NCBI GenBank assembly: GCA_017303505.1
Contig: JAFLCP010000001.1
Location: 62,001 to 126,000 of the forward strand
Origin: Planctomycetota bacterium
GTDB lineage: Bacteria; Planctomycetota; Planctomycetia; Pirellulales; Pirellulaceae
Length of the DNA: 64,000 bases
Direction of reading: 5' to 3'
The translations under genes and the position numbers were made by a program. The notes beneath the pieces are model-generated. The model had not been told where the DNA came from. It was given only the letters and a program-made list of their open reading frames with translations, and did not search any database. Positions 1 to 64,000 of this stretch are shown here, piece by piece (position 1 is the first letter of the stretch; each line of letters starts with the position of its first letter).

Positions 1-569
1 GCATACGAATTCAACAAGCTAATCCCATCGCCTTGAATAAAGTCGAATTTCGAACGAAGCTCGTAAATGCCCTGAATTCTCTTGCTAAGAGTGTTCGCGT
101 ACCATCGAGAAGAAATACCCTTCCCTGCCTCGCCAGATTTGATTAGCCCACTCCCTGCTGCAAGTATTCCGCCATGATAAGTCCTGTTCTTGAGAATGGT
201 CTGAAAGGCTTTTTGTCTTATCGACGTTGAACGGGACTCTAATTCCTTTTTTACGTTTTCAACTGATATTTCAAACTCCTCAATCCTCCGCCAAAGCCAT
301 TTGGCGTTTGCACCGAAAATGGTCTGCCAAACGGAAGCCACATCGTCATCTAGTTCTATCATTGTGACTCGATCTGCAAGCCCGTCGAAACCTACAGTCA
401 GACTAATGATCCCTCCTCCCGCAAACGGCTCGATAAAGTTGGTGGGTTTATGCGGTAGACTAGCTAACCATGCCTTGGCATAGGGCACAAGCCAAGTCTT
501 TCCACCAGGATATCGGAAGGGGCTCAATTTCTTGACAGCTGCAACATTTACAACTTTGGATTTTGCCAT
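1..569 (-). CDS. Dam/D12-type N6-adenine DNA methyltransferase, partial (C-terminus off the left edge)
   Basis: The 189 visible residues start at an ATG (567-569) and contain the two N-terminal hallmarks of the D12 class: FRYPGGK at residues 18-24 (motif X, AdoMet side) and EPFAGGG at 47-53 (motif I). The DPPY catalytic motif of this class would come just beyond the visible end, so activity cannot be judged. The predicted reaction is transfer of a methyl group from AdoMet to N6 of adenine in double-stranded DNA, protecting it from the neighbouring endonuclease. The start codon shares one base with the stop of the upstream endonuclease gene (TGATG arrangement), so the two are probably translationally coupled. 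Class assignment is strong; the recognition sequence cannot be read from the fragment. Confidence 0.88.
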   Translation of the reverse strand, partial: MAKSKVVNVAAVKKLSPFRYPGGKTWLVPYAKAWLASLPHKPTNFIEPFAGGGIISLTVGFDGLADRVTMIELDDDVASVWQTIFGANAKWLWRRIEEFEISVENVKKELESRSTSIRQKAFQTILKNRTYHGGILAAGSGLIKSGEAGKGISSRWYANTLSKRIQGIYELRSKFDFIQGDGISLLNSY

Positions 570-1432
570 CAGAACTCGCCTATCGTTTTGTTTGTGGGAG
601 GAGTCAACTTTTCATCCAGTTTTTGCTGAAGAACTGAGACAAAATCCGACACTCTTCCTGGAATAGGTATCGTTATCTTTTTCAGCGATTCCGAGAATTT
701 TGTGAAAACCGATCGATGTCGAATTAGCTGATAGCGATTCTTGGAAGTGTCTAATTCCAAATCATAGATTAGCCAAGCGATTTCGGCTTCGTTTGGCGAA
801 ACCTCGACTAGCTTCGGTAGCGTTTCAAAAAAGCACCGGTCAAGGGCGACCGCCGTTTTCTTTCGCCAAGTATGAAATATTCCCCCCTTGAATAGCAACT
901 GAGGGGCTAGCCTTTTTCGTGATGAAGAAAGGAAATCTGGACGAGGATAGTTCTTTTCTGTTGACCAATCAAAGTGCTGATTGGCACGAGTATTGGACAT
1001 GTAGAACTCGAACGGATTTCGAACGTTTCCAGATATATAGACTGCCTGAACTTCGAGCCCGCCGAAATCGACGACTCGCCCCCGCTCATCATATGAAACG
1101 AGCACTATGTCGATATTTCCGGCAGAGCCATCATTACCATCCTTCAAACGAACTTCCGTCAACGACGTCCACATCGCGTCAGGAGGAAAGAAAAATTGCG
1201 CTGCATCTTCTGCAATGATCCAATCTTGCCGAAATCGAACAGGACAAGTTATGACGGTATTGTTTTGGTCGAGAATGCAACAAACACCCAGTGGTGAGCT
1301 AGCTTTATCTTTAGTGCAATTGGGCACCCGGTTGTTGAAGGGACAAAGTCTTAGCTTTCGATAGCGAATCGCTTCCGCAGATTGATTGTCTGCGGGAAAA
1401 CCGAAAATTTCCCCAAGCGGCTGTTTGGTCAT
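569..1432 (-). CDS. NotI-like type II restriction endonuclease
   Basis: This is a 287-residue protein with a cysteine cluster near the N-terminus (C30, C39, C51/C52, C63) in the context LCPFNN...CTK...GVC. It resembles the iron-binding Cys4 fold of the NotI family. A PD-(D/E)xK-type core follows: E93, D108 (in NIDIV) and E127-V-Q129 (in LEVQAVY); the ExQ variant of the last motif is what NotI-type enzymes use. It is expected to cleave double-stranded DNA at a specific site. The gene lies directly upstream of the D12 methyltransferase, overlapping it by one base, which supports a restriction-modification role. The ATG at 1430-1432 is preceded by only a weak purine stretch. The family call rests on remembered motifs, so an HMM search is needed; the sequence specificity is unknown. 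Confidence 0.72.
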   Translation of the reverse strand: MTKQPLGEIFGFPADNQSAEAIRYRKLRLCPFNNRVPNCTKDKASSPLGVCCILDQNNTVITCPVRFRQDWIIAEDAAQFFFPPDAMWTSLTEVRLKDGNDGSAGNIDIVLVSYDERGRVVDFGGLEVQAVYISGNVRNPFEFYMSNTRANQHFDWSTEKNYPRPDFLSSSRKRLAPQLLFKGGIFHTWRKKTAVALDRCFFETLPKLVEVSPNEAEIAWLIYDLELDTSKNRYQLIRHRSVFTKFSESLKKITIPIPGRVSDFVSVLQQKLDEKLTPPTNKTIGEF

Positions 1433-1700
1433 CTAAAGTACTTCAAGCTTAATCAAGGATTTGCGATCATTTTCCAATATGTATCTCAATGCAGCAGTGT
1501 ATCAGCGTTACCTAGACCGTGGCAAACGCTGGGTGAAGAAGTTCGAGCATTTCAAGAGTGGATATTGCAACCCCAATAGACGACAGTTTTGACGGGCTTG
1601 AGAGATTTTGGCGTTAGACAATATGCCCAAGAGATATCACGTCACCAAGAAAGTCATCTAACGTCCCTTAGTGGGATCTTACGGTAGGGAAAGTGAAAAA

Positions 1701-1773
<73 letters not shown>

Positions 1774-2387
1774 GTGTGAGTGGCTCAAGAGGACAGGTTG
1801 TAAAGAACAAACTGTCGTGCGAACTACCCGAAAAATCGGGTGTTCCATGAAGAGACTTAAGCGTAACCGCGAGGGTTCAGTTGTGGAAGGGTTGAATCGA
1901 ATTCCACCCCCAAAAAACACCCCCACGGCTAGCCCCCTTCAACTCAATGCAACAGGTGGTGGCGATCCTTCAGAAAAGAGCTAGCTCCATAGGGTCGAAA
2001 CCAACGATTTAGTGAAAAAAACAACGAAAATAGCCTTCTCCCGCAAGCCACTTTCGTTTGCGTCTCCCACACCATTGCGACCTTTCAGGAAACTCAACGC
2101 TATCAATACACTGCCCCCAGCCTGCATTTTTTACTAAATGGAAAAACAAAATTTGACAGTCAGAATAACCGTGCTAGACTGCCCGCACTTGTCACCTTTT
2201 CGTTTGCCTCAGATGGACCTTACTGAGGCCAAATCGTGATGTGGGTTGGTCGAACTGGCTTGATCTAAAAGATTCGTTCACCCAACCTCCCACCATCACG
2301 AAATCACATGCCTGCAGGGATTTGCGGCGTGAGTTGCGTCAATTATTGACTCACTTTCTTTTTTCATTCGTGGAGAATACTACGTCT
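1774..2387. other. Intergenic region with the promoter and leader of the subtilase gene
   Basis: Between the tRNA and the subtilase start I see no convincing gene. An open frame begins at 2241, in frame with the subtilase, but its first 49 residues do not look like a signal sequence, so it is treated here as 5' leader. The only recognisable signal is the sigma-70-like promoter at 2153-2180. That would give an untranslated leader of about 200 nt before the preferred start at 2388. Confidence 0.5.
2153..2180 (+). promoter_or_regulatory. Sigma-70-like promoter for the subtilase gene
   Basis: A perfect -35 TTGACA (2153-2158) is followed after 16 bases by TAGACT (2175-2180), which matches the -10 consensus in four of six positions. 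It lies upstream of the subtilase on the coding strand, with no other gene between. Confidence 0.5.
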
Positions 2388-4778
2388 ATGCGCACAGAAA
2401 AGAATCGCCGCTCTCGTCACTCCGCTCAACTTAAACAACGCTCCAAACGGAACCTGCGTGTTGAACATCTCGAACTACGCGAATTGCTCGCAGCCGATTT
2501 CGCTGCCCGCGAACTACTCATTCAATACGCCCCAGGCTATGAACCTGTAGCTACCGCCCAATCCTCGTACTCTGTGCGCGAAACCATTCACACCAATGCC
2601 ATGAAAGAAATGGATTTCGGTGTGATGCAAGTCGTAGAACTCCCCGATAACACCGATGTGATCGCCGCTGCTCGACACTACAGTCAACAACCTGGCGTTC
2701 TTTACGCTGAACCGAACTGGAAACTCACGAACAACGCAATCAGCAACGACCCTCAATATACCGGCGGTGCTTTGTGGGGTATGGAAAGCGATGACTCGCC
2801 TGTGAACATTGGTCCGGCCAACACAACTTCTCTGTTTGGATCACAAGCAGAAGAAGCTTGGAATGCAGGCTACACCGGCAGCAGCAACATCGTTGTCGGT
2901 ATCATCGATGAAGGCATCGACATCAATCACCCTGACCTTGCCTCGAACATCTGGGTAAACCCCTATGAAATCGCTGGCAACAACGTTGACGATGATGGCA
3001 ACGGCTACGTCGATGACACCAACGGTTGGGATTTTTATTACGATGACAACACCGTATACGATGCTGGCGAAGATGCCCACGGCACTCACGTCGCTGGTAC
3101 CATCGGTGGCGTAGGAGGTAACGGTATCGGCGTTGCCGGTATGAACTGGGAAGTCACGATGATTTCCACCAAGTTCCTCGGCCCAGGTGGCGGCTACACG
3201 TCAGATGCTGTGCGAGCTGTCGACTATCTTACTGACCTCAAGACTCGACATGGCATCAATATCGTTGCCAGCAATAACTCGTGGGGTGGCGGTGGCTACT
3301 CACAAGCATTGCATGATGCGATCCTGCGTCACGCCAAAGCCGACATCCTATTCGTCGCGGCCGCTGGTAACAGCACCTCGAACAACGATACCACTGGAAA
3401 CTATCCGTCCAATTACACAACCTTAAGTGGTACGGTGAATGAAGCCGCTGCCAGCTACGAAGGCGTTATCGCTGTTGCGTCGATTACCAGCACTGGAGCT
3501 ATATCAAGTTTCTCCAGCTACGGTGCGACCACCGTCGATATCGGTGCTCCAGGTTCCGGCATCATTTCAACGACACCCAATAATACGTATTCGAACTACA
3601 GCGGCACCTCGATGGCAACGCCGCACGTAACAGGTGCGGTTGCGCTGTATGCTTCGAAGTATCCGAGCGCTTCAGCAGAACAAATTCGAAATGCCATTTT
3701 GTCGACAGCGACACCCACGACCTCGCTGACCGGCAAAACGGTGACCGGCGGTCGGCTCAATATCGCAGCCGCTCTTGACTACAACAACACGCCGACACCT
3801 TCCTTCACCATTAGCGACAGCTCTGTTTCAGAAGGCAACAGCGGTACGAAAACGGCGAGCTTTACAGTCACGCTCTCGGCAGCTTCAGCATCGACGGTTA
3901 CGGTGGACTATGCAACCGCTAACGGTACCGCGACCGCTGGCAGCGACTATGTGGCAGGCAGCGGTACGTTGAGCTTCGCTCCTGGTGAACTTACCAAGAC
4001 AATCAATGTGACCATCAACGGTGACACAACTTTCGAGAGCAACGAAACGTACTTTGTCAACTTGAGCAACCCCAGTGGAGCCACGCTCAATGACAGCCAA
4101 GGATCGGGTACCATCACCAACGATGATACCAGTCCGGTCGGTGTCAGCATCAACGACGTCTCAATCACCGAAGGAAATCGTAATACGAAGAACATGCAGT
4201 TTACGATTACCCTCTCCAACGCATTGAGCACGGCAGTCACCGTAAACTACGCAACCGCCAATGGCTCTGCTATTGCAGGTAGCGACTACAACGCCACTTC
4301 TGGTAGCGTGCGAATTCGCGCTGGCCGAACCAGCGCCACAGTGAGTGTCGCCATTCGCGGCGATCGAACCGTTGAAGCCAACGAGAACTTCTTTGTGAAC
4401 CTCACCAGCGTCACCGGAACCAACATCATCGATGGCCAAGGGATCGGTACCATCATCAACGATGACGGTACCTCAGGGAACGGCATCATGACCGGCTTCT
4501 CGTGGCTACAAGAAGTGTGGAGCGATGTAGCAGTTGGCATCAGCAACTCGAATATTCCTGTTGCCGACACCATTGTGCAAAGCGTCGATAACTTCTTTGC
4601 CAAACTTTCGCCAACACAACCCGCAGGCTCCACAACTGCGACCGCCAGCACCACGCAAGCCGCGACCGGCACCGTGCGACTGGCAAGCTCCACATCGAGC
4701 AACGCGCCCACTTGCACCGACCAGTCCGTCGACATGGCGTTGCAACAATGGCTCCGCAACTCGTTCGATTGGCTGTGA
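2388..4778 (+). CDS. Secreted subtilisin-like (S8) serine protease with two Calx-beta domains
   Basis: The catalytic triad is clear: Asp in IIDEGIDINHPDL (residue 174 from the preferred start), His in DAHGTHVAGT (231) and Ser in SGTSMATPHV (408). The two copies of a roughly 105-residue Calx-beta domain that follow each start near an SxxEG motif and end in a TNDD/INDD motif; such domains bind calcium and often mediate adhesion. A Ser/Thr-rich C-terminal tail ends the protein. The N-terminus is basic and contains VEHLELRELLAAD, the planctomycete variant N-terminal motif of large exported proteins. The start at 2388 is preferred over the in-frame ATG-proximal extension from 2241 because a GGAGA box lies about 11 bases upstream and the motif then sits about 30 residues in. 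The likely role is extracellular protein degradation; the substrate is unknown. Confidence 0.9.
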   Translation: MRTEKNRRSRHSAQLKQRSKRNLRVEHLELRELLAADFAARELLIQYAPGYEPVATAQSSYSVRETIHTNAMKEMDFGVMQVVELPDNTDVIAAARHYSQQPGVLYAEPNWKLTNNAISNDPQYTGGALWGMESDDSPVNIGPANTTSLFGSQAEEAWNAGYTGSSNIVVGIIDEGIDINHPDLASNIWVNPYEIAGNNVDDDGNGYVDDTNGWDFYYDDNTVYDAGEDAHGTHVAGTIGGVGGNGIGVAGMNWEVTMISTKFLGPGGGYTSDAVRAVDYLTDLKTRHGINIVASNNSWGGGGYSQALHDAILRHAKADILFVAAAGNSTSNNDTTGNYPSNYTTLSGTVNEAAASYEGVIAVASITSTGAISSFSSYGATTVDIGAPGSGIISTTPNNTYSNYSGTSMATPHVTGAVALYASKYPSASAEQIRNAILSTATPTTSLTGKTVTGGRLNIAAALDYNNTPTPSFTISDSSVSEGNSGTKTASFTVTLSAASASTVTVDYATANGTATAGSDYVAGSGTLSFAPGELTKTINVTINGDTTFESNETYFVNLSNPSGATLNDSQGSGTITNDDTSPVGVSINDVSITEGNRNTKNMQFTITLSNALSTAVTVNYATANGSAIAGSDYNATSGSVRIRAGRTSATVSVAIRGDRTVEANENFFVNLTSVTGTNIIDGQGIGTIINDDGTSGNGIMTGFSWLQEVWSDVAVGISNSNIPVADTIVQSVDNFFAKLSPTQPAGSTTATASTTQAATGTVRLASSTSSNAPTCTDQSVDMALQQWLRNSFDWL

Positions 4779-4856
4779 GAACAGGCTGGAGGAATGAGAC
4801 TTGAGACTGGAGGCTTGCGACTGGGGAGACTATTCTTCGGTGGCAGGCCTTTTTTA

Positions 4857-4910
4857 GTGGTTCAGTTTTCAGTGATTCAGTGATTCAGTGATTCAGTGGT
4901 TCAGCTTTCA
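4857..4910. repeat. 8-bp tandem array (TGATTCAG family), single-sided copy
   Basis: After the subtilase stop comes AGTGGTTCAGTTTTCAG and then repeated CAGTGATT units. The same array occurs at 42967-43030 and 45182-45230, with inverted copies at 43114-43163 and 45385-45431. The flanks also hold a second short repeat built on GAGACTTGAG / CAAGCCTC in opposite orientations (about 4794-4835 and 4920-4946). The regulator gene ends just downstream on the other strand. Confidence 0.8.
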
Positions 4911-4933
4911 AGGTCCTCCTCAAGCCTCATACC

Positions 4934-6085
4934 TCACCCCTCAAGCCTGCTCCGGTAGGCGCCGGGGGGCATGCCGAAGTTTTTGCGAAATACAACGCTC
5001 AAATATTCAGGGTGCTCAAAACCTGTTTGCGTGGCGATCTTGTCGAGCGGCAACTCCGTCTCGCGCAACAATACTTTCACGCGATCTAACCGCTGCTGCA
5101 ATATCGCTTGATGCGGTGTCTTGCCAACAATTTTCAGAAAGCGATTTTCCAAGACGCGGCGCGACATGGGAATATCGCGCAGAATGTCTTTCACCGTGAT
5201 CCCCGAACATGCGTGCGTTCGAATGTAACGCACCACCGCTGCAATCTCCCGATCTTCAATCGCCAATACATCCGTCGATTGACGTGTCGCCACTCCCAGC
5301 GGCTCAATAAAGTGCCCTTCCGCAGGAATTTTTTTACCATCCATCGCTTGTCGCAACAGATCGGCCGCTAGATAACCAGTTCGCCGCGCATCGGGAATCA
5401 CACTCGACAACGGTGGATCACACAAATTGCACAACAACTCATCGTTATCAACTCCAATCACAGCCACCTCATCCGGCACTGCAATGCCAAGTTGTCGACA
5501 GCTATCCAATACTTGCTGGGCTTTCATGTCATAACAGGCCATGATGCCAATCGGCTTAGGCAACTGGCATAACCAATGAACCATACGATCCATTTGTTCT
5601 TGCCAGCGATAACCTTGCTGACCACGCGTCGCATTTTCAAACTGATAACATTTCGCGCCGCGCGCATGCACCTCTTGCAGGAAAATGTCACCGCGCCAAC
5701 GACTCCAATTGAAACCGATCTCTCCGCAATACGCCAAATTGCGAAAGCCGCGCTGCAAAAGATGATCCGCGGCGAGCCGTGCAATCGCTCCATCGTCCGT
5801 CTCAACCCACGGTAAATCGGGAAGAGGGCGAGCAGCACTCACATCGATGACGGGAATCTTGAGCTTCGACAGCGCAGCGGCAATTTGCGGTGTCTCAATT
5901 CGAGCGATCACTCCATCCCCATGCCAATTGGTGAGCCACCTGGGAGCTTCCGCGGACCGCTGCTGCTCAGGAAGGTAAATCGACCAGCCAGGAAACTCGT
6001 GCAGATAGTCGGTAATCCCTTCAACCAACCCTCGTGCGTAGGCATTCGACGTTTCCACGAGCAGAGCTACCGACTTGCGAGCCAT
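4934..6085 (-). CDS. XylR-like transcriptional regulator (periplasmic-binding-protein sensor plus AraC-type HTH)
   Basis: The first 270 or so residues have the fold signature of LacI/GalR sugar-binding regulators (for example GVIARIET, TDDGAIARLAADHLL, DEVAVIGVDNDELLC). The last 100 residues are an AraC-type double helix-turn-helix (VKDILRDIPMSRRVLENRF and the conserved IATQTGFEHPEYLSVVFRK). This order, sensor first and AraC domain last, is that of XylR of enteric bacteria; such proteins bind a sugar and activate catabolic genes. It is divergent from the Gfo/Idh/MocA oxidoreductase gene across 221 bp containing two perfect palindromes, so it probably controls that gene and the PVC dehydrogenase downstream. 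The inducer cannot be inferred; xylose is only the family precedent. Confidence 0.88.
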   Translation of the reverse strand: MARKSVALLVETSNAYARGLVEGITDYLHEFPGWSIYLPEQQRSAEAPRWLTNWHGDGVIARIETPQIAAALSKLKIPVIDVSAARPLPDLPWVETDDGAIARLAADHLLQRGFRNLAYCGEIGFNWSRWRGDIFLQEVHARGAKCYQFENATRGQQGYRWQEQMDRMVHWLCQLPKPIGIMACYDMKAQQVLDSCRQLGIAVPDEVAVIGVDNDELLCNLCDPPLSSVIPDARRTGYLAADLLRQAMDGKKIPAEGHFIEPLGVATRQSTDVLAIEDREIAAVVRYIRTHACSGITVKDILRDIPMSRRVLENRFLKIVGKTPHQAILQQRLDRVKVLLRETELPLDKIATQTGFEHPEYLSVVFRKNFGMPPGAYRSRLEG

Positions 6086-6090
6086 CGTTA

Positions 6091-6107
6091 AAAACCTCAG
6101 AGGTTTT
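6091..6107. promoter_or_regulatory. 17-bp palindrome over the regulator's ribosome binding region
   Basis: Perfect 8-bp arms AAAACCTC and GAGGTTTT surround one central base, 6 bp upstream of the regulator's ATG. The arm contains the GAGG that would serve as its Shine-Dalgarno sequence. It could be an autoregulatory operator or an RNA hairpin that hides the ribosome site. Confidence 0.45.
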
Positions 6108-6166
6108 GGTCATTCGGCTGAAAACACCGCAGTTAAAGCTAATCGATCGCCCTCCCCGCAGCACCA

Positions 6167-6178
6167 CCCCTGCAGGGG
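6167..6178. promoter_or_regulatory. 12-bp perfect palindrome in the divergent promoter region
   Basis: CCCCTGCAGGGG is a perfect palindrome about midway between the XylR-like regulator and the oxidoreductase gene, followed by an AT-rich stretch suited to a promoter. It is a candidate operator; the binding protein is inferred only from position. Confidence 0.35.
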
Positions 6179-6306
6179 ATTTTTGGTAAAAAATCTAATA
6201 TTGAATGCGCTTTTTCTCAGTGTCAACGCTCGCGCCAGAATCCATACTAAGGACGTTGAAATACTTATCGTTTCCATCCTCTCCCTCCCAAGAAACGGAT
6301 CCTGCC

Positions 6307-7422
6307 ATGTCGGTGAAGCCTGTCAGAGTCGCGATGATCGGCCTCGGTTTTGGTGCTGAGTTCATTCCCATTTATCAAGCTCATCCTCATGCGGAAGTGG
6401 TCGCCATTTGCCGCCGCAATGAAGCAGAGATGAATGAAGTTGGCGATCGGTTCGGAATTGCCAAGCGGTACACCAAGTACGCAGATGTCTTGAGTGACCC
6501 TGACATCGATTTCGTTCACATCAATTCGCCGATTCCCGATCATGCTTGGATGAGTCTCGAAGCTTTGCAGGCTGGCAAGCATGTGATGTGCACCGTGCCA
6601 ATGGCGACCACCATTGAAGAGTGCCAACAGATTTGCAATATGGTCAAGAAGACCGGCTTCAAATACATGATGGCCGAGACCGTTGTCTATAGCCGCGAGT
6701 TTTTATTCCTTAAAGAGCTTTACCAAAAAGGTGAACTCGGCAAGATTCAATATCTGGCTGCCTCCCATCCACAAGATATGGACGGCTGGCCTGAGTATTG
6801 GGAACGCATGATTCCAATGCATTATGCAACACACGTTGTCAGTCCCTGCTTGGGCTTGGTCAACGGTCGTGCAGAGTATGTGTCGTGCTTTGGTAGCGGT
6901 ACGGTTCGCGAAGATATTCGTCGCAAGTCGGGTAACGCATTTGCGGTTGAATCGTGCCATATCAAGATTGCGGAGAGCGATGTTGCTTGCCATATCTGGC
7001 GATTCCTTTACGACACCGCTCGTCAATATCGTGAGAGCTTTGATGTGTACGGCACCAAGCAGAGCTTTGAGTGGTCTTTGGTTGAAGGCCAACCTCACGT
7101 GATCCACACAGCAAAGAAGCCAGAGCACGAGATCCCAAGCCCAATCGAAGTTCCCGATTATGCCCACTTGTTGCCTGAACCCATTCGCAAGTTTACACGT
7201 TCTATTCAAGATGCGGATCATCTTTCGTTTATTCAAGGTGGTGGGCATGGCGGCTCACATCCTCACTTGGTCCATGAGTTCGTTTCTTCATTGATCGAAG
7301 ATCGTGATCCATGGCCAAACGCAGTGACTAGCGCTAACTGGACGTGCGTTGGTTTGTGTGCCCATGAATCGGCAATGAAAGGTGGAGCGATTGTTCCATT
7401 GCCGAAGTTTACTTTGGAATAA
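6307..7422 (+). CDS. Gfo/Idh/MocA family NAD(P)-dependent oxidoreductase
   Basis: The N-terminus VRVAMIGLGFGAEF is a Rossmann dinucleotide-binding loop (GxGxxG variant). HINSPIPDHAWMSLEALQAGKHVMCTVPM follows, the usual GFO_IDH_MocA sequence around the conserved catalytic-site region, where the common EKP is replaced by TVP. These enzymes oxidise or epimerise sugars and inositols with NAD(P). The length of 371 residues is normal for the family. The start at 6307 is chosen over an in-frame extension from 6205 because the Rossmann strand begins eight residues later and the extra 34 residues have no counterpart in the family. The gene is divergent from a XylR-like regulator and 122 bp upstream of the PVC dehydrogenase, consistent with a sugar pathway. 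The missing EKP lysine makes the exact chemistry uncertain. Confidence 0.9.
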   Translation: MSVKPVRVAMIGLGFGAEFIPIYQAHPHAEVVAICRRNEAEMNEVGDRFGIAKRYTKYADVLSDPDIDFVHINSPIPDHAWMSLEALQAGKHVMCTVPMATTIEECQQICNMVKKTGFKYMMAETVVYSREFLFLKELYQKGELGKIQYLAASHPQDMDGWPEYWERMIPMHYATHVVSPCLGLVNGRAEYVSCFGSGTVREDIRRKSGNAFAVESCHIKIAESDVACHIWRFLYDTARQYRESFDVYGTKQSFEWSLVEGQPHVIHTAKKPEHEIPSPIEVPDYAHLLPEPIRKFTRSIQDADHLSFIQGGGHGGSHPHLVHEFVSSLIEDRDPWPNAVTSANWTCVGLCAHESAMKGGAIVPLPKFTLE

Positions 7423-7544
7423 CCTCCTGCATCCTTTTACCCAAGTCCTTTGCGTTGACCGTTGGAATCGCACGATTTCAACGGTTGCCGCTCACCTTAT
7501 GTTGCGGTTTTAATTAAGCTGCACTCTGTCGCGTATTACTGTCA

Positions 7545-10500
7545 ATGACGAGTACACCCATGAACGTCGGACGATTTTTTCTGTTATTAGGTTTGTTTTT
7601 TGTTAGTTGGTGCACAGCATCACCTCAGGTGGATGCGGCTGACAAAAACCTCAAAGTCTTGTTTCTCGGCGATAAAGGACATCATCGACCTGCAGATCGT
7701 GCAGCTCAATTGATTCCCGTACTCCGATCGCGCGGAATTTCGGTTGAGTACACGGAAAGCATGGCCGTTTTGGAGCCTGAAACGCTCAATCAATACGATG
7801 CCTTGGTCATTTATGCTAACACGACCGAGATCAGCCCAGCGCAAGAAAAAGCCTTATTGGATTACGTTCGCAGTGGCCATGGCTTTGTACCGTTGCATTG
7901 CGCTTCGTATTGCTTCTTAAACTCACCAGCTTACATCGCTATGGTGGGCGCTCAATTTCAGCGTCACGGGGGACAAGAGTTTGTCACGCGCATTGCTGAG
8001 CCCGACCATCAAATCATGAAGAACTACGATGGCTTTCGTAGTTGGGATGAAACGTACATCCATACCAAGCATAATCCTCAAGGTCGTTTGGTCCTCGAGT
8101 ATCGTGAACAAGGTGATCAAGCCGAAGGTCAAACCTCCGAACCTTGGACTTGGGTTCGTGAAGAAGGTAAAGGTCGCGTCTTCTATACCGCCTGGGGTCA
8201 TGATGAACGCACTTGGAGTCAACCCGGTTTTCAAGCTTTAGTTGAACGCGGTATCCGTTGGTCCTGCGGCCAAGACCTCAAAGACGCTCCACCATTTTCC
8301 AATGCAGAACTGTTCCAAGCACCGGTAATGACGGAACTGTCCAAAGATGTCGAACCGTTTAAGTTTGTGGACGTTGGCAACGAAATTCCGAATTACACGC
8401 CCAGCAAACAATGGGGCGTACAGGGTAAGCCTTTGTCCTTGATGCAAGAGCCGCTATCTCCAGCCGAGGCAATCAAGCATTATGTTTATCCCAAAGGTTT
8501 CGAGTTCAAGCTGTTCGCGTCCGAACCTGAAATCGGTGGCAAGCCAATCTTCATGACATGGGATCATCGCGGTCGTTTGTGGGTTTGCGAAACCATGGAT
8601 TATCCCAACGAATTGCAACCAGGCAACAAAGGTCGCGATCGCATCCGCATTTGTGAAGACACCAACGGCGATGGTGCAGCAGATAAATTCACGGTCTTTG
8701 CTGAAGACTTGAGTATCCCAACTGCCATCGCATTTTGCCGTGGTGGAGCCTTTGTACAAAACGGTACAGAAACGCTCTATCTCAAAGACACCAACGGTGA
8801 CGACAAAGCTGATCTTCGCGAAGTTGTCATCCAAGGTTGGGCCATGGGCGATACCCACGGCGGCATCAGCAACTTCCAATACGGTTTGGACAACTGGTAT
8901 TGGGGTATGCAAGGTTACAATGATTCGGAACCTGTCACCGCAGCTGGAAAACAAGACAATTTCCGTCAAGGTTTTTGGCGATTTGAGGCACGTGTTAACG
9001 GCGGCAAGAAGACCGAAGTTGGCCGAGTGGAATTCATGCGGTCCACCAATAATAACACTTGGGGCCTTGGCTTCAGCGAAGAAGGTTTGGTCTTCGGTTC
9101 AACAGCTAACCGTAATCCAAGCGATTTCATGCCGATACCAAACCGTTATTACGAACAAGTTCGCGGTTGGTCTCCATCTACTCTGCAAGGCATTGCAGAC
9201 ACTTTCTTGTTCAAACCTATCACCGAGAAAATTCGCCAAGTAGATCAACACGGTGGTTACACTGCCGCTGCAGGTCATGCATTGTATACCGCGCGAGCCT
9301 ATCCAAAGAGTTGGTGGAATCGCACCGCATTTGTATGCGGACCAACGGGCCATTTGGTCGGTACCTTCGTCCTGGTTCCCGACGGAGCAGGTTATAAGTC
9401 CTACAGCCCAAACAATCTCATTGCTGCGGACGACGAATGGGCCGCGCCGATCATGGCGGAGATTGGCCCCGACGGCAGCGTGTGGATCATCGATTGGTAC
9501 AACTATATCGTTCAGCACAACCCAACACCCAACGGTTTCCAAACCGGTAAGGGAAATGCGTATGAGACCAAACTCCGCGACAAGCGACATGGTCGCATCT
9601 ACCGCCTGACTTATCCAAGCGCAAAGATGGAAGACACCGCTGCACCTAAACTTTCGGAAAACGATCCAGAAGGTTTAGTGAAAGCCTTAAGTCACAGCAA
9701 CATGTTCTGGCGCAAACACGCACAACGTTTGCTTGTCGAACGTGGCAATAAAGATGTTGAGGCTGCTCTAGTGAAAAAGCTTTCGGACACCAGCGTTGAT
9801 GGTGTCGGCCTGAATGTAGGAGTTATTCACTCGTTGTGGACATTGCATGGCTTGGGCTTAATTCAACCTAAGTCGTCGACAGCAGAAGCTGTTATCGCCA
9901 CCCTAAAACATCCTTCTGCCGGTGTGCGCCGCAACGCGTTGATGGTTCTGCCAAAAGATAAAACTTCGTCAGTAGCCATACTGGATTCTGGTGTTCTGAA
10001 CGACAGCAATGCCCAGGTTCGTTTAGCAGCTCTATTGGCTCTGGCAGATCAAACTTCTGACGCAGCTGCTGGTGAAGCGATTGCAAAGATGAGCCAGGAT
10101 ACCGCAGTCATGAATGATCGTTGGTTGGCTGATGCAGTTACCGCTGCGGCAGCAACCCATGCGATTGGATTCTTGCAATTTGTGTCGGTGTTGGAAGAAA
10201 ACACACAAGCGGACTCTTTGCCGGAACGTACTCGCGGCGCAATCCGCATTGTTTCTGAACACATTGCACGTGGACGCCCAGATGCTGCGAGTGTTGAAGG
10301 CATTCTGGCTGCACTCGAAAAGGCCGATGCCCAAGTGGCTGGTGAAATGATCGCTGGCCTCAGCGCCGGCTGGCCCAATGATCATCAACCTGAACTGTCG
10401 GAAGCTCAACAAAACAAATTGTTGACTCTGCTTGAGCGCATGGCGACCGGCAATAAGGCTCAATTGGTTCAGCTTTCGCAACGCATGGGAAGCAGCGTGT

Positions 10501-12005
10501 TAGCGGATAAAGCCCGTGAAATTGCGGCTGAATTGGCTTCGCGTGTTGCCGATTCTGACTTGGGCGTCGAAGACCGAATCAGTGCTGCACAGCAAGCCAT
10601 CGGTATTTCGCCAAACGATAGCAGCTTGGTCGATTCGTTGCTTGAGCAGATCACTCCTCAATGCCCACCAGAACTTGCTAAGGGAATTATCGAAGGACTC
10701 GCTAACAGCCGCGCCAAGGAAACGGGTTCCAAGATCGTGAACCAATACAGCATGTTAACTCCAGCGGCCCGTCAAGCAGTGATTCGCTTGCTGATGGCTC
10801 GCGCTGATTTGATCAACGATTTGATTGGTGCGGTTGAAGGTGGAAAGATTCAGCTAGCCGACCTCGGTCTCGAACAAAAGCAAGCTTTGCTCGCTCATCC
10901 GAAAGAGGAAGTTCGCAAAGCAGCTGAGATGCTGATGAAGTCCGGCGGTGGTTTGCCAAACCCAGATCGCCAACGTGTTCTGGATCAGTATCTCCCAATC
11001 ACTCAGAAAAAGGGTGACTCGATGGCCGGTAAAGCGGTCTTCAAGAAGCACTGTGCTCTTTGCCATCAGATCGCAGGAGAAGGGGTTGCCATTGGTCCTG
11101 ACCTCACGGGCATGGCGGTACATCCTAAGGCAGAACTGCTGATGCACATTCTCGACCCGAGCCGTAGCGTGGAAGGTAACTTCCGTACCTATACAGTACA
11201 AACCGCTGATGGTTTGGTTTTAACCGGTATGTTGGCTGGTGAGTCACGAACGAGCATCGAGTTGATCGATAGCCAAGGCAAACGTCAGACTTTGTTGCGT
11301 GAAGATATTGAACAACTCGTCGGCTCCACCAAATCGTTGATGCCTGAAGGTTTTGAGAGCCAGATGACGGAGCCAGACATGACCAACTTGCTGGAGTTTC
11401 TCACCAGCAAAGGTCGCTACGTTCCATTACCAATCGGTAAAATCGCAACGGCAGTCAGCACCAAGAATTTGTTCCATGATGGCCCTCCAGGCGCAGACCG
11501 AATGGTATTTGATGATTGGGCACCAAAGACTTTCGAAGGTGTTCCGTTCGTGCTGGTTGATCCACAAGTCGACCGCGTTCCGAACATCATTTTGCTCAAT
11601 GGACCATTGGGAACACTTCCTCCGAAGATGCCGAAGCAAGTGTCGATCCCATGCAACATGCCCGTCAAGAAGTTGCACCTGCTGAGCGGTGTGAGCGGTT
11701 GGGGATTCCCTGCTATTGGATCGAAGAGCGTATCGATGATCGTTCGCTTGAAGTTAGAAGATGGCAAGGTTGAAGAACACAAACTTCTCAATGCGGTGCA
11801 CTTTGCGGATTACATTCGCAAAGTCGATGTAGATGGATCGAAGCACGCATATCGAATGAAGGGTGGTCAACAACTTCGTTATTTGTCGATCGATGTAAAA
11901 TCACAATCGCCTGTGACAGAAGTCGAACTAGTCAAGGGCGAAGATGAGAGCGCCCCAATTGTGATGGCCATCACCGCCGAAGGTTATGAATCCGAAAAAC
12001 ACTGA
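7545..12005 (+). CDS. ThuA / PVC-type dehydrogenase / HEAT / haem c multidomain exported protein
   Basis: The protein has 1486 residues. A signal peptide (VGRFFLLLGLFFVSWCTASP) is followed by a ThuA-like domain (about 35-245, with LFLGDKGHHRP and FVPLHCASYC). Next is the beta-propeller of the planctomycete-verrucomicrobial membrane-bound dehydrogenase family (about 310-690), then helical HEAT-like repeats (about 715-1140). A cytochrome c domain has CALCH at residues 1170-1174 and an axial methionine candidate in DLTGMA. A 190-residue C-terminal domain is unassigned. ThuA-type domains are tied to trehalose or other disaccharide use; the propeller plus haem suggests periplasmic oxidation of a sugar with electrons leaving through the cytochrome. 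There is no clear Shine-Dalgarno, and a second ATG at 7560 would also keep the signal peptide. A strong terminator follows. Confidence 0.9.
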   Translation: MTSTPMNVGRFFLLLGLFFVSWCTASPQVDAADKNLKVLFLGDKGHHRPADRAAQLIPVLRSRGISVEYTESMAVLEPETLNQYDALVIYANTTEISPAQEKALLDYVRSGHGFVPLHCASYCFLNSPAYIAMVGAQFQRHGGQEFVTRIAEPDHQIMKNYDGFRSWDETYIHTKHNPQGRLVLEYREQGDQAEGQTSEPWTWVREEGKGRVFYTAWGHDERTWSQPGFQALVERGIRWSCGQDLKDAPPFSNAELFQAPVMTELSKDVEPFKFVDVGNEIPNYTPSKQWGVQGKPLSLMQEPLSPAEAIKHYVYPKGFEFKLFASEPEIGGKPIFMTWDHRGRLWVCETMDYPNELQPGNKGRDRIRICEDTNGDGAADKFTVFAEDLSIPTAIAFCRGGAFVQNGTETLYLKDTNGDDKADLREVVIQGWAMGDTHGGISNFQYGLDNWYWGMQGYNDSEPVTAAGKQDNFRQGFWRFEARVNGGKKTEVGRVEFMRSTNNNTWGLGFSEEGLVFGSTANRNPSDFMPIPNRYYEQVRGWSPSTLQGIADTFLFKPITEKIRQVDQHGGYTAAAGHALYTARAYPKSWWNRTAFVCGPTGHLVGTFVLVPDGAGYKSYSPNNLIAADDEWAAPIMAEIGPDGSVWIIDWYNYIVQHNPTPNGFQTGKGNAYETKLRDKRHGRIYRLTYPSAKMEDTAAPKLSENDPEGLVKALSHSNMFWRKHAQRLLVERGNKDVEAALVKKLSDTSVDGVGLNVGVIHSLWTLHGLGLIQPKSSTAEAVIATLKHPSAGVRRNALMVLPKDKTSSVAILDSGVLNDSNAQVRLAALLALADQTSDAAAGEAIAKMSQDTAVMNDRWLADAVTAAAATHAIGFLQFVSVLEENTQADSLPERTRGAIRIVSEHIARGRPDAASVEGILAALEKADAQVAGEMIAGLSAGWPNDHQPELSEAQQNKLLTLLERMATGNKAQLVQLSQRMGSSVLADKAREIAAELASRVADSDLGVEDRISAAQQAIGISPNDSSLVDSLLEQITPQCPPELAKGIIEGLANSRAKETGSKIVNQYSMLTPAARQAVIRLLMARADLINDLIGAVEGGKIQLADLGLEQKQALLAHPKEEVRKAAEMLMKSGGGLPNPDRQRVLDQYLPITQKKGDSMAGKAVFKKHCALCHQIAGEGVAIGPDLTGMAVHPKAELLMHILDPSRSVEGNFRTYTVQTADGLVLTGMLAGESRTSIELIDSQGKRQTLLREDIEQLVGSTKSLMPEGFESQMTEPDMTNLLEFLTSKGRYVPLPIGKIATAVSTKNLFHDGPPGADRMVFDDWAPKTFEGVPFVLVDPQVDRVPNIILLNGPLGTLPPKMPKQVSIPCNMPVKKLHLLSGVSGWGFPAIGSKSVSMIVRLKLEDGKVEEHKLLNAVHFADYIRKVDVDGSKHAYRMKGGQQLRYLSIDVKSQSPVTEVELVKGEDESAPIVMAITAEGYESEKH

Positions 12006-12060
12006 TTCGAAAGCCTGAGCGATTGAGCGTTGGAAGCTTCGATCGCTGCGGTAGAAAACG

Positions 12061-12097
12061 AAAAAGGTCCGATTCGATTAAGAACCGGACCTTTTTT
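12061..12097. terminator. Bidirectional intrinsic terminator between convergent genes
   Basis: The arms AAAAAGGTCCG (12061-12071) and CGGACCTTTTT (12086-12096) are perfectly complementary around a 14-nt loop. The 3' arm runs into a T tract, and the A tract on the 5' side makes it work on the other strand as well. It sits between the convergent PVC protein and FHA-EAL genes. Confidence 0.88.
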
Positions 12098-12149
12098 ATT
12101 TGTACGATCTATTTTCTAGCTCGGCTAATCTCAGCGAATCGGTGTGCAA

Positions 12150-13319
12150 TTAGCAAAAACTTGAGGCAGGTGATGGACGACCGAAGTGATAACCTTGTGC
12201 TAAAGCGAATCCGAGTTGACGGCATACTTCCGCTTCACTTTCGGTTTCAATGCCCTCAGCGAGTGGAGTAATGCCCAGGTCGAGGGTTACGCCAACCAGC
12301 GAATGCACCAGTTTTTGGCGTTCAGGCCCTGCTTGATCAATACCGCGGATCAATGACATATCGAACTTGAGATAGTCGGGGCGAGCTTCGGTCAATTCGG
12401 CTAAGCGAGTTTGACCTGCACCGAAATCATCGAAAGCTAGTTCGACTCGGAGGTCGCGCAGACGTTCTTTGAGTTCTCGCATCTGTTTCGCATCGCTGAT
12501 CGCTGCTTCGTGGATTTCCAAGACCAACTGAGTTTGCGAAGTGAGTTGTCGAGCCATGATCATGGAATTCAGCAAGCCTTCGCGTTGCAATTCCAATGGA
12601 TGTGTATTGACGAATACTTTCGGTGAACCGGGTAGCGTGGTTGCTTCGCGGATACCTTCCCAGCGAAGCATGCGGGACAATTCGACTTCCATATTCAAGC
12701 GGCTAGCAATGTCAAACATCGCACCGCAGCTTTCCAAACCGATCACTTTACTACGGGCCAGGACTTCGTATCCCAGCAATGAGCCATTCACCAAATCGAT
12801 GATAGGCTGGAAGTGAGGAATCACCAGCCGTTGCTCCATGAAGCGATCGAATTGAACAAGGGCTAGAGCTTGATCGGATACGTTTCCTTGAACTGTGCTG
12901 GCGGCTGCGCGACGATGATTTCGACGCACGCGGAACGCGACTTCAGCGAACTGAATCAGGTCTTCTTCTTGAACCTGAACTTCGCCGACCAAGCGTTTTC
13001 CGTTCACGAAGGTCCCGTTGGTGCTTCCCAACTCTGTCAGCCACAATTCTTCATTGCGCATATCGAATCGCGCATGTTGACCAGAAACGGTTGGATGGGA
13101 TAACAACAAATCACAACCTGGCTTACGACCAACGCGAACCGTGGGTGGACTGAGAGAATAATTTTGAGCGCTATCGGTTCCACTCAATGACCCACTCAAC
13201 ATCCAAACCACCGCATTGCTGGTAGTTAGCTGACCTCCACCAGACGGCCAAGACACGGAATCATATTCCGACGACATCGGCTGAATGGAAAGTGGAGCGA
13301 CTGATGGAGCAACGGCCAT
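12150..13319 (-). CDS. FHA domain - EAL (c-di-GMP phosphodiesterase) protein
   Basis: Residues about 45-135 form an FHA phosphothreonine-binding domain: VGRKPGCD with R65, the HPTVSGQHA segment and GSTNGT at 98-103. Residues about 155-389 form an EAL domain in which the main metal and catalytic positions are kept: E185 (written EVL), N238, E268 (LEIHE), D297-D298 (FDDFGAG), K318, E355 (AEGIE) and Q375 (AQGYHFGRP). It may therefore hydrolyse cyclic di-GMP to pGpG. No membrane segment or signal peptide is seen, so it should be cytoplasmic. It is divergent from an AAA ATPase and a Ser/Thr kinase-tubulin fusion, and the FHA domain could dock on proteins phosphorylated by that kinase; this partnership is inferred from position. 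Confidence 0.88.
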   Translation of the reverse strand: MAVAPSVAPLSIQPMSSEYDSVSWPSGGGQLTTSNAVVWMLSGSLSGTDSAQNYSLSPPTVRVGRKPGCDLLLSHPTVSGQHARFDMRNEELWLTELGSTNGTFVNGKRLVGEVQVQEEDLIQFAEVAFRVRRNHRRAAASTVQGNVSDQALALVQFDRFMEQRLVIPHFQPIIDLVNGSLLGYEVLARSKVIGLESCGAMFDIASRLNMEVELSRMLRWEGIREATTLPGSPKVFVNTHPLELQREGLLNSMIMARQLTSQTQLVLEIHEAAISDAKQMRELKERLRDLRVELAFDDFGAGQTRLAELTEARPDYLKFDMSLIRGIDQAGPERQKLVHSLVGVTLDLGITPLAEGIETESEAEVCRQLGFALAQGYHFGRPSPASSFC

Positions 13320-13752
13320 GTTTCACCAATGAATATTAACGAAGCTGCGTATTTACTGTGTTGACGAGGAGAGACAAGCTACCCCTGTGGCATATTTCAG
13401 CCACCGAACCATAGTTTTCATTTAGAGAGAAGGCTTGTCCTGAGATGGATTCGCGAAACAAAATCAGCTACGAAAACAAAGAAGGTTACTGGTTGTACCG
13501 ATTGTTCCATCCAGACGTGGAATGACTTCCTGCGAGATGTCTTAGTTGTTGTGAGCAGTCAGAGAGTTAGAAACAACGCAACCGGTACGTTTTGCCAAAA
13601 CAATCGCTTTATTTCCATTTTTTTTCCTAGGCGCATCAAATCGTTAGCTACATTTCGTTGATGGTTTTTGCAAAGTAGCCCCATAAGTGGGAGCACGTAA
13701 TGACTGCTTTTGCAAACCGAACCTTGAGAAATGAGCTTAGGATTACGGAACT
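13320..13752. other. 433-bp divergent intergenic region
   Basis: This region separates the FHA-EAL gene from the AAA ATPase gene and must contain both promoters. It is AT-rich, with a run of T at about 13617-13626. I found no clear -35/-10 pair, no convincing palindrome and no small gene; a 54-codon open frame from 13700 overlaps the ATPase in another frame and was not accepted. Confidence 0.4.
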
Positions 13753-15240
13753 ATGGCAGCACAGGAAACGATGGTTTCGAGCGGCAGCAAGATTACGCCC
13801 AGCATGTTTGATGAAGCATTCTGGCCAGCGGAGCCGCGCACTATCGAAGAAACGGGCCTAACGGATTCATTGATTGAATCGTTAGTTTGCCAGGTCTTGC
13901 AACTTTCGGGCACCGCCTCGGGCCGGCGTATTGCCGAACGAGTTGGCTTACCGTTTGCGATCATCGAGCAAATGTTGGGGACACTTCGTACGCGTCAATT
14001 GGTTGTGCATGCCCGCCCAGCTGCGTTCAACGATTATTACTACAGCCTGACCGAAAATGGACGCGCCCGCGCGCAACAACTACAAAAGACATCGACTTAC
14101 TCTGGTCCGGCTCCTGTTCCGTTAGCGGAATACTTGGTATCCGTCGAGGCTCAAGGCAAGAACTTTAGCCCCATTCGTCGGCCACATCTGGTCGAAGCCT
14201 TGAAAGAGATTACCTACGAAGAATCTTGGCTTGATTTCATTGGTCCAGCGATCAATAGCGGGCGCGGCATCTTCTTGTATGGCTCGCCTGGAAACGGAAA
14301 AACCACTTTAGCCAAATGCCTCACAGCGGCTCAAGGACAAAGTGTTTGGATTCCACACGCCGTCATTGATGATGGAATGATCATCAAGTTGTTTGATCAA
14401 TCCGTACACCAAAAAGTGTCGAACAACAAAGATAGTGTCTTGATGGATGCATCAAGCTACGATCAACGTTGGGTCCGCATCAAACGTCCTACCGTGGTCG
14501 TAGGGGGCGAATTGACGATGGACAATCTTGAAATTCGACATGATCCTCGCAGCAATACCTGCGAAGCTCCATTGCAGATGAAGAGCAATTGCGGTTGTTT
14601 GTTGATCGACGACTTTGGTCGCCAGAGAATTGCACCATCGGAATTATTGAACCGTTGGATCGTTCCGCTGGAAAACCGCATCGACTATCTCACTCTGCCT
14701 ACGGGTAAGAAAATTTGCGTACCGTTCGAACAGACCATTCTCTTCTCAACCAACTTGCAACCTGAAGCGTTGGTCGATGAAGCATTTATGCGCCGCGTAC
14801 CATTTAAGATTGAAATTGGTGATCCAAGCGAAAATGAGTTCCGCACGTTGATGCGACGGTGCTGCGAAGAACTTGGATTTCAATGGCGACCACGAGCCTT
14901 TGATTATCTTGTGCACAAGCATTATCGCAGCGTTGGACGACCTTTCCGTCGATGCCATGCTCGCGATTTGATCCACCAAATCAAAGCCTTTTGTGCTTAT
15001 ACCGGTGGTCCACTCGAGCTACGTGAAGAGTACCTGGATCTTGCCTGTCGCAATTATTTTGGTTCGTCCACAGCAAACCTCCCGGCTGTACCACCTCAAG
15101 CAGCAGTCAACAACGCCGCTGGTCCGCAGACGGTTATGTCCCGTACCATGCCGACATCGGCCGCTAATGATGGGAACTATCAGCGTACCATGGTTGTGAC
15201 GCCTACGAACCCGCCAGCCCCACCAGTCGTCAACGCATAG
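13753..15240 (+). CDS. AAA-type ATPase with N-terminal winged-helix-like domain
   Basis: Residues about 35-115 look like a winged helix (SGRRIAERVGLPFAIIEQML, then a wing with YYYSLTENGRARA). The ATPase core has Walker A GSPGNGKTT at 177-185, Walker B LLIDD at 283-287 and a sensor-1 region FSTNLQP. The C-terminal lid region continues to about residue 435, and a low-complexity Ala/Pro/Thr tail ends the protein. No transmembrane segment is visible. The next gene, the kinase-tubulin fusion, starts 31 bp downstream on the same strand, so the two are very likely cotranscribed. AAA proteins remodel or load other proteins, so a role in assembling or disassembling the tubulin-like partner is reasonable but not shown. 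I do not recognise a named family. Confidence 0.82.
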   Translation: MAAQETMVSSGSKITPSMFDEAFWPAEPRTIEETGLTDSLIESLVCQVLQLSGTASGRRIAERVGLPFAIIEQMLGTLRTRQLVVHARPAAFNDYYYSLTENGRARAQQLQKTSTYSGPAPVPLAEYLVSVEAQGKNFSPIRRPHLVEALKEITYEESWLDFIGPAINSGRGIFLYGSPGNGKTTLAKCLTAAQGQSVWIPHAVIDDGMIIKLFDQSVHQKVSNNKDSVLMDASSYDQRWVRIKRPTVVVGGELTMDNLEIRHDPRSNTCEAPLQMKSNCGCLLIDDFGRQRIAPSELLNRWIVPLENRIDYLTLPTGKKICVPFEQTILFSTNLQPEALVDEAFMRRVPFKIEIGDPSENEFRTLMRRCCEELGFQWRPRAFDYLVHKHYRSVGRPFRRCHARDLIHQIKAFCAYTGGPLELREEYLDLACRNYFGSSTANLPAVPPQAAVNNAAGPQTVMSRTMPTSAANDGNYQRTMVVTPTNPPAPPVVNA

Positions 15241-15271
15241 GATCTACTCACTCTGAGGTAAGAAGCTCACT

Positions 15272-18200
15272 ATGACAACCACCCTTGAAATTCATCCAGA
15301 TGTGGAGATCCTTCCAGGCTACCGCTTGATCCGCAAGATTGGATCGGGTGGCTATGGTGAGGTCTGGTTGTGCGATGCGCCCGGTGGTCTCAAAAAGGCC
15401 GTCAAAATTGTGTACGGCACGCTCGACGAAGAACGAGCGTCTTCCGAAATGCGATCACTGCAACGCATTCGAGAAGTGAAACACCCTTTCATTCTTTCGC
15501 TCGAACGCATCGAAGTGATCGATGGCCATTTGATGATCGTGACGGAGTTAGCTGAAAGTAGTCTGTACGATCAGTTTCAAGCGTATTGCCTTCAGGGAAT
15601 GAACGGTATTCCGCGAGATCGCTTGATCGGTTACCTGCGCGATACGGCGGAAGCCTTAGACTTCCTCAGCCTCAAGCACGACTTGCAACATTTGGACGTC
15701 AAGCCAGGTAACCTTTTGTTGGTCGCCGACCGTGTCAAGTTGGCTGACTTCGGCGTGGTGAAGAGCCTATCAGAAAAGCAACATTCATGTATTGGTGGGC
15801 TCACTCCATCGTATGCTGCACCAGAAATGTTCGATGGCCGCGCTGGTCGCCATAGCGATCAATATAGTTTGGCCATCATGTATTATGAGTTGCTCACGGG
15901 TCGGTTGCCGTTTGATGGCTCATCGATGGCGCAGCTGGCCACTCAACACTTGCACCATAAGCCCAACTTAGAATTGATCCCCGATGCAGAACAAGCCATT
16001 CTGCACCGTGCCCTATCAAAGGATCCTTCGCAGCGATTTCCAAGCTGCAGCGAGTTCATTGATAAGCTCGCGCATGCAGATCAGACCTTTGGATCAAGTG
16101 AAACGACGTCTCGAACAACTAGCGATTCTGAGAATACGCCTCGAGCTTTTGCACCCAAACGTCGTTTAATTGCCCGTGGCAGCACCAATGTCGATCATAA
16201 ACAATCGACGGTTCTTGTCCAGAAAAAGCCGGTCAAAAATTCCCCCGCTCTCCCCGACTCAGTGATCGGTACATGGCGACAGTCACCAAGTTTGTTCATT
16301 GGACTCGGCGGCGTCGGCTGCCAAGTTTTAGCGCAGCTTCGCTCCGTCTTTCTTGAATCGGATGCTCCTACCGATCATACGCATTGGCTTTTGATTGACA
16401 CCAGCAGTGACGGCCTAAAGGCTGGCTCTGAAAATCCTGATATCGCCTTTGACGATCACGAGAAACTACTGATTCCGTTGCGGGATGCGCACTACTATCG
16501 CGAAACCAAAACAGATACCTTCGAAACGATCAGTCGACGTTGGCTCTACAATATTCCGCGGAGCCAGAACACCGGCGGCGCACGTCCTTTAGGGCAAGTT
16601 GCACTGCTCGACCATCAATCCTCCATTGCCGCTGCACTCGCTGAATCTCTCGATTATTTGTTGCAATATCAACAAACTGCCCATTCTGATGACGATGAAG
16701 GAAAAAGCAATCACTCCAGAAAATTGCGAATTTATCTGGTAACCTCGGCCCATGGTGGTACGGGTAGCGCCATTTTCTGTGACATCGGCTTCGCTCTGCG
16801 AAATCTGCTCGAAGAACTCAAGATTACTGATTATCAAATTTTGGGAATCGTCTCCGCAGCAGCATCTTCGTCAGACCCCAAAGAACTGATTCCCAGTGCT
16901 GCGTCCGTCGCATTTTTCCGTGAACTCAAACACTACTTCGACACCAACAATGAATATTACGGCTTAACTCAAAAGCCCTTTTACGGAAGCCCAGAAGCAG
17001 TCGCCGATCGTAAGCCGCCTGTCGATCAAGTGTACTGTTTCGCCAACGATAGACTTTCGTCGAGAGATGCATTGGCAGAGACTATTCATCAAATGGCTCA
17101 ATTGATGATTGTCGATAGCAGTACCAATATTGGTCGTGCGCTGGACATTTCGCGCAACACTCCACCGACTGGCAAAACAAATTCTCCCACTCCCTGGCTG
17201 CGAACGATTTCGTTCCATCCATGTAGCGTCGATTTCAAAAATCGATTATCGGACATCGTGCAAAGCTGTATCGCGGACTATTGTCGCAAGTGGTTCCCGC
17301 TGGGCTTACGTTCCGACAGCAATGGCAAGAACACGATCAGTTTTGAAAAAGATCCGACTCGAACGACAGGTGTCATTTCCGAATCGGAAGAATACCTTAC
17401 CGAGTTGTCGCATAATCTCGAACAACTCCTGGCCGACCTGCGACTTTCAGGTGAAGCTTGGTTACATAATTGCAGCAATTCGATTCGTGCGTTATACCCT
17501 CGCAGCCGCAATCCATTTGAAGAGCCCATTGCGCCGATTGTCGAATCATTGTTTCGAACGATGATCGATGGCTGCAGCACCCGCAGCCGCCTGAGCTCCA
17601 TGCCTTGCAAGATCAACCTTGGCTTGCTGACTGGCTTGCACATTCAAGCCAAGAAGTTGGAAGAGATGTTGCGACGTTCCAAGCAACGCCATGAACAGGA
17701 CTTGGATGCGTTAAAGCTTTTGGATACGGAAAATGATGCCTCCAAGAAAAAGGGCATTCAAGCCGAACAAGAAGTATCTCAGTCTCAGCTTGTCGATGTA
17801 AGTCGCAAACTGCAATTGACCATTCTGCGATACGATGCGTCGATTCGTATTCTTGAGTCTTTGATTCAAAAGCTGGAAGAGCCACTTCAGCAAGGGCGTC
17901 GACGCATGGGCAAGCTGCATCGATCTTGGTCTAGCTGGCCTAGCTTATTGCCAGAACAAGGAGCAGGCTCGCTACTTGAGGATCTGGAATCCGATGCGCT
18001 CGGTATGAAGCTGGCTCCGTTCGTTGATGAAATTCGCCGGTATGTGTACTCTGCCCTACGCAGCGTCTCCACACACGTCGTTCTCGGTGATAAAGAAGCG
18101 GAGCAAATCTCCGGTGCATCAGAAGGAGCCGCGTTGGTCAAGCTGTTGGAATTTGATCCTGATTTAGCGTTTGACTTTTCGAAGATCCTCTTCGCAATGG

Positions 18201-18604
18201 AAAACCTGCTCAAGAAAGATCATCCCGATTTGATCGACGGCCAATTGGAACAAATGTGGTTCCAACATCAGGTCGGACAAGCAGCGCGTCAAATCATCGA
18301 TGAGAAATCAAGCAAGTTGGGCGATTGTGGTGGAATGCGTCGCTTGATCTTGGCAGCCCCCGTATCACAAAGCTGCGTATTAGCTCGCGGTAGCTGGCGC
18401 GATCAAATGGAACTACCCATCTCCATCGTGAGTGCCCCGGTTGAAGAAAAATTATTGGGTGCCGAACTCGAACAACTCGACTTACCTGAGATTTGCGTTC
18501 GCATGTGGGGGCATTCCGCCGAACTGAACTCATTGGTGGATCGCATGTACTCGCGAACCGATACCGAATGGGCTCCGTTGCCCCCCCCAGCCCCAGCCCA
18601 ATAA
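15272..18604 (+). CDS. Ser/Thr protein kinase fused to a tubulin/FtsZ-like domain
   Basis: Residues about 15-270 form a complete Hanks-type kinase: glycine loop GSGGYGEV (24-31), K45 in AVKIV, HLDVKPGN (H140, D142, K144, N147), DFG with D159, and an APE motif. After a linker the chain enters a tubulin-like fold: FIGLGGVGCQVL with G344 as first glycine of the loop, and the tubulin signature SAHGGTGSA with GGTGSA at 495-500. Such a domain binds GTP and can polymerise. A charged coiled coil follows (about 790-880), then a C-terminal region ending in a proline-rich tail. The length of 1110 residues suits fusion of a kinase with the large bacterial tubulin-like family (Pfam calls it Tubulin like). 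A GAGGTAAGAAG box precedes the ATG. It is cytoplasmic and follows the AAA ATPase gene by 31 bp. Confidence 0.85.
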   Translation: MTTTLEIHPDVEILPGYRLIRKIGSGGYGEVWLCDAPGGLKKAVKIVYGTLDEERASSEMRSLQRIREVKHPFILSLERIEVIDGHLMIVTELAESSLYDQFQAYCLQGMNGIPRDRLIGYLRDTAEALDFLSLKHDLQHLDVKPGNLLLVADRVKLADFGVVKSLSEKQHSCIGGLTPSYAAPEMFDGRAGRHSDQYSLAIMYYELLTGRLPFDGSSMAQLATQHLHHKPNLELIPDAEQAILHRALSKDPSQRFPSCSEFIDKLAHADQTFGSSETTSRTTSDSENTPRAFAPKRRLIARGSTNVDHKQSTVLVQKKPVKNSPALPDSVIGTWRQSPSLFIGLGGVGCQVLAQLRSVFLESDAPTDHTHWLLIDTSSDGLKAGSENPDIAFDDHEKLLIPLRDAHYYRETKTDTFETISRRWLYNIPRSQNTGGARPLGQVALLDHQSSIAAALAESLDYLLQYQQTAHSDDDEGKSNHSRKLRIYLVTSAHGGTGSAIFCDIGFALRNLLEELKITDYQILGIVSAAASSSDPKELIPSAASVAFFRELKHYFDTNNEYYGLTQKPFYGSPEAVADRKPPVDQVYCFANDRLSSRDALAETIHQMAQLMIVDSSTNIGRALDISRNTPPTGKTNSPTPWLRTISFHPCSVDFKNRLSDIVQSCIADYCRKWFPLGLRSDSNGKNTISFEKDPTRTTGVISESEEYLTELSHNLEQLLADLRLSGEAWLHNCSNSIRALYPRSRNPFEEPIAPIVESLFRTMIDGCSTRSRLSSMPCKINLGLLTGLHIQAKKLEEMLRRSKQRHEQDLDALKLLDTENDASKKKGIQAEQEVSQSQLVDVSRKLQLTILRYDASIRILESLIQKLEEPLQQGRRRMGKLHRSWSSWPSLLPEQGAGSLLEDLESDALGMKLAPFVDEIRRYVYSALRSVSTHVVLGDKEAEQISGASEGAALVKLLEFDPDLAFDFSKILFAMENLLKKDHPDLIDGQLEQMWFQHQVGQAARQIIDEKSSKLGDCGGMRRLILAAPVSQSCVLARGSWRDQMELPISIVSAPVEEKLLGAELEQLDLPEICVRMWGHSAELNSLVDRMYSRTDTEWAPLPPPAPAQ

Positions 18605-18729
18605 CAAGTTTAGGCTCCTCGCGTTGCTATGAACTCTGTCCGTTTTAGGCGCGCAAAGCGGGCGAATTTGTTCGAATTTTCGCATCTTTCGCCTGGCCAT
18701 ACCCCAGAATAGGCAACTACGGTACACCC

Positions 18730-18758
18730 TAGACAAAGGGACGGGTAGTTGGGATACT
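18730..18758 (+). promoter_or_regulatory. Probable promoter of tRNA-Leu
   Basis: TAGACA (18730-18735) and GATACT (18753-18758) are spaced by 17 bases, and the expected start falls a few bases before the mature tRNA 5' end at 18772. Confidence 0.45.
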
Positions 18759-18771
18759 TATCGCATTCAGC

Positions 18772-18858
18772 GGCCGGGTGGCGGAATAGGCAGACGCACA
18801 GGACTTAAAATCCTGTGACCCGTTAAGGGTCGTACGGGTTCGACCCCCGTCCCGGCTA
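18772..18858 (+). tRNA. tRNA-Leu (UAA)
   Basis: A class II tRNA of 87 bases with a long variable arm (TGACCCGTTAAGGGTCG), an anticodon loop ACTTAAAAT giving UAA, and a T arm GGGTTCGACCC. The acceptor is GGCCGGG against CCCGGCT with discriminator A73, giving a G1-U72 first pair as in the other tRNA of the window. U8 is in place and no CCA is encoded. Its 3' end is 5 bp from the stop of the convergent gene. Confidence 0.95.
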
Positions 18859-18863
18859 CTGAA

Positions 18864-19475
18864 TTATCTCAAAGCTGCTTTAAGCTCAGCCTGGATCTCC
18901 GCGATCTTTTCGGCGTTCAATTCGGAAGAGTCTACTTCCTGAGCATATTGAATAAGCCCGCGTAGCTTCATTTCATCCGGCACAATCAGCATCACCACTG
19001 TATCGTTCTTACCTCGAAAGACGCCTATCGACTTCATTGCTCGAGTGACTTGCGTTTTGTCGGGAATGCGAATGAGAGCTCCCGTTGAGATGGCCTCAAC
19101 CTTTCGATCTTCAGCGAATTTCTTTAGATCCGAAAGCGTCTGTTCCCATGTAGCATCATCGGGTGTCGGATTGTTTTCATGACTGACCATCCAAAACGAC
19201 CACTTCAAACGCGGTTCATTTTTTACGAGATCATTGAGGGAAACAACTAAGTCACGTTGCGAATCATTGATACTGCGAGTGAAGATCGCGATCTTGCATT
19301 CATCGCGTTTGTAAAGTGTCGGACAAATCTCAGATTGTTGTTCCAAGATGGGCCCCGATACAAAATGCCCCACGATGCTCATCGGAGCACGAGAACCAAT
19401 CTTCAAAGGTTCATCTGCATGAGCCGTGCAGACGCAAAGCAACAATACTAGCTTCAATGTTATCAGGCGCGCCAT
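18864..19475 (-). CDS. Exported thioredoxin-like fold protein, function unknown
   Basis: Starting at the ATG at 19475, which has a GGAGAG box seven bases upstream, the protein has 203 residues. It opens with a clear signal peptide (ARLITLKLVLLLCVCTAHA). The mature part has IAIFTRSINDSQRDLVVSL followed by a KLKWSFWMVSHEN-like strand and helix pattern (here RLKWSFWMVSHEN). This recalls a family of planctomycete thioredoxin-fold proteins that lack the CxxC active site; the only cysteines after the signal peptide (in EICPTLYKRDEC) are eleven residues apart. It is probably periplasmic and not an ordinary disulfide reductase. The alternative start at 19544 would place the signal sequence internally and is rejected. 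It stands alone, convergent with tRNA-Leu. Confidence 0.6.
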   Translation of the reverse strand: MARLITLKLVLLLCVCTAHADEPLKIGSRAPMSIVGHFVSGPILEQQSEICPTLYKRDECKIAIFTRSINDSQRDLVVSLNDLVKNEPRLKWSFWMVSHENNPTPDDATWEQTLSDLKKFAEDRKVEAISTGALIRIPDKTQVTRAMKSIGVFRGKNDTVVMLIVPDEMKLRGLIQYAQEVDSSELNAEKIAEIQAELKAALR

Positions 19476-19612
19476 ATTTCTCTCCTTCAGAAAACGTCCA
19501 GTCTTCCGTGGAGTATATCGAAGCCCGACCTTCGCCAACAACATGAATTACGGCATTTAGTAGGTGCTGTTACATACTCGTTACATGCTTTGTATTGTCA
19601 ACGAATTCGTCC

Positions 19613-19747
19613 CCTAGCCTCCGCTGTTGCTATGGATAAGAAGCCCAGCTGCCGTGCAACTCGTGCTCGTAATCGTAATCGGCGGGCTTTCGAATCAAAC
19701 GTAGCGTAACCTAGCCTCCGCTGCGCTACGGCTACGGGTTAAACGAT
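19613..19747. repeat. Dispersed GTTTAACCCGTAGC...GGCTAGGT element (one full, one partial copy)
   Basis: A full 39-bp copy lies at 19709-19747 in the reverse direction, and a truncated one (CCTAGCCTCCGCTG) at 19613-19626. Further copies are at 27568-27606, 47484-47522 and, in variant form, 36694-37094. All lie between genes. This region, 19476-19781, holds no other feature that I can see. Confidence 0.85.
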
Positions 19748-19781
19748 CCGGATCGAGTCGTGAGTGGACGGGGGCGAACAC

Positions 19782-20549
19782 TCAGTAATCAAGGCTGGCC
19801 CCACCGTCGGCGATGATACCTTGCCCAGTGATGAAACTTGAGTCGGTGGTGGCTAAAAACAAACATATCGACCCCATCTCACGGGGACTGGCCATGCGTC
19901 CCAGCGGTTGCAGTTCGGCGATTCGCTGCAAGGCCGATTGTGGGTCTGCCAAAGAGGAGGCCCAAGCTCTCATCAAAGGTGTATCCACATTGCTTGGCAA
20001 AACGGCGTTCACCCGTACTCCAAACGGTGCGAGTTCAAGAGCCAGAGCTTTGGTGAAACTCAATTGCGCACCTTTTGTCGCTGCATAGGCACAGGAATTC
20101 TTTTGGCCCAATACGGCTGTCATAGAACTGATGTTGACGATGGTACCTTGCGTCCGCTTGATTGAATCGATCACCGCCATCGATGCAACGTAGGTGCTCA
20201 CAAAATTGATTTTGAGCAAATCGACTACTTCATCGGCATTCGTTTTCTCAATCGGTGTATCAGGTGGATGTACTCCGGCGTTGTTGATCAAGCAATCGAC
20301 ACGATCAAAATGATTGATGGCCAATGCCATGGTGTTGGATAGTTGAGTCAAATCGCCTACATCACACGCATAGGCCGCAGCCGAGTTGCGACGTTTGTGA
20401 TTGAGACCTCCAGCTACTTCTTCAGCGCTGCGATGATCGCGATCCAGAATAATGACCTTGGCACCTTCATCGTGGAACACTTCAACGCAACCGAGTCCAA
20501 TTCCTTTGGCACCGCCCGTCACAATGACCACTTTGTTTTCAAATCGCAT
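19782..20549 (-). CDS. Short-chain dehydrogenase/reductase (SDR family)
   Basis: This is a classical SDR of 255 residues. It has the cofactor loop TGGAKGIG near residue 10, a CINNAGVHPP (NNAG) motif, the catalytic Ser in IVNISSMTA and YAATK carrying the catalytic Tyr and Lys, plus the usual C-terminal GQGIIADGGASLDY. It is expected to reduce or oxidise an alcohol/ketone with NAD(P); the acidic residue in VIILDRDHR at the end of the second strand suggests NAD. The ATG at 20549 follows a GAGG box and is preferred over an in-frame TTG at 20570. A hydrolase gene lies 49 bp upstream on the same strand, so the two may form an operon. The substrate is unknown. Confidence 0.92.
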   Translation of the reverse strand: MRFENKVVIVTGGAKGIGLGCVEVFHDEGAKVIILDRDHRSAEEVAGGLNHKRRNSAAAYACDVGDLTQLSNTMALAINHFDRVDCLINNAGVHPPDTPIEKTNADEVVDLLKINFVSTYVASMAVIDSIKRTQGTIVNISSMTAVLGQKNSCAYAATKGAQLSFTKALALELAPFGVRVNAVLPSNVDTPLMRAWASSLADPQSALQRIAELQPLGRMASPREMGSICLFLATTDSSFITGQGIIADGGASLDY

Positions 20550-20598
20550 CACATACCTCGAATATCGCAACGGAAAGACTCATTGGATGAACTACACA

Positions 20599-21411
20599 TT
20601 ATCGTAAACCCGCCTGAGCGAGCAACCACTGAAGAGCTGGCCGCATCTCATCTTCGGGTATTTCCGCCATTCGTAAGGCATGATCGGCCCCGGGAATTTC
20701 CAAGATTTTGAGCGGACCCGAATATTTTTCGGCGATTCGTCTTTGCAAGTTAGGGGGAACCACCGTATCTGCCAGCGATGTCACCAACAAGGCAGGTGTA
20801 GTGACTTGCGAGGCGATAGAGATCGTTCGCAGTGAAGGAGGAATCGAACTCGCTATAAAACTCCCACCGCTCCACAAATTCCACCAGCGATTGTAGCGTG
20901 GCATTAACTCAGGCAAAGATGGCGGATTGCAAAGAACGATTCCAGCCACTTTGCGTTGAGTGCACAAGTGAATCGACAGTGCACCTCCTAAACTTGTTCC
21001 CATCGCAAACAAGGGGACTTTCGTCCAACCTAAACTTTGCTCAACAGCGTCGACCACTAGAGGCAACAAGTCAGCAGCTAACTTAAGATTCGCTTCACCT
21101 TCGCTTTGACCATAGCCAGGGGGATTCCAGGTAAGCACGGCCGTCTTGGTTGGTAGATACTCCGCAGGAAAAGAAGTCCCCTTTTCTGCCCGACCAGTAG
21201 AACCCGGTATCTTGAGAAACCAGATATCGGGTGGTGACTCGCCGATGGATTGAGTCGAGCAGAACAACTCCTGTTTTAAACCACGCACCTCGACGACAAG
21301 CCGTTGCAAGTGCGCCGCATCAAGAGGATTGCGAGTCGGCTTCATGATCAGCCGACTCGCGAAACGAATTCTCCAAGCAGTCCACGCTCCAAAAAACTGT
21401 GCTCCAAACAA
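20599..21411 (-). CDS. Alpha/beta hydrolase
   Basis: The nucleophile elbow GTSLGG, the oxyanion region TWNPPGYGQSEGE, a late Asp (SLADTVVPP) and a His (GADHALRMAE) form the usual alpha/beta hydrolase set. The closest general type is a serine esterase or lipase-like family with a lysophospholipase-style GYGxSxG strand. The frame opens with TTG at 21411, and this start is supported by AAAGGAG seven bases upstream; the first in-frame ATG, at 21345, has no ribosome site. The N-terminus from the TTG start is weakly hydrophobic (FGAQFFGAWTAWRIRFAS), possibly a membrane-associated or signal segment. It lies upstream of the SDR gene on the same strand. The substrate is unknown. Confidence 0.87.
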   Translation of the reverse strand: MFGAQFFGAWTAWRIRFASRLIMKPTRNPLDAAHLQRLVVEVRGLKQELFCSTQSIGESPPDIWFLKIPGSTGRAEKGTSFPAEYLPTKTAVLTWNPPGYGQSEGEANLKLAADLLPLVVDAVEQSLGWTKVPLFAMGTSLGGALSIHLCTQRKVAGIVLCNPPSLPELMPRYNRWWNLWSGGSFIASSIPPSLRTISIASQVTTPALLVTSLADTVVPPNLQRRIAEKYSGPLKILEIPGADHALRMAEIPEDEMRPALQWLLAQAGLR

Positions 21412-21461
21412 TACACTTCTCCTTTGATTGAAGGTATTACATGAAACACGGAGACCGAAGA

Positions 21462-23516
21462 CTAGTGGACACGTTGCCCTGGCTTCGCACCGCTATCAGG
21501 GCTCAAGAGATAGACTTCTGCTCCACCTTCACCAGCGGCAGCGACCATCCCTTCGCTCAATCCGAATTTCATTTGTCGAGGTTGCAAATTGGCCACGATG
21601 ATGACCAATCGACCAACAAGATCTTCTGGTTTGTACGCCGCCTTAATTCCCGCAAACACAGTGCGCACTGCATCACCACCCATGGAAACGGTGAGCTTCA
21701 AAAGCTTGCGAGCTTCTGGCACTTCATCTGCAGCGATGATGCGAGCGACACGCAAATCCACTTTCACGAAATCATCGATGGTGCATGTTTCCGCAAGTGG
21801 CTCTTTTTGAAGCGGTTCACCGGAATCGTTCCACTGCGATCCAGTCGCTGGAGTTGCAGCGGCAGGTTCTGTTGTTTCAGCTGGCTTGCTTTCTTCGATC
21901 ATCTTTTCAATATCCTCTTTCTTCACACGTTGCATCATGTGTGTAAACGTTGAAACTTTAGTACCCAACAGCGGTTGCTTCGCTTGATTCCAAGATGTGA
22001 TGGGATCATTGAGCAACTCGCCGCATTGTTTGGCTAACTTCGGCAATACGGGGGCCAAGTAAATGGCCAGTTGCCGGAACAGATTTAAAGCGACCGTGCA
22101 CACTTCCTGCAGTCGGACAGCATTATTGGGATCTTTATTGAGAACCCAAGGCTGAGCATGTTCGACATAAGGATTAGCTCGATCCGCTAGTTCCATAATG
22201 ATTCGCATCGCTTTAGCATAATCGCCACCCTCGTATGCCGCAGCAATCTCAGCTCCCGCTTCGACACCTGCAGCAAACAAACCTTGGTCGTCAGGATATT
22301 GTGCACTGAGGCCCGAAGCTTGCGCGAACTTCGCCGTTCGACTGGCCAAGTTCACCACCTTACCGACCAAGTCCGCGTTGACCTTATCGACGAACTCTTC
22401 CAAATTCAAATCGAGATCATCTAATCGCGGACCAAGCTTGCTCGCATAGTAGTATCGCAAGAAAGCTGGATCTAAATGATTGAGATACGTTGCCGCTTTG
22501 ACAAATGTCCCCTTACTCTTGGACATCTTCTCACCACCCACGGTGAGAAAGCCGTGAATGTGCACTTGCTTGGGCAAGTTGTAGCCTGCCGTTTTCAACA
22601 TACCAGGCCAGAACAAGGTATGGAAATAGGTAATGTCTTTACCGATGAAATGATGGATCTCGGTCTCACCGTTGCGCCACCAATCATCGAGCTTTTCATT
22701 GTTGAGTTTGCACCACTGAGCGGTACTAGCAACGTATCCAATGGGAGCATCAAACCAGACGTACCAGTAATTGCCTGGGGCGTCGGGAATCTCAAAACCA
22801 AAGTAAGGAGCAGGTCGCGAAACATCCCAGTTGCGCAGCTCTTTACCCAAGAAATGTCCCTTGAGATAGTTGGCGACTTCCGTTTGAAGTGCGCCACTGG
22901 TTTGCGTCCAATGCGTCAGAAACTCTCGCAACGGCTCCAGTTGGACGAACAAATGTTTGGCGCTGCGAATCTCGGGCGTAGCTCCCGAGAGCGTACTTAC
23001 TGGATCGATCAAATCGGCCGGTGTGTACGTCGCACCACACTTATCGCAATTATCTCCGTATTGATTGGGGGCTTTGCAGTTGGGGCAAGTCCCCTTCACA
23101 AAACGATCTGCCAAAAAGACTCCCGCTTGCGGATCAAACAATTGGCTGACATCTTCCTCGATGACCAATCCCGCTTGTCGCAACGAAGCCCAAATTTTAT
23201 CGCAGAGCTCTTTGTTTTCAGGACAGTTTGTACTGCCGTAGTGACTGAACTCGATATCGAAATGCCGAAAATCGTTTTCGTGAGCCGTCTTGCTTTCGGC
23301 AATAATCTCTTCCTCTGTTCGCCCCTCTTGGCGAGCTCGAATCATGATCGCGGTGCCGTGCGTATCATCGGCGCAAATAAAGATGCAACGATGACCTTGA
23401 AGCTTTTGAAAACGCACCCAGATGTCGGTCTGGATGTACTCAACCAAGTGGCCAATGTGAATCGGGCCATTGGCATAAGGAAGTGCAGCGGTAACTAAAA
23501 TGCGTCTTGGAGTCAT
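21462..23516 (-). CDS. metG: Methionyl-tRNA synthetase
   Basis: This protein of 684 residues charges tRNA-Met with methionine. HIGH is at 20-23, a zinc-binding knuckle (CPNC...CDKC) follows in the connective domain, KMSKS is at about 330-334, and the anticodon-binding helical domain comes after it. The last 105 or so residues are the tRNA-binding (Trbp111/EMAP-like) module, opening with [17 protein letters not shown] and joined by an Ala/Thr/Pro-rich linker. The ATG at 23516 starts exactly where the MetRS catalytic fold begins; the open frame upstream of it has no family match. The gene stands alone, divergent from the thioredoxin-trypsin fusion gene. Confidence 0.98.
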
Positions 23517-23756
23517 GCGGCTCAAAATTGATGGGAACTGGAAAATTCGCCTGAAAGTGGCCTGAATTGTAACAAAATAGACTCGATTCGTAGGAGGTGG
23601 TTCGGCTTTGATAGCAAGCCAAACGGGCAAAATAGTCGAAAAGTTGATCTTGTAAAAATTTCAAAAACGCCGCACACTGTTTTTTCGATTGGGCAAGGAT
23701 GCCTAAATGATCCTACGCAGAGTGCGACTGACTATTGGAATCCAAGGAGGGATCCC

Positions 23757-25175
23757 ATGTTCTCTTTACCAGCTTGGCTATTGCTATCTACCTTAGTCGC
23801 TGCACCTTCCGACGTAGAGCTGGTGGTCTTTATGGCCCAGGGCTGTCCCCATTGCCAACAGCTTCGGCCTGAACTGGATGAATTGCGAACCGCCGGCTAT
23901 CGGATTCAGGAAGTCGATGCCTTAGCCAACCGTTCTGTCGCTTCAGAATGGAAGGTAGAAAGCGTCCCAACACTGGTCATTTTGCGTGGGCAAAAAGAAG
24001 TGGACCGTGTCGTCGGTCGACTTACTAAGACAGACTTGCTAAAGCGACTTTCAACGGATCCAACGCCCGCTGTCAATCCATTTGCGACCCAAGCCCCCAC
24101 GCGTTCCATCGGTTCCATTTCCGATACTCCCGCGGCCACCGATGATCGTTTGCGAAACCTAAATCGCGAATCGTCTGTCGTACCAGCCTCGGTCAACGTC
24201 CCCAGCCCGGCGTTCAATGGGGCGACCACCGCTTCCCTAACCCCATCTCGCCCATCCGATCCAGCTTCATTGACGACGACGGGCTTTGAACGGCTGAATT
24301 CACCTCGAGAATTTCCAAACTTGAATCAACAACCTCGCGTGGTCCCTATCGATCCCGCCCTCGCAAAACAAAAGGCGTTAGCTGCCACGGTCCGTTTGCG
24401 CATTGAATCAGAGACGATGCAATCCAATGGAACGGGTACCGTCATTTGGGCAGCAAATGGTGAAGCTCTCATCATCACTTGCGGTCATATCTTCCGCGAC
24501 ATGAAGAACACCGACCAATTATTTATCGACTTTTATCGAGATGGGAATTGGGTCAACGTTCCCGGCCAAGTCCTGCAGTTTTACGCCGACAAACATGACA
24601 TCGGCATGGTGAAATGCGCATTGCCATTCGAAGTTGAAGCTATTGGAATCAACTATTCCGAACCTTTAGCCGTTGGCTCCACCGTCTTCAGCATCGGTTG
24701 CGATCGCGGCACTCCTCCCAACATCAAAGAAAGCCAAATCACCGCCTTAAATCGATACTTGGGCGAACCCAATATCGAAGCAGCTGGTGCTCCGGTCGAT
24801 GGACGCAGTGGCGGTGGATTGTTCGATGCCAGTGGTAATCTGATCGGTGTATGCAATGCTGCCGATCATCAAGACAATGAAGGTATTTACGCAGGACAAG
24901 GCCAAATCGTTTACCAACTTCAAGCGTTGGCAATCTCCATCCCATCCGCAACTTCAACATCATCCCCTCGCTTCGCTCAACTGGAGACGACGCGCGGACA
25001 GAACGAGTGGCTTCCAGAAACTCCCGCGAAGAGCACACCTGAGACTAAGGACTCGGCCGAAGTCATCATGATTGTTCGCGATGGCAAGAATCCACCACGT
25101 GAAGTTCGTGTTGCTCAACCAACTCCTGAACTATTGAAATGGATTGAGCAACAATCGGTTGGGATGCAGCCCTAA
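23757..25175 (+). CDS. Exported thioredoxin-like / trypsin-like serine protease fusion
   Basis: A short signal peptide (FSLPAWLLLSTLVAAP) leads into a thioredoxin fold with active site C30-P-H-C33 and the conserved cis-proline strand VESVPTLVILR. After a Pro/Ser/Thr-rich linker comes a chymotrypsin-fold protease: H244 in TCGHIF, D281 in KHDIGMVKC and S351 in DGRSGGGLF. The usual GDSGGP is altered to GRSGGG, but the catalytic serine is kept. The start has an ideal AAGGAGG box. The product should act in the periplasm or outside, where the thioredoxin part could reduce, bind or position the substrate of the protease. The pairing is unusual; the substrate is unknown. A hairpin lies right after the stop codon. 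Confidence 0.85.
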   Translation: MFSLPAWLLLSTLVAAPSDVELVVFMAQGCPHCQQLRPELDELRTAGYRIQEVDALANRSVASEWKVESVPTLVILRGQKEVDRVVGRLTKTDLLKRLSTDPTPAVNPFATQAPTRSIGSISDTPAATDDRLRNLNRESSVVPASVNVPSPAFNGATTASLTPSRPSDPASLTTTGFERLNSPREFPNLNQQPRVVPIDPALAKQKALAATVRLRIESETMQSNGTGTVIWAANGEALIITCGHIFRDMKNTDQLFIDFYRDGNWVNVPGQVLQFYADKHDIGMVKCALPFEVEAIGINYSEPLAVGSTVFSIGCDRGTPPNIKESQITALNRYLGEPNIEAAGAPVDGRSGGGLFDASGNLIGVCNAADHQDNEGIYAGQGQIVYQLQALAISIPSATSTSSPRFAQLETTRGQNEWLPETPAKSTPETKDSAEVIMIVRDGKNPPREVRVAQPTPELLKWIEQQSVGMQP

Positions 25176-25179
25176 TGTA

Positions 25180-25258
25180 GTGCGGGCGTCCTCGCCCGCA
25201 CTGTAAAAATCAGCGTCCTCGCCCGCATAGCAACAAGCAGCGTCATCGCCCGCACTGT
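25180..25258. repeat. Hairpin repeat GTGCGGGCGtcctCGCCCGCAC with two partial copies
   Basis: A perfect 9-bp stem with a 4-nt loop starts 5 bases after the protease stop. Two further copies of its right half (CGTCCTCGCCCGCA and CGTCATCGCCCGCACTG) follow at about 25214 and 25241. There is no T tract, so it may pause or stabilise the transcript and need not terminate it. Confidence 0.75.
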
Positions 25259-25368
25259 CTTGATTTACTAATTCTCGATCGATGACGTTATTATTGCGCA
25301 CGAGAGCAGGCCGAAGGCCCACTCTACATACGCCAACGCGCTTTCGAGGTCGAGTGAAGACGAGCTGA

Positions 25369-25446
25369 AACGATCGGGGACGATCGTGCTACGTCAGGCA
25401 CAACGATCGGGGACGATCGTGCTACGAGTGGGACGATCGTTCTACA
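25369..25446. repeat. Threefold repeat of ACGATCGGGGACGATCGTGCTAC
   Basis: Two nearly full copies (from 25370 and 25403) and one shortened copy (from 25431) are seen. Each full unit folds as ACGATC / GATCGT. The last copy overlaps the ftsH stop codon at 25442-25444. Confidence 0.75.
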
Positions 25447-27409
25447 TCACAGCATCCATGGATGGTCGAGGTGGATGGACGGAAGGACCGAGCACGCCTT
25501 CAATTTCATTTTCATCCAACTCTTCTTTATTCAGCAGTCCATCTTTCAAGCCTTCCAATAACTCTTTGCGATCTTCAAGAATCTGGAATGCCCTTTGATC
25601 GGCGGCATGCAAAATAGAAGCGACTTCCGCATCGATGAGCTCTTGAGTATGCTCGCTGAACTGTCGTTGCTGGTGAATCTCACGACCCAAAAATGGATCG
25701 TCGTCAGCGGTCTTATAACTCACGGGTCCCAACTTGGGACTCATACCCCAATGCGTCACCATACGTCGCGCTAAACTGGTGGCTCGTTCCAAATCGTTTT
25801 CAGCACCAACAGTGGTTTCGTTGTAGATCAACTTTTCCGCAGCTCGACCACCAAGCAAAACCACCAACTCGTCCTGCAATTCACTCTGCGACATACTCAC
25901 TCGATCTTCCGATGGAAGAATCTGAGTGCTTCCCAAAGATCGACCGCGAGGAATGATCGTCACTTTGGGGACCCGCCGAGCACCTGGCAGGAACCAAGCC
26001 GCAATCGTATGACCCGCTTCATGGTAGGCCGTCTTCTCTTTCTCATCGCGTTGCAATACTTCTTCGCGTTTGGCACCGATAAGAACTTTATCTCGCGCGT
26101 ATTCAAAGTCAGCCATTGAAACGCGGGTTTTGTCGTGTCTAGCTGCCCACAATGCCGCTTCATTGACGATATTGCGAATATCGGCACCAGTTAAGCCGAC
26201 GGTCGCTGCCGCTAATCTTTGCAAGTCAACATCTTGATCGAGAGGTACTTCTCGGACGTGTACCTTGAAGATCTCGTAGCGGCCTTTGAGAGTTGGACGA
26301 GAAACGGTGATATGACGATCGAAACGACCTGGCCGAAGCAAGGCAGGATCCAACACGTCGGGCCGGTTGGTTGCAGCGACCACAATCACCGAATCGCTTG
26401 GCGAGAACCCATCCATCTCACTGAGAATTTGATTCAACGTTTGTTCGCGTTCGTCGTGACCACCACCCAAGCCTGCCCCGCGCTGACGTCCCACTGCATC
26501 GATTTCGTCGATGAAGATAATGGCAGGCGAATTGTCTTTTGCTGTTTGGAACAAATCGCGGACGCGACTGGCACCAACACCTACAAACATCTGAATGAAC
26601 TCGCTACCCGATACCGAGTAGAACGGAACACCAGCTTCACCCGCAATGGCTCGAGCCAACAACGTCTTACCAGTACCTGGCGAACCATTGAGCAATACAC
26701 CCTTCGGTACTCGTCCGCCGAGCTTTTGGAATTTTTCAGGGCTCTTCAAATAGTCCACAATTTCTTGCAAATCGGCCTTAACGCCCTCTAATCCGGCCAC
26801 GTCCTTAAAGGTCGTTTGTTGATCGGATGGTTCATAGCGTTTTGCCGTTGAGCGACTGAAACTTGACAAGAATCCACCACCCACGATTTGATCGCGAGTG
26901 CGTCGGTAAATCATCCAAATGACGAAGATGACGATCAATGGTAGCGCGAACATAAAGAACATCATCAACGACTGCGTCGTATCCGTCGATTGCGCGCTGA
27001 CAGTGGCACCGCTCTCTTCCAAGCGTTTATTCAATTCAATTCGGAAAGAATCACCGGGGGGCAGACTGACATAGAACTCGCGATTCAATTTCGCAGGTTC
27101 ACCGTTAGCTCCTTTAGGAAGTATCTCTTCTCCCTTGGAATTCACTTCGGGTGGTGCATTAGGTTCCAATTTGAAGAAACCTGTTGCGGCAGCCGGCCCA
27201 ACCGTCACCGTTTGAATGTTCTGATTCTTCAACTGCTGCAAGAAGAAGCTGTACTTGATTTCGGAGACCCGACCGGCGCGATTGTTGTAAAACAAGATGA
27301 CCGCGAGCAGCGTCACAACGGTGATAATGATCCACCAATTCTGCGGTCGTCGTGTACCTACCGCGCGATCACCACCCCGGTTGCCTTCGTCCTTCGTAGG
27401 TTTGTCCAT
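25442..27409 (-). CDS. ftsH: FtsH ATP-dependent zinc metalloprotease
   Basis: This membrane-anchored AAA protease has 655 residues. Two transmembrane segments (about 25-42 and 149-167) border a periplasmic domain of about 100 residues. The AAA module carries GSPGTGKT at about 240-247, [10 protein letters not shown] and the second region of homology with RPGRFDRH. The M41 protease domain has the zinc motif HEAGH at about 463. It degrades misfolded membrane proteins and regulatory proteins as a hexamer. The periplasmic part has an inserted Pro/Lys-rich stretch ([17 protein letters not shown]). The protein ends in [12 protein letters not shown]. No partner gene lies next to it, and its 3' end merges into a short repeat. 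Confidence 0.98.
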
Positions 27410-27437
27410 GAACGGCCTTTCTATGCCTCACCAAAGC

Positions 27438-27466
27438 TGTATCAATAGCCCGGATATTCTAGTCAA
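27438..27466 (-). promoter_or_regulatory. Possible ftsH promoter
   Basis: On the minus strand TTGACT (27466-27461) and GATACA (27443-27438) are spaced by 17 bases. The resulting leader would be about 20-30 nt before the ftsH ATG at 27409. The -10 match is poor. Confidence 0.3.
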
Positions 27467-27567
27467 CAATCCCAATTCTGGCGACCGACCCCCACGACTT
27501 ACGCCCTATTTATCCTACACATCTCCTGCAGTATCGAAATCATCTGACAAAACCACGATAGCTGGGG

Positions 27568-27606
27568 ATCGTTTAACCCGTAGCTGGAGCGCAGCGGAGG
27601 CTAGGT
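27568..27606 (+). repeat. 39-bp dispersed element, forward copy
   Basis: This copy is identical over 38 bases to the inverted copy at 47484-47522 and close to that at 19709-19747. The 380-bp gap in which it lies (27410-27789, between ftsH and recQ) shows no gene that I can support. Confidence 0.9.
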
Positions 27607-27789
27607 GGGCGGGAGAAAGACGCCATCCCCTGCATACGCTCTCCAAAAAGATGTGTAGCAAAATTAGAACTTGTGCCCCCAGACTGGGTCAGTTTGGGCG
27701 CTGAATCAGGCCCGCCAATCGCCTGAAATCGGAGATTCCATTTCCGTTTTACGCCAAAACACTCACATTAGTTCAGTATTCGTGTCGAT

Positions 27790-30354
27790 TTAGCTCAGTT
27801 TGGCCTGCACATCCTGCGGAAGTGCTTTCGGTAGCGGACGCCCCGCCCCCTTAGAACTTCTCAAATCAGCCAGCGCAGTCGACTCGTCAATCCGGCGAAT
27901 AAGCAAACAATGCTCCCAAGAATAGCCATCCGACAACAACCGCCACGTCCAATACCAATCAGGTTTTGCAACTCCGTCGCTGCTCGGTTTCATCGCCCCT
28001 GCACTTGGCTCGACAGGTTTCGACTGCGCGACCGCCGGTGTTGACCCAGGGGCCTGTGGCACCACCTTGGTCGTCTGCAATGTAAAGTCATCCGCCACCT
28101 TTGTCGGTTTCGATTGAGGTGTCTCGGGCGCCGTAGCGGCAACCGGCTTCTTGGTAGCGACTTGGCTCGGACTGGGAGTTGGGCTGGGACTGGGCTGCAA
28201 AGCTTCTAACTTGCCGCGCAGAGTTTTGCTCAACGTTAACTCGGGCCAAGGATCCTTGCCTTTCAACACTGCTTCCCCAACGGGTGTCACCAAAACCGTT
28301 GGACGATGGGCGGTGACTTCTTGCTGAGCGAGTATGCCAACCTGCAACAGCGCGTCCAAAACTTGCACCGCTTGAGCTTGACTCAAGACCTCCAGCAAAC
28401 CGAAGCCAGCCAATCGTTCTAATCGCAACCTTTGCACCTTCGCGTTTTGCGAGCCTTGCAAGAATTGGGCGAGCAAGTTTTTCCCCAAGCGACCATGCGT
28501 GCGAGCAATCGCTTCTAACACTTTCTGCATAATCGCAGGTGGCGGCTGTGATGTCGATTCGTTCTTGGCACTCGCAGCTGAAGTCGACGCGCTTTTAGCA
28601 CTCGACGAAGCTGGTCCGTTGGAATTGACTTTGGGCCAACCCACTTTGCCTTGACAACGATCGCATAGACCGCATGGCCGAGCATTCGGATCACCGAAGT
28701 ATTCAATAATGCTCATCTGCCGACATACACGAGCTTGGGCGAACGCAATCACCTGTTCGAGCTTTTCGATTTCAGCATTCTTACGCTGCTGAAGTTGATG
28801 AAAATCGATCTTCAATTCTTCGAACGGGATACCGCGTTTGCGCACATGCACGGCGCGTCCACGAAAAGGTGGAACATATTCGACCGACTCCAACTTGGTT
28901 ACTTCACGCAACGCTCGCAACAAACTGTCGTGGTCCATATCAGCCTGTTGCTCGAGCCAACGTGGATGAACAAACACTTGTTCGTAACGCCGATCGCCGA
29001 CCGCTTTCTCAATCGCCCGCATCGCTTTGCGCTGATTTTTCGCTTCACGTGGCAAGACATCGATTAGGCTCGGTAAGTCGCTGTTGATTCGCAGCATCGC
29101 TAACCCCTGCCCTGCCTCTAGTCGCTCTAAAACACCGGTGCGACTGAGAATTTGCAGGCTCGTACCGACTGCTTCCGCCGAAATCGACAGTTGCAGCGCA
29201 TCGCGGATTTCTTGCTGAGTCTGCTCGATGGGATCAACATCCTGCGCCATCACATATTCATAAACGCGGCGGACGATATCTTTGCCCGGATGTGCATTTT
29301 CGATAAAAAACTCTTGCACAAAACGATCTTGGTAACCGTACAGCAATACGCATTGTGAGAAGAGACCATCGCGTCCGGCGCGACCAGCCTCTTGATAGTA
29401 AGCTTCAAGTGTTCCCGGCATGTTGTAATGGACCACAAACCGTAAGTCGGGTTTGTCGATTCCCATTCCAAACGCATTGGTTGCGACAATGATCTCTAAT
29501 TGCCCATCCATGAAGCGATCTTGAATCGCACGACGTTGTTCGGGCAACAGGCCAGCGTGATAACCACCGATCGACATCTTGAGTTCGGTGTTACAGAACT
29601 CCACGAGTTCTTCACAACGTTTTCGCGTCGCAGCGTAAATGATCCCCGAGCCTGGTCGGGTTTCCAAAAAACGTTTTAGCTCTTGCTGCTTGTCGCGTTC
29701 ACTTTGACAATGCACGACACCGAAATGCAGGTTCGTACGAGCGAAGCCGTTGATGAATTCCTTCGGCCTACGGAGCCCCAACGTTTGCACGATGTCATCG
29801 CGAACACGTTGTGTCGCCGTGGCTGTTAAGGCAATCGTTTGAATGTCGCCGAGCCACTGGCGAAACTTACCGAGACGTTGATAGTCTGGACGAAAGTCAT
29901 GTCCCCATTGACTGATACAATGCGCTTCGTCGATGGCCAACAGTTGAATCGGCGTCGCGCGGATCGATTCAATAAACCTCTGATTTCGCAACCGCTCGGG
30001 TGCCACATAGAGCAAGCGATATTTACCTGCGGCCACATCTTGCAAACGATATTGCTGCTCAGTGTGCGAGAGCGACGAGTTGATTAAGGTCGCGGGGATA
30101 CCACGTTGATTCAGACCATCCACTTGATCTTTCATCAACGCGATCAAGGGCGAAACCACGATGGTCAAACCAGGTCGGACCACACTGGGAAGTTGGTAAC
30201 AGAGACTTTTCCCACCCCCGGTTGGCATCACGCACAGACAGTCTTCCCCGGCGACAACTTGCTCGATCACTTCACGTTGACCAGGACGAAACGAAGACAA
30301 ACCAAATTGGCTCAGCGCATCATCGATCCGATAATTGGCTTGCTCAGTGGTCAT
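27790..30354 (-). CDS. recQ: RecQ-type ATP-dependent DNA helicase
   Basis: A 3'-5' superfamily 2 helicase of 854 residues, longer than the roughly 610 of E. coli RecQ. It has motif I TGGGKS at 45-50, DEAH at 142-145, SF2 motifs IV-VI (IIYAATRKRCEELV, VATNAFGMGIDKPD, QEAGRAGRDG) and the zinc cysteines of the RecQ C-terminal domain (CRQMSIIEYF...CGLCDRC). A winged-helix-like region follows, then a Ser/Ala/Pro/Lys-rich disordered stretch and a short terminal domain (PDWYWTWRLLSDGYSWEHCLLIRRI) that I do not recognise. It should unwind recombination and replication intermediates. The LRR lipoprotein gene lies upstream on the same strand, separated by a hairpin. Confidence 0.96.
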   Translation of the reverse strand: MTTEQANYRIDDALSQFGLSSFRPGQREVIEQVVAGEDCLCVMPTGGGKSLCYQLPSVVRPGLTIVVSPLIALMKDQVDGLNQRGIPATLINSSLSHTEQQYRLQDVAAGKYRLLYVAPERLRNQRFIESIRATPIQLLAIDEAHCISQWGHDFRPDYQRLGKFRQWLGDIQTIALTATATQRVRDDIVQTLGLRRPKEFINGFARTNLHFGVVHCQSERDKQQELKRFLETRPGSGIIYAATRKRCEELVEFCNTELKMSIGGYHAGLLPEQRRAIQDRFMDGQLEIIVATNAFGMGIDKPDLRFVVHYNMPGTLEAYYQEAGRAGRDGLFSQCVLLYGYQDRFVQEFFIENAHPGKDIVRRVYEYVMAQDVDPIEQTQQEIRDALQLSISAEAVGTSLQILSRTGVLERLEAGQGLAMLRINSDLPSLIDVLPREAKNQRKAMRAIEKAVGDRRYEQVFVHPRWLEQQADMDHDSLLRALREVTKLESVEYVPPFRGRAVHVRKRGIPFEELKIDFHQLQQRKNAEIEKLEQVIAFAQARVCRQMSIIEYFGDPNARPCGLCDRCQGKVGWPKVNSNGPASSSAKSASTSAASAKNESTSQPPPAIMQKVLEAIARTHGRLGKNLLAQFLQGSQNAKVQRLRLERLAGFGLLEVLSQAQAVQVLDALLQVGILAQQEVTAHRPTVLVTPVGEAVLKGKDPWPELTLSKTLRGKLEALQPSPSPTPSPSQVATKKPVAATAPETPQSKPTKVADDFTLQTTKVVPQAPGSTPAVAQSKPVEPSAGAMKPSSDGVAKPDWYWTWRLLSDGYSWEHCLLIRRIDESTALADLRSSKGAGRPLPKALPQDVQAKLS

Positions 30355-30426
30355 GATTTGTCATCCTTTCACTAATCTGGTCTCACCATCGGTTATCCCG
30401 CACCTCCGACAGTGCGCGGGAACATC

Positions 30427-30449
30427 GGCCCATTCGCATGGAATGGGCC
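30427..30449. terminator. Perfect 9-bp inverted repeat between the LRR lipoprotein and recQ genes
   Basis: GGCCCATTC, a 5-nt loop and GAATGGGCC form a perfect hairpin 44 bp past the LRR gene stop on the minus strand. No T tract follows on either strand, so intrinsic termination is uncertain; an operator or mRNA-stabilising role is possible. Confidence 0.4.
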
Positions 30450-30492
30450 ATTTGACCGGGGAGACTATTCTAGCGAGAGATCGAGCGGATGA

Positions 30493-31866
30493 CTAACCTG
30501 CCGTAGCCTCAGTTACCGTGTATTTGATGTCCGTTGTGGGAAGGGCCGCCTTCAATTCCTCGATTTTTGCAGGAGAAATCGTGGTATTCTCCAAAATCAG
30601 TGTTTTTAGGCCCTTCAGCTGAGCCAATACCGAGACACCTTCATCGGAAATAGCCGTCTTACCGAGATGCAGAAACTCGAGCGAATTCATCGATGCGACT
30701 GCTGGCAAGCAGCTATTATCGATACCTTTGACGTCATCCAAATTGAGTCGCTTCAATTTGAGACTCGCTAGTTTCTCCACTCCTTTGGACGAAATTTGTG
30801 TCCGCAAGAAATTGACATCCACCAAGGAGGGGCGTTGCGAAATGATTTCGATCGCGGCATCGTCAACCGCCGTTTCGCTCAAATCCAGCTCCGCGAGCTT
30901 TTCATACTTTTCAATAACCCGCAGCCCCTCGGATGTTACCTTCGTTCCACGGATCTTGAGCTTTACCAGATCTTTCGCTTCTGCAAATGTGGCTAATCCA
31001 GAATCTGAAATTGGAGCTAGAAACAAATCAAGTTCTTTGAGTTTTTTGAGCTCACCTAAAGAGACAACACCAGCATCGGTAACTTGACTTCTGGGCAACA
31101 CCAATAACTGCAAGTCGGTAAGCGACTTAAGAAAAGCGACTCCATCATCCGTCACATTTTCTCCGTTGACCAACAAGCTCTTGAGTTTAGTAAAGGTGGC
31201 GATTGCTTCGAGCCCCGCATTGCCAATGTCAGAGCAATCGCGCAGATCGAGCACCTCAAGCTCAGTCAGGCCGCTGAGTTTTTTGACACCAGCGGCTGTC
31301 ACGCCAGTGCCACGCAAACGCAATTTCTTGAGCGTGGTGATTTTCGTGAGCTCTTCTAGGTTGTCATCAGTAAACTTCGAACCCTCTAAACTGAGATCTT
31401 CCAATTTCTTGAGCGACAACAGCAAAGGGAGCGAGTCGTTATCGATCGACGATTTCGTCGCCACCGTGAGCGTCTTCAGATTGGGATGCCCAGCAATGGC
31501 AGCCATCATCGGATTATCCACTTGCTCGCCAGAGAGAATCAGAGTCTCGACAAAAGGCAAGCCATAGAGCCACCCCATTTGCTCGTGGGTCCCACCACCC
31601 GCTTTGCGAAAATCAATGAATATGACTTGTCCATTGTCGTTGGTCTTTACTTCGATATCCGGCAAGGCTTCCAGTTGATCGCGCAGATTCAAATCTTCAG
31701 TGCGTGAAAAGCGGCGAGAATCAAAACGTCCTGGCTGCGGCACACCAGCTTGAATGGTCATCGGTCGCGGGGCCATTCGAGGCATGCGGCTCTCGCGTTT
31801 GTCTTCTTGCTTTTTGCATCCGATTACCGCAATGAGCCCAATCACGACGCACATCTTCCAACGCAT
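30493..31866 (-). CDS. Leucine-rich repeat lipoprotein
   Basis: The lipobox VIGC with C17 after a hydrophobic stretch (CVVIGLIAVIG) marks a lipoprotein. From about residue 105 to 450 the chain is built of 23-25-residue leucine-rich repeats of the type LKxLxLxGTxVTDxGxxxLxxL, at least twelve of them (for example KLRLRGTGVTAAGVKKL, ELDLFLAPISDSGLATF). This is the ribonuclease-inhibitor/cysteine-containing-like repeat common in planctomycetes. It is expected to be attached to a membrane and to bind a protein or polymer; no enzyme domain is visible. The N-terminal linker (about 18-70) is rich in Pro and Arg. The gene is expressed on its own, upstream of recQ. Confidence 0.88.
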   Translation of the reverse strand: MRWKMCVVIGLIAVIGCKKQEDKRESRMPRMAPRPMTIQAGVPQPGRFDSRRFSRTEDLNLRDQLEALPDIEVKTNDNGQVIFIDFRKAGGGTHEQMGWLYGLPFVETLILSGEQVDNPMMAAIAGHPNLKTLTVATKSSIDNDSLPLLLSLKKLEDLSLEGSKFTDDNLEELTKITTLKKLRLRGTGVTAAGVKKLSGLTELEVLDLRDCSDIGNAGLEAIATFTKLKSLLVNGENVTDDGVAFLKSLTDLQLLVLPRSQVTDAGVVSLGELKKLKELDLFLAPISDSGLATFAEAKDLVKLKIRGTKVTSEGLRVIEKYEKLAELDLSETAVDDAAIEIISQRPSLVDVNFLRTQISSKGVEKLASLKLKRLNLDDVKGIDNSCLPAVASMNSLEFLHLGKTAISDEGVSVLAQLKGLKTLILENTTISPAKIEELKAALPTTDIKYTVTEATAG

Positions 31867-32265
31867 ATACGACTGATACCTTATCTCACAAAGAAGAACA
31901 AAGTGCTTCCGCCGACCGAAACGATCCTACCCGCCATAGATCCAAAACGGACAACGTGAACGTATTGAGATTGCTGAGCCAACCATCGGATTGGAGCCGA
32001 AAACTCTTCCAAACGTTGTGGATTACTCGCGTTCCCGAACTACAAGTTTCATCACAGAGTAGCGGCTAGAAAAGTGCGAAGTCTATCCCCGCAGGCAACT
32101 TCCGGCCATTTTAGTTCCACCGAACACCTTCGTTTCGGCGGCTTGATCCGTTAAGTTGATGCGAATGGGCAATACGCTCATTTGCCTTTACCGTTCTCTC
32201 AATCCATCCAATTTCGCGCCGATTTTGGCCAGTTTTACAAATCCTCAGCCGCAACGCCCCAAACA
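31867..32265. other. 399-bp divergent intergenic region
   Basis: Between the LRR lipoprotein gene and the ComB-like gene I see no repeat of the families found elsewhere, no clear terminator and no small gene. It must hold two divergent promoters; none is recognisable with confidence. An in-frame extension of the downstream gene starts at 32182 but has no family match. Confidence 0.4.
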
Positions 32266-33111
32266 ATGGAAAACAAAGCCCCCTTAAGGATTGATGTCGC
32301 TCTGCTCCCTGACAACGCCCAGCACTTTTCGTTGGCCGGAGGCTTGGCGATTGTGATTGATACTCTCCGATTTACGACATCGGCGATCACAGCAATAGCA
32401 GCCGGGGCTCGACAAGTTCAAACTTGTACGACGGTAGCCGAAGCCTTAGCGGCGCGAAACAAGGACGCGACTGTTTGGTTGTGCGGTGAACGAGGCGGCA
32501 CAAAGATTGACGGATTCGATTTGGGTAATTCGCCACTGGAGTATCAAGGCCCGCAGATCGCTGAGCGTTGTTTGTTGTTTTCTACAACCAACGGCACAGT
32601 CGCTGTTGATGTGGCTCACAAAGCTCAGAGTGCAGAGATTATTTTGGGTGCATTGGTGAATCGTTCCGCAGTGGCGCGGCATGCGGTCGATTTCCTCGAA
32701 CATTTGACTCACCCTGTTTCAGCCGATCCACATCATACGCAAGCTGCGCTCACATTTGTCTGTGCGGGTACCGATGGATTGGTTGCGGGTGAAGATGTGT
32801 TAACAGCCGGTGCGATGCTGGATGCAATTCACGATCAGTTGATTGCCGTTCAGCGAGATAATAGCGGCTTAATATTCTCGGACTCAGCGTTGATCGCGCG
32901 AGCGTTGTGGAAATCGGTGAGTTCTAATTCGGCGCTGGGCAATTCGTTGGCGGAGCGAATTGTGGCGTTCTTTCATCAAGTTCGCGGTGGTGCGAAGTTA
33001 GTGGAACTCGGCTTTGGTCCCGACTTAAGTGCAGCAGCGTCGGTGGATGCGTTCGATGCGGTGCCTCGATATGAGAAAGAGGCTGGATGCGAAGTGGTAG
33101 TGTTTCGTTAG
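32266..33111 (+). CDS. ComB family 2-phosphosulfolactate phosphatase-like protein
   Basis: This 281-residue protein has the family pattern: an N-terminal strand with VIDTLRFTTSAITAI (usually VIDVLRATTT), the GERGGTKIDGFDLGNSPLEY block and TTNGTVAV. In methanogens ComB removes phosphate from 2-phosphosulfolactate on the coenzyme M pathway with magnesium. In bacteria without coenzyme M, homologues are common and their substrate may be sulfolactate chemistry or something else. The start at 32266 places the first strand twelve residues in; the open frame extends upstream to 32182. No pathway neighbour is present, so the reaction is a family inference only. Confidence 0.85.
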   Translation: MENKAPLRIDVALLPDNAQHFSLAGGLAIVIDTLRFTTSAITAIAAGARQVQTCTTVAEALAARNKDATVWLCGERGGTKIDGFDLGNSPLEYQGPQIAERCLLFSTTNGTVAVDVAHKAQSAEIILGALVNRSAVARHAVDFLEHLTHPVSADPHHTQAALTFVCAGTDGLVAGEDVLTAGAMLDAIHDQLIAVQRDNSGLIFSDSALIARALWKSVSSNSALGNSLAERIVAFFHQVRGGAKLVELGFGPDLSAAASVDAFDAVPRYEKEAGCEVVVFR

Positions 33112-33206
33112 GCCAATAAGCCGTGATAACAAAATGAGAGCTTATCTCGACCTCCGTGCGTAGCTCCTACCTCGTGATCGTCCTCGTCCTCCTGCTCGCA
33201 ATAGCT

Positions 33207-34313
33207 CTACCGCGCTCCCTCCCCCAACTCCGCTTCTTCGCTCGACGAGATCATTGTCCGTTGCCAACTGGTCGAGGAGACTTTCCAATTCGGGTCATCT
33301 TTTCGAATGAGATCTACGATGCCTGGCAAATGCGCGGCACCGTAGAGCACATAGATTTTGTCGCTTTTGTCTGCCAAGAGTTGACCAGCGACATAGCGAT
33401 TGCGGTATTGCAGAATGAGCTTCTCTTGTTGGCTCCCTCGTTCGCGATGACTGAAATGATAGTTCAAAAATCCGCGAGTTAGTATACCGACGATCTTCTG
33501 TTGTTCGGGAGAAATCCCGTGCAGCCATTTCATCATGGACGACATACTTTCGGTAGCGTTTTTGGTGGCCGTCTTGGGATGTAGAGTCATATCTTCGGAG
33601 GCTGCAAACTCTGGGTCATTGGCCAGCAAGCGTTCGTATTCTTTTTTGAGTTGCAAAGCATCGACATCGGTCTCGATAACTTGTTCAGGATTCGTTTTGG
33701 AATGCTGTTCTAACAGACCAAAATAGTCGACTTGAAAGGTTAAGCCGCAGAGATCGGCCAGTTGTTTGTAATGATCATTCATTTCTCCTCCGGTTCCCAT
33801 GTAAGCGGAGAGGAACTCATCGCCTTCGCCTGGTGACGGTTTAACACCTTCATACCGAATGTGATACCCGTCGGCGATGGCGCGTTCTACATCGTAGGCA
33901 ACGGATTTGTAAAACACTTCCGAGCCGATGTGGATCATTCCTTGCAGCACAATGGTTCGGTCACCATTGGTCAATACAATGCGCGGGACAGTAAGCGGCT
34001 TGACGTTGACCAAAATCGCGCAACCATAGATCGGTAGCGCGATCAAAAACGCACTGGCCATCGTGACGCCCAGCGCAGTGCGAGTATACAAGCTGAAGCC
34101 CGAATAGCCTGGACGATCGCGATGCCATACTCGACGCAATGCGAAAATGGGAAGTGCAATAAAGCAGCTTACGGCAAAGATGCCGAGCACAAACCACCAA
34201 GTGCCAGCTAATAGAATGGGGAGCGATACGAGAAATAAACTGACCAGAACAAACCAGATGATGGCGATGATCCCAATCCGCAGTTGTTCAATCCAACTTA
34301 TCTCTCGCGACAT
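33207..34313 (-). CDS. TraB/GumN (TIKI-like) family membrane protein
   Basis: Three to four hydrophobic segments fill the first 110 residues (IIAIIWFVLVSLFLVSLPIL, GTWWFVLGIFAVSCFIALPI, GVTMASAFLIALPIYG). A soluble domain of about 250 residues follows, with GMIHIG, HIRYEGVKP and the late YVLYGAAHLPGI. These are the paired His/Glu motifs of the TraB/PrgY/GumN group, related to TIKI metalloproteases. Such proteins are membrane-tethered hydrolases or peptide-pheromone inhibitors. The gene follows trpA by 76 bp on the same strand but has no known link to tryptophan synthesis. Its 3' end is 95 bp from the convergent ComB-like gene. Confidence 0.8.
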   Translation of the reverse strand: MSREISWIEQLRIGIIAIIWFVLVSLFLVSLPILLAGTWWFVLGIFAVSCFIALPIFALRRVWHRDRPGYSGFSLYTRTALGVTMASAFLIALPIYGCAILVNVKPLTVPRIVLTNGDRTIVLQGMIHIGSEVFYKSVAYDVERAIADGYHIRYEGVKPSPGEGDEFLSAYMGTGGEMNDHYKQLADLCGLTFQVDYFGLLEQHSKTNPEQVIETDVDALQLKKEYERLLANDPEFAASEDMTLHPKTATKNATESMSSMMKWLHGISPEQQKIVGILTRGFLNYHFSHRERGSQQEKLILQYRNRYVAGQLLADKSDKIYVLYGAAHLPGIVDLIRKDDPNWKVSSTSWQRTMISSSEEAELGEGAR

Positions 34314-34389
34314 TCCATGATCCCTTCCTTGAATTCACTTCGGCCTATATGGTTATGGGTGCAATGCGGTCTCGACTACAAGGGACGCA

Positions 34390-35187
34390 TCACAATGCGC
34401 GCATGAGACTGGTGACGAGCTCATCAACATTTTTCAAGATCGCTTCATCGCCAGCCGCTTCTGCTTCGGCAATGCGGCGAACGATCGCTGAGCCGACGAT
34501 AACACCGTCGGCAACTGGCGCCAAAACCTTCACATGCTCAGGTTGGCTGATCCCGAAGCCGATGCAGATGGGAAGCGTGGTTCGTTGGCGTAACCAGGTT
34601 ACTTGATCGAGTAAGCCTGGGGGTAACTCTTGGCGTTCGCCGGTGATACCGGTTACGGAAACGAAGTAGATAAAGCCGCTGCTGCGTTCGGCGATACGAA
34701 CAGCGCGTTCGCGAGGCGTGGTGGGTGTAACCAATTGAATCAAATTGAAATCTTCACCTTTGCAGACCGCTGCAAGTTCATCGCATTCTTCCACCAATAA
34801 ATCGGGAACAATAGCGCCGCACAAGCCTGCTTGTTTGGCTTCATGCACGAACTGTTTGGGACCTTTGCGAAACACGACGGCGTAACTGAGCATCGTCACC
34901 AATGGCATCTTCACGGTAGGAGCGGTCGCCTTGACCATCTCGAAGATTTGTTTCAGCTTGATGTGGCGTCCTAATGCGCGGGTATACGAAGCTTGGATCA
35001 CAGGACCATCGGCAATCGGATCGCTGTAGGGGATTCCGATTTCAGCGATGGAGCAACCGAGTTGATCTAAGCGTTGCAAAAGTTTTGAGGTGCACTCTAA
35101 ACTAGGATCACCGGCAGTGACGAAAGGGATAAAGGCTTTTTTCTTTTCGGCTCGTAAGCGAACAAACAAATCATCCAAAATGGTCAT
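34390..35187 (-). CDS. trpA: Tryptophan synthase alpha subunit
   Basis: This protein cleaves indole-3-glycerol phosphate to indole and glyceraldehyde 3-phosphate and passes indole to the beta subunit. The 265-residue TIM barrel shows FIPFVTAGDPS, the catalytic Glu in AEIGIPYSDPIADGP with the catalytic Asp in the same segment, and the phosphate-binding region GFGISQPEHV and DGVIVGSAIV. It lies 103 bp downstream of trpB on the same strand, the usual trpB-trpA order. No other trp gene is in the window. Confidence 0.98.
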   Translation of the reverse strand: MTILDDLFVRLRAEKKKAFIPFVTAGDPSLECTSKLLQRLDQLGCSIAEIGIPYSDPIADGPVIQASYTRALGRHIKLKQIFEMVKATAPTVKMPLVTMLSYAVVFRKGPKQFVHEAKQAGLCGAIVPDLLVEECDELAAVCKGEDFNLIQLVTPTTPRERAVRIAERSSGFIYFVSVTGITGERQELPPGLLDQVTWLRQRTTLPICIGFGISQPEHVKVLAPVADGVIVGSAIVRRIAEAEAAGDEAILKNVDELVTSLMRAL

Positions 35188-35290
35188 ACGAAGTCAGTTT
35201 TTCTGTGAGCGATGTTAGGAGTAGGAGTTGAGGTCGAACTTCGCTCCAGTGCATGGAGCGAGTTGATTACGGGCGAGCAACCTATTGAAA

Positions 35291-36523
35291 TCAATCGATG
35301 GCCGTTCCTTTGAGACGAGCGATTTCGGCGGCATCTTTATCACCACGTCCTGACAAGCAGATGACGAGATGTTGGGTGGGCGACATGGTCTTAGCGATTT
35401 CGACTGCTTTGGCAATAGCGTGACACGTTTCAAGAGCGGGCAAGATACCTTCGTTGCGAGCTAGGAGGTCGAAGGCTTGCAGTGCTTCATCATCGCGGCA
35501 ATCGATATAGTCAACGCGTTTGGTATCTTTCCAATAGCTGTGTTCGGGTCCGACACCTGGATAATCGAGACCAGCGGAGATGGAGTGCACGTCGCTGGTT
35601 TGACCATCTTCATCTTGCATGACATAGCTATAGCTGCCGTGCAGCACGCCAGGGTGTCCATGGGATAGAGGCGAAGCGTGATCACCGGGTTTCGCGCCAC
35701 GGCCGCCGGCTTCGACGCCGATGAGTCGCACACCTTCATCTTCGACGAAGGGATAGAACATACCGGCAGCATTGCTGCCACCGCCGACGCAGGCGACTAC
35801 GGTGTCGGGAAGTTTGCCGAACGATTCGAGGCATTGCTCGCGAGCTTCACGGCCGATGACAGATTGAAAATCGCGAACCATCATGGGGAAGGGATGCGGT
35901 CCGATGACGGAGCCGATGATGTAGTGCGTGTTTTCAACGCTGCTCATCCAATCGCGCATCGCTTCGTTGACGGCGTCGCGGAGAGTTTTGGAGCCGCTGG
36001 TAACAGGTCGCACTTCAGCGCCGAGGAGACGCATACTGAAGACGTTGGGCTTTTGACGGCGTACGTCTTCGGCGCCCATGTAGACGACACAGGGGAGGCC
36101 GAAGTGAGCACAGGCGGTGGCCGTGGCGACACCATGTTGACCGGCGCCGGTTTCGGCGATGACCCGTTTTTTGCCCATGCGGAGGGTGAGGAGGGTTTGT
36201 CCGATGGTGTTATTGATTTTGTGGGCGCCGGTGTGATTGACGTCTTCGCGCTTGAGCCAGATTTGGGCGCCGCCGATGTGGGCGGAGAGTCGTTTGGCGA
36301 AGTAGAGGGGTGAGGGGCGGCCGACGAAGCGCTTTAGGAGGTCATCGAGTTCCGCTTGGAAGGCGGGATCTCTTTTAGCGGATTCGTATTCTTGAACGAG
36401 TTCATCGAGGGCGCGGGTGAGGGTTTCGGGAACATAGCGACCACCAAAGGGCCCGAATCTTCCGCGTGGATCGGGGACTTGGGCGGAGGCGTGGGGAGGG
36501 TTACCGAGTTGAGCGGAGGACAT
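35291..36523 (-). CDS. trpB: Tryptophan synthase beta subunit
   Basis: This PLP enzyme joins indole and serine to make tryptophan. PLP-binding Lys lies in [10 protein letters not shown], followed by [13 protein letters not shown] and the phosphate loop [14 protein letters not shown]. The length of 410 residues is normal. The ATG at 36523 is used here; an in-frame TTG four codons upstream (36535) has a purine-rich GTGAAAG before it and could be the true start. By eye the gene is richer in G/C and purine runs on the plus strand than trpA, which may reflect codon bias or separate ancestry. Upstream lies the nested inverted-repeat region. Confidence 0.98.
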
Positions 36524-36693
36524 AGCGGAGATCAACTTTCACAAAAGTGGGGGGTACAAACCGGCTCGACCGGCTATAACCGATTTTCGATCCCCCCAAG
36601 CAACCGGTCAATACCATCGAAGCCCTCCCAACCCAACAACTCCCCCGAAACGGGCCACTCTCCTCTCCCGTTTGATTCCACACTGCCTTGGTT

Positions 36694-37094
36694 CGTTTAA
36701 CCCGTACGCCGAAGGCTAGGTGCGTTGGACTCACAGTAACTCATGAGCCCATCCTTCAGCGAACTCTCCATCCCCCCTCTTCTCCTCTCCTTACTCGTCT
36801 CTCCTCTCTCGCGCAGCGCCTCCCGTATGCGGTCGGCTAGGTGCATTGGACTCAATCTCTTGTACCAACGTTTGCGATATACCGGGCCTTTTGCATGACA
36901 CGGTAAGCTGTGTTTCGGCGGCAATAAGATGGTGAGTCCAACGCACCTAGTCTACGGCGGCGCTGCGCGAGAGAGGAGAGAAGAGTGAGGTGTAAGGAGA
37001 GGGGATGGGAACAATCAGGACATAGGTGGCGCCATGGGCTCAAACGCGGCGGCAAGTCCAACGCACCTAGCCTACGGCGTACGGGTTAAACGAT
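36694..37094. repeat. Nested inverted-repeat element upstream of trpB
   Basis: The outer arms, at 36694-36734 and 37054-37094, carry GTTTAACCCGTACGCC...GGCTAGGTGCGTTGGACT and its reverse complement. Inside, 36799-36820 and 36959-36980 are a perfect 22-bp inverted repeat (core CTCTCGCGCAGCGCC). Shorter partial copies of the GGCTAGGTGCxTTGGACTCA unit lie at 36830-36853 (forward) and 36933-36960 (reverse). It is related to the 39-bp dispersed element. No coding sequence is seen in 36536-37104. Confidence 0.88.
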
Positions 37095-37104
37095 TGCGAG
37101 GCAA

Positions 37105-40100
37105 TTAACGTCTGGAGGACTTAAATTCCTTCTGCGGTACCTCGACAAGATACACGTGGGACATGTAAGCCTTACCAACTGAAGCGTCGTTGCTCTCGGC
37201 AATCACAACCGCATAGTAGGGGACCGGAACGGTCAACAAGGCTCGCCCAGTAAGCGTTTCAAATGCTTCTCGACAAAGGCTCACGTATTTCTCAGCAGCG
37301 ACTTCACTCTCGTCGGCTGGAAATGTACTCGCCACAAAAGTCATTGCCCGCTCTACGATCGCCGATCGCGGTGCACTAATACGAAAGAAACCATCATTGG
37401 ACTCTAACTTCGTAACGCCACGCGCCTCGTACGCTTGCGGACTATTTAATTGATCTATGTAAGACGAACTTCGCGGATCTACATATAAGTACATGGTGTA
37501 TTTCGTGGCCCCTTCTGCCGAATACTTAACCGTATATTCTTGATCCAACTCCAAAGTAAATCGCTCTTGCCGATGCTCTAACTTAAGATCGCTCGAATGC
37601 CGCAGCTGGTCATGAAAGACCGAATCGGCGAACTCGACCACTCGGCCATTCCTGCAGACGAACACCTTATTTTCGTGAACCGTTATAGAGTCGGGGAGCG
37701 ATCCTCCATACGGATCATCTTTCGGGAATATATGAAGTGGATACGAAGTGGATTGCCCCGCTTGGGCCGGCGATGGCAAATCGAAGGTATTCGATTTGGC
37801 AAACGCCAAACCTGTTTTCGTTGGGATCATGAAAACTGGCAACGTCTCTGAAACAACAAAACCCTTCTCCTTGGAAAGATCCGAATACCCAGCGCTTAAA
37901 CAACCTCCAGAGGCGAAACCGCTGGTTGTCGGCCGTATATAATGCACGCCCCGAGAACCCGAACCTACGAAAAACAAACTCTCTGAAACCACATTCGCAT
38001 GATACGGCAAATACGAGTGAGCCGTGATAAGTAGTTGTGGCTTTTCAAATTGCTTATCATACAAAACACCATCCCAAACCCAGTTCTCTCCAATCTTTCC
38101 GAATGTGGGAACTCTGGTCGTATAGTCAGGCCCATGAACGGGCTTCAATGCTCCGATTTCAAAGCAGTAATTCACATTGTTAGTACTGCGAACTCCAATG
38201 TACTTTCCCGCAATAACTCTCACGAGTGATGCATCGCCGTTGATAGGGGCAAATTCTCTGGCTTCCAACGCACTGGCATCAAAGCAAACCAAGCTCGAAC
38301 CGTTATACGAAAATCGTTCATCTTCTCCAAATTCTCGATGAACCCTTCCCCCTAATACCGCATAAATGAAACCTTCATGCATAGCCGCGTTTGATACACG
38401 ATTAACCAAAATACGATGTCGAATCAGCTCTTTTCGCTCGAGATCAAACACGCCGATAAAGGTCTGTGGTATGGCTTCGGCGAGCCTGGGAAGTTCAGGC
38501 GGAATTCCTGTTGTCGTTTGCCCCCACACCACAGCCAAGTTATTTCCCGCTGTGTCAGGCCTGATCGCTTGAATTTCAAAGCCGGCGACACCCATCGAGG
38601 GGTAAGCCACATTGAATCGATACCCCACCTCACGACTTATCCCAGATTCCGTGACACGTAATCGAAGCGTCCGAGGACCCAATTGCTCAATCGATGGTGT
38701 CCACTTTAGAATGCCGTTCTCGATCCTGGGTGTATGATCATCTTTCTCATCGCCAGCCCCTGATGAGCCGTCAAGCACCTCAACTTGAGCTGACACACTG
38801 TGCCCACTTCTGTCATTTCGTTCCACCACCAGACTATCGTCGCGATCGTCCACAGCGACAACTGCCATTACTTCATCGTCGATACGAATACGAATAGGCA
38901 GACGTCGCGTTTCAAAAAAAGTGAGTGACTGAACGAAGATCTTATTTTGCGCCGCTGTAATTGAAGCCATGAGACGCAATTGCTCGGAGCCATTATTGGC
39001 AACGTCCTGTAAGATATCAACTTCGCGAGTTCTCCCATCTTTGTCTACGGGAAAGACGTATCCTCCACCCTGATGAAGTACAGGTCGCTCTCGCCTTACG
39101 TTAAGCCTAGAACCATCAATCGCAACCACCTCCATCAGCTCATTGTCGATTCGCACCCAGCCTGCGTTCGCAATAGTTCCCACATCACCTCTGACTACAA
39201 TCTCCGTATCTTCGGACTTAATTTCCCTATCCAGCACGACCATTGGCTGCTTCAGTTTGTCCAAGTCAATCAATGCCAATTGACGCTTAGGATCACCCAT
39301 GTCAAGATTGCTATAGAAAGTCCGGATGACCTCCACTTCCCCTGCCTGCAACTTGATCGGCAAGGCAAGCGGAACGCCAGGGATTACTTCCCTGGGAACC
39401 TCTGCGAGAACAGCGGAGCCAATGGGCTCATTCGCCCAAAGGTCCTTATCGATGCGGGCCACGAGCAGTTTCTTGTCTCCGATAACTAACGCCACTCCAC
39501 GTTTATCGTCACAAAAGGTATGCGACACATCTTTGCCGGGCAAATATCGAGTTCGTAATACTGCGCGCATCTCCCCTGTCACAGATGGCGAATTTCCGGA
39601 TTCTAAGTTGGGAACATCGATAGATTCGCGAATCGTGAGATCAAGTTTAGAGGCAAAGCAGATTTTCTTTTGGGGATCAATACCGACAACGATTGGCAAT
39701 TCCGAGAAGCCTGCTAAAGCATTAAAGCTGGCTATATTCACGAGATTTCCGCTTGCAGTGTCGGCGAAAAAACGGCCGTTTGAAACCCTACCGCCAATAA
39801 AGAATGTATCACTCCCTCCAGAGAAATTCTCGATCACAACATGTCTACCCGTCGGGTCACTAAAACCGAAATCTCCCTTCTCTACAAGACTTAAACACTC
39901 CCAATCAGCAATTTGGAATCCCTTGGTACTGGCGACTGCTAAGCGCTCGCCGTCTGGAGTTACCGCGATAGAATAGCATTGAAACTGAGTTACATAAGAT
40001 TGCTCAGCCGTTGAAAGGTTGATTCGCCCGAGCATACCAACGGGATTGTCATTGTTAGCGTTCTTTACTAGGCTCAATACATACACAAAGGGATCGTTGG

Positions 40101-41136
40101 GATTCGAACTCGACACCAAAGAGACGATGCTACTCCCCTGCGTCAACTGAACTTTTGAAATTGCCTCGCCAGTGGCTGAGTCAACAACATACAAGACATC
40201 ATCACTACTTCCCGTAAAGACAAACTGATTTCGAGTCGCCCCTGGTTTATAACACGCAGCTGAAGGCAGACCTTTAACGTCGTAGCGACGAACCGGAGAA
40301 ATTTCCGTACCTGAAAACGAATTCAGTGAATACACTAAAAATCCGTGATCATCACTGCTGAGAAGCAACGATCCACTGTCGGGTGCATACGCAGCTCGCC
40401 ACGGCAAAGCAGGCAAATCTATCTCCAGTAAGTTGCTACCCTTATTGGCTTGCGACAATTCCGTTTTAGATTTCGTGTCTGAGGGGGACGGAATTGCGAT
40501 TCGCGACTTTCCCACCTCACTTCGCACATTCCGATCGGCGAACCCTCCCAGCTCACGAAGATTTCGATTCTCTGCTATTTTGCCTAAACCATCTACCGAG
40601 ACAGGATCCGTAAGGGGCTCAATACGCCGATCCTCTGGACCGTCCCATGGATCAGCTCCCTTCCACACATAAGCATGTTCACCTTGAATGGGCTGTGATT
40701 CATGTCGTGCTTGATATTCGGCTTGTGGTGCAACTGGTTGAGGACCGATCGATTTTTGAAGAACGTTCTCACTAAGATCCTTCCCTATTCCGCCCAACGC
40801 CAAGAAAATCACGCCTAAGGCAACAAACCCCATCACGAAAAGAGTGAAAACGGTGGTAAAAACAATCAGAATAGGCCAAAACAGCGACTTGTTTTTGGAC
40901 GAAGGTGTTGCGAATTGTTGGCCCGCATACCCTGCCTGATTCGTTCCTACAGGTGACTGCGCAGCTGGTGATGCATTTTCAACAGTAGTGGTAGTTGCAA
41001 AATCAAAAATATCCACTCCCTTGTCTGAGGGAACCGATACCAGACTGCGACAGACCGGACAAGGAGTTTGCCTACCAGCTAACGAGACCATCGCATGAAA
41101 CGTATGACCGTTTTGGCAAACTACTTTAATAGACAT
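37105..41136 (-). CDS. Zinc-ribbon, membrane-anchored beta-propeller-like giant protein
   Basis: The protein has 1343 residues. The N-terminus has a small treble-clef or zinc-ribbon motif (C7...H11 and C26-P-V-C29), a disordered stretch, and one transmembrane segment at 85-116, so it is anchored with the ribbon in the cytoplasm and the bulk outside. The body shows repeated propeller-like strands (AAYAPDSGSLLLSSDDHGFL, YSIAVTPDGERLAVASTKG). A pair of motifs reads IDNELMEVVAIDGSRLNVRR and IDDEVMAVVAVDD. About residues 1215-1343 share a module with the product of the divergent gene at 41394. It is not recognised as a known family. The role is probably in the cell envelope, as sensing or scaffold. 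Confidence 0.75.
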   Translation of the reverse strand: MSIKVVCQNGHTFHAMVSLAGRQTPCPVCRSLVSVPSDKGVDIFDFATTTTVENASPAAQSPVGTNQAGYAGQQFATPSSKNKSLFWPILIVFTTVFTLFVMGFVALGVIFLALGGIGKDLSENVLQKSIGPQPVAPQAEYQARHESQPIQGEHAYVWKGADPWDGPEDRRIEPLTDPVSVDGLGKIAENRNLRELGGFADRNVRSEVGKSRIAIPSPSDTKSKTELSQANKGSNLLEIDLPALPWRAAYAPDSGSLLLSSDDHGFLVYSLNSFSGTEISPVRRYDVKGLPSAACYKPGATRNQFVFTGSSDDVLYVVDSATGEAISKVQLTQGSSIVSLVSSSNPNDPFVYVLSLVKNANNDNPVGMLGRINLSTAEQSYVTQFQCYSIAVTPDGERLAVASTKGFQIADWECLSLVEKGDFGFSDPTGRHVVIENFSGGSDTFFIGGRVSNGRFFADTASGNLVNIASFNALAGFSELPIVVGIDPQKKICFASKLDLTIRESIDVPNLESGNSPSVTGEMRAVLRTRYLPGKDVSHTFCDDKRGVALVIGDKKLLVARIDKDLWANEPIGSAVLAEVPREVIPGVPLALPIKLQAGEVEVIRTFYSNLDMGDPKRQLALIDLDKLKQPMVVLDREIKSEDTEIVVRGDVGTIANAGWVRIDNELMEVVAIDGSRLNVRRERPVLHQGGGYVFPVDKDGRTREVDILQDVANNGSEQLRLMASITAAQNKIFVQSLTFFETRRLPIRIRIDDEVMAVVAVDDRDDSLVVERNDRSGHSVSAQVEVLDGSSGAGDEKDDHTPRIENGILKWTPSIEQLGPRTLRLRVTESGISREVGYRFNVAYPSMGVAGFEIQAIRPDTAGNNLAVVWGQTTTGIPPELPRLAEAIPQTFIGVFDLERKELIRHRILVNRVSNAAMHEGFIYAVLGGRVHREFGEDERFSYNGSSLVCFDASALEAREFAPINGDASLVRVIAGKYIGVRSTNNVNYCFEIGALKPVHGPDYTTRVPTFGKIGENWVWDGVLYDKQFEKPQLLITAHSYLPYHANVVSESLFFVGSGSRGVHYIRPTTSGFASGGCLSAGYSDLSKEKGFVVSETLPVFMIPTKTGLAFAKSNTFDLPSPAQAGQSTSYPLHIFPKDDPYGGSLPDSITVHENKVFVCRNGRVVEFADSVFHDQLRHSSDLKLEHRQERFTLELDQEYTVKYSAEGATKYTMYLYVDPRSSSYIDQLNSPQAYEARGVTKLESNDGFFRISAPRSAIVERAMTFVASTFPADESEVAAEKYVSLCREAFETLTGRALLTVPVPYYAVVIAESNDASVGKAYMSHVYLVEVPQKEFKSSRR

Positions 41137-41393
41137 ATATCAAGCCGCTGAGAGGGAATAATGTAGGTGACTTAGGACAAGCGAAATGAACATCTTGCAC
41201 GACGTTCTATTCATCTCGGCTGGAAATAACATGATAAGCAAATTGAAACATTCTAACCCAGAGAGTCTTCAGTTGCATTATCATACCTGCTAGATTCTCT
41301 TCAATGCTAGACTGCGGAAGAACATAAAACCTAGGCCGCCGCAGAACAGTTCGCAACCTCCCCCTTGGCTCATCAACCTTGAAAGCGTGAATC

Positions 41394-42965
41394 ATGAAGC
41401 GGACAATCTTTGGTGCATGGACACTTTTGGCCTCTGTCGTTTTCGGACAAGAAAGTGGCGAGGTACCGTCCACAGATTTTACCAATGCACCTTTGATTGC
41501 CGCCCCCGCAGCCGAGTCGACTTCTGCATCGGCTGCTGAGCAGCCAAACATCGTCCTTCAACACCTAAAACTACCATTTCGACCCGAGGGCTTTGTCCTA
41601 TCCGATATGGACGATGCGATATTCACTTGGGGGCAAGAGCCCAACCAAACTGTAATCAAGATGCTTCTTTTGAACACTGAAACCGGCGACATACTAGCCG
41701 AAAGCACAATCGACCAATCGATTCGTCAAGCTGCGGTGAACTCAAGCGATGTATTCATTGAAACGGTAGGTGTAGGTGACCATATCAAGCGATTGCGGCG
41801 GAGTGACTTACGAATTGTCGAAAAACTTCCCGTCACGGGCGGATTCGAGTTATATAACGACAGCCTGCTTGCTGTTCGAAACGGCGAAGAACTATACACT
41901 CTCCCTGCATTCAAGAAGATCAACTATGCGCCGGGTATCGACGTAATCCCCTCCCCTAACCACGAACGCAAAGGAAACACTTACGCTAACGGCTTTATTT
42001 GGCGAGGCATCCTGTGGAGCCATGATTTCAAGCCCAAGCTACTGCTTAACTCCAACGCATTTCCAAAGTTGTTCAATGATGACTCACAGCAGATCGCAAC
42101 TCACTTGTGGTGCAATGGGCAGATACTGTATTCCGCTATCCCCTGCCGCAGCCGGCCCGTTCGAAGTCGCACGGCTATTCCTGTCGTATTTCACGAAGGT
42201 GGTAAGCTACTATTCTGCGATCCAACAACACTCGAAATCCTGCAATCGGTACCGATGATGGAAGGCAAACTTATAGGGCTCACGAACCATCGCGTTTTTA
42301 TTGAACGCAACAGAGAAATCTATACTGTCTCTGTTCCGCAAATACCTAAGCCAAATACCTTAGAAGCGACGAAATCACCGTGGCTCCTGAATCATCAAGC
42401 ACCAACTGAATTCAGCTACAAGTGCGAAGGTGCAGTCGAATACAAAATGGAAATCGCGGGGCTGTTCAACAACCAAAAAACGATTTTGCTCAGCTCGAAA
42501 ACCGGAGACTTCCAAATCAACCTATATGAATGGTTACCTGAAATTTACGAAGGAACCATGAAAGATCAAAAGCGTCTCAATCTACGCCGGGAACTTGACG
42601 AGTCGAGCCATGTCTTTAAGCAGCTTATTGGTAGACTCCCCAAAGGACTTCCTCGGATGATACAAATCCGGGTCGCCGCTTATGATAAAGACTTGAAGAC
42701 AAAAGTACTTAGCCACAACTGTATCGTTGAAATTCCACTGTCAAAATTTCAACTATCTAGCGTCGTCACCGCCCAAGGTACGGATCGAATCTGGCGTGAC
42801 CAAAACGAAAAAACTTACACCAACCCATTCCTACGCATCCAGGACAAAAACGTACTGCTGCGCACCCAAGATCCCAAAACGCCACAATCCATTCCGATCG
42901 AAAACCTGAGTGAATTTGACCGAGCTTGGCTAGGAATCGCCGAATTCGAACCAAAGATTGAATAG
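41394..42965 (+). CDS. Secreted protein paralogous in its C-terminus to the divergent giant
   Basis: This is a protein of 523 residues with signal peptide KRTIFGAWTLLASVVFG. Propeller-like strands fill the first two thirds. From about residue 340 the sequence follows that of the 37105-41136 product. EFSYKCEGAVEYKMEI pairs with YTVKYSAEGATKYTMYL, and IQIRVAAYDKDLKTKVLSHN with the later YYAVVIAESNDASVGKAYMSH; both then end in a VEIP/VEVP-x-x-x-F strand. The two genes face away from each other across 257 bp and are probably controlled together. Function is unknown; an envelope-located partner of the membrane-anchored protein is a reasonable guess. The stop codon is followed within two bases by an 8-bp repeat array. 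Confidence 0.7.
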   Translation: MKRTIFGAWTLLASVVFGQESGEVPSTDFTNAPLIAAPAAESTSASAAEQPNIVLQHLKLPFRPEGFVLSDMDDAIFTWGQEPNQTVIKMLLLNTETGDILAESTIDQSIRQAAVNSSDVFIETVGVGDHIKRLRRSDLRIVEKLPVTGGFELYNDSLLAVRNGEELYTLPAFKKINYAPGIDVIPSPNHERKGNTYANGFIWRGILWSHDFKPKLLLNSNAFPKLFNDDSQQIATHLWCNGQILYSAIPCRSRPVRSRTAIPVVFHEGGKLLFCDPTTLEILQSVPMMEGKLIGLTNHRVFIERNREIYTVSVPQIPKPNTLEATKSPWLLNHQAPTEFSYKCEGAVEYKMEIAGLFNNQKTILLSSKTGDFQINLYEWLPEIYEGTMKDQKRLNLRRELDESSHVFKQLIGRLPKGLPRMIQIRVAAYDKDLKTKVLSHNCIVEIPLSKFQLSSVVTAQGTDRIWRDQNEKTYTNPFLRIQDKNVLLRTQDPKTPQSIPIENLSEFDRAWLGIAEFEPKIE

Positions 42966-42966
42966 G

Positions 42967-43163
42967 CAGTGATTCAGTTTTCAGTGATTCAGTGATTCAG
43001 TGATTCAGTGATTCAGTGATTCAGTTTTCAGGACGGTGAGTTAGCTAGTGTTGTGCTAATGGTACACTTATATGAACTTTTGGCACAACCAATCTATCGC
43101 CGAACGACTTCCTCACTGAACCACTGAAAACTGAATCACTGAACCACTAAATACTGAACCACC
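42967..43163. repeat. Paired inverted 8-bp arrays (TGATTCAG ... CTGAATCA)
   Basis: Forward TGATTCAG units fill 42967-43030, and reverse-complement units (CTGAATCACTGAA, with variants) fill 43114-43163, separated by about 83 bp of unique sequence. The array covers almost the whole gap between two coplanar genes. The first base of the next gene's ATG follows at 43166. Confidence 0.88.
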
Positions 43164-43165
43164 CC

Positions 43166-44236
43166 ATGTCCACACCGAACAACGAAATCAAAGGGAGAGG
43201 AACCGGTGAGAACCCGAAGAATCGGTTTGAGAAGATTCAAATCGAATTGGATGCGGAGGCGTTGTACAGTGATGAAGATGAAGGCAGCAAGCGCGGTCCG
43301 AAGACAGAGTTTTTTGACGACCTAAGTGAATCGGTCATCACCGAAAACAACAGCCCCGATATTCCATATCGCTGGAGTATCAATCCCTATCGTGGCTGTG
43401 AACACGGTTGCTCTTATTGTTACGCGCGACCGTATCATGAATTCTTGGGACTCAATGCGGGTCTGGACTTTGAGCAGAAGATCATCGTAAAACGCAAAGC
43501 GCCTGAACTGGTTCGGCAATGGATTTCCAAACCGAAGTGGACCGGCGAACGACTTGCTCTCTCCGGTGTGACCGACCCTTATCAACCGGTTGAAGCCAAG
43601 TTAAAAATTACTCGCCAGATCTTAGAGATCATGCTGCAAACACAACATTGTGTCACGATGATCACCAAGAACGCTTTGATCGCACGAGACATCGACCTAC
43701 TAAGTGAGCTCGCCCAAAAGTCGCTCACAGGAATTGCGATAAGCATTACGACATTGGATGCCGACCTCGCGCGAATTATGGAACCGCGCACATCATCACC
43801 CGCAGCTCGCTTTCGCACGGCTCGCGAACTGAGTGCGGCAGGCATTCCCGTTCACGTGAATATAGCTCCCATGATTCCGGGCCTCAATGACCACGAACTA
43901 CCACAGCTCATACAAACCGCAGCCGATCATGGCGCGCGATCTGTCGGCATGCAGATTGTTCGCTTACCCGGAGCTGTTGCAGACATATTTGCAAATTGGC
44001 TAGAACAGCATTACTCGACCCAAAAAGAGAAGATCCTCAATCGTATTCGGGCCACACGTGAAGGGAAGCTCAACAATTCCGATTTCAAATCGCGCATGCG
44101 TGGCTCTGGCATTCTCGCTGAGAGCATCATTCAAACCTTCAAGATTTGGAGCAAACGCTGCAAGCTCGACGGTGGCATGCCCAAATTGGACGAATCAAAG
44201 TTCATTCCGCCATCAGGCCAATTACGATTGTTTTGA
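43166..44236 (+). CDS. Radical SAM protein, PA0069/SplB-like family
   Basis: The cluster motif is CEHGCSYCYA, giving CxxxCxxC for the 4Fe-4S centre that cleaves S-adenosylmethionine. It is preceded by NPYRGC, the sequence around the first cysteine in this family. Later sequence (LSGVTDPYQPVE, MITKNALIARDIDLLSEL) is typical of the SplB-like group to which spore photoproduct lyase belongs, but photoproduct lyase proper is found in spore formers. The length of 356 residues is normal for the family called PA0069. The reaction is not known. The HD-like gene follows 110-120 bp downstream on the same strand. Confidence 0.9.
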   Translation: MSTPNNEIKGRGTGENPKNRFEKIQIELDAEALYSDEDEGSKRGPKTEFFDDLSESVITENNSPDIPYRWSINPYRGCEHGCSYCYARPYHEFLGLNAGLDFEQKIIVKRKAPELVRQWISKPKWTGERLALSGVTDPYQPVEAKLKITRQILEIMLQTQHCVTMITKNALIARDIDLLSELAQKSLTGIAISITTLDADLARIMEPRTSSPAARFRTARELSAAGIPVHVNIAPMIPGLNDHELPQLIQTAADHGARSVGMQIVRLPGAVADIFANWLEQHYSTQKEKILNRIRATREGKLNNSDFKSRMRGSGILAESIIQTFKIWSKRCKLDGGMPKLDESKFIPPSGQLRLF

Positions 44237-44358
44237 GATGCGCGGTGCCTTACGCGGTCGGATTATTCGCTTGCATAATGCATGGCTTCGGTGATAATGT
44301 TGCTATCTGACCATCGATTTCCTTATGACCGCTGCACACACCCAACGTGCAGCCCCCA

Positions 44359-45177
44359 ATGACAAACCCAAGGACTTCTAAGACACGCCGACGCATTGCG
44401 TGGGAAGCAGCATGTTTGCTTCTCTATCGCCGGGAACAAGAAATTTATCGAGCTAAACTTGTGGCAGGAAAACGCATCTGCGGCGGCTGGGTTCCACGCC
44501 GAGAACTTCCCACCAATCAAGAAGTTCTCGATGAACTCGCTCGCATCTCAGAACCAGGTGCCTGCCTTAACGAACCGAACTTCGACGACGCCGAACTTAA
44601 TTGGCTTGAAGCGAAAGCCAAACTATCTCCTCGGACAGAGAAAATCGTTTCCCAATCCGATACGGCCTGGTTCAGCGACTCTCTCGACCAACCCATACAA
44701 GACTCTCGTCCAGAGTGCATCGACGACTGGCAACAACTCGTCGCCCTTCTGCGACCACTCGAAAACATTCGCATGCCTCCACCTTTTTTCCAAACAGGTG
44801 ATGCACTATTCCACAGCTTACAAGCATTCGAGCACGCAGCCACAATCGCACCCTACGACCAAGAGTTCCTGCTAGCCGCACTGCTGCACGAAGTGGGACG
44901 AGCCGTAGACACACGCGACCCCGTGACCGCAACGCTTGAACTACTGGCCGATGATGTCTCCGATAGAACCCTGTGGCTGATCGAAAATCTCCCCGAGGCA
45001 AACAAGATCCATCTGGGCACAATCGGCCATCGCTGCTTGAAACGCTTACGCGAAAACGAAAGCTACGAAGAACTCATCCTCCTCTCCGATTGCGATCGCC
45101 AAGCGTGTGCAAGCCAAGCCAACGTGCGGCAAGTAGAAGAAGCGATGGAGTATATTGCGGCGATCGGGGAGATGTAG
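44359..45177 (+). CDS. Predicted HD-superfamily protein, function unknown
   Basis: From the ATG at 44359 the protein has 272 residues. The N-terminus is basic and carries RRREIAWEAA-like (here RRRIAWEAACLLLYRREQ) helical sequence. In the second half a His-rich helical region reads LFHSLQAFEHA and LLAALLHEVGRAVD. This looks like an HD phosphohydrolase fold in which HD has become HE, followed by helices with DRQACASQANVRQVEEAM. If metal-dependent, it could act on nucleotides, but the changed residue makes this uncertain. A GTG at 44347 in the same frame is another possible start; neither has a good ribosome site. An 8-bp array follows the stop codon at 45177. Confidence 0.6.
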   Translation: MTNPRTSKTRRRIAWEAACLLLYRREQEIYRAKLVAGKRICGGWVPRRELPTNQEVLDELARISEPGACLNEPNFDDAELNWLEAKAKLSPRTEKIVSQSDTAWFSDSLDQPIQDSRPECIDDWQQLVALLRPLENIRMPPPFFQTGDALFHSLQAFEHAATIAPYDQEFLLAALLHEVGRAVDTRDPVTATLELLADDVSDRTLWLIENLPEANKIHLGTIGHRCLKRLRENESYEELILLSDCDRQACASQANVRQVEEAMEYIAAIGEM

Positions 45178-45179
45178 AT

Positions 45180-45431
45180 TAGTTTTCAGTGGTTCAGTTT
45201 TCAGTGATTCAGTGATTCAGTGATTCAGTGATGAAGTGATGAAGTGATGAAGTGATGAAGTGATGAAGTGATGAAGTGATGAAGTGATGAAGTGATGAAG
45301 CTAATTTGCTTTATAAGAACACACGCAGAGATTGAACTACCGTAATTTACAGACAGCCCTCTTACCGCGCAACCCCTTTTTGCAAAACTGAATCACTGAA
45401 AACTGAATCACTGAAAACTGAAAACTGAAAA
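45180..45431. repeat. 8-bp arrays: TGATTCAG, nine TGATGAAG copies, then an inverted set
   Basis: Forward TTCAGTGATTCAG units (45184-45230) pass straight into about nine copies of GATGAAGT (45230-45300). After 85 bp of unique sequence the reverse units CTGAATCACTGAAAACTGAA fill 45385-45431, ending at the queC stop codon. The same paired arrangement is at 42967-43163. Confidence 0.9.
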
Positions 45432-46121
45432 CTAATTCCCCGGATCCTTCAAACCCAATTGCGCGAAGCCACGCTGACGAAGTAAACAGGCATCGCAATG
45501 ACCGCACGCATTACCATGCTCGTCGGGATCGTAACAACTGATCGTGTCCGAGTAATCAACACCCAACTGCAAGCCTTGCTGAATGATCTCGGCCTTCGTC
45601 CAGTGGATCAACGGAGCATGAATGCGAATCGCGCCACTGCCATCCACACCCGCTTTCGTTGCTAAGTTCGCCATCCGCTCATACGCTTCGATAAACTCGG
45701 GACGACAATCTGGATAGCCGCTATAGTCCAACGCATTAACACCAATAAAAATATCGCGAGCATCAAGTGTCTCGGCCCAAGCCAGTGCTAGCGACAGAAA
45801 CACCGTGTTGCGAGCCGGGACATAAGTGACAGGTATCCCCTCGCCGATCTGCTCGGCGGAATCATGCTTGGGAACCGGCATCGAACCGGTCAAGGCTGAT
45901 CCACCAAACTGTGCCAAGTTGATGTCCACAATAACATGCGCGGCAACTCCAACTTTAGCAGCCGTTCGCGCCGCTCGCTCCAATTCAAAACTATGCCGTT
46001 GGCCATAACGGAAGCTGATCGCATAAGGCTCAAACCCTTGATGCTTGGCGATTGCTAATACCGTAGTTGAATCAAGACCACCACTGAGCAACACAACGCA
46101 TTTCTTGGAGGATCTACTCAC
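45432..46121 (-). CDS. queC: 7-cyano-7-deazaguanine synthase
   Basis: QueC converts 7-carboxy-7-deazaguanine to preQ0, using ammonia and ATP, on the way to queuosine. The PP-loop SGGLDSTT is at residues 13-20. [18 protein letters not shown] and [17 protein letters not shown] are family blocks, and four cysteines near the C-terminus ([18 protein letters not shown]) bind zinc. The frame begins with GTG at 46121, preceded by a GGGCAGGG stretch; no ATG lies near. The gene follows the UPF0102 gene by 21 bp on the same strand and probably belongs to the rplS operon. Confidence 0.97.
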
Positions 46122-46142
46122 CTGCCCTGCCCCTTGGAAACA

Positions 46143-46691
46143 CTAACCGAAAAAGCCATCACCCGTCGCTTCAAACGCATTGCGATAATGCTCGATACGA
46201 ACTGCTGTCTTCAGCAGCCTCTTCAAATCAATCCTCTTAGTGGAAGCATCGACAAAGAGCTTAGGATGTTGGGCAAACTGAATCGTTACCACATCAAATC
46301 GAGCGGATCGCTCCAGCCAACCGTTTTGCTTGAGGTAACCTAAGGCCCCACGCGTCAAAATCTGTTGCTTGCGATCGTCGACAGCCTCACCCGGATCATC
46401 ATTGCCCGTCGTCACCAGCGACTTCACTTCCACAAACACGACCGATCCCTGATCGGCCATAATCAGATCCAGCTCGCCGCCGAGTATACGAAAGTTTTGC
46501 TCGAGCAAGCGATAGCCAAGCTGCTTTAGATGCATCAACGCTATCGCTTCGCCGATACTCCCAACGGTAATATGATCCGCTAAGGGCAACTTAGGTTCGT
46601 GAAGTGCAGCATCGGGAAGAATGGTGCGAACAGTAAGTCCCCACCAATGCGAAAGAGAGGCGACAGCGCGATTCCAAATTGAACTGGACAT
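46143..46691 (-). CDS. UPF0102 (YraN) family predicted nuclease
   Basis: The core has G-EAIALMHLKQLGYRLLEQNFR, then GGELDLIMADQGSVVFVEVKS, with the Asp, Glu-x-Lys of a PD-(D/E)xK-like fold, and DRKQQILTRGALGYL. The protein has 182 residues; the roughly 45-residue N-terminal extension before the core is longer than usual for the family. The family is related to Holliday-junction-resolvase folds but has no settled biochemical function. It sits between rplS and queC (57 bp after rplS and 21 bp before queC), the place where it is found in many bacteria. Confidence 0.93.
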   Translation of the reverse strand: MSSSIWNRAVASLSHWWGLTVRTILPDAALHEPKLPLADHITVGSIGEAIALMHLKQLGYRLLEQNFRILGGELDLIMADQGSVVFVEVKSLVTTGNDDPGEAVDDRKQQILTRGALGYLKQNGWLERSARFDVVTIQFAQHPKLFVDASTKRIDLKRLLKTAVRIEHYRNAFEATGDGFFG

Positions 46692-46748
46692 CGCCTGAGC
46701 CTCTCTTGAATCACTTCGGCTCCCGCTCGAAACTATACAGCCTGAAGA

Positions 46749-47099
46749 CTAGCCGCGACGTTCTTTGAGACGAACAGCCTTACCACTTCGCTCACGCAAG
46801 AAGTAAAGCTTGGCACGACGCACAACGCTCTTGCGTTTCACTTCGATCTTGTCGATACGTGGCGAGTGGACTGGGAACTTTCGCTCCACACCTTCACCTG
46901 CAACGATGCGGCGAACAACAAACATTTCGCGAGTGCCGCTGCCACTGCGAGCGATAACAACACCAGAGAAAATCTGGATACGCTCTTTGTTGCCTTCCAA
47001 AATCTTGGTGTGCACATCCACCGTATCACCGATGTCGAATGGCTGCACATCGGCTTTGAGGCTGGACTTTTCAACTTCAGCAAGAATTTGTTGGCTCAT
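46749..47099 (-). CDS. rplS: 50S ribosomal protein L19
   Basis: This is a 116-residue protein of the large subunit at the 30S interface. FDIGDTVDVHTKILEGNKER and FSGVVIARSGSGTREMFVVR are the signature of L19, followed by FPVHSPRIDKIEV and RRAKLYFLRER. The usual upstream neighbour trmD is separated by 438 bp instead of a few bases, because a repeat and unrecognised sequence lie between. Transcription into rplS may therefore need its own promoter. Confidence 0.98.
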   Translation of the reverse strand: MSQQILAEVEKSSLKADVQPFDIGDTVDVHTKILEGNKERIQIFSGVVIARSGSGTREMFVVRRIVAGEGVERKFPVHSPRIDKIEVKRKSVVRRAKLYFLRERSGKAVRLKERRG

Positions 47100-47537
47100 G
47101 ACAGTGATCCACGAACAGATTTATTTAAACGTTGACTAAATTCAAAATTGATAACGGAGAATGAGTTTCGTCGACATCTCCAGCCGGGTTTCCCGAGGAA
47201 ATCCGCTAATAAATCGCCCAAATTACGATCTACCAGCCAGAACTTCCTCACGAAGTCCCGTAGTTTGACTTACGCTCGCGGTTTTGGAAAGCCCAATTTG
47301 ACTATCGGACCGGTGTAAGCGGGAATTGAGCAACAGGCGACGGAAAAGCAGTACTTATAGGGGATATACTCCAGAGACATTGGCCGTACAGGACCTAGCC
47401 TCCGATGCGGGCTACATGCCCCTAATTTGCCCAACACATCCTTATGAGAGTGCAGCCAGGGAACTGGCGTCTATCTCTCGGTCACCTAGCCTCCGCTGCG
47501 CTCCAGCTACGGGTTAAACGATCCAAGGCAGGAGGCT
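47100..47537. repeat. Gap between trmD and rplS holding the 39-bp dispersed element
   Basis: A full reverse copy of the element lies at 47484-47522, only 15 bp from the trmD stop, and a partial copy (ACCTAGCCTCCGATGCGGGCTAC) starts near 47393. The rest shows no gene, terminator or ncRNA that I can support. A gap of this size is unusual inside this conserved operon. Confidence 0.8.
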
Positions 47538-48209
47538 TTATTCGCGCATTTCCTCGGTGCGCACGCGACTTTGCTCGGCGCGCCATTTTTCAATTTCTTC
47601 ATGGTGACCGTTGAGCAGAACATCAGGAACGACATGACCGCGGTATTCGCGCGGACGGGTGTATTGCGGGTATTCAAGGCCGGAGTGGTCGAAGGAGAAC
47701 GAATCCAACTGCGCGCTTTGCTCATCCCCCAAAGTTCCCGGCACGAGACGCATCGCAGCATCAATGATCGCCATGGCAGCCACTTCACCACCATTGAGCA
47801 CAAAGTCCCCAAGACTTACCTGCCTGGGCTTGAGAATCTCAATGATGCGATGATCGAAGCCTTCATACCGCCCGCAAATCAATAACATTCGGGGGAGCTT
47901 CGAAAACTGCTCGACTAATGGCTGCCGAAGTCGCTCCCCTTGCGGTGATAACAGAATGATCTCAGCCGGACGTGAGTCCATTGCCAAAACCGATTCAACG
48001 CAGGTCACCACGGGCTCTACCTGCAGCAGCATCCCGGGACCGCCGCCATACGGGCGGTCATCTACCTTTTGGTGCTTACGCGTAGCCCATTGGCGCAAAG
48101 AGTGAAGACGTACTTCGATGAGGCCCTTGGAAATGGCCTTAGAAAGCAAACCTTCCCCGAGATAACCTTCGAACATCTCGGGGAATAGTGTGACAACATC
48201 GAATCGCAT
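47538..48209 (-). CDS. trmD: tRNA (guanine-37-N1) methyltransferase
   Basis: TrmD methylates N1 of G37 in tRNAs, using S-adenosylmethionine bound in a trefoil knot. The 223-residue protein has LFPEMFEGYL, DDRPYGGGPGMLLQ, the knot sequence GRYEGFDHR and SLGDFVLNGGE. Its ATG shares one base with the rpsP stop (TAATG), so it is probably translated by ribosomes ending rpsP. The rimM gene that usually lies between rpsP and trmD is absent. Confidence 0.98.
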   Translation of the reverse strand: MRFDVVTLFPEMFEGYLGEGLLSKAISKGLIEVRLHSLRQWATRKHQKVDDRPYGGGPGMLLQVEPVVTCVESVLAMDSRPAEIILLSPQGERLRQPLVEQFSKLPRMLLICGRYEGFDHRIIEILKPRQVSLGDFVLNGGEVAAMAIIDAAMRLVPGTLGDEQSAQLDSFSFDHSGLEYPQYTRPREYRGHVVPDVLLNGHHEEIEKWRAEQSRVRTEEMRE

Positions 48210-48520
48210 TAAGCCTGAACTGGCTTCTTCTTCAGCTTAGCTAAAGCGGTTGTTTGCTTATCAAGATGCGAACCGTTTTCGCCATATTTGCGAATCAAAA
48301 CGGCGACCTTTTCGCTAGGTTGAGCACCAACGCCAACCCAATAAGCAACGCGATCTTTCTTCAAAACGGCGCGGGCATCGGTATCAGCGACGCTTGGGTC
48401 GTAGTAACCGAGCTCTTCCAAAACACGGCCATCGCGCATTGTTCGGCTATCGACGGCACATACACGGTAGAAAGGGCGACCCTTGCGGCCCATTCGTTTC
48501 ATGCGAAGCTTAACTGCCAT
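48209..48520 (-). CDS. rpsP: 30S ribosomal protein S16
   Basis: This is a 103-residue small-subunit protein. The start AVKLRMKRMGRKGRPFYRV and the later DSRTMRDGRVLEELGYYDP match the S16 family. It follows ffh by 103 bp and overlaps trmD by one base. The tail is rich in Lys and Ala, as is usual. Confidence 0.98.
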   Translation of the reverse strand: MAVKLRMKRMGRKGRPFYRVCAVDSRTMRDGRVLEELGYYDPSVADTDARAVLKKDRVAYWVGVGAQPSEKVAVLIRKYGENGSHLDKQTTALAKLKKKPVQA

Positions 48521-48623
48521 TTTCTATCGTACTCCGGGCAAAAATTTTCAATTAGGGTGTGTTAGTGTATTGACCACAGCGGGAAATGCTAGACCAAAAT
48601 TGTCTCCAATTTACGGAGAGGGG

Positions 48624-50096
48624 CTATTTCCCCTTCCTTTTTAGTTTTCGGAGTTGCTTCTCCCGATCTTCTTTTTGTTTGGCCTTCTTTTTTGGAGAAA
48701 GCCGTTTTCCGGTATCCCCCTTGATCTTCATACCCCTCATAGAAGGGTCTTGGATCATCGTGTTTTGCATTTGCTGCAACATGTTCATTTTGCCCGCAAG
48801 TCCTTGCGAGGCAGACATTTGCATCAAGGGAGCGATCACACCGAATTGGCGGGTGAGCTCGTTGACCACCGAAACGGCGACCCCTGCCCCCTTGGCAATA
48901 CGATTGCGACGGCTGTTGTCGATGAGCTTCGGATTCCGTCTTTCGGTGGGGGTCATCGAATCGATCACGCCAATCATCTTGCGCATTTCTCGATCGGTAT
49001 CCTGACCGGCCAATAATTGGTTGATTTGGCCCATTCCGGGAAGCAAACCGAGCATTTTCTGCATCAGACCAGGTTTGGCGACTTTGAGGAGCAAATCGCG
49101 AAACTCCTGGAGGGTGAATTGGCCGGAAGCCATTTTGGCTTCTAATTTTTCCCGTTCTTTCTCATCAATAATGCGGTGGGCTTGGCGGGCAACTTCCAAA
49201 ATATCGCCCATTTCGAGAATGCGGCTCGCCATACCTTCTGGGCGGAATGGCTCGAGTGCATCGAAATGTTCGCCAGTACCAATGAACTTGATCGGCACCT
49301 GGGTGACGTGCTTAACCGACAGCAACGCCCCACCACGAGCATCACCGTCCAGCTTGGTCATGATGACGCCATCGAGCTCCAGCCGCTCATTAAACGCGCC
49401 GGCACTATTGACTGCGTCTTGACCGGTCATCCCGTCAACCACCAGATAAACCTGATCTGGCTGCACTTTGGATTCGATCAAAGCGAGTTCTTGCATCAAT
49501 GGTTCGTCAATTGCCAGACGACCAGCGGTGTCCAAAATAACAACGCGGGCACCTGCGGCTCGAGCCTTGGCCACCCCTTCGCGGCAAACTCGTACAGGAT
49601 CATTGGAACCCAATTCGCTATAGACCGGAACGTTGAGTTGCCGGCCGATGACATGCAACTGTTCGATAGCAGCGGGACGCTGCAGGTCAGCCGCCACCAA
49701 ATAAGGTTTTACCTTCTGTTCCAGCAATAATTGCGAGAGTTTTCCGCACGTCGTTGTCTTACCAGAACCCTGCAATCCGCAGAGCATAATGATGCTGACA
49801 TCATTGGATTTTAGCGGAATAGAAGTATCGACTGGACCTAGCAGCTCGACTAATTCTTCATAGACGATCTTGACCAATTCTTCGTGCGGACGAAGCGACA
49901 GCAGGACTCGCTTACCCGTCGCTTTGTCGGTCACGCGGTCCATAAAATCGCGGACCACAGCATAACTTACGTCTGCAGCGAGCATGGACTGCTCGACCAT
50001 TTGCAGACCTTCGCGCATGTTGCTCTCGGTCAGCTTTCCTTTGCCTCGAATGGACTTGAAAGCGGACTGTAAACCTTCTTTGAGACTCTCAAACAT
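48624..50096 (-). CDS. ffh: Signal recognition particle protein Ffh (SRP54)
   Basis: This protein binds 4.5S RNA and the signal sequences of nascent membrane proteins and works with FtsY. The 490 residues show the four-helix N domain, GTPase motif GLQGSGKTTTCGK (G1), DTAGRL (G3), TKLDGDARGG (G4 region), and a methionine-rich M domain (MQKMLGLLPGMGQINQL, MSASQGLAGKMNMLQQMQ). The C-terminus is strongly basic (KRLSPKKKAKQKED). It heads the ffh-rpsP-trmD order and is divergent from the giant gene. Confidence 0.98.
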   Translation of the reverse strand: MFESLKEGLQSAFKSIRGKGKLTESNMREGLQMVEQSMLAADVSYAVVRDFMDRVTDKATGKRVLLSLRPHEELVKIVYEELVELLGPVDTSIPLKSNDVSIIMLCGLQGSGKTTTCGKLSQLLLEQKVKPYLVAADLQRPAAIEQLHVIGRQLNVPVYSELGSNDPVRVCREGVAKARAAGARVVILDTAGRLAIDEPLMQELALIESKVQPDQVYLVVDGMTGQDAVNSAGAFNERLELDGVIMTKLDGDARGGALLSVKHVTQVPIKFIGTGEHFDALEPFRPEGMASRILEMGDILEVARQAHRIIDEKEREKLEAKMASGQFTLQEFRDLLLKVAKPGLMQKMLGLLPGMGQINQLLAGQDTDREMRKMIGVIDSMTPTERRNPKLIDNSRRNRIAKGAGVAVSVVNELTRQFGVIAPLMQMSASQGLAGKMNMLQQMQNTMIQDPSMRGMKIKGDTGKRLSPKKKAKQKEDREKQLRKLKRKGK

Positions 50097-50651
50097 GTGC
50101 GGAATCCAAGGTAGCTACGAAAACGGATTAAACCCCGAATTTTAGTCGAGTGAGACGCAAAAAGTAAATTGGCAGCCGCCGGAAACTGGTCGCTCGACGA
50201 CGGAATTATGCGACGCCGGGTCTTCGCGGCGGGATAAACCAGCCGATTTCCGCTCCGTCCAACACAGCCATTTCGAGCGTACCACTTACAACACCACCCA
50301 TAAGAACTCGACCGAACTTCGCTCAAATCGCGTAAAGCTAGGGAACTTTCGGTACGGGTAGGGAATCGAATATCGGCAATATCGATTGTAGGGGAGTATT
50401 TCGGTTGAAGGTGAAACGAAGCCGCAGGATGGTACGGCGAAATTCATTGCAAACTGGGGCACTCCAATTACAATCCACCAATGCACCCTTATTTACCCAA
50501 ATTGCCCATCCACCCCAAAATCAACAGTTTGGAGGGGTGGCAACGGGGTAAAAAGTCGTCGTTTGTTGCTCATCTGTTCCGGGGATGAAGCTGCCATCCG
50601 AAGTGGCAACGCAAGTCCTCATAATTATCCACCCAACGCAGAGGTTGGTTC
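50097..50651. other. 555-bp divergent intergenic region
   Basis: The region separates ffh from the giant gene and holds the promoter at 50447-50474 with a leader of about 170 nt before the giant's ATG. I found no promoter for ffh that I trust, no 4.5S RNA-like hairpin, and no repeat of the families seen elsewhere. Confidence 0.45.
50447..50474 (+). promoter_or_regulatory. Sigma-70-like promoter for the giant gene
   Basis: TTGCAA (50447-50452) is followed after 16 bases by TACAAT (50469-50474), which matches the -10 in five of six positions. It lies 178 bp upstream of the ATG. Confidence 0.5.
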
Positions 50652-53600
50652 ATGGCCATCGGTGGTTCGGGAAAAAACGTGTTCGAATCGCGCAAACTAC
50701 AACAGCGTCAACAGGTTCGTCGAAAAGCGCAAGCTCGACGTATGCTGCTAGAGTCCTTGGAAGCTCGTCAATTGATGGCCGTTGGTCCTCAATTGATCGG
50801 CATTCAGCCCAACGAAGGATCGTTGCTGGAAGATGGACAGACACGCAATGTGGCACCTAAAGAATTAGTATTGCGATTCGATGATCAAGTCGCATTGGAT
50901 GCCAATACATTATCGGGCATTCAATTGGTTCGTTCGGGAGGCGATGGCTTCTTCGAACGTGCAACCGTTTCTAGCGACTTAGGGACAAACAACGGCGTAG
51001 TGCTTTCGTTCACTGCGGCAGTTGCTGGTGCATCGGGCAACGGAATTCAAATCGTTTTCTCGAGTGTGAATCGCACCGACAGTTCGGCAGCTCGCATATC
51101 GGTAAACAATCGCACCATCAGCCTTGAGTTGAACAGCAATGTCTTGCTAACCAGTACAGCGCAAGATGTTATCAACGCGATCGATAGCAGCGCTGCAGCA
51201 CGACAATTGATTTCGGTCAGTCGCTTGCGTGGTTCTGCCTTCACTCCAGTTGGTACAACAGCATCAGCAGCTTCTCCATTGACGCTGGCAGGTGCCAACG
51301 CAGCTGGTGCCATTACCAATCTCAATGCGGGTACCAATCTTCAAGTTCAGTTGCTGGCTCAACAAACAGGCACTGCAGGTCGCAATGTTCGCGTACAAGT
51401 CACATCGCGCGATCGCGGTGTAGGTACAGCTGCCGGTGTTACCGTTAGCGGAACAACGGTCAGCGTTGAACTCAACAGCAACTTCTCAACACCAACCACA
51501 GCTGCTGGCTTTATCAGCGCGATCAATAGCACTCCAGCAGCCTTGGCTTTGGTTCAAGCTCGCTTGGTAAGTGGTTTAGGTACAACGGTTGTCGGCAATC
51601 GTTCGATCAATTATTCGCCGCTGTTGCTCACTGGTGGCAGTGATGTGCCAATCGTCCCAGCTTATGTTGGCTTGGGCAGCACCGATCGTGAAGTTATCGT
51701 CCGTTTCGGCGAGACATTGCCAGACGATTTGTATCGTCTTGAGATTTTGGGCAATGGTACTTCGGCTCTCCGCAACACCGATGGCCAAGCATTTAACGGT
51801 GGCATCAGCAAGTCGATTGAATTCAATTTGGATTTGGGTGCACGAATCCAATCGATCGTTCCGCAACCTGTGACTCGCGATCCTGCGACCAATTTGTTGA
51901 GCCAGGAACGCAACCGAATTGACGTCTACTTCAACGACGACGATCTCAACACCGCTTTGGCGACCAACGTCAACTTCTATCAATTGGTTTACACATCGGG
52001 CACTGGAAGCAATGCAGACGATATCGTCTTCACTCCAACCCGTGTTGAATACAACGCGACCACCGATCGAGCGAGCTTGTTCTTTGCACGCAACTTGGAT
52101 CGTTTGGTTCACCCAATCACAGGTGCAGATCTTCCAATTTCTGAACTTCGTTTGCGAATTGGTTCCAACGAATCGGTTCCGGCAGCTCCAAGCACTTTGA
52201 CTCCAGCTGCAGATGCTGGCGACAGTTTCTCGACATCGCTCAATGTTGGTGCAAACTGGACTCCATCTAGCACTTCATCGGCTTCTTTGGAAATTACTTC
52301 AGCGATTCAAAACACTTCGGCTTATGTTTTGGATTTCCCTGGTAGCAACACCGATCCAGGTAATCGTCAGATTCGTTTGCAATCGCACGTTGTTTCGGGT
52401 GCAGACTCGGTCGATGGCATTACAACTTACCTTTACAACTTCCAGCCAGTGCTGGGACGCGTTGATGGTACCTTGATGGTCAACGCAATCACCGAGCAAC
52501 AAAAGACTCGCTCGCGTGAAGTATTGTCGATGCTCAGCCAATACTTGGGTGTGAAGTTTGTCGAATCGGACAACCTTGGTTTGACTTTGGCAGTTGGCGA
52601 TTTGCGAGCCGTGAATGGATTGGCATTGAATGGTCCAAGCGGCCAATTGGGAAGTGCAGGTCCATTGCGATCCAGCGGCCAAGACGCTGCCGTTTTGGAT
52701 ATCCAAGACTTCGGCAATTCGCTGGAAAACGAATTCGGTGGGCAGTTCTTCCTCCGCATGATGCAAGCAGTGGGCGTATTGCTCGGTTTGGGTACTGCCG
52801 ATGAATTGCCATCGTTGACGGTTCAATCGAACGTCACCCCAGCGGCTGGTACGGAAATGATTTTCCCAGGTGACCACGACATCGTGCATGGTCGCTTCTT
52901 GTACCGCCCAGACAGCACCGACGTCGACCTCTATCAATTTACGCTGCCTGTTTCAGGTCGCGTTAACATCGAAGCTTTTGCTGAGCGTTTGGTAAACAGC
53001 AGTATCTTGGATACTCAACTGCGTCTGTACCAACTTCAGAGCGATGGCAGCTACAAAGAAGTTGCCCAAAACGACGACTACTTCAGCGAAGATTCTTATT
53101 TGTCGCTTGAATTGGCAGCCGGTACTTATGTGCTTGGCGTCAGCGCCAGCGGAAATGACGATTACGATCCTTCGATTGCTGGAACAGGCTTGGGTGGAAC
53201 ATCGGAAGGTGATTACAAAGTTCGCATCGACTTCCGACCACCAGCAACCGCCGTCCTTCGCGACTCGACTGGCGTAGCCGTTGATGGTGACGCTGATGGT
53301 GTGCCAGGTGGTGTTCACAATTTCTGGTTCCGTCCAACGGGACCAAGCAATACTTTGTTCGTAGATAAAGCTGCACAAGCTGGCGGTAATGGCTCGTTGA
53401 TTACTCCATTCCGCACTATTTCCGCTGCGATCGCTGAAGCTAACCGCTTGGGCACCGTAATCGATGCGATTCGCGTAGTGGGCAACGGTGGAGCAGACGG
53501 CAAGATCGAAACAGCTGCCGATAACTTGGCATACGAAGTTGGTTTCAACGCTTTGAACCAACCGCTTCCTGACGGCACCACCTTGGATGTGCCTAAGGAT

Positions 53601-56600
53601 GTATCGCTCATGATCGATGCAGGTGCAGTGCTCAAACTGCGACGCGCACGAGTTGGTGTAGGTAGCACCTCGGTTGCAGTGGATCGAAGTGGATCCTCGC
53701 TGCAAGTGTTGGGTACACCGCGCATGATCAGCAGCTCTGGCGCCATCTTGGTTGATTCCGTGGGTGTGCCGGTAACCGGAAGTGTTTTCTTCACTTCGTT
53801 GCATGACAAAGAAATCGGCAAAGACACCAACGCCGATCGCTTCCCACCAGCTGTAGCGGCGGGTGATTGGGGTGGACTTGATTTCCGCAATCGAGTCGAT
53901 GCGGCTGATGCAAGTCGCACCAACCTGGAACGAAATGCATTGTTCCTAAACTCAATGACCTACGCCGACATTCGATTTGGTGGTGGTCAGGTTGTCGTTG
54001 ACGGCAATTCCCAAGTCATCGCTCCAGTGAATATGGTCGATGCACGTCCAACGGTCGCTTATTCGTCGATCAGCCGCAGTGCTGATGCGGCCATGAGTGC
54101 CACACCAAACTCCTTCCTTGAAAGCAATTTCCAAGATCCTCAATCGCAGATTACCGGTCTTTACAGCTCGGACGTAACTCGAGTTGGTCCAGACATCGTC
54201 GGTAACCGATTGAGCAATAACTCGATCAACGGTTTGTTTGTGAAGGTATCGACCGGTCAACAAAGTGCGGCAACAGAGAACTTGACAGTAGCCGCTCGCT
54301 TCGACGACACCGATATTGTTCACGTTTTGACAGAAAACTTGACCATTGCTGGTACAGCTGGTGGTCCAGTTTTGAACGGCACATCACCTGCAACGACGCT
54401 GATTGTTCTCGGTCCGCAGAACGGCGGCACCTTGACTGCCGGTACCTATCGATACCGATTAACCTTCGTTGATGCTTCAGGTAACGAATCATTGGTATCG
54501 GAAGAAACTCAATCCGTAACATTGAGCGGTGCTCAAGGTTCGGTAGTTTTGACCAACTTGCCAATCGTTCCAGCGGGTAGCGGTTTTGTGGCGCGTCGAT
54601 TGTATCGATCCGACAATACTGGATCGGGCAATTATCAATTGGCAACCATTTTGAATGCGAACGCAACCACGTATGTTGACTTAGGTGCGACGATCGGTGG
54701 CGCCCTGCCATCCGCTACCACCAACTTGCGAGCTCGCTTAGATGCAAGCTTGAATGTCGACCCAGGCACTGTGGTTAAGTTGCAAGGTTCGCGTATCGAA
54801 GTGGGCATTGGAGCCCAGCTGACCGCTGAAGGTCGCGACGGTTATCCAGTTGTCTTCACATCCATTGACGATGTTCGCTATGGTGGTTCGGGAACATTCT
54901 CGACCATCAGCCGCACAACTCCTCGCAATGCAACCGCAGGCGATTGGGGTGGTATCGTAGCTTTGCAAACCTCCAGCCTATCTCTCGATTATGCCAACAT
55001 CGCTTTCGGTGGTGGTACCACACGTATCGAAGGTGGTTTCGCGGGCTTCAATGCTGTTGAAATTCATCAAGCTGAAGCTCGAATCGCTCATTCGACAATC
55101 GAGAGCAGCGAATTGGGCACGTTGGGAACGACCGATGCAGATCGAGCTGGTCGCGGTGTTAATGACAACGCCACCATCTTTGTACGTGGTGCCCAGCCAG
55201 TCATTCTTGACAACACCATCGTGGATAGCTTGGGTGCAGCGATCAGCATCAACGTGAACTCGCTCAACTCGGACTTCGTTCGAGACAAGGGTCGTTCAAC
55301 GGGTGCACTCGATTCATCCGCTCAATACTTCGATAACCAAGGTGCGTTGATTCGCGAAAACCGCTTGGGCAACAACGGCATCAACGGCTTGTTCGTTCGC
55401 GGCCAAGAGTTGACCACACAATCGGTTTGGGACGATACCGACATTGTTCACGTTCTCCAGAGCGAAATTTTGGTAACCAACGTTCATGCGTTTGGTGGAT
55501 TGCGACTGGAAAGCAGTGCAACCGAAAGCTTGGTCGTCAAACTCCAAGGTGCTAACGCTGGCTTGACGGCAAGTGGCCGAGAGCTCGACATCTATGATCG
55601 TATCGGCGGTTCGGTCCAACTGGTTGGACAACCTGGATTCCCTGTGACCTTGACCTCGGCAGAAGACTGCACGGTTGGTGCTGGTTGGACGCCAGAAGGT
55701 GCTCACCAAACCGATACCCTGAACACTCGAGCTTGCGTCGCTAGCGAAACCTCAGCGAAATTTGCTGACGTGGTCGTCGTAATGGACGAGTCGGGCAGTA
55801 TGTTCACCACGCAACAATTCTCGATCCAGTTGGTTGCTCAGCTGGAAGCAGCGTTGCAGGCGGCTGGCATCGGCACCAGCTCGGCAGGTGGTAACCGTTA
55901 TGGTTTGACCGGATACGGCGGATTCCCTGACGATGCTCGTGCATTGCCTCTAGGTCCAAACAATCGCTTGTTCGGAACCGCAGCTGAATATGCCGCCGCC
56001 GCAGCTAACTTGACCATCTCGGGTGCTACCGAAGACGGTTATGACGGCATCAACTTTGTTGTGGACAACTATGCATTCCGTCCGCAAGCTGAGAAGTTCA
56101 TCATTCTGGCAACCGACGAAGATCGTGATATCACGGACGCTTCGCTTACCTATCAATCGACCTTAGCGCGATTGCAAGCTGCAGATATTTCGCTGCAAGG
56201 TATTCTGGGTGTCTTCATCGTTGACCAGAACTTCAACACCGCGTTGGCGATCGATTCGACCGACACAGTTTATTTGGCAAACGGTTCAGGTGGATTTACA
56301 ACCTCGCCGAACGGTCAAATCACGGGTGCTAGCGGTAACACCATTGTCGACTACGCCGACATGGTGTTCGCAACCGGCGGTATCGCGGGCGATATCTTCC
56401 AGATCGGCCAAGGTGGCTTGGTAACAGACAGCTTCGGCCAAGCGATGATCAGCTCCATTGTGTCTCAGGCTGGTGGTAACCCATCGCAGCCTGGTGATTG
56501 GCGAGGTGTCCGCTTGGATACCCTCAGCAACGATCGCAACGTTCAGATCGTTACCGAAAACGAATCGACCACTCTCGGTGGTGCAGGCGTCAACGGAACA

Positions 56601-59600
56601 CCAGCAACGGCACAAAATCTGGGACGTTTGGCATCAGACGTACTTTCGGGCGACGAAAACAAACGGCTTGGATACGAAATCCATGGTGCACTTAGCGAAC
56701 GCCGTGACCTCGACGTTTACAGCTTCAGCGCTAAAGCGGGCACCGAAGTTTGGTTGGATATCGACCGAACCAACAATTCGCTGGACACAGTGATCGAATT
56801 GTTGGATGCAAATGGCAATATCTTGGCTTTGTCGAACGATTCGTATACCGAAGAACTCGGCACCACTTCGCTCTATCGCAACCCATTGATGCCAGAGAAC
56901 TCTGTGCACACCTTGCGAAAGAGCCCATTGCAACTCTACCCAACCAGTGCGTTGAGTGAAGCTAAAGACCTCTATAGCACCAACGTTCGCGACGCTGGTA
57001 TGCGTTTGGTTCTACCTGGTCAACCAGGCAGCGAAAACGTTTATCACATCCGCGTTCGCAGCAGCAGTCTAACAGCTGGCGGAACCATCGCCGATTTGTT
57101 GACCGCTTCCAGTTTGACCGGTGGTCTCACCTATGGTCCTTACCAGTTGCAAGTTCGCTTGCGAGAAACGGACGAATTCCCTGGCTCGTCGGTCAACTAT
57201 GCCGACATCCGCTTCGCCAACACTGGTATCGAAGCTATTGGCTTGCCTAAACATTCTCCACTTGTTGGCGAATTGGGTGAAGTTGAGAACAACCAAAACC
57301 CAACCACAAACAATGCTCAAAATCTTGGCAATTTGCTGCAAACGGATCGTCAAGCGATCAGCGTTGCAGGCGACTTGGCCAACGCCAGCGATGTGGACTG
57401 GTATCAGTTCTCCTTGAGCTATCAGTCGATCTCGCCAACCGGCTTGATCAACTACTTCTCCTCCGTATTCGATATCGACTACGCTGATGGTTTAGGTCGT
57501 CCGAACACCTCGATGTACATCTTCGATTCTCAAGGACGGCTTATCCTCAGCGGCCTTAACAGCAATGTGGCAGACGACCGAGGAACGGCCCAGAGCGACC
57601 TATCAGGTGGCTCGGCTGGTACTCAAGATCCATACATCGGCACGGTTGAATTGCAAGAAGGCCAATACTTCTTGGCAATCAGCAACACCAGTCGTCAGCC
57701 CAATGTTCTCAGCAACCCATTGGTTCGCTTGCAACCTGTCTCTGGCACCCGCCTGATCGCTCGCGATCATGTGGACAACCCTGCCTTGACTCCTGCAGAA
57801 GTTCCATTGGTGGATCTATTCACAACCAACACCAGCGTGGTTCCATATAGCCTCGGCGATGTGGTGATGTACGTGAGCCAAGATGTTGGCTTCCAAGTAA
57901 CCAACTTGTATATGGTCAATCCATTTACGGGAACGGTTACCAATACCGTGGGTCGGTTCAACTTCGATGTTCAAGACATCGCGATGCGATTCAACGGCAC
58001 GCTGCGTGGCTTCGACCTTCCATTCTCGAACGCCAACGTAGATTTCGATCCATTGGCCGACTACATCGACATTAACCCAGGCACTGCTGCTGCAACCGAT
58101 GCGGGCGACTTGGATATTGAAACCTTCCGTACCGATGCAACAGGTGCCGTTCAAGACGCTAACGTTGGCTTCTTCGTTGAAGCGATCACCTTCACCGAAA
58201 TCGGTGGCCAAGAACGTGGCTATGTCGTCGGCAATCGCCCTGTAACTCCTGGCCCAGCCTACTTCACGAACGTCTTGTATGAGTTCGATGAAAATAGCGG
58301 TGCAGCTTACAGTGCTCCTGGTCAAGACCGCGCAAACGCTGCCCGTGTTCAAGGTGCTGGTACCGATATTCGCGAACGTGGTTACATTGAAACCAACCCA
58401 ATTGGTTTGGCCGTGTCTCGCCAAATGGTGACCTCGGAAGCCACTCGCGTTGATGCTGACGGCACAACGACAACTTTGATCGCGGATGGTCGTCGATTCC
58501 AAATTGCTACCCCAAGCGGTACCAACTTGACCTTCGAAATGAACACCGGACCAGAATTCACCATCACCTACGATCCGAACTCGGGACGTAATGTACGCGA
58601 TGGTGATCGCTTTGAAGTTAACGGTCAAATCTATGAGTTCGACACCGGTCCAGTGGTCGTTGTCGGTGCAGCAACGGGTGCAGCTTTGAGTGCTGGCTCG
58701 ACCGTTCGCATCGTTGACGCCTTCAACGTAGTTCGAACCTTTGAATTTACACAAACAGGCTCGGTTGCCAGCGGCAATATCCCTGTTCTCTACACCGCCG
58801 CTCAAACGCAGACACAGTTGGTAGCTTCTTTGATCGCAGCGATCAACGCTCAAACTGGATTTGCGACCAAGGCCTCGACCGTTGTCGGTGGAAATCGCAT
58901 TTCGCTCACCAACACCTCTTCCAGCAACACGGCAACCGCAACCGGCACGGGAATTACCATCTCCGGTAACCCTGGCAACAGCGTTGGCTTGTCGGTACCG
59001 ATCGAAGAGAACGCGACCTTAACTCAGTTCATCGACGCAATTCAACGAGCCGTTGGCAACAACGTCACGGTATCGGTGGACGGTGACCGCTTGAACTTCT
59101 CTGGTGCCAATTCGGTATTGGTTACCGATTTGGTAAACCGTGGAATTTTGACCGCCCGAACTGGCAATGCGACCGTATCTCCCGGTGCTATTGCGGTTAA
59201 CTTCTTGGCGAACGATGATGCAGCTGATATTTCGGCTCGAATCGCACGAGCCATTAATGGGGCTGGGGTCGTTGGACTCTCGGCTACTGTAAGTGGTGGC
59301 GATGTGGTTGTCTCTGGTGGCAACTTTGTGAACGCGGATAACCCATTCCGCTTAGCTGGTGTTGCTCCTGGTGGTACCGTAACAGGTATTGCAGTTGTCG
59401 AAGGTGTTCTGTTCGCAGTTAGCGATCGCGGTGGTTTGTATCGTGTTGGCAACCCAGCGGGTGTCAATAACGGCAACATCGCAACCTACGTAAGCACTGC
59501 TTCTGACCTCTTGGGAATTCAGTTCTCTGGTCTCTCTTCGGGTCCAGTTCGCTTGAGCAACGGTGCCTATGCAGATGTCTTGTTCGGTACCGACTCGTTA

Positions 59601-62600
59601 GGTCGAATTTATGCCTTTGATACCGACGGCAACTTGTTGCCAGTCTTTGCGGGTGGTGCAACAAGTGTGTCCACCGGTTTGTTCAATCTGAACGGTGTCA
59701 CGTTTGCTCCGCTCGATTACAACTTGTGGCATGAAAGCAATAACCGAGCCAACGATGCTGGACACGGTGTGCCCGCATTACCTGACGGAACCCGTAACGC
59801 TGAAGCTGGTAACACCAGCTACTACTTCGGCTTTGAATCGCCAGGTGCCAACAATGTTTCTTACACTGCGGTAAGCCAACCTGGCTTTACCAACAGTTAC
59901 AACTTCGCTGGTGGTGCACAAGGCGTGTTGCTCAGCAACCCATTCGATCTTTCTGGTATCGGTGCTGACGATCAGCCAACGTTGTACTTCAACTACTTCT
60001 TGGCGACCGAAAATGCAAACTCCGACTTGAACGATTTGGATCCGATGTTGGATGCGTTCCGAGTTTATGCGGGTGGCGATGACGGTGTATGGCACCTGTT
60101 GACCACCAATAACAGCGAACGAGGAGCAGGTACATTCGACGACGAATTAGATGTTCCTGGATCGCAAGAAACCTTTGACAACACGGGTGTATGGCGACAA
60201 GCCCGAGTGAACCTCGGCAACTTTGCTGGCCAAGAAAATGTTCGCTTACGAATTGAATTCAGCACCGCCGGCAGCTTCGGTTATGGAGCTCAAGGTGGAC
60301 GCGGACCTGAAATTCGATTGGTCGGTGGCGACAAGGTTCGCGATGGCCAAACCGTTACGGTTAACGGTGTTGACTTCGAAATCGAAATGGGCACCACATT
60401 GGTTATCCCAGCTGGCTCCGCTTTGAACGATGGCGACAGCATCACGATCGACGGTCAACGTTTTGTGTTTGACTTAGACGGCACTGGTGTCTCGGCTCCA
60501 GACGTTGCAGTTCCTTACACAGCCACGGAAACTTCGGATGTAATCGCACAACGCTTGTTGGCTTTGGTAGAAGCCAACTTCGCTGCGAAACCATCCATCA
60601 CCGGCTTGAACTTTACTGCCGAATCGAACGATACGCTCACCACAGCAACCCGTACAACAATCACCGGTGATTCAATCACCGTATCGGGAACTGGCAACAT
60701 CGGTGACAACCCATTGTTGGTGACCACACCATCTATGGATATCGACTTGGTCCGTATGCAATTGTCCTACGGTGCGACTGTAACCGTATCGGCGACTGCA
60801 ACCGGTGCCTTGACCTTGAATCCAATGTTGCGAATCTTTGATTCCAGCGGTAACGAGATTGCATCGAACGACAATTTCTCTGGTGTCAACGCACAAGTCA
60901 CCTTTACCGCTCCAGCGGATGGATTGTATTACATCGGCGTCAGCGGTTCGGGCAACAACTCCTACAACCCAGCCGTGTTCGGTACTGGTACCGCCAGCAG
61001 CGTTGGTGACTATCGCTTGGATATCGATGTAACGCGCTTGCTTGACGCTGAAGTTGTGGATAATCGTTTGCAACTTCTGGGAGCTGCAAACGTATCGGTA
61101 ACTCCTGGTTCAGCGATTGTGGTCGAAGGTTCGATGGGCACCACTGGTTTGCCAGTGGTAATCAAGAGCAACATGACTGCAGACGAAGTTGGCCAAGCAT
61201 TGCGTCAAGCGATTGCCAACGCCTTGGCGAATGGTGCAACAGGCGTGATGAACATTTACGCTGATACCATGGACATGACCGGCTTTAACGTCGGCAGTGC
61301 AGGTCCATTCGGTTTGACCAGCTTCCTCCTTGGTGACGCATTCGGTGGCTACAACACCTCGACTCAGTTCGATGGCAGCCGAAACGCTCAATTCCCTGGA
61401 GCATTGCGAGCCCAGAACAACAACTTCGAAGGTGTCTATGTGGATGACTTTATCATCGGCACCATCGAACGGGGCGAAACAGTTGTCAACGCAACTGCAG
61501 ACACTTCGTTCACTGCATCCAATCCAGTCGGCAATGACATCTTGGTCGGACCATACCAATTGGAAATTCGCGGTGGTAGCTCACGAGGCTTTGAAATCTC
61601 GGCAACCACTCCTTCGTTCTTCTACACCGATGTGTACGAACCTAACCAACGAACGGCCGCAGGCACCTCCATTACCTTCAACGGTGCAATCTCTTTGGTT
61701 GATGGCTCGACCTTCAGCCTCAGCGATGGAGTTAACACAGTTGTCTTCGAATTCGAAGATGAAGTGGTTGGCAATGGCGTAACCGCTGGACGCATCCCTG
61801 TTCTTTACAACGCGATGTTCAACAGCGTCACCAACTCAAACTCTGCGGAATCCGCAGCTGTGATTGCGGCTCGCATCCGCGACTTGATCAACAGCCCATT
61901 GGTGCAAAGCTTGATCAAGGTCAAGGCGAACCTGTCGAACGGTGATTCGATCGGTGCGACCAGCGACACCATCGATTTGTTCGGAACAGTAACCGCCGTC
62001 GTGCCAACCGAAGTTGGTACCGCTGTCGTCTACACCGGCATGGGTGACACCAACCGCGAACGAGATCAAGGTCAAGTTATCATCCAGAACAGCCGCGTGG
62101 TTGATTCTTTGAACGTCGGTATCTTGATCGACACCAACGCTCGCTCGACAACAACTGGTGCAGCCAACCCTGGCACACCTCGCAACACTGTTGTTCAGAA
62201 CACCCTACGTCAGATTCCTGGCGTGGTTGTGATGAATAACGAATTGGTTGCAAACCGCGCTGGTGGCATTCAAATCATTGGAGCTGTTGATTCGGCAACC
62301 ACACCTGCCGCTTCGGTACCAGTCGCTCGAGTTATCAACAACACCATTATCGGTGGCTTGATCTCAGCACCTGCTACTCCAGACAGTGCAACATTCGGTG
62401 GTGAGTTCTTCGCTCAAGGTAGCGTGGCTTTCGCCGATGCGGTTGTAAGCTATGATCCAAACTTCGGTGGTGGCCCAGTTCCGTTGAACACACTTCAGAC
62501 TGCAGCGAATGCATTAGGTGTTCCGAACTACACGGGAACCGGCGAACCTGTCGGCAACGATAACGTCGTCAGCTTGGGTCGCGGTGGTCGTTTGATTGTC

Positions 62601-64000
62601 CAGTTCACCGATAATCGCTTGACCGGATCGGGCAACAGCAACCCTGACTTGATGATTTTCGAAGTTGGTACTGCCGAGTTGGTCGCCGTGGCGGTCAGCA
62701 CCGACGGTGTTAACTACACCGACGTTGGCTTCGCAAGCGGTGCATTCCCAACCATTGACTTGGATGCTTACGGCTTCAACACTTCCAGCCGAATCTCGCA
62801 TGTACGTCTCACCGACGTCATTGCAGACGGATCGACATCGGGTGATTCGGTCGGTGCTGATATCGACGCTGTAGGTGCACTCAGCTCGGTTCAACTTCCA
62901 GGCTTCACCGCTGGTGGAAATGGTATCTCGATCGAAAACAACGTCGCCCCAACATTGTTGAACAACGTCTTGGTCAACAACACGAACGGCATCACGTTCA
63001 CCAACACTACCGTTGGAAATACCATCATCGGTGGCACGGTTTACCAACTAAACACGACCAACGTTAATGGCTCGGCAAGCCTCGGCCAGTTCCCACTGCA
63101 GATTGGCGATTCGGTACAAGTCTTCACCGATCCTATTGGACGCAACTTCTATCCAGATCGCTATTCGCCACTGGTAGATACAGCTGTGGATTCGTTGCAA
63201 GATCGTCCGAACATGGTTGCTGTTAAGCAAGCTCTGGGTATTCCAGCTTCGGCTGTACTCGCCCCAGACTATGACCGCAACGGCCTCTTGCGAGTGAACT
63301 CGTCGTCCGGTGGTGGTATCGGCAACAACGTCTTCAAGGACCGTGGTTCGCTTGACCGAGCCGACTCGGTTCGCCCAACCGTTTCGTTGCTGAACCCACA
63401 AGATAACGATGCTGCAGGTTTGGATTCCAACCTTGAAACCACGGTTGTCGAATTAACCAATATCACCATGAACTACTTCGACATTCAGTTGAACGATGGT
63501 AGTGGTGTGGCTGAAGGCAATCGCGGCTCGAACATCGATGACAGCACCGTGACCAGCCAGTCGTTTGTGGTCTACAAAGATCGCCAACCTTTGGTTGAAG
63601 GCATCGACTATCGCTTCGGCTATGATTCCACCAACAACGTGATTCGCTTGACTCCTTTGGCTGGCGTCTGGGAATTGGATGCGGTTTACCAAATCCGCTT
63701 CCTCAACAGCTCGCAAACGATGATTCAAGCTCAAGCTGCTTCGTCCTACAGCGATGCGGCCAAGATCGAAGTTGTGGGTAGCGATGGAACATCCAAGATT
63801 TTCGAAATCGATACCGGCATGATCGTCACCATCCCAGCCACTTCAACCGGCTTGGCCAATGTGATCGACGGTGAAGTTGTGGTACTCGATGACGGTACAC
63901 GTCGCTTGAACTTCGAATTCGATTCCAACAACTCGATTTCGTCAGGTAGCATCCGGGTTGCTTTCAATAGCAGCAGCACAGCAGAAAGCGTGGCTCAAAC
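50652..64000 (+). CDS. Giant secreted modular protein (PPC, vWA and beta-helix-like modules), partial
   Basis: One frame runs unbroken from the ATG at 50652, with GAGG seven bases upstream, to the right edge: over 4440 codons with no stop. The N-terminus is basic and has MLLESLEARQLMAVG at 31-45, the planctomycete export-type motif. Recognisable parts are two copies of a small module (about 120-190 and 240-305), a pre-peptidase C-terminal (PPC) domain near 735-830, and beta-helix-like repeats (about 1070-1660). A von Willebrand A domain has the metal site D1712-E-S1714-G-S1716. Further PPC domains lie near 2015, 2250 and 3360. A beta-propeller-like stretch follows at about 2910-2990 (VVEGVLFAVSDRGGLYRV). 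A recurring 70-residue module appears from about 2645 onward. It is expected to be exported and anchored to or shed from the cell surface, in adhesion or matrix formation. The C-terminus lies outside the window. Confidence 0.85.
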   Translation, partial: MAIGGSGKNVFESRKLQQRQQVRRKAQARRMLLESLEARQLMAVGPQLIGIQPNEGSLLEDGQTRNVAPKELVLRFDDQVALDANTLSGIQLVRSGGDGFFERATVSSDLGTNNGVVLSFTAAVAGASGNGIQIVFSSVNRTDSSAARISVNNRTISLELNSNVLLTSTAQDVINAIDSSAAARQLISVSRLRGSAFTPVGTTASAASPLTLAGANAAGAITNLNAGTNLQVQLLAQQTGTAGRNVRVQVTSRDRGVGTAAGVTVSGTTVSVELNSNFSTPTTAAGFISAINSTPAALALVQARLVSGLGTTVVGNRSINYSPLLLTGGSDVPIVPAYVGLGSTDREVIVRFGETLPDDLYRLEILGNGTSALRNTDGQAFNGGISKSIEFNLDLGARIQSIVPQPVTRDPATNLLSQERNRIDVYFNDDDLNTALATNVNFYQLVYTSGTGSNADDIVFTPTRVEYNATTDRASLFFARNLDRLVHPITGADLPISELRLRIGSNESVPAAPSTLTPAADAGDSFSTSLNVGANWTPSSTSSASLEITSAIQNTSAYVLDFPGSNTDPGNRQIRLQSHVVSGADSVDGITTYLYNFQPVLGRVDGTLMVNAITEQQKTRSREVLSMLSQYLGVKFVESDNLGLTLAVGDLRAVNGLALNGPSGQLGSAGPLRSSGQDAAVLDIQDFGNSLENEFGGQFFLRMMQAVGVLLGLGTADELPSLTVQSNVTPAAGTEMIFPGDHDIVHGRFLYRPDSTDVDLYQFTLPVSGRVNIEAFAERLVNSSILDTQLRLYQLQSDGSYKEVAQNDDYFSEDSYLSLELAAGTYVLGVSASGNDDYDPSIAGTGLGGTSEGDYKVRIDFRPPATAVLRDSTGVAVDGDADGVPGGVHNFWFRPTGPSNTLFVDKAAQAGGNGSLITPFRTISAAIAEANRLGTVIDAIRVVGNGGADGKIETAADNLAYEVGFNALNQPLPDGTTLDVPKDVSLMIDAGAVLKLRRARVGVGSTSVAVDRSGSSLQVLGTPRMISSSGAILVDSVGVPVTGSVFFTSLHDKEIGKDTNADRFPPAVAAGDWGGLDFRNRVDAADASRTNLERNALFLNSMTYADIRFGGGQVVVDGNSQVIAPVNMVDARPTVAYSSISRSADAAMSATPNSFLESNFQDPQSQITGLYSSDVTRVGPDIVGNRLSNNSINGLFVKVSTGQQSAATENLTVAARFDDTDIVHVLTENLTIAGTAGGPVLNGTSPATTLIVLGPQNGGTLTAGTYRYRLTFVDASGNESLVSEETQSVTLSGAQGSVVLTNLPIVPAGSGFVARRLYRSDNTGSGNYQLATILNANATTYVDLGATIGGALPSATTNLRARLDASLNVDPGTVVKLQGSRIEVGIGAQLTAEGRDGYPVVFTSIDDVRYGGSGTFSTISRTTPRNATAGDWGGIVALQTSSLSLDYANIAFGGGTTRIEGGFAGFNAVEIHQAEARIAHSTIESSELGTLGTTDADRAGRGVNDNATIFVRGAQPVILDNTIVDSLGAAISINVNSLNSDFVRDKGRSTGALDSSAQYFDNQGALIRENRLGNNGINGLFVRGQELTTQSVWDDTDIVHVLQSEILVTNVHAFGGLRLESSATESLVVKLQGANAGLTASGRELDIYDRIGGSVQLVGQPGFPVTLTSAEDCTVGAGWTPEGAHQTDTLNTRACVASETSAKFADVVVVMDESGSMFTTQQFSIQLVAQLEAALQAAGIGTSSAGGNRYGLTGYGGFPDDARALPLGPNNRLFGTAAEYAAAAANLTISGATEDGYDGINFVVDNYAFRPQAEKFIILATDEDRDITDASLTYQSTLARLQAADISLQGILGVFIVDQNFNTALAIDSTDTVYLANGSGGFTTSPNGQITGASGNTIVDYADMVFATGGIAGDIFQIGQGGLVTDSFGQAMISSIVSQAGGNPSQPGDWRGVRLDTLSNDRNVQIVTENESTTLGGAGVNGTPATAQNLGRLASDVLSGDENKRLGYEIHGALSERRDLDVYSFSAKAGTEVWLDIDRTNNSLDTVIELLDANGNILALSNDSYTEELGTTSLYRNPLMPENSVHTLRKSPLQLYPTSALSEAKDLYSTNVRDAGMRLVLPGQPGSENVYHIRVRSSSLTAGGTIADLLTASSLTGGLTYGPYQLQVRLRETDEFPGSSVNYADIRFANTGIEAIGLPKHSPLVGELGEVENNQNPTTNNAQNLGNLLQTDRQAISVAGDLANASDVDWYQFSLSYQSISPTGLINYFSSVFDIDYADGLGRPNTSMYIFDSQGRLILSGLNSNVADDRGTAQSDLSGGSAGTQDPYIGTVELQEGQYFLAISNTSRQPNVLSNPLVRLQPVSGTRLIARDHVDNPALTPAEVPLVDLFTTNTSVVPYSLGDVVMYVSQDVGFQVTNLYMVNPFTGTVTNTVGRFNFDVQDIAMRFNGTLRGFDLPFSNANVDFDPLADYIDINPGTAAATDAGDLDIETFRTDATGAVQDANVGFFVEAITFTEIGGQERGYVVGNRPVTPGPAYFTNVLYEFDENSGAAYSAPGQDRANAARVQGAGTDIRERGYIETNPIGLAVSRQMVTSEATRVDADGTTTTLIADGRRFQIATPSGTNLTFEMNTGPEFTITYDPNSGRNVRDGDRFEVNGQIYEFDTGPVVVVGAATGAALSAGSTVRIVDAFNVVRTFEFTQTGSVASGNIPVLYTAAQTQTQLVASLIAAINAQTGFATKASTVVGGNRISLTNTSSSNTATATGTGITISGNPGNSVGLSVPIEENATLTQFIDAIQRAVGNNVTVSVDGDRLNFSGANSVLVTDLVNRGILTARTGNATVSPGAIAVNFLANDDAADISARIARAINGAGVVGLSATVSGGDVVVSGGNFVNADNPFRLAGVAPGGTVTGIAVVEGVLFAVSDRGGLYRVGNPAGVNNGNIATYVSTASDLLGIQFSGLSSGPVRLSNGAYADVLFGTDSLGRIYAFDTDGNLLPVFAGGATSVSTGLFNLNGVTFAPLDYNLWHESNNRANDAGHGVPALPDGTRNAEAGNTSYYFGFESPGANNVSYTAVSQPGFTNSYNFAGGAQGVLLSNPFDLSGIGADDQPTLYFNYFLATENANSDLNDLDPMLDAFRVYAGGDDGVWHLLTTNNSERGAGTFDDELDVPGSQETFDNTGVWRQARVNLGNFAGQENVRLRIEFSTAGSFGYGAQGGRGPEIRLVGGDKVRDGQTVTVNGVDFEIEMGTTLVIPAGSALNDGDSITIDGQRFVFDLDGTGVSAPDVAVPYTATETSDVIAQRLLALVEANFAAKPSITGLNFTAESNDTLTTATRTTITGDSITVSGTGNIGDNPLLVTTPSMDIDLVRMQLSYGATVTVSATATGALTLNPMLRIFDSSGNEIASNDNFSGVNAQVTFTAPADGLYYIGVSGSGNNSYNPAVFGTGTASSVGDYRLDIDVTRLLDAEVVDNRLQLLGAANVSVTPGSAIVVEGSMGTTGLPVVIKSNMTADEVGQALRQAIANALANGATGVMNIYADTMDMTGFNVGSAGPFGLTSFLLGDAFGGYNTSTQFDGSRNAQFPGALRAQNNNFEGVYVDDFIIGTIERGETVVNATADTSFTASNPVGNDILVGPYQLEIRGGSSRGFEISATTPSFFYTDVYEPNQRTAAGTSITFNGAISLVDGSTFSLSDGVNTVVFEFEDEVVGNGVTAGRIPVLYNAMFNSVTNSNSAESAAVIAARIRDLINSPLVQSLIKVKANLSNGDSIGATSDTIDLFGTVTAVVPTEVGTAVVYTGMGDTNRERDQGQVIIQNSRVVDSLNVGILIDTNARSTTTGAANPGTPRNTVVQNTLRQIPGVVVMNNELVANRAGGIQIIGAVDSATTPAASVPVARVINNTIIGGLISAPATPDSATFGGEFFAQGSVAFADAVVSYDPNFGGGPVPLNTLQTAANALGVPNYTGTGEPVGNDNVVSLGRGGRLIVQFTDNRLTGSGNSNPDLMIFEVGTAELVAVAVSTDGVNYTDVGFASGAFPTIDLDAYGFNTSSRISHVRLTDVIADGSTSGDSVGADIDAVGALSSVQLPGFTAGGNGISIENNVAPTLLNNVLVNNTNGITFTNTTVGNTIIGGTVYQLNTTNVNGSASLGQFPLQIGDSVQVFTDPIGRNFYPDRYSPLVDTAVDSLQDRPNMVAVKQALGIPASAVLAPDYDRNGLLRVNSSSGGGIGNNVFKDRGSLDRADSVRPTVSLLNPQDNDAAGLDSNLETTVVELTNITMNYFDIQLNDGSGVAEGNRGSNIDDSTVTSQSFVVYKDRQPLVEGIDYRFGYDSTNNVIRLTPLAGVWELDAVYQIRFLNSSQTMIQAQAASSYSDAAKIEVVGSDGTSKIFEIDTGMIVTIPATSTGLANVIDGEVVVLDDGTRRLNFEFDSNNSISSGSIRVAFNSSSTAESVAQ

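Follow-up and report, generated by a model that had tools for sequence, protein, structure and literature searches.

The window, by which we mean the whole 64,000-nucleotide stretch of DNA analyzed here from a bacterium of the Pirellulaceae (contig JAFLCP010000001.1), encodes in a single frame an intact Ser/Thr kinase joined to a protein of the Tubulin_2 (FtsZ-like-1) family, as both the open reading frame and the profile matches confirm. Two partner genes are kept with this fusion in its relatives, one for a AAA+ ATPase, here called AAA1, and one for a protein carrying an FHA and an EAL domain (Table 1). The latter is the third core gene of the set and lies outside positions 13753-18604, the interval with which the earlier note was concerned; its presence alters what the system is likely to do. 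We propose that the fusion, its dedicated ATPase and the FHA-EAL protein constitute a cytosolic signaling or scaffold module, and give this reading, with the mechanistic steps described below, a probability of roughly 45%. The module looks like a filament or scaffold under the control of phosphorylation and a second messenger, rather than a division machine.

Table 1. Features of the kinase-tubulin locus, with positions counted from the first letter of the window.
Feature	Position	Strand	Basis
FHA-EAL protein, 389 aa	12150..13319	-	Pfam FHA E 3e-19, EAL E 4e-42
EAL (predicted c-di-GMP phosphodiesterase) domain, residues 158-382	12174..12848	-	Pfam; catalytic residues
FHA (phospho-threonine reading) domain, residues 61-124	12948..13139	-	Pfam; loop residue conservation
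Intergenic region, 433 bp, between divergent FHA-EAL and AAA genes	13320..13752		Gene positions
AAA+ ATPase, fusion-linked paralogue AAA1, 495 aa	13753..15240	+	AlphaFold, PDB folds, tree
Helical / winged-helix-like N-terminal domain, residues 31-113	13843..14091	+	Predicted secondary structure; weak Pfam HTH_45 E 0.033
AAA+ module, residues ~147-437	14191..15063	+	Conserved columns, fold search
Kinase-tubulin fusion, 1110 aa	15272..18604	+	Single ORF and Pfam
Ser/Thr kinase domain, residues 17-256	15320..16039	+	Pfam Pkinase E 7e-34
Predicted tubulin GTP-binding domain and start of second domain, residues ~338-674	16283..17293	+	Pfam, AlphaFold, fold search
Predicted helical / coiled-coil insert of ~340 residues, ~675-1014	17294..18313	+	Order of predicted elements, match range
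Predicted C-terminal strands and helices finishing the tubulin second domain, ~1015-1088	18314..18535	+	Fold match to model residue 775
C-terminal motif RMYSRTDTEW, residues 1091-1100	18542..18571	+	Conserved among homologues

The earlier note had read a full set of kinase motifs in the 1110-residue frame, followed by GLGGVG and GGTGSA as nucleotide-binding loops of the tubulin/FtsZ superfamily, and both readings hold. All of the quoted kinase motifs are found, with the G-loop starting at residue 24, HLDVKPGN at 140-147, DFG at 159-161 and the APE motif also present. The kinase is of the Hanks type and unusual in being non-RD, with HLD replacing HRD; its Lys, Asp, DFG and APE residues are intact in the window copy and kept in 32-34 of 34 homologues. 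The T1 loop GLGGVG (residues 344-349) and the T4 loop GGTGSA (495-500) fall within a Tubulin_2 match (PF13809, residues 341-610, E 5e-23) that scores 82 bits against a curated Pfam cut-off of 27; most homologues carry GGTGSG at T4. The fusion is conserved in 115 distinct loci and is therefore not a product of chance, and its tubulin part is much more variable than the well-kept kinase, homologues being 17-24% identical to the window copy.

The tubulin part is predicted to form a complete tubulin fold with both domains, including the extreme C-terminus. The earlier note would have dropped its reading had residues 330-780 shown no tubulin fold; residues 330-1110 are modeled as a tubulin. An AlphaFold2 model of residues 313-1110, built with 69 homologues (mean pLDDT 80.7), has CetZ (3zid) as its best match among PDB folds (Z 26.4 over 295 residues, rmsd 3.1 A), followed by tubulins and FtsZ with Z 21-22 (Foldseek E 1e-6). 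At the level of sequence, comparison of the same part with the PDB gives chiefly helical-bundle noise and a weak CetZ match. The CetZ fold match spans model residues 25 to 775, the latter being fusion residue 1087, with only about 295 residues aligned, and an insert of about 340 helical residues apparently interrupts the second domain between the counterparts of H9 and S8, a placement inferred from the order of the predicted secondary-structure elements rather than from residue-level superposition. The predicted secondary structure contains the long helical or coiled-coil region, followed by a C-terminal domain, that is characteristic of FtsZ-like-1 proteins. Beyond the fold, a consensus R-[LIV]-H-T-R-x-D-[IV]-x-W occurs within the last 160 residues of 95 of the 108 distinct homologues, where its frequency in the rest of these proteins would predict 0.34 occurrences, and it is absent from the kinase-less FtsZ-like-1 proteins that were examined.

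The nucleotide loops are conserved in the homologue alignment, with G346 and G495 present in 70/70 sequences, G496 in 69/70 and G498 in 61/70. In the same 70 aligned sequences, no acidic position from the predicted H7 to S7 is invariant, as the T7 catalytic acid (NxDxxD/E) would be: residue 625 is Asp in 36 of the 70, and the invariant position is R628 (70/70). Hydrolysis of GTP in the usual manner is therefore uncertain. It is possible, though we consider it unlikely, that the protein has kept the tubulin fold and lost the GTP-driven polymer cycle, serving instead as a static scaffold for phospho-signaling. An invariant arginine in place of a conserved T7 acid would suit such a protein, as would a tubulin part so much more variable than the kinase; conservation of the T1 and T4 loops argues against it, and so does the predicted second domain, which makes filament contacts in known tubulins. 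In a static scaffold the working unit would be the kinase and the FHA-EAL protein, with the AAA protein recycling complexes.

A first comparison of 37 neighborhoods from relatives exposed the FHA-EAL gene as the third gene, and a search of GTDB genomes that used the tubulin part as query added 80 loci, nearly all labeled Planctomycetes. The arrangement of the window, a divergent FHA-EAL gene followed by AAA and fusion, is found in 49 loci. Others have a divergent REC-GGDEF gene followed by FHA-EAL and fusion (16 loci), AAA and fusion alone (13, several on cut contigs), AAA, fusion and FHA-EAL in series (10), or AAA, REC-GGDEF, FHA-EAL and fusion (9). The REC-GGDEF gene, the fourth of the system, marks a second arrangement and is an addition seen in many relatives; its product is a REC-GGDEF-CBS protein by Pfam, with a GGDEF motif that is degenerate in most aligned members. 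To quantify linkage, each distinct fusion protein was counted once and only with more than 5 kb of sequence upstream and more than 4 kb downstream; among the resulting 72 loci, 61 have an AAA gene nearby, 66 have FHA-EAL nearby and one has neither. The AAA gene, which the earlier note had placed in an operon with the fusion, is thus conserved with it, at a median gap of 35 bp.

Among 147 Pirellulales genomes the fusion is present in 61, AAA1 in 58 and FHA-EAL in 58. AAA1 occurs in 58/61 fusion genomes and in 0/86 others (p 8e-38), and FHA-EAL in 53/61 and 5/86, respectively (p 2e-25), both p values ignoring kinship. AAA1 is dedicated to the fusion: in this sample it is found only where the fusion is found, and it follows the fusion even when encoded elsewhere in the genome. 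Most exceptions are contig ends or FHA genes that have diverged yet remain linked. The three fusion genomes lacking AAA1 comprise a 137-residue fusion fragment, an AAA gene cut at a contig end and a fusion on a 4.6-kb contig, and in five of the eight that seemingly lack FHA-EAL a diverged or truncated copy adjoins the fusion. The five Pirellulales genomes with FHA-EAL and no fusion count against the module reading. The pattern holds over many genera, the fusion being present in 35 of 83.

This distribution bears on the question of cell division. Loss of ftsZ is reported for planctomycetes in general (PMC10632474), and the earlier note had considered a tubulin-like protein in such an organism notable for that reason. 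In the source genome, profile searches find a single Tubulin_2 gene, the fusion, and no match anywhere to the FtsZ/tubulin family PF00091. Most planctomycetes lack the module, which is therefore no general replacement for FtsZ. Outside Pirellulales any Tubulin_2 protein at all is rare (11/196 genomes of the phylum) despite the general loss of ftsZ, and within the order the fusion is still missing from 86 of the 147 genomes. As most planctomycetes manage without both the module and FtsZ, a role in division is unlikely. FtsZ-like-1 proteins are, moreover, usually found alongside FtsZ in other organisms. A complete predicted tubulin fold in a genome without a PF00091 protein is what a substitute for FtsZ would look like, and even so we regard substitution in the division of these bacteria as very improbable.

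Makarova and Koonin proposed that the whole FtsZ-like-1 family forms membrane-remodeling machines, arguing from a genomic context of vWA, GTPase, OmpA and membrane proteins (PMC2875224). Membership of Tubulin_2 would extend this proposal to the fusion, where we find it rather improbable. Typical FtsZ-like-1 operons have a vWA partner, and here AAA and FHA-EAL stand in its place: these are the neighbors in the window, and vWA genes form no conserved neighbor cluster in the homologous loci. Neither the fusion nor AAA1 nor the FHA-EAL protein has a transmembrane-like stretch (maximum 19-residue hydropathy 1.34). In addition, the planctomycete FtsZ-like-1 proteins that do lie beside vWA-PKD proteins belong to a separate, kinase-less type; it has the classic FtsZ-like-1 arrangement in the examined cases outside the order (L190, L193) and occurs within Pirellulales at locus L043.

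The open reading frame of the AAA gene, said in the earlier note to end 31 bp upstream of the fusion and to have a winged-helix-like front, bears out both statements, the latter in an AlphaFold model (mean pLDDT 84.7) with a helical or winged N-terminus at residues ~31-113. Walker A (GxPGNGK) and the Walker B region (IDDFGRQ) are invariant in 55 AAA homologues. The closest PDB folds are an uncharacterized Pyrococcus protein (8p49), archaeal Lon and NorQ/CbbQ, with Z 15-17, together with Clp and RuvB; their scores lie so close together that no AAA+ family can be assigned from the fold. By sequence the best PDB match is spastin (E 9e-8), over ~60 residues around the P-loop. A role as loader or severing factor, as the earlier note suggested, is a guess. 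The fusion-linked copies are monophyletic (support 100/99), and a second paralogue, AAA2, is found in nearly all relatives, with or without the fusion, and has no conserved neighborhood in them.

Rhizobium, Burkholderia and Paraburkholderia also encode members of the same AAA family within Flp/Tad pilus operons. The Tad protein RcpC is present in 60/60 fusion genomes and 56/87 others, a comparison confounded by kinship; it may point to surface attachment, although shared ancestry could also account for it, and associations with Tad and flagellin are weak and likewise confounded. Profile matches to defense systems were also seen, the kinase matching PADLOC models MAD6 and PD-T4-6 and the AAA protein TRIP13 and IetA. 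The kinase matches reflect general Hanks-kinase similarity (MAD6 at 87 bits against a cut-off of 460), those of the AAA protein cover short P-loop stretches with E 1e-7 or weaker, and the IetA-type model reaches 26 bits against an NCBIfam cut-off of 510. With partners conserved across dozens of Pirellulales genera and no defense genes noticed beside the examined loci, an anti-phage defense module is very unlikely.

In the FHA-EAL protein the two domains differ in constancy. The ligand-loop residues of FHA (G, R, S, H, S, T, N) are kept in all linked copies, 60 in the arrangement of the window and 25 linked to REC-GGDEF, with one T-to-S exchange. All eight catalytic and metal-binding EAL residues are present in the window copy (E185, N238, E268, D297, D298, K318, E355, Q375), which is accordingly predicted to be a c-di-GMP phosphodiesterase, and are intact in 58 of the 60 copies that share its arrangement; they are intact in just 1 of the 25 REC-GGDEF-linked copies and degenerate in the other 24. 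Reading of phosphorylated residues would therefore be the constant feature of these proteins and hydrolysis of c-di-GMP the variable one, and hydrolysis no universal part of the system. Relatives have extra complete FHA-EAL copies elsewhere, with intact EAL catalytic residues. The 433-bp intergenic region presumably holds both promoters; no Rfam element was found in it and no c-di-GMP riboswitch near the genes, the only Rfam matches within the window being two tRNAs. The C-terminal T/S-R-x-D motif of the fusion was considered as a ligand of FHA (pT-x-x-D) and is not supported in that role. The idea drew on four Rhodopirellula-type loci with Ala in the motif and no linked FHA-EAL gene; a strong FHA-EAL match is nevertheless present elsewhere in these genomes, so that the argument from co-loss fails.

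We return to the three-gene module as the preferred reading. The tubulin part and its helical insert may assemble, with nucleotide bound, into a polymer or scaffold on which the kinase is clustered; the kinase would phosphorylate threonines on itself, the rest of the fusion or its partners. Docking of the FHA domain on such sites would bring the EAL domain to the scaffold and lower c-di-GMP locally; in the clade with degenerate EAL this domain may instead act as a binding or adaptor part. A AAA+ hexamer could then remodel or disassemble the tubulin assembly. The output would probably be a c-di-GMP dependent switch in cell surface or life style, between motile and attached, rather than division. 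The lack of a conserved canonical T7 acid counts against this reading. In its most ambitious form, to which we would assign only a minor chance, the module would be an undescribed signaling assembly, a tubulin filament with its own kinase, to which an FHA domain reading it would recruit a c-di-GMP phosphodiesterase and which a dedicated AAA+ protein would dismantle. If so, the cytoskeleton itself would set local c-di-GMP and cell fate in budding bacteria that lack FtsZ.

The fusion of kinase and Tubulin_2 was already reported in four Planctomycetes (Makarova and Koonin 2010, PMC2875224) and is also known from PMC9871819. The main text of the 2010 paper leaves FHA and EAL unmentioned and refers to AAA for chelatases only, and in open-licence papers we found no mention of partners of the planctomycete fusion and no report of FHA-EAL proteins in planctomycetes. 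Four findings seem to be new, namely the partner set, the strict co-occurrence of AAA1, the complete predicted tubulin fold and the C-terminal motif. The AAA1 and FHA-EAL partners turn an orphan fusion known from sequence since 2010 into a defined, small and testable module, which brings together three things seldom met in one unit: a protein of the tubulin family, phosphorylation on Ser/Thr, and c-di-GMP.

Among known systems, FtsZ-like-1 shares Tubulin_2, the T1 and T4 loops, a long helical or coiled-coil region and a C-terminal domain with the fusion, whereas its typical operons contain vWA, GTPase or OmpA-like genes in place of AAA and FHA-EAL (and REC-GGDEF-CBS); a vWA gene is usual, though not universal, in those operons, and none lies beside the fusion of the window. 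In 2010 neither T6-H7 nor the C-terminal domain was found in FtsZ-like-1, and the C-terminus was described as mostly helical with no detected similarity to tubulin C-terminal domains (PMC2875224). The C-terminal region of the fusion is, in contrast, predicted to complete the tubulin second domain, which revises, at least for these members, the view of FtsZ-like-1 as lacking a recognizable one. The predicted fold is that of CetZ, FtsZ and tubulin (3zid, 4b46, 2vxy), although the fusion adds a kinase and the long insert and has neither a PF00091 match nor a conserved T7 acid. The ATPases of Flp/Tad operons (Rhizobium etli RHE_RS25680, Burkholderia pyrrocinia L2Y90_RS34800) align with AAA1 over ~84% of length at ~35-36% identity and belong to its family, but AAA1 is a paralogue that forms a monophyletic group of its own and goes with the fusion. 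MoxR-type NorQ/CbbQ, archaeal Lon and 8p49 have the AAA+ fold in common with AAA1, tied in score with unrelated families; relative to NorQ/CbbQ, AAA1 has no vWA partner at its locus and a winged-helix-like front added. The fold search is also compatible with the microtubule-severing spastin and katanin, whose mark would be an MIT-type N-terminus; that of AAA1 is modeled as winged-helix-like. Lastly, c-di-GMP enzymes that combine FHA and EAL resemble the third protein in having both domains with intact signature residues, but here the protein is tied to a kinase-tubulin gene and its EAL domain is degenerate in one clade.

The second AAA paralogue, a gene distinct from the copy linked to the kinase-tubulin fusion, was found in nearly all relatives, and its neighbours are usually not conserved. 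By-eye reading of the sequence placed a pilin-like gene after an AAA-family copy at locus L073, and a CpaF-like gene after one at L081.

A diverged fusion (L048) lies in a neighbourhood lacking both AAA and FHA-EAL genes, with its C-terminal motif kept as RFHTRTDVNW. Genome G059 carries two kinase-tubulin modules (L037 and L066), one per gene arrangement, and each includes an AAA gene and an FHA-EAL gene of its own. Relatives of FHA-EAL whose EAL domain has its full set of catalytic residues also occur at L207, L208, L209 and L210, in genomes without the fusion (G340, G333, G325 and G329), with two copies close together at L208.

Coordinates of tRNA genes in the window and of features at compared loci
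Feature	Location	Strand	Remark
tRNA gene	window 1701-1773	-	
tRNA gene	window 18772-18858	+	168 bp 3' of kinase-tubulin gene
Second AAA paralogue	L069 2334-4136		G000:C138
Diverged fusion	L048 8528-11881		
Kinase-less FtsZ-like-1 + vWA-PKD	L043 6673-12322		
Kinase-less FtsZ-like-1 + vWA-PKD	L190 6687-12119		
Kinase-less FtsZ-like-1 + vWA-PKD	L193 1410-7780		
vWA + Tubulin_2 pair	L214 6414-10751		plasmid pMESIL01

At L043, L190 and L193, kinase-less FtsZ-like-1 genes of planctomycetes have as immediate neighbour a gene for a vWA protein with PKD repeats, which suggests that the partner of these tubulin-like proteins is extracellular or periplasmic. On the Allomeiothermus silvanus plasmid, a pair of vWA and tubulin-like genes adjoins brxL, a RecQ-type helicase gene and a WYL-domain gene; these surroundings are a BREX-like defence region, marking a further, possibly defence-linked use of the FtsZ-like-1 family.
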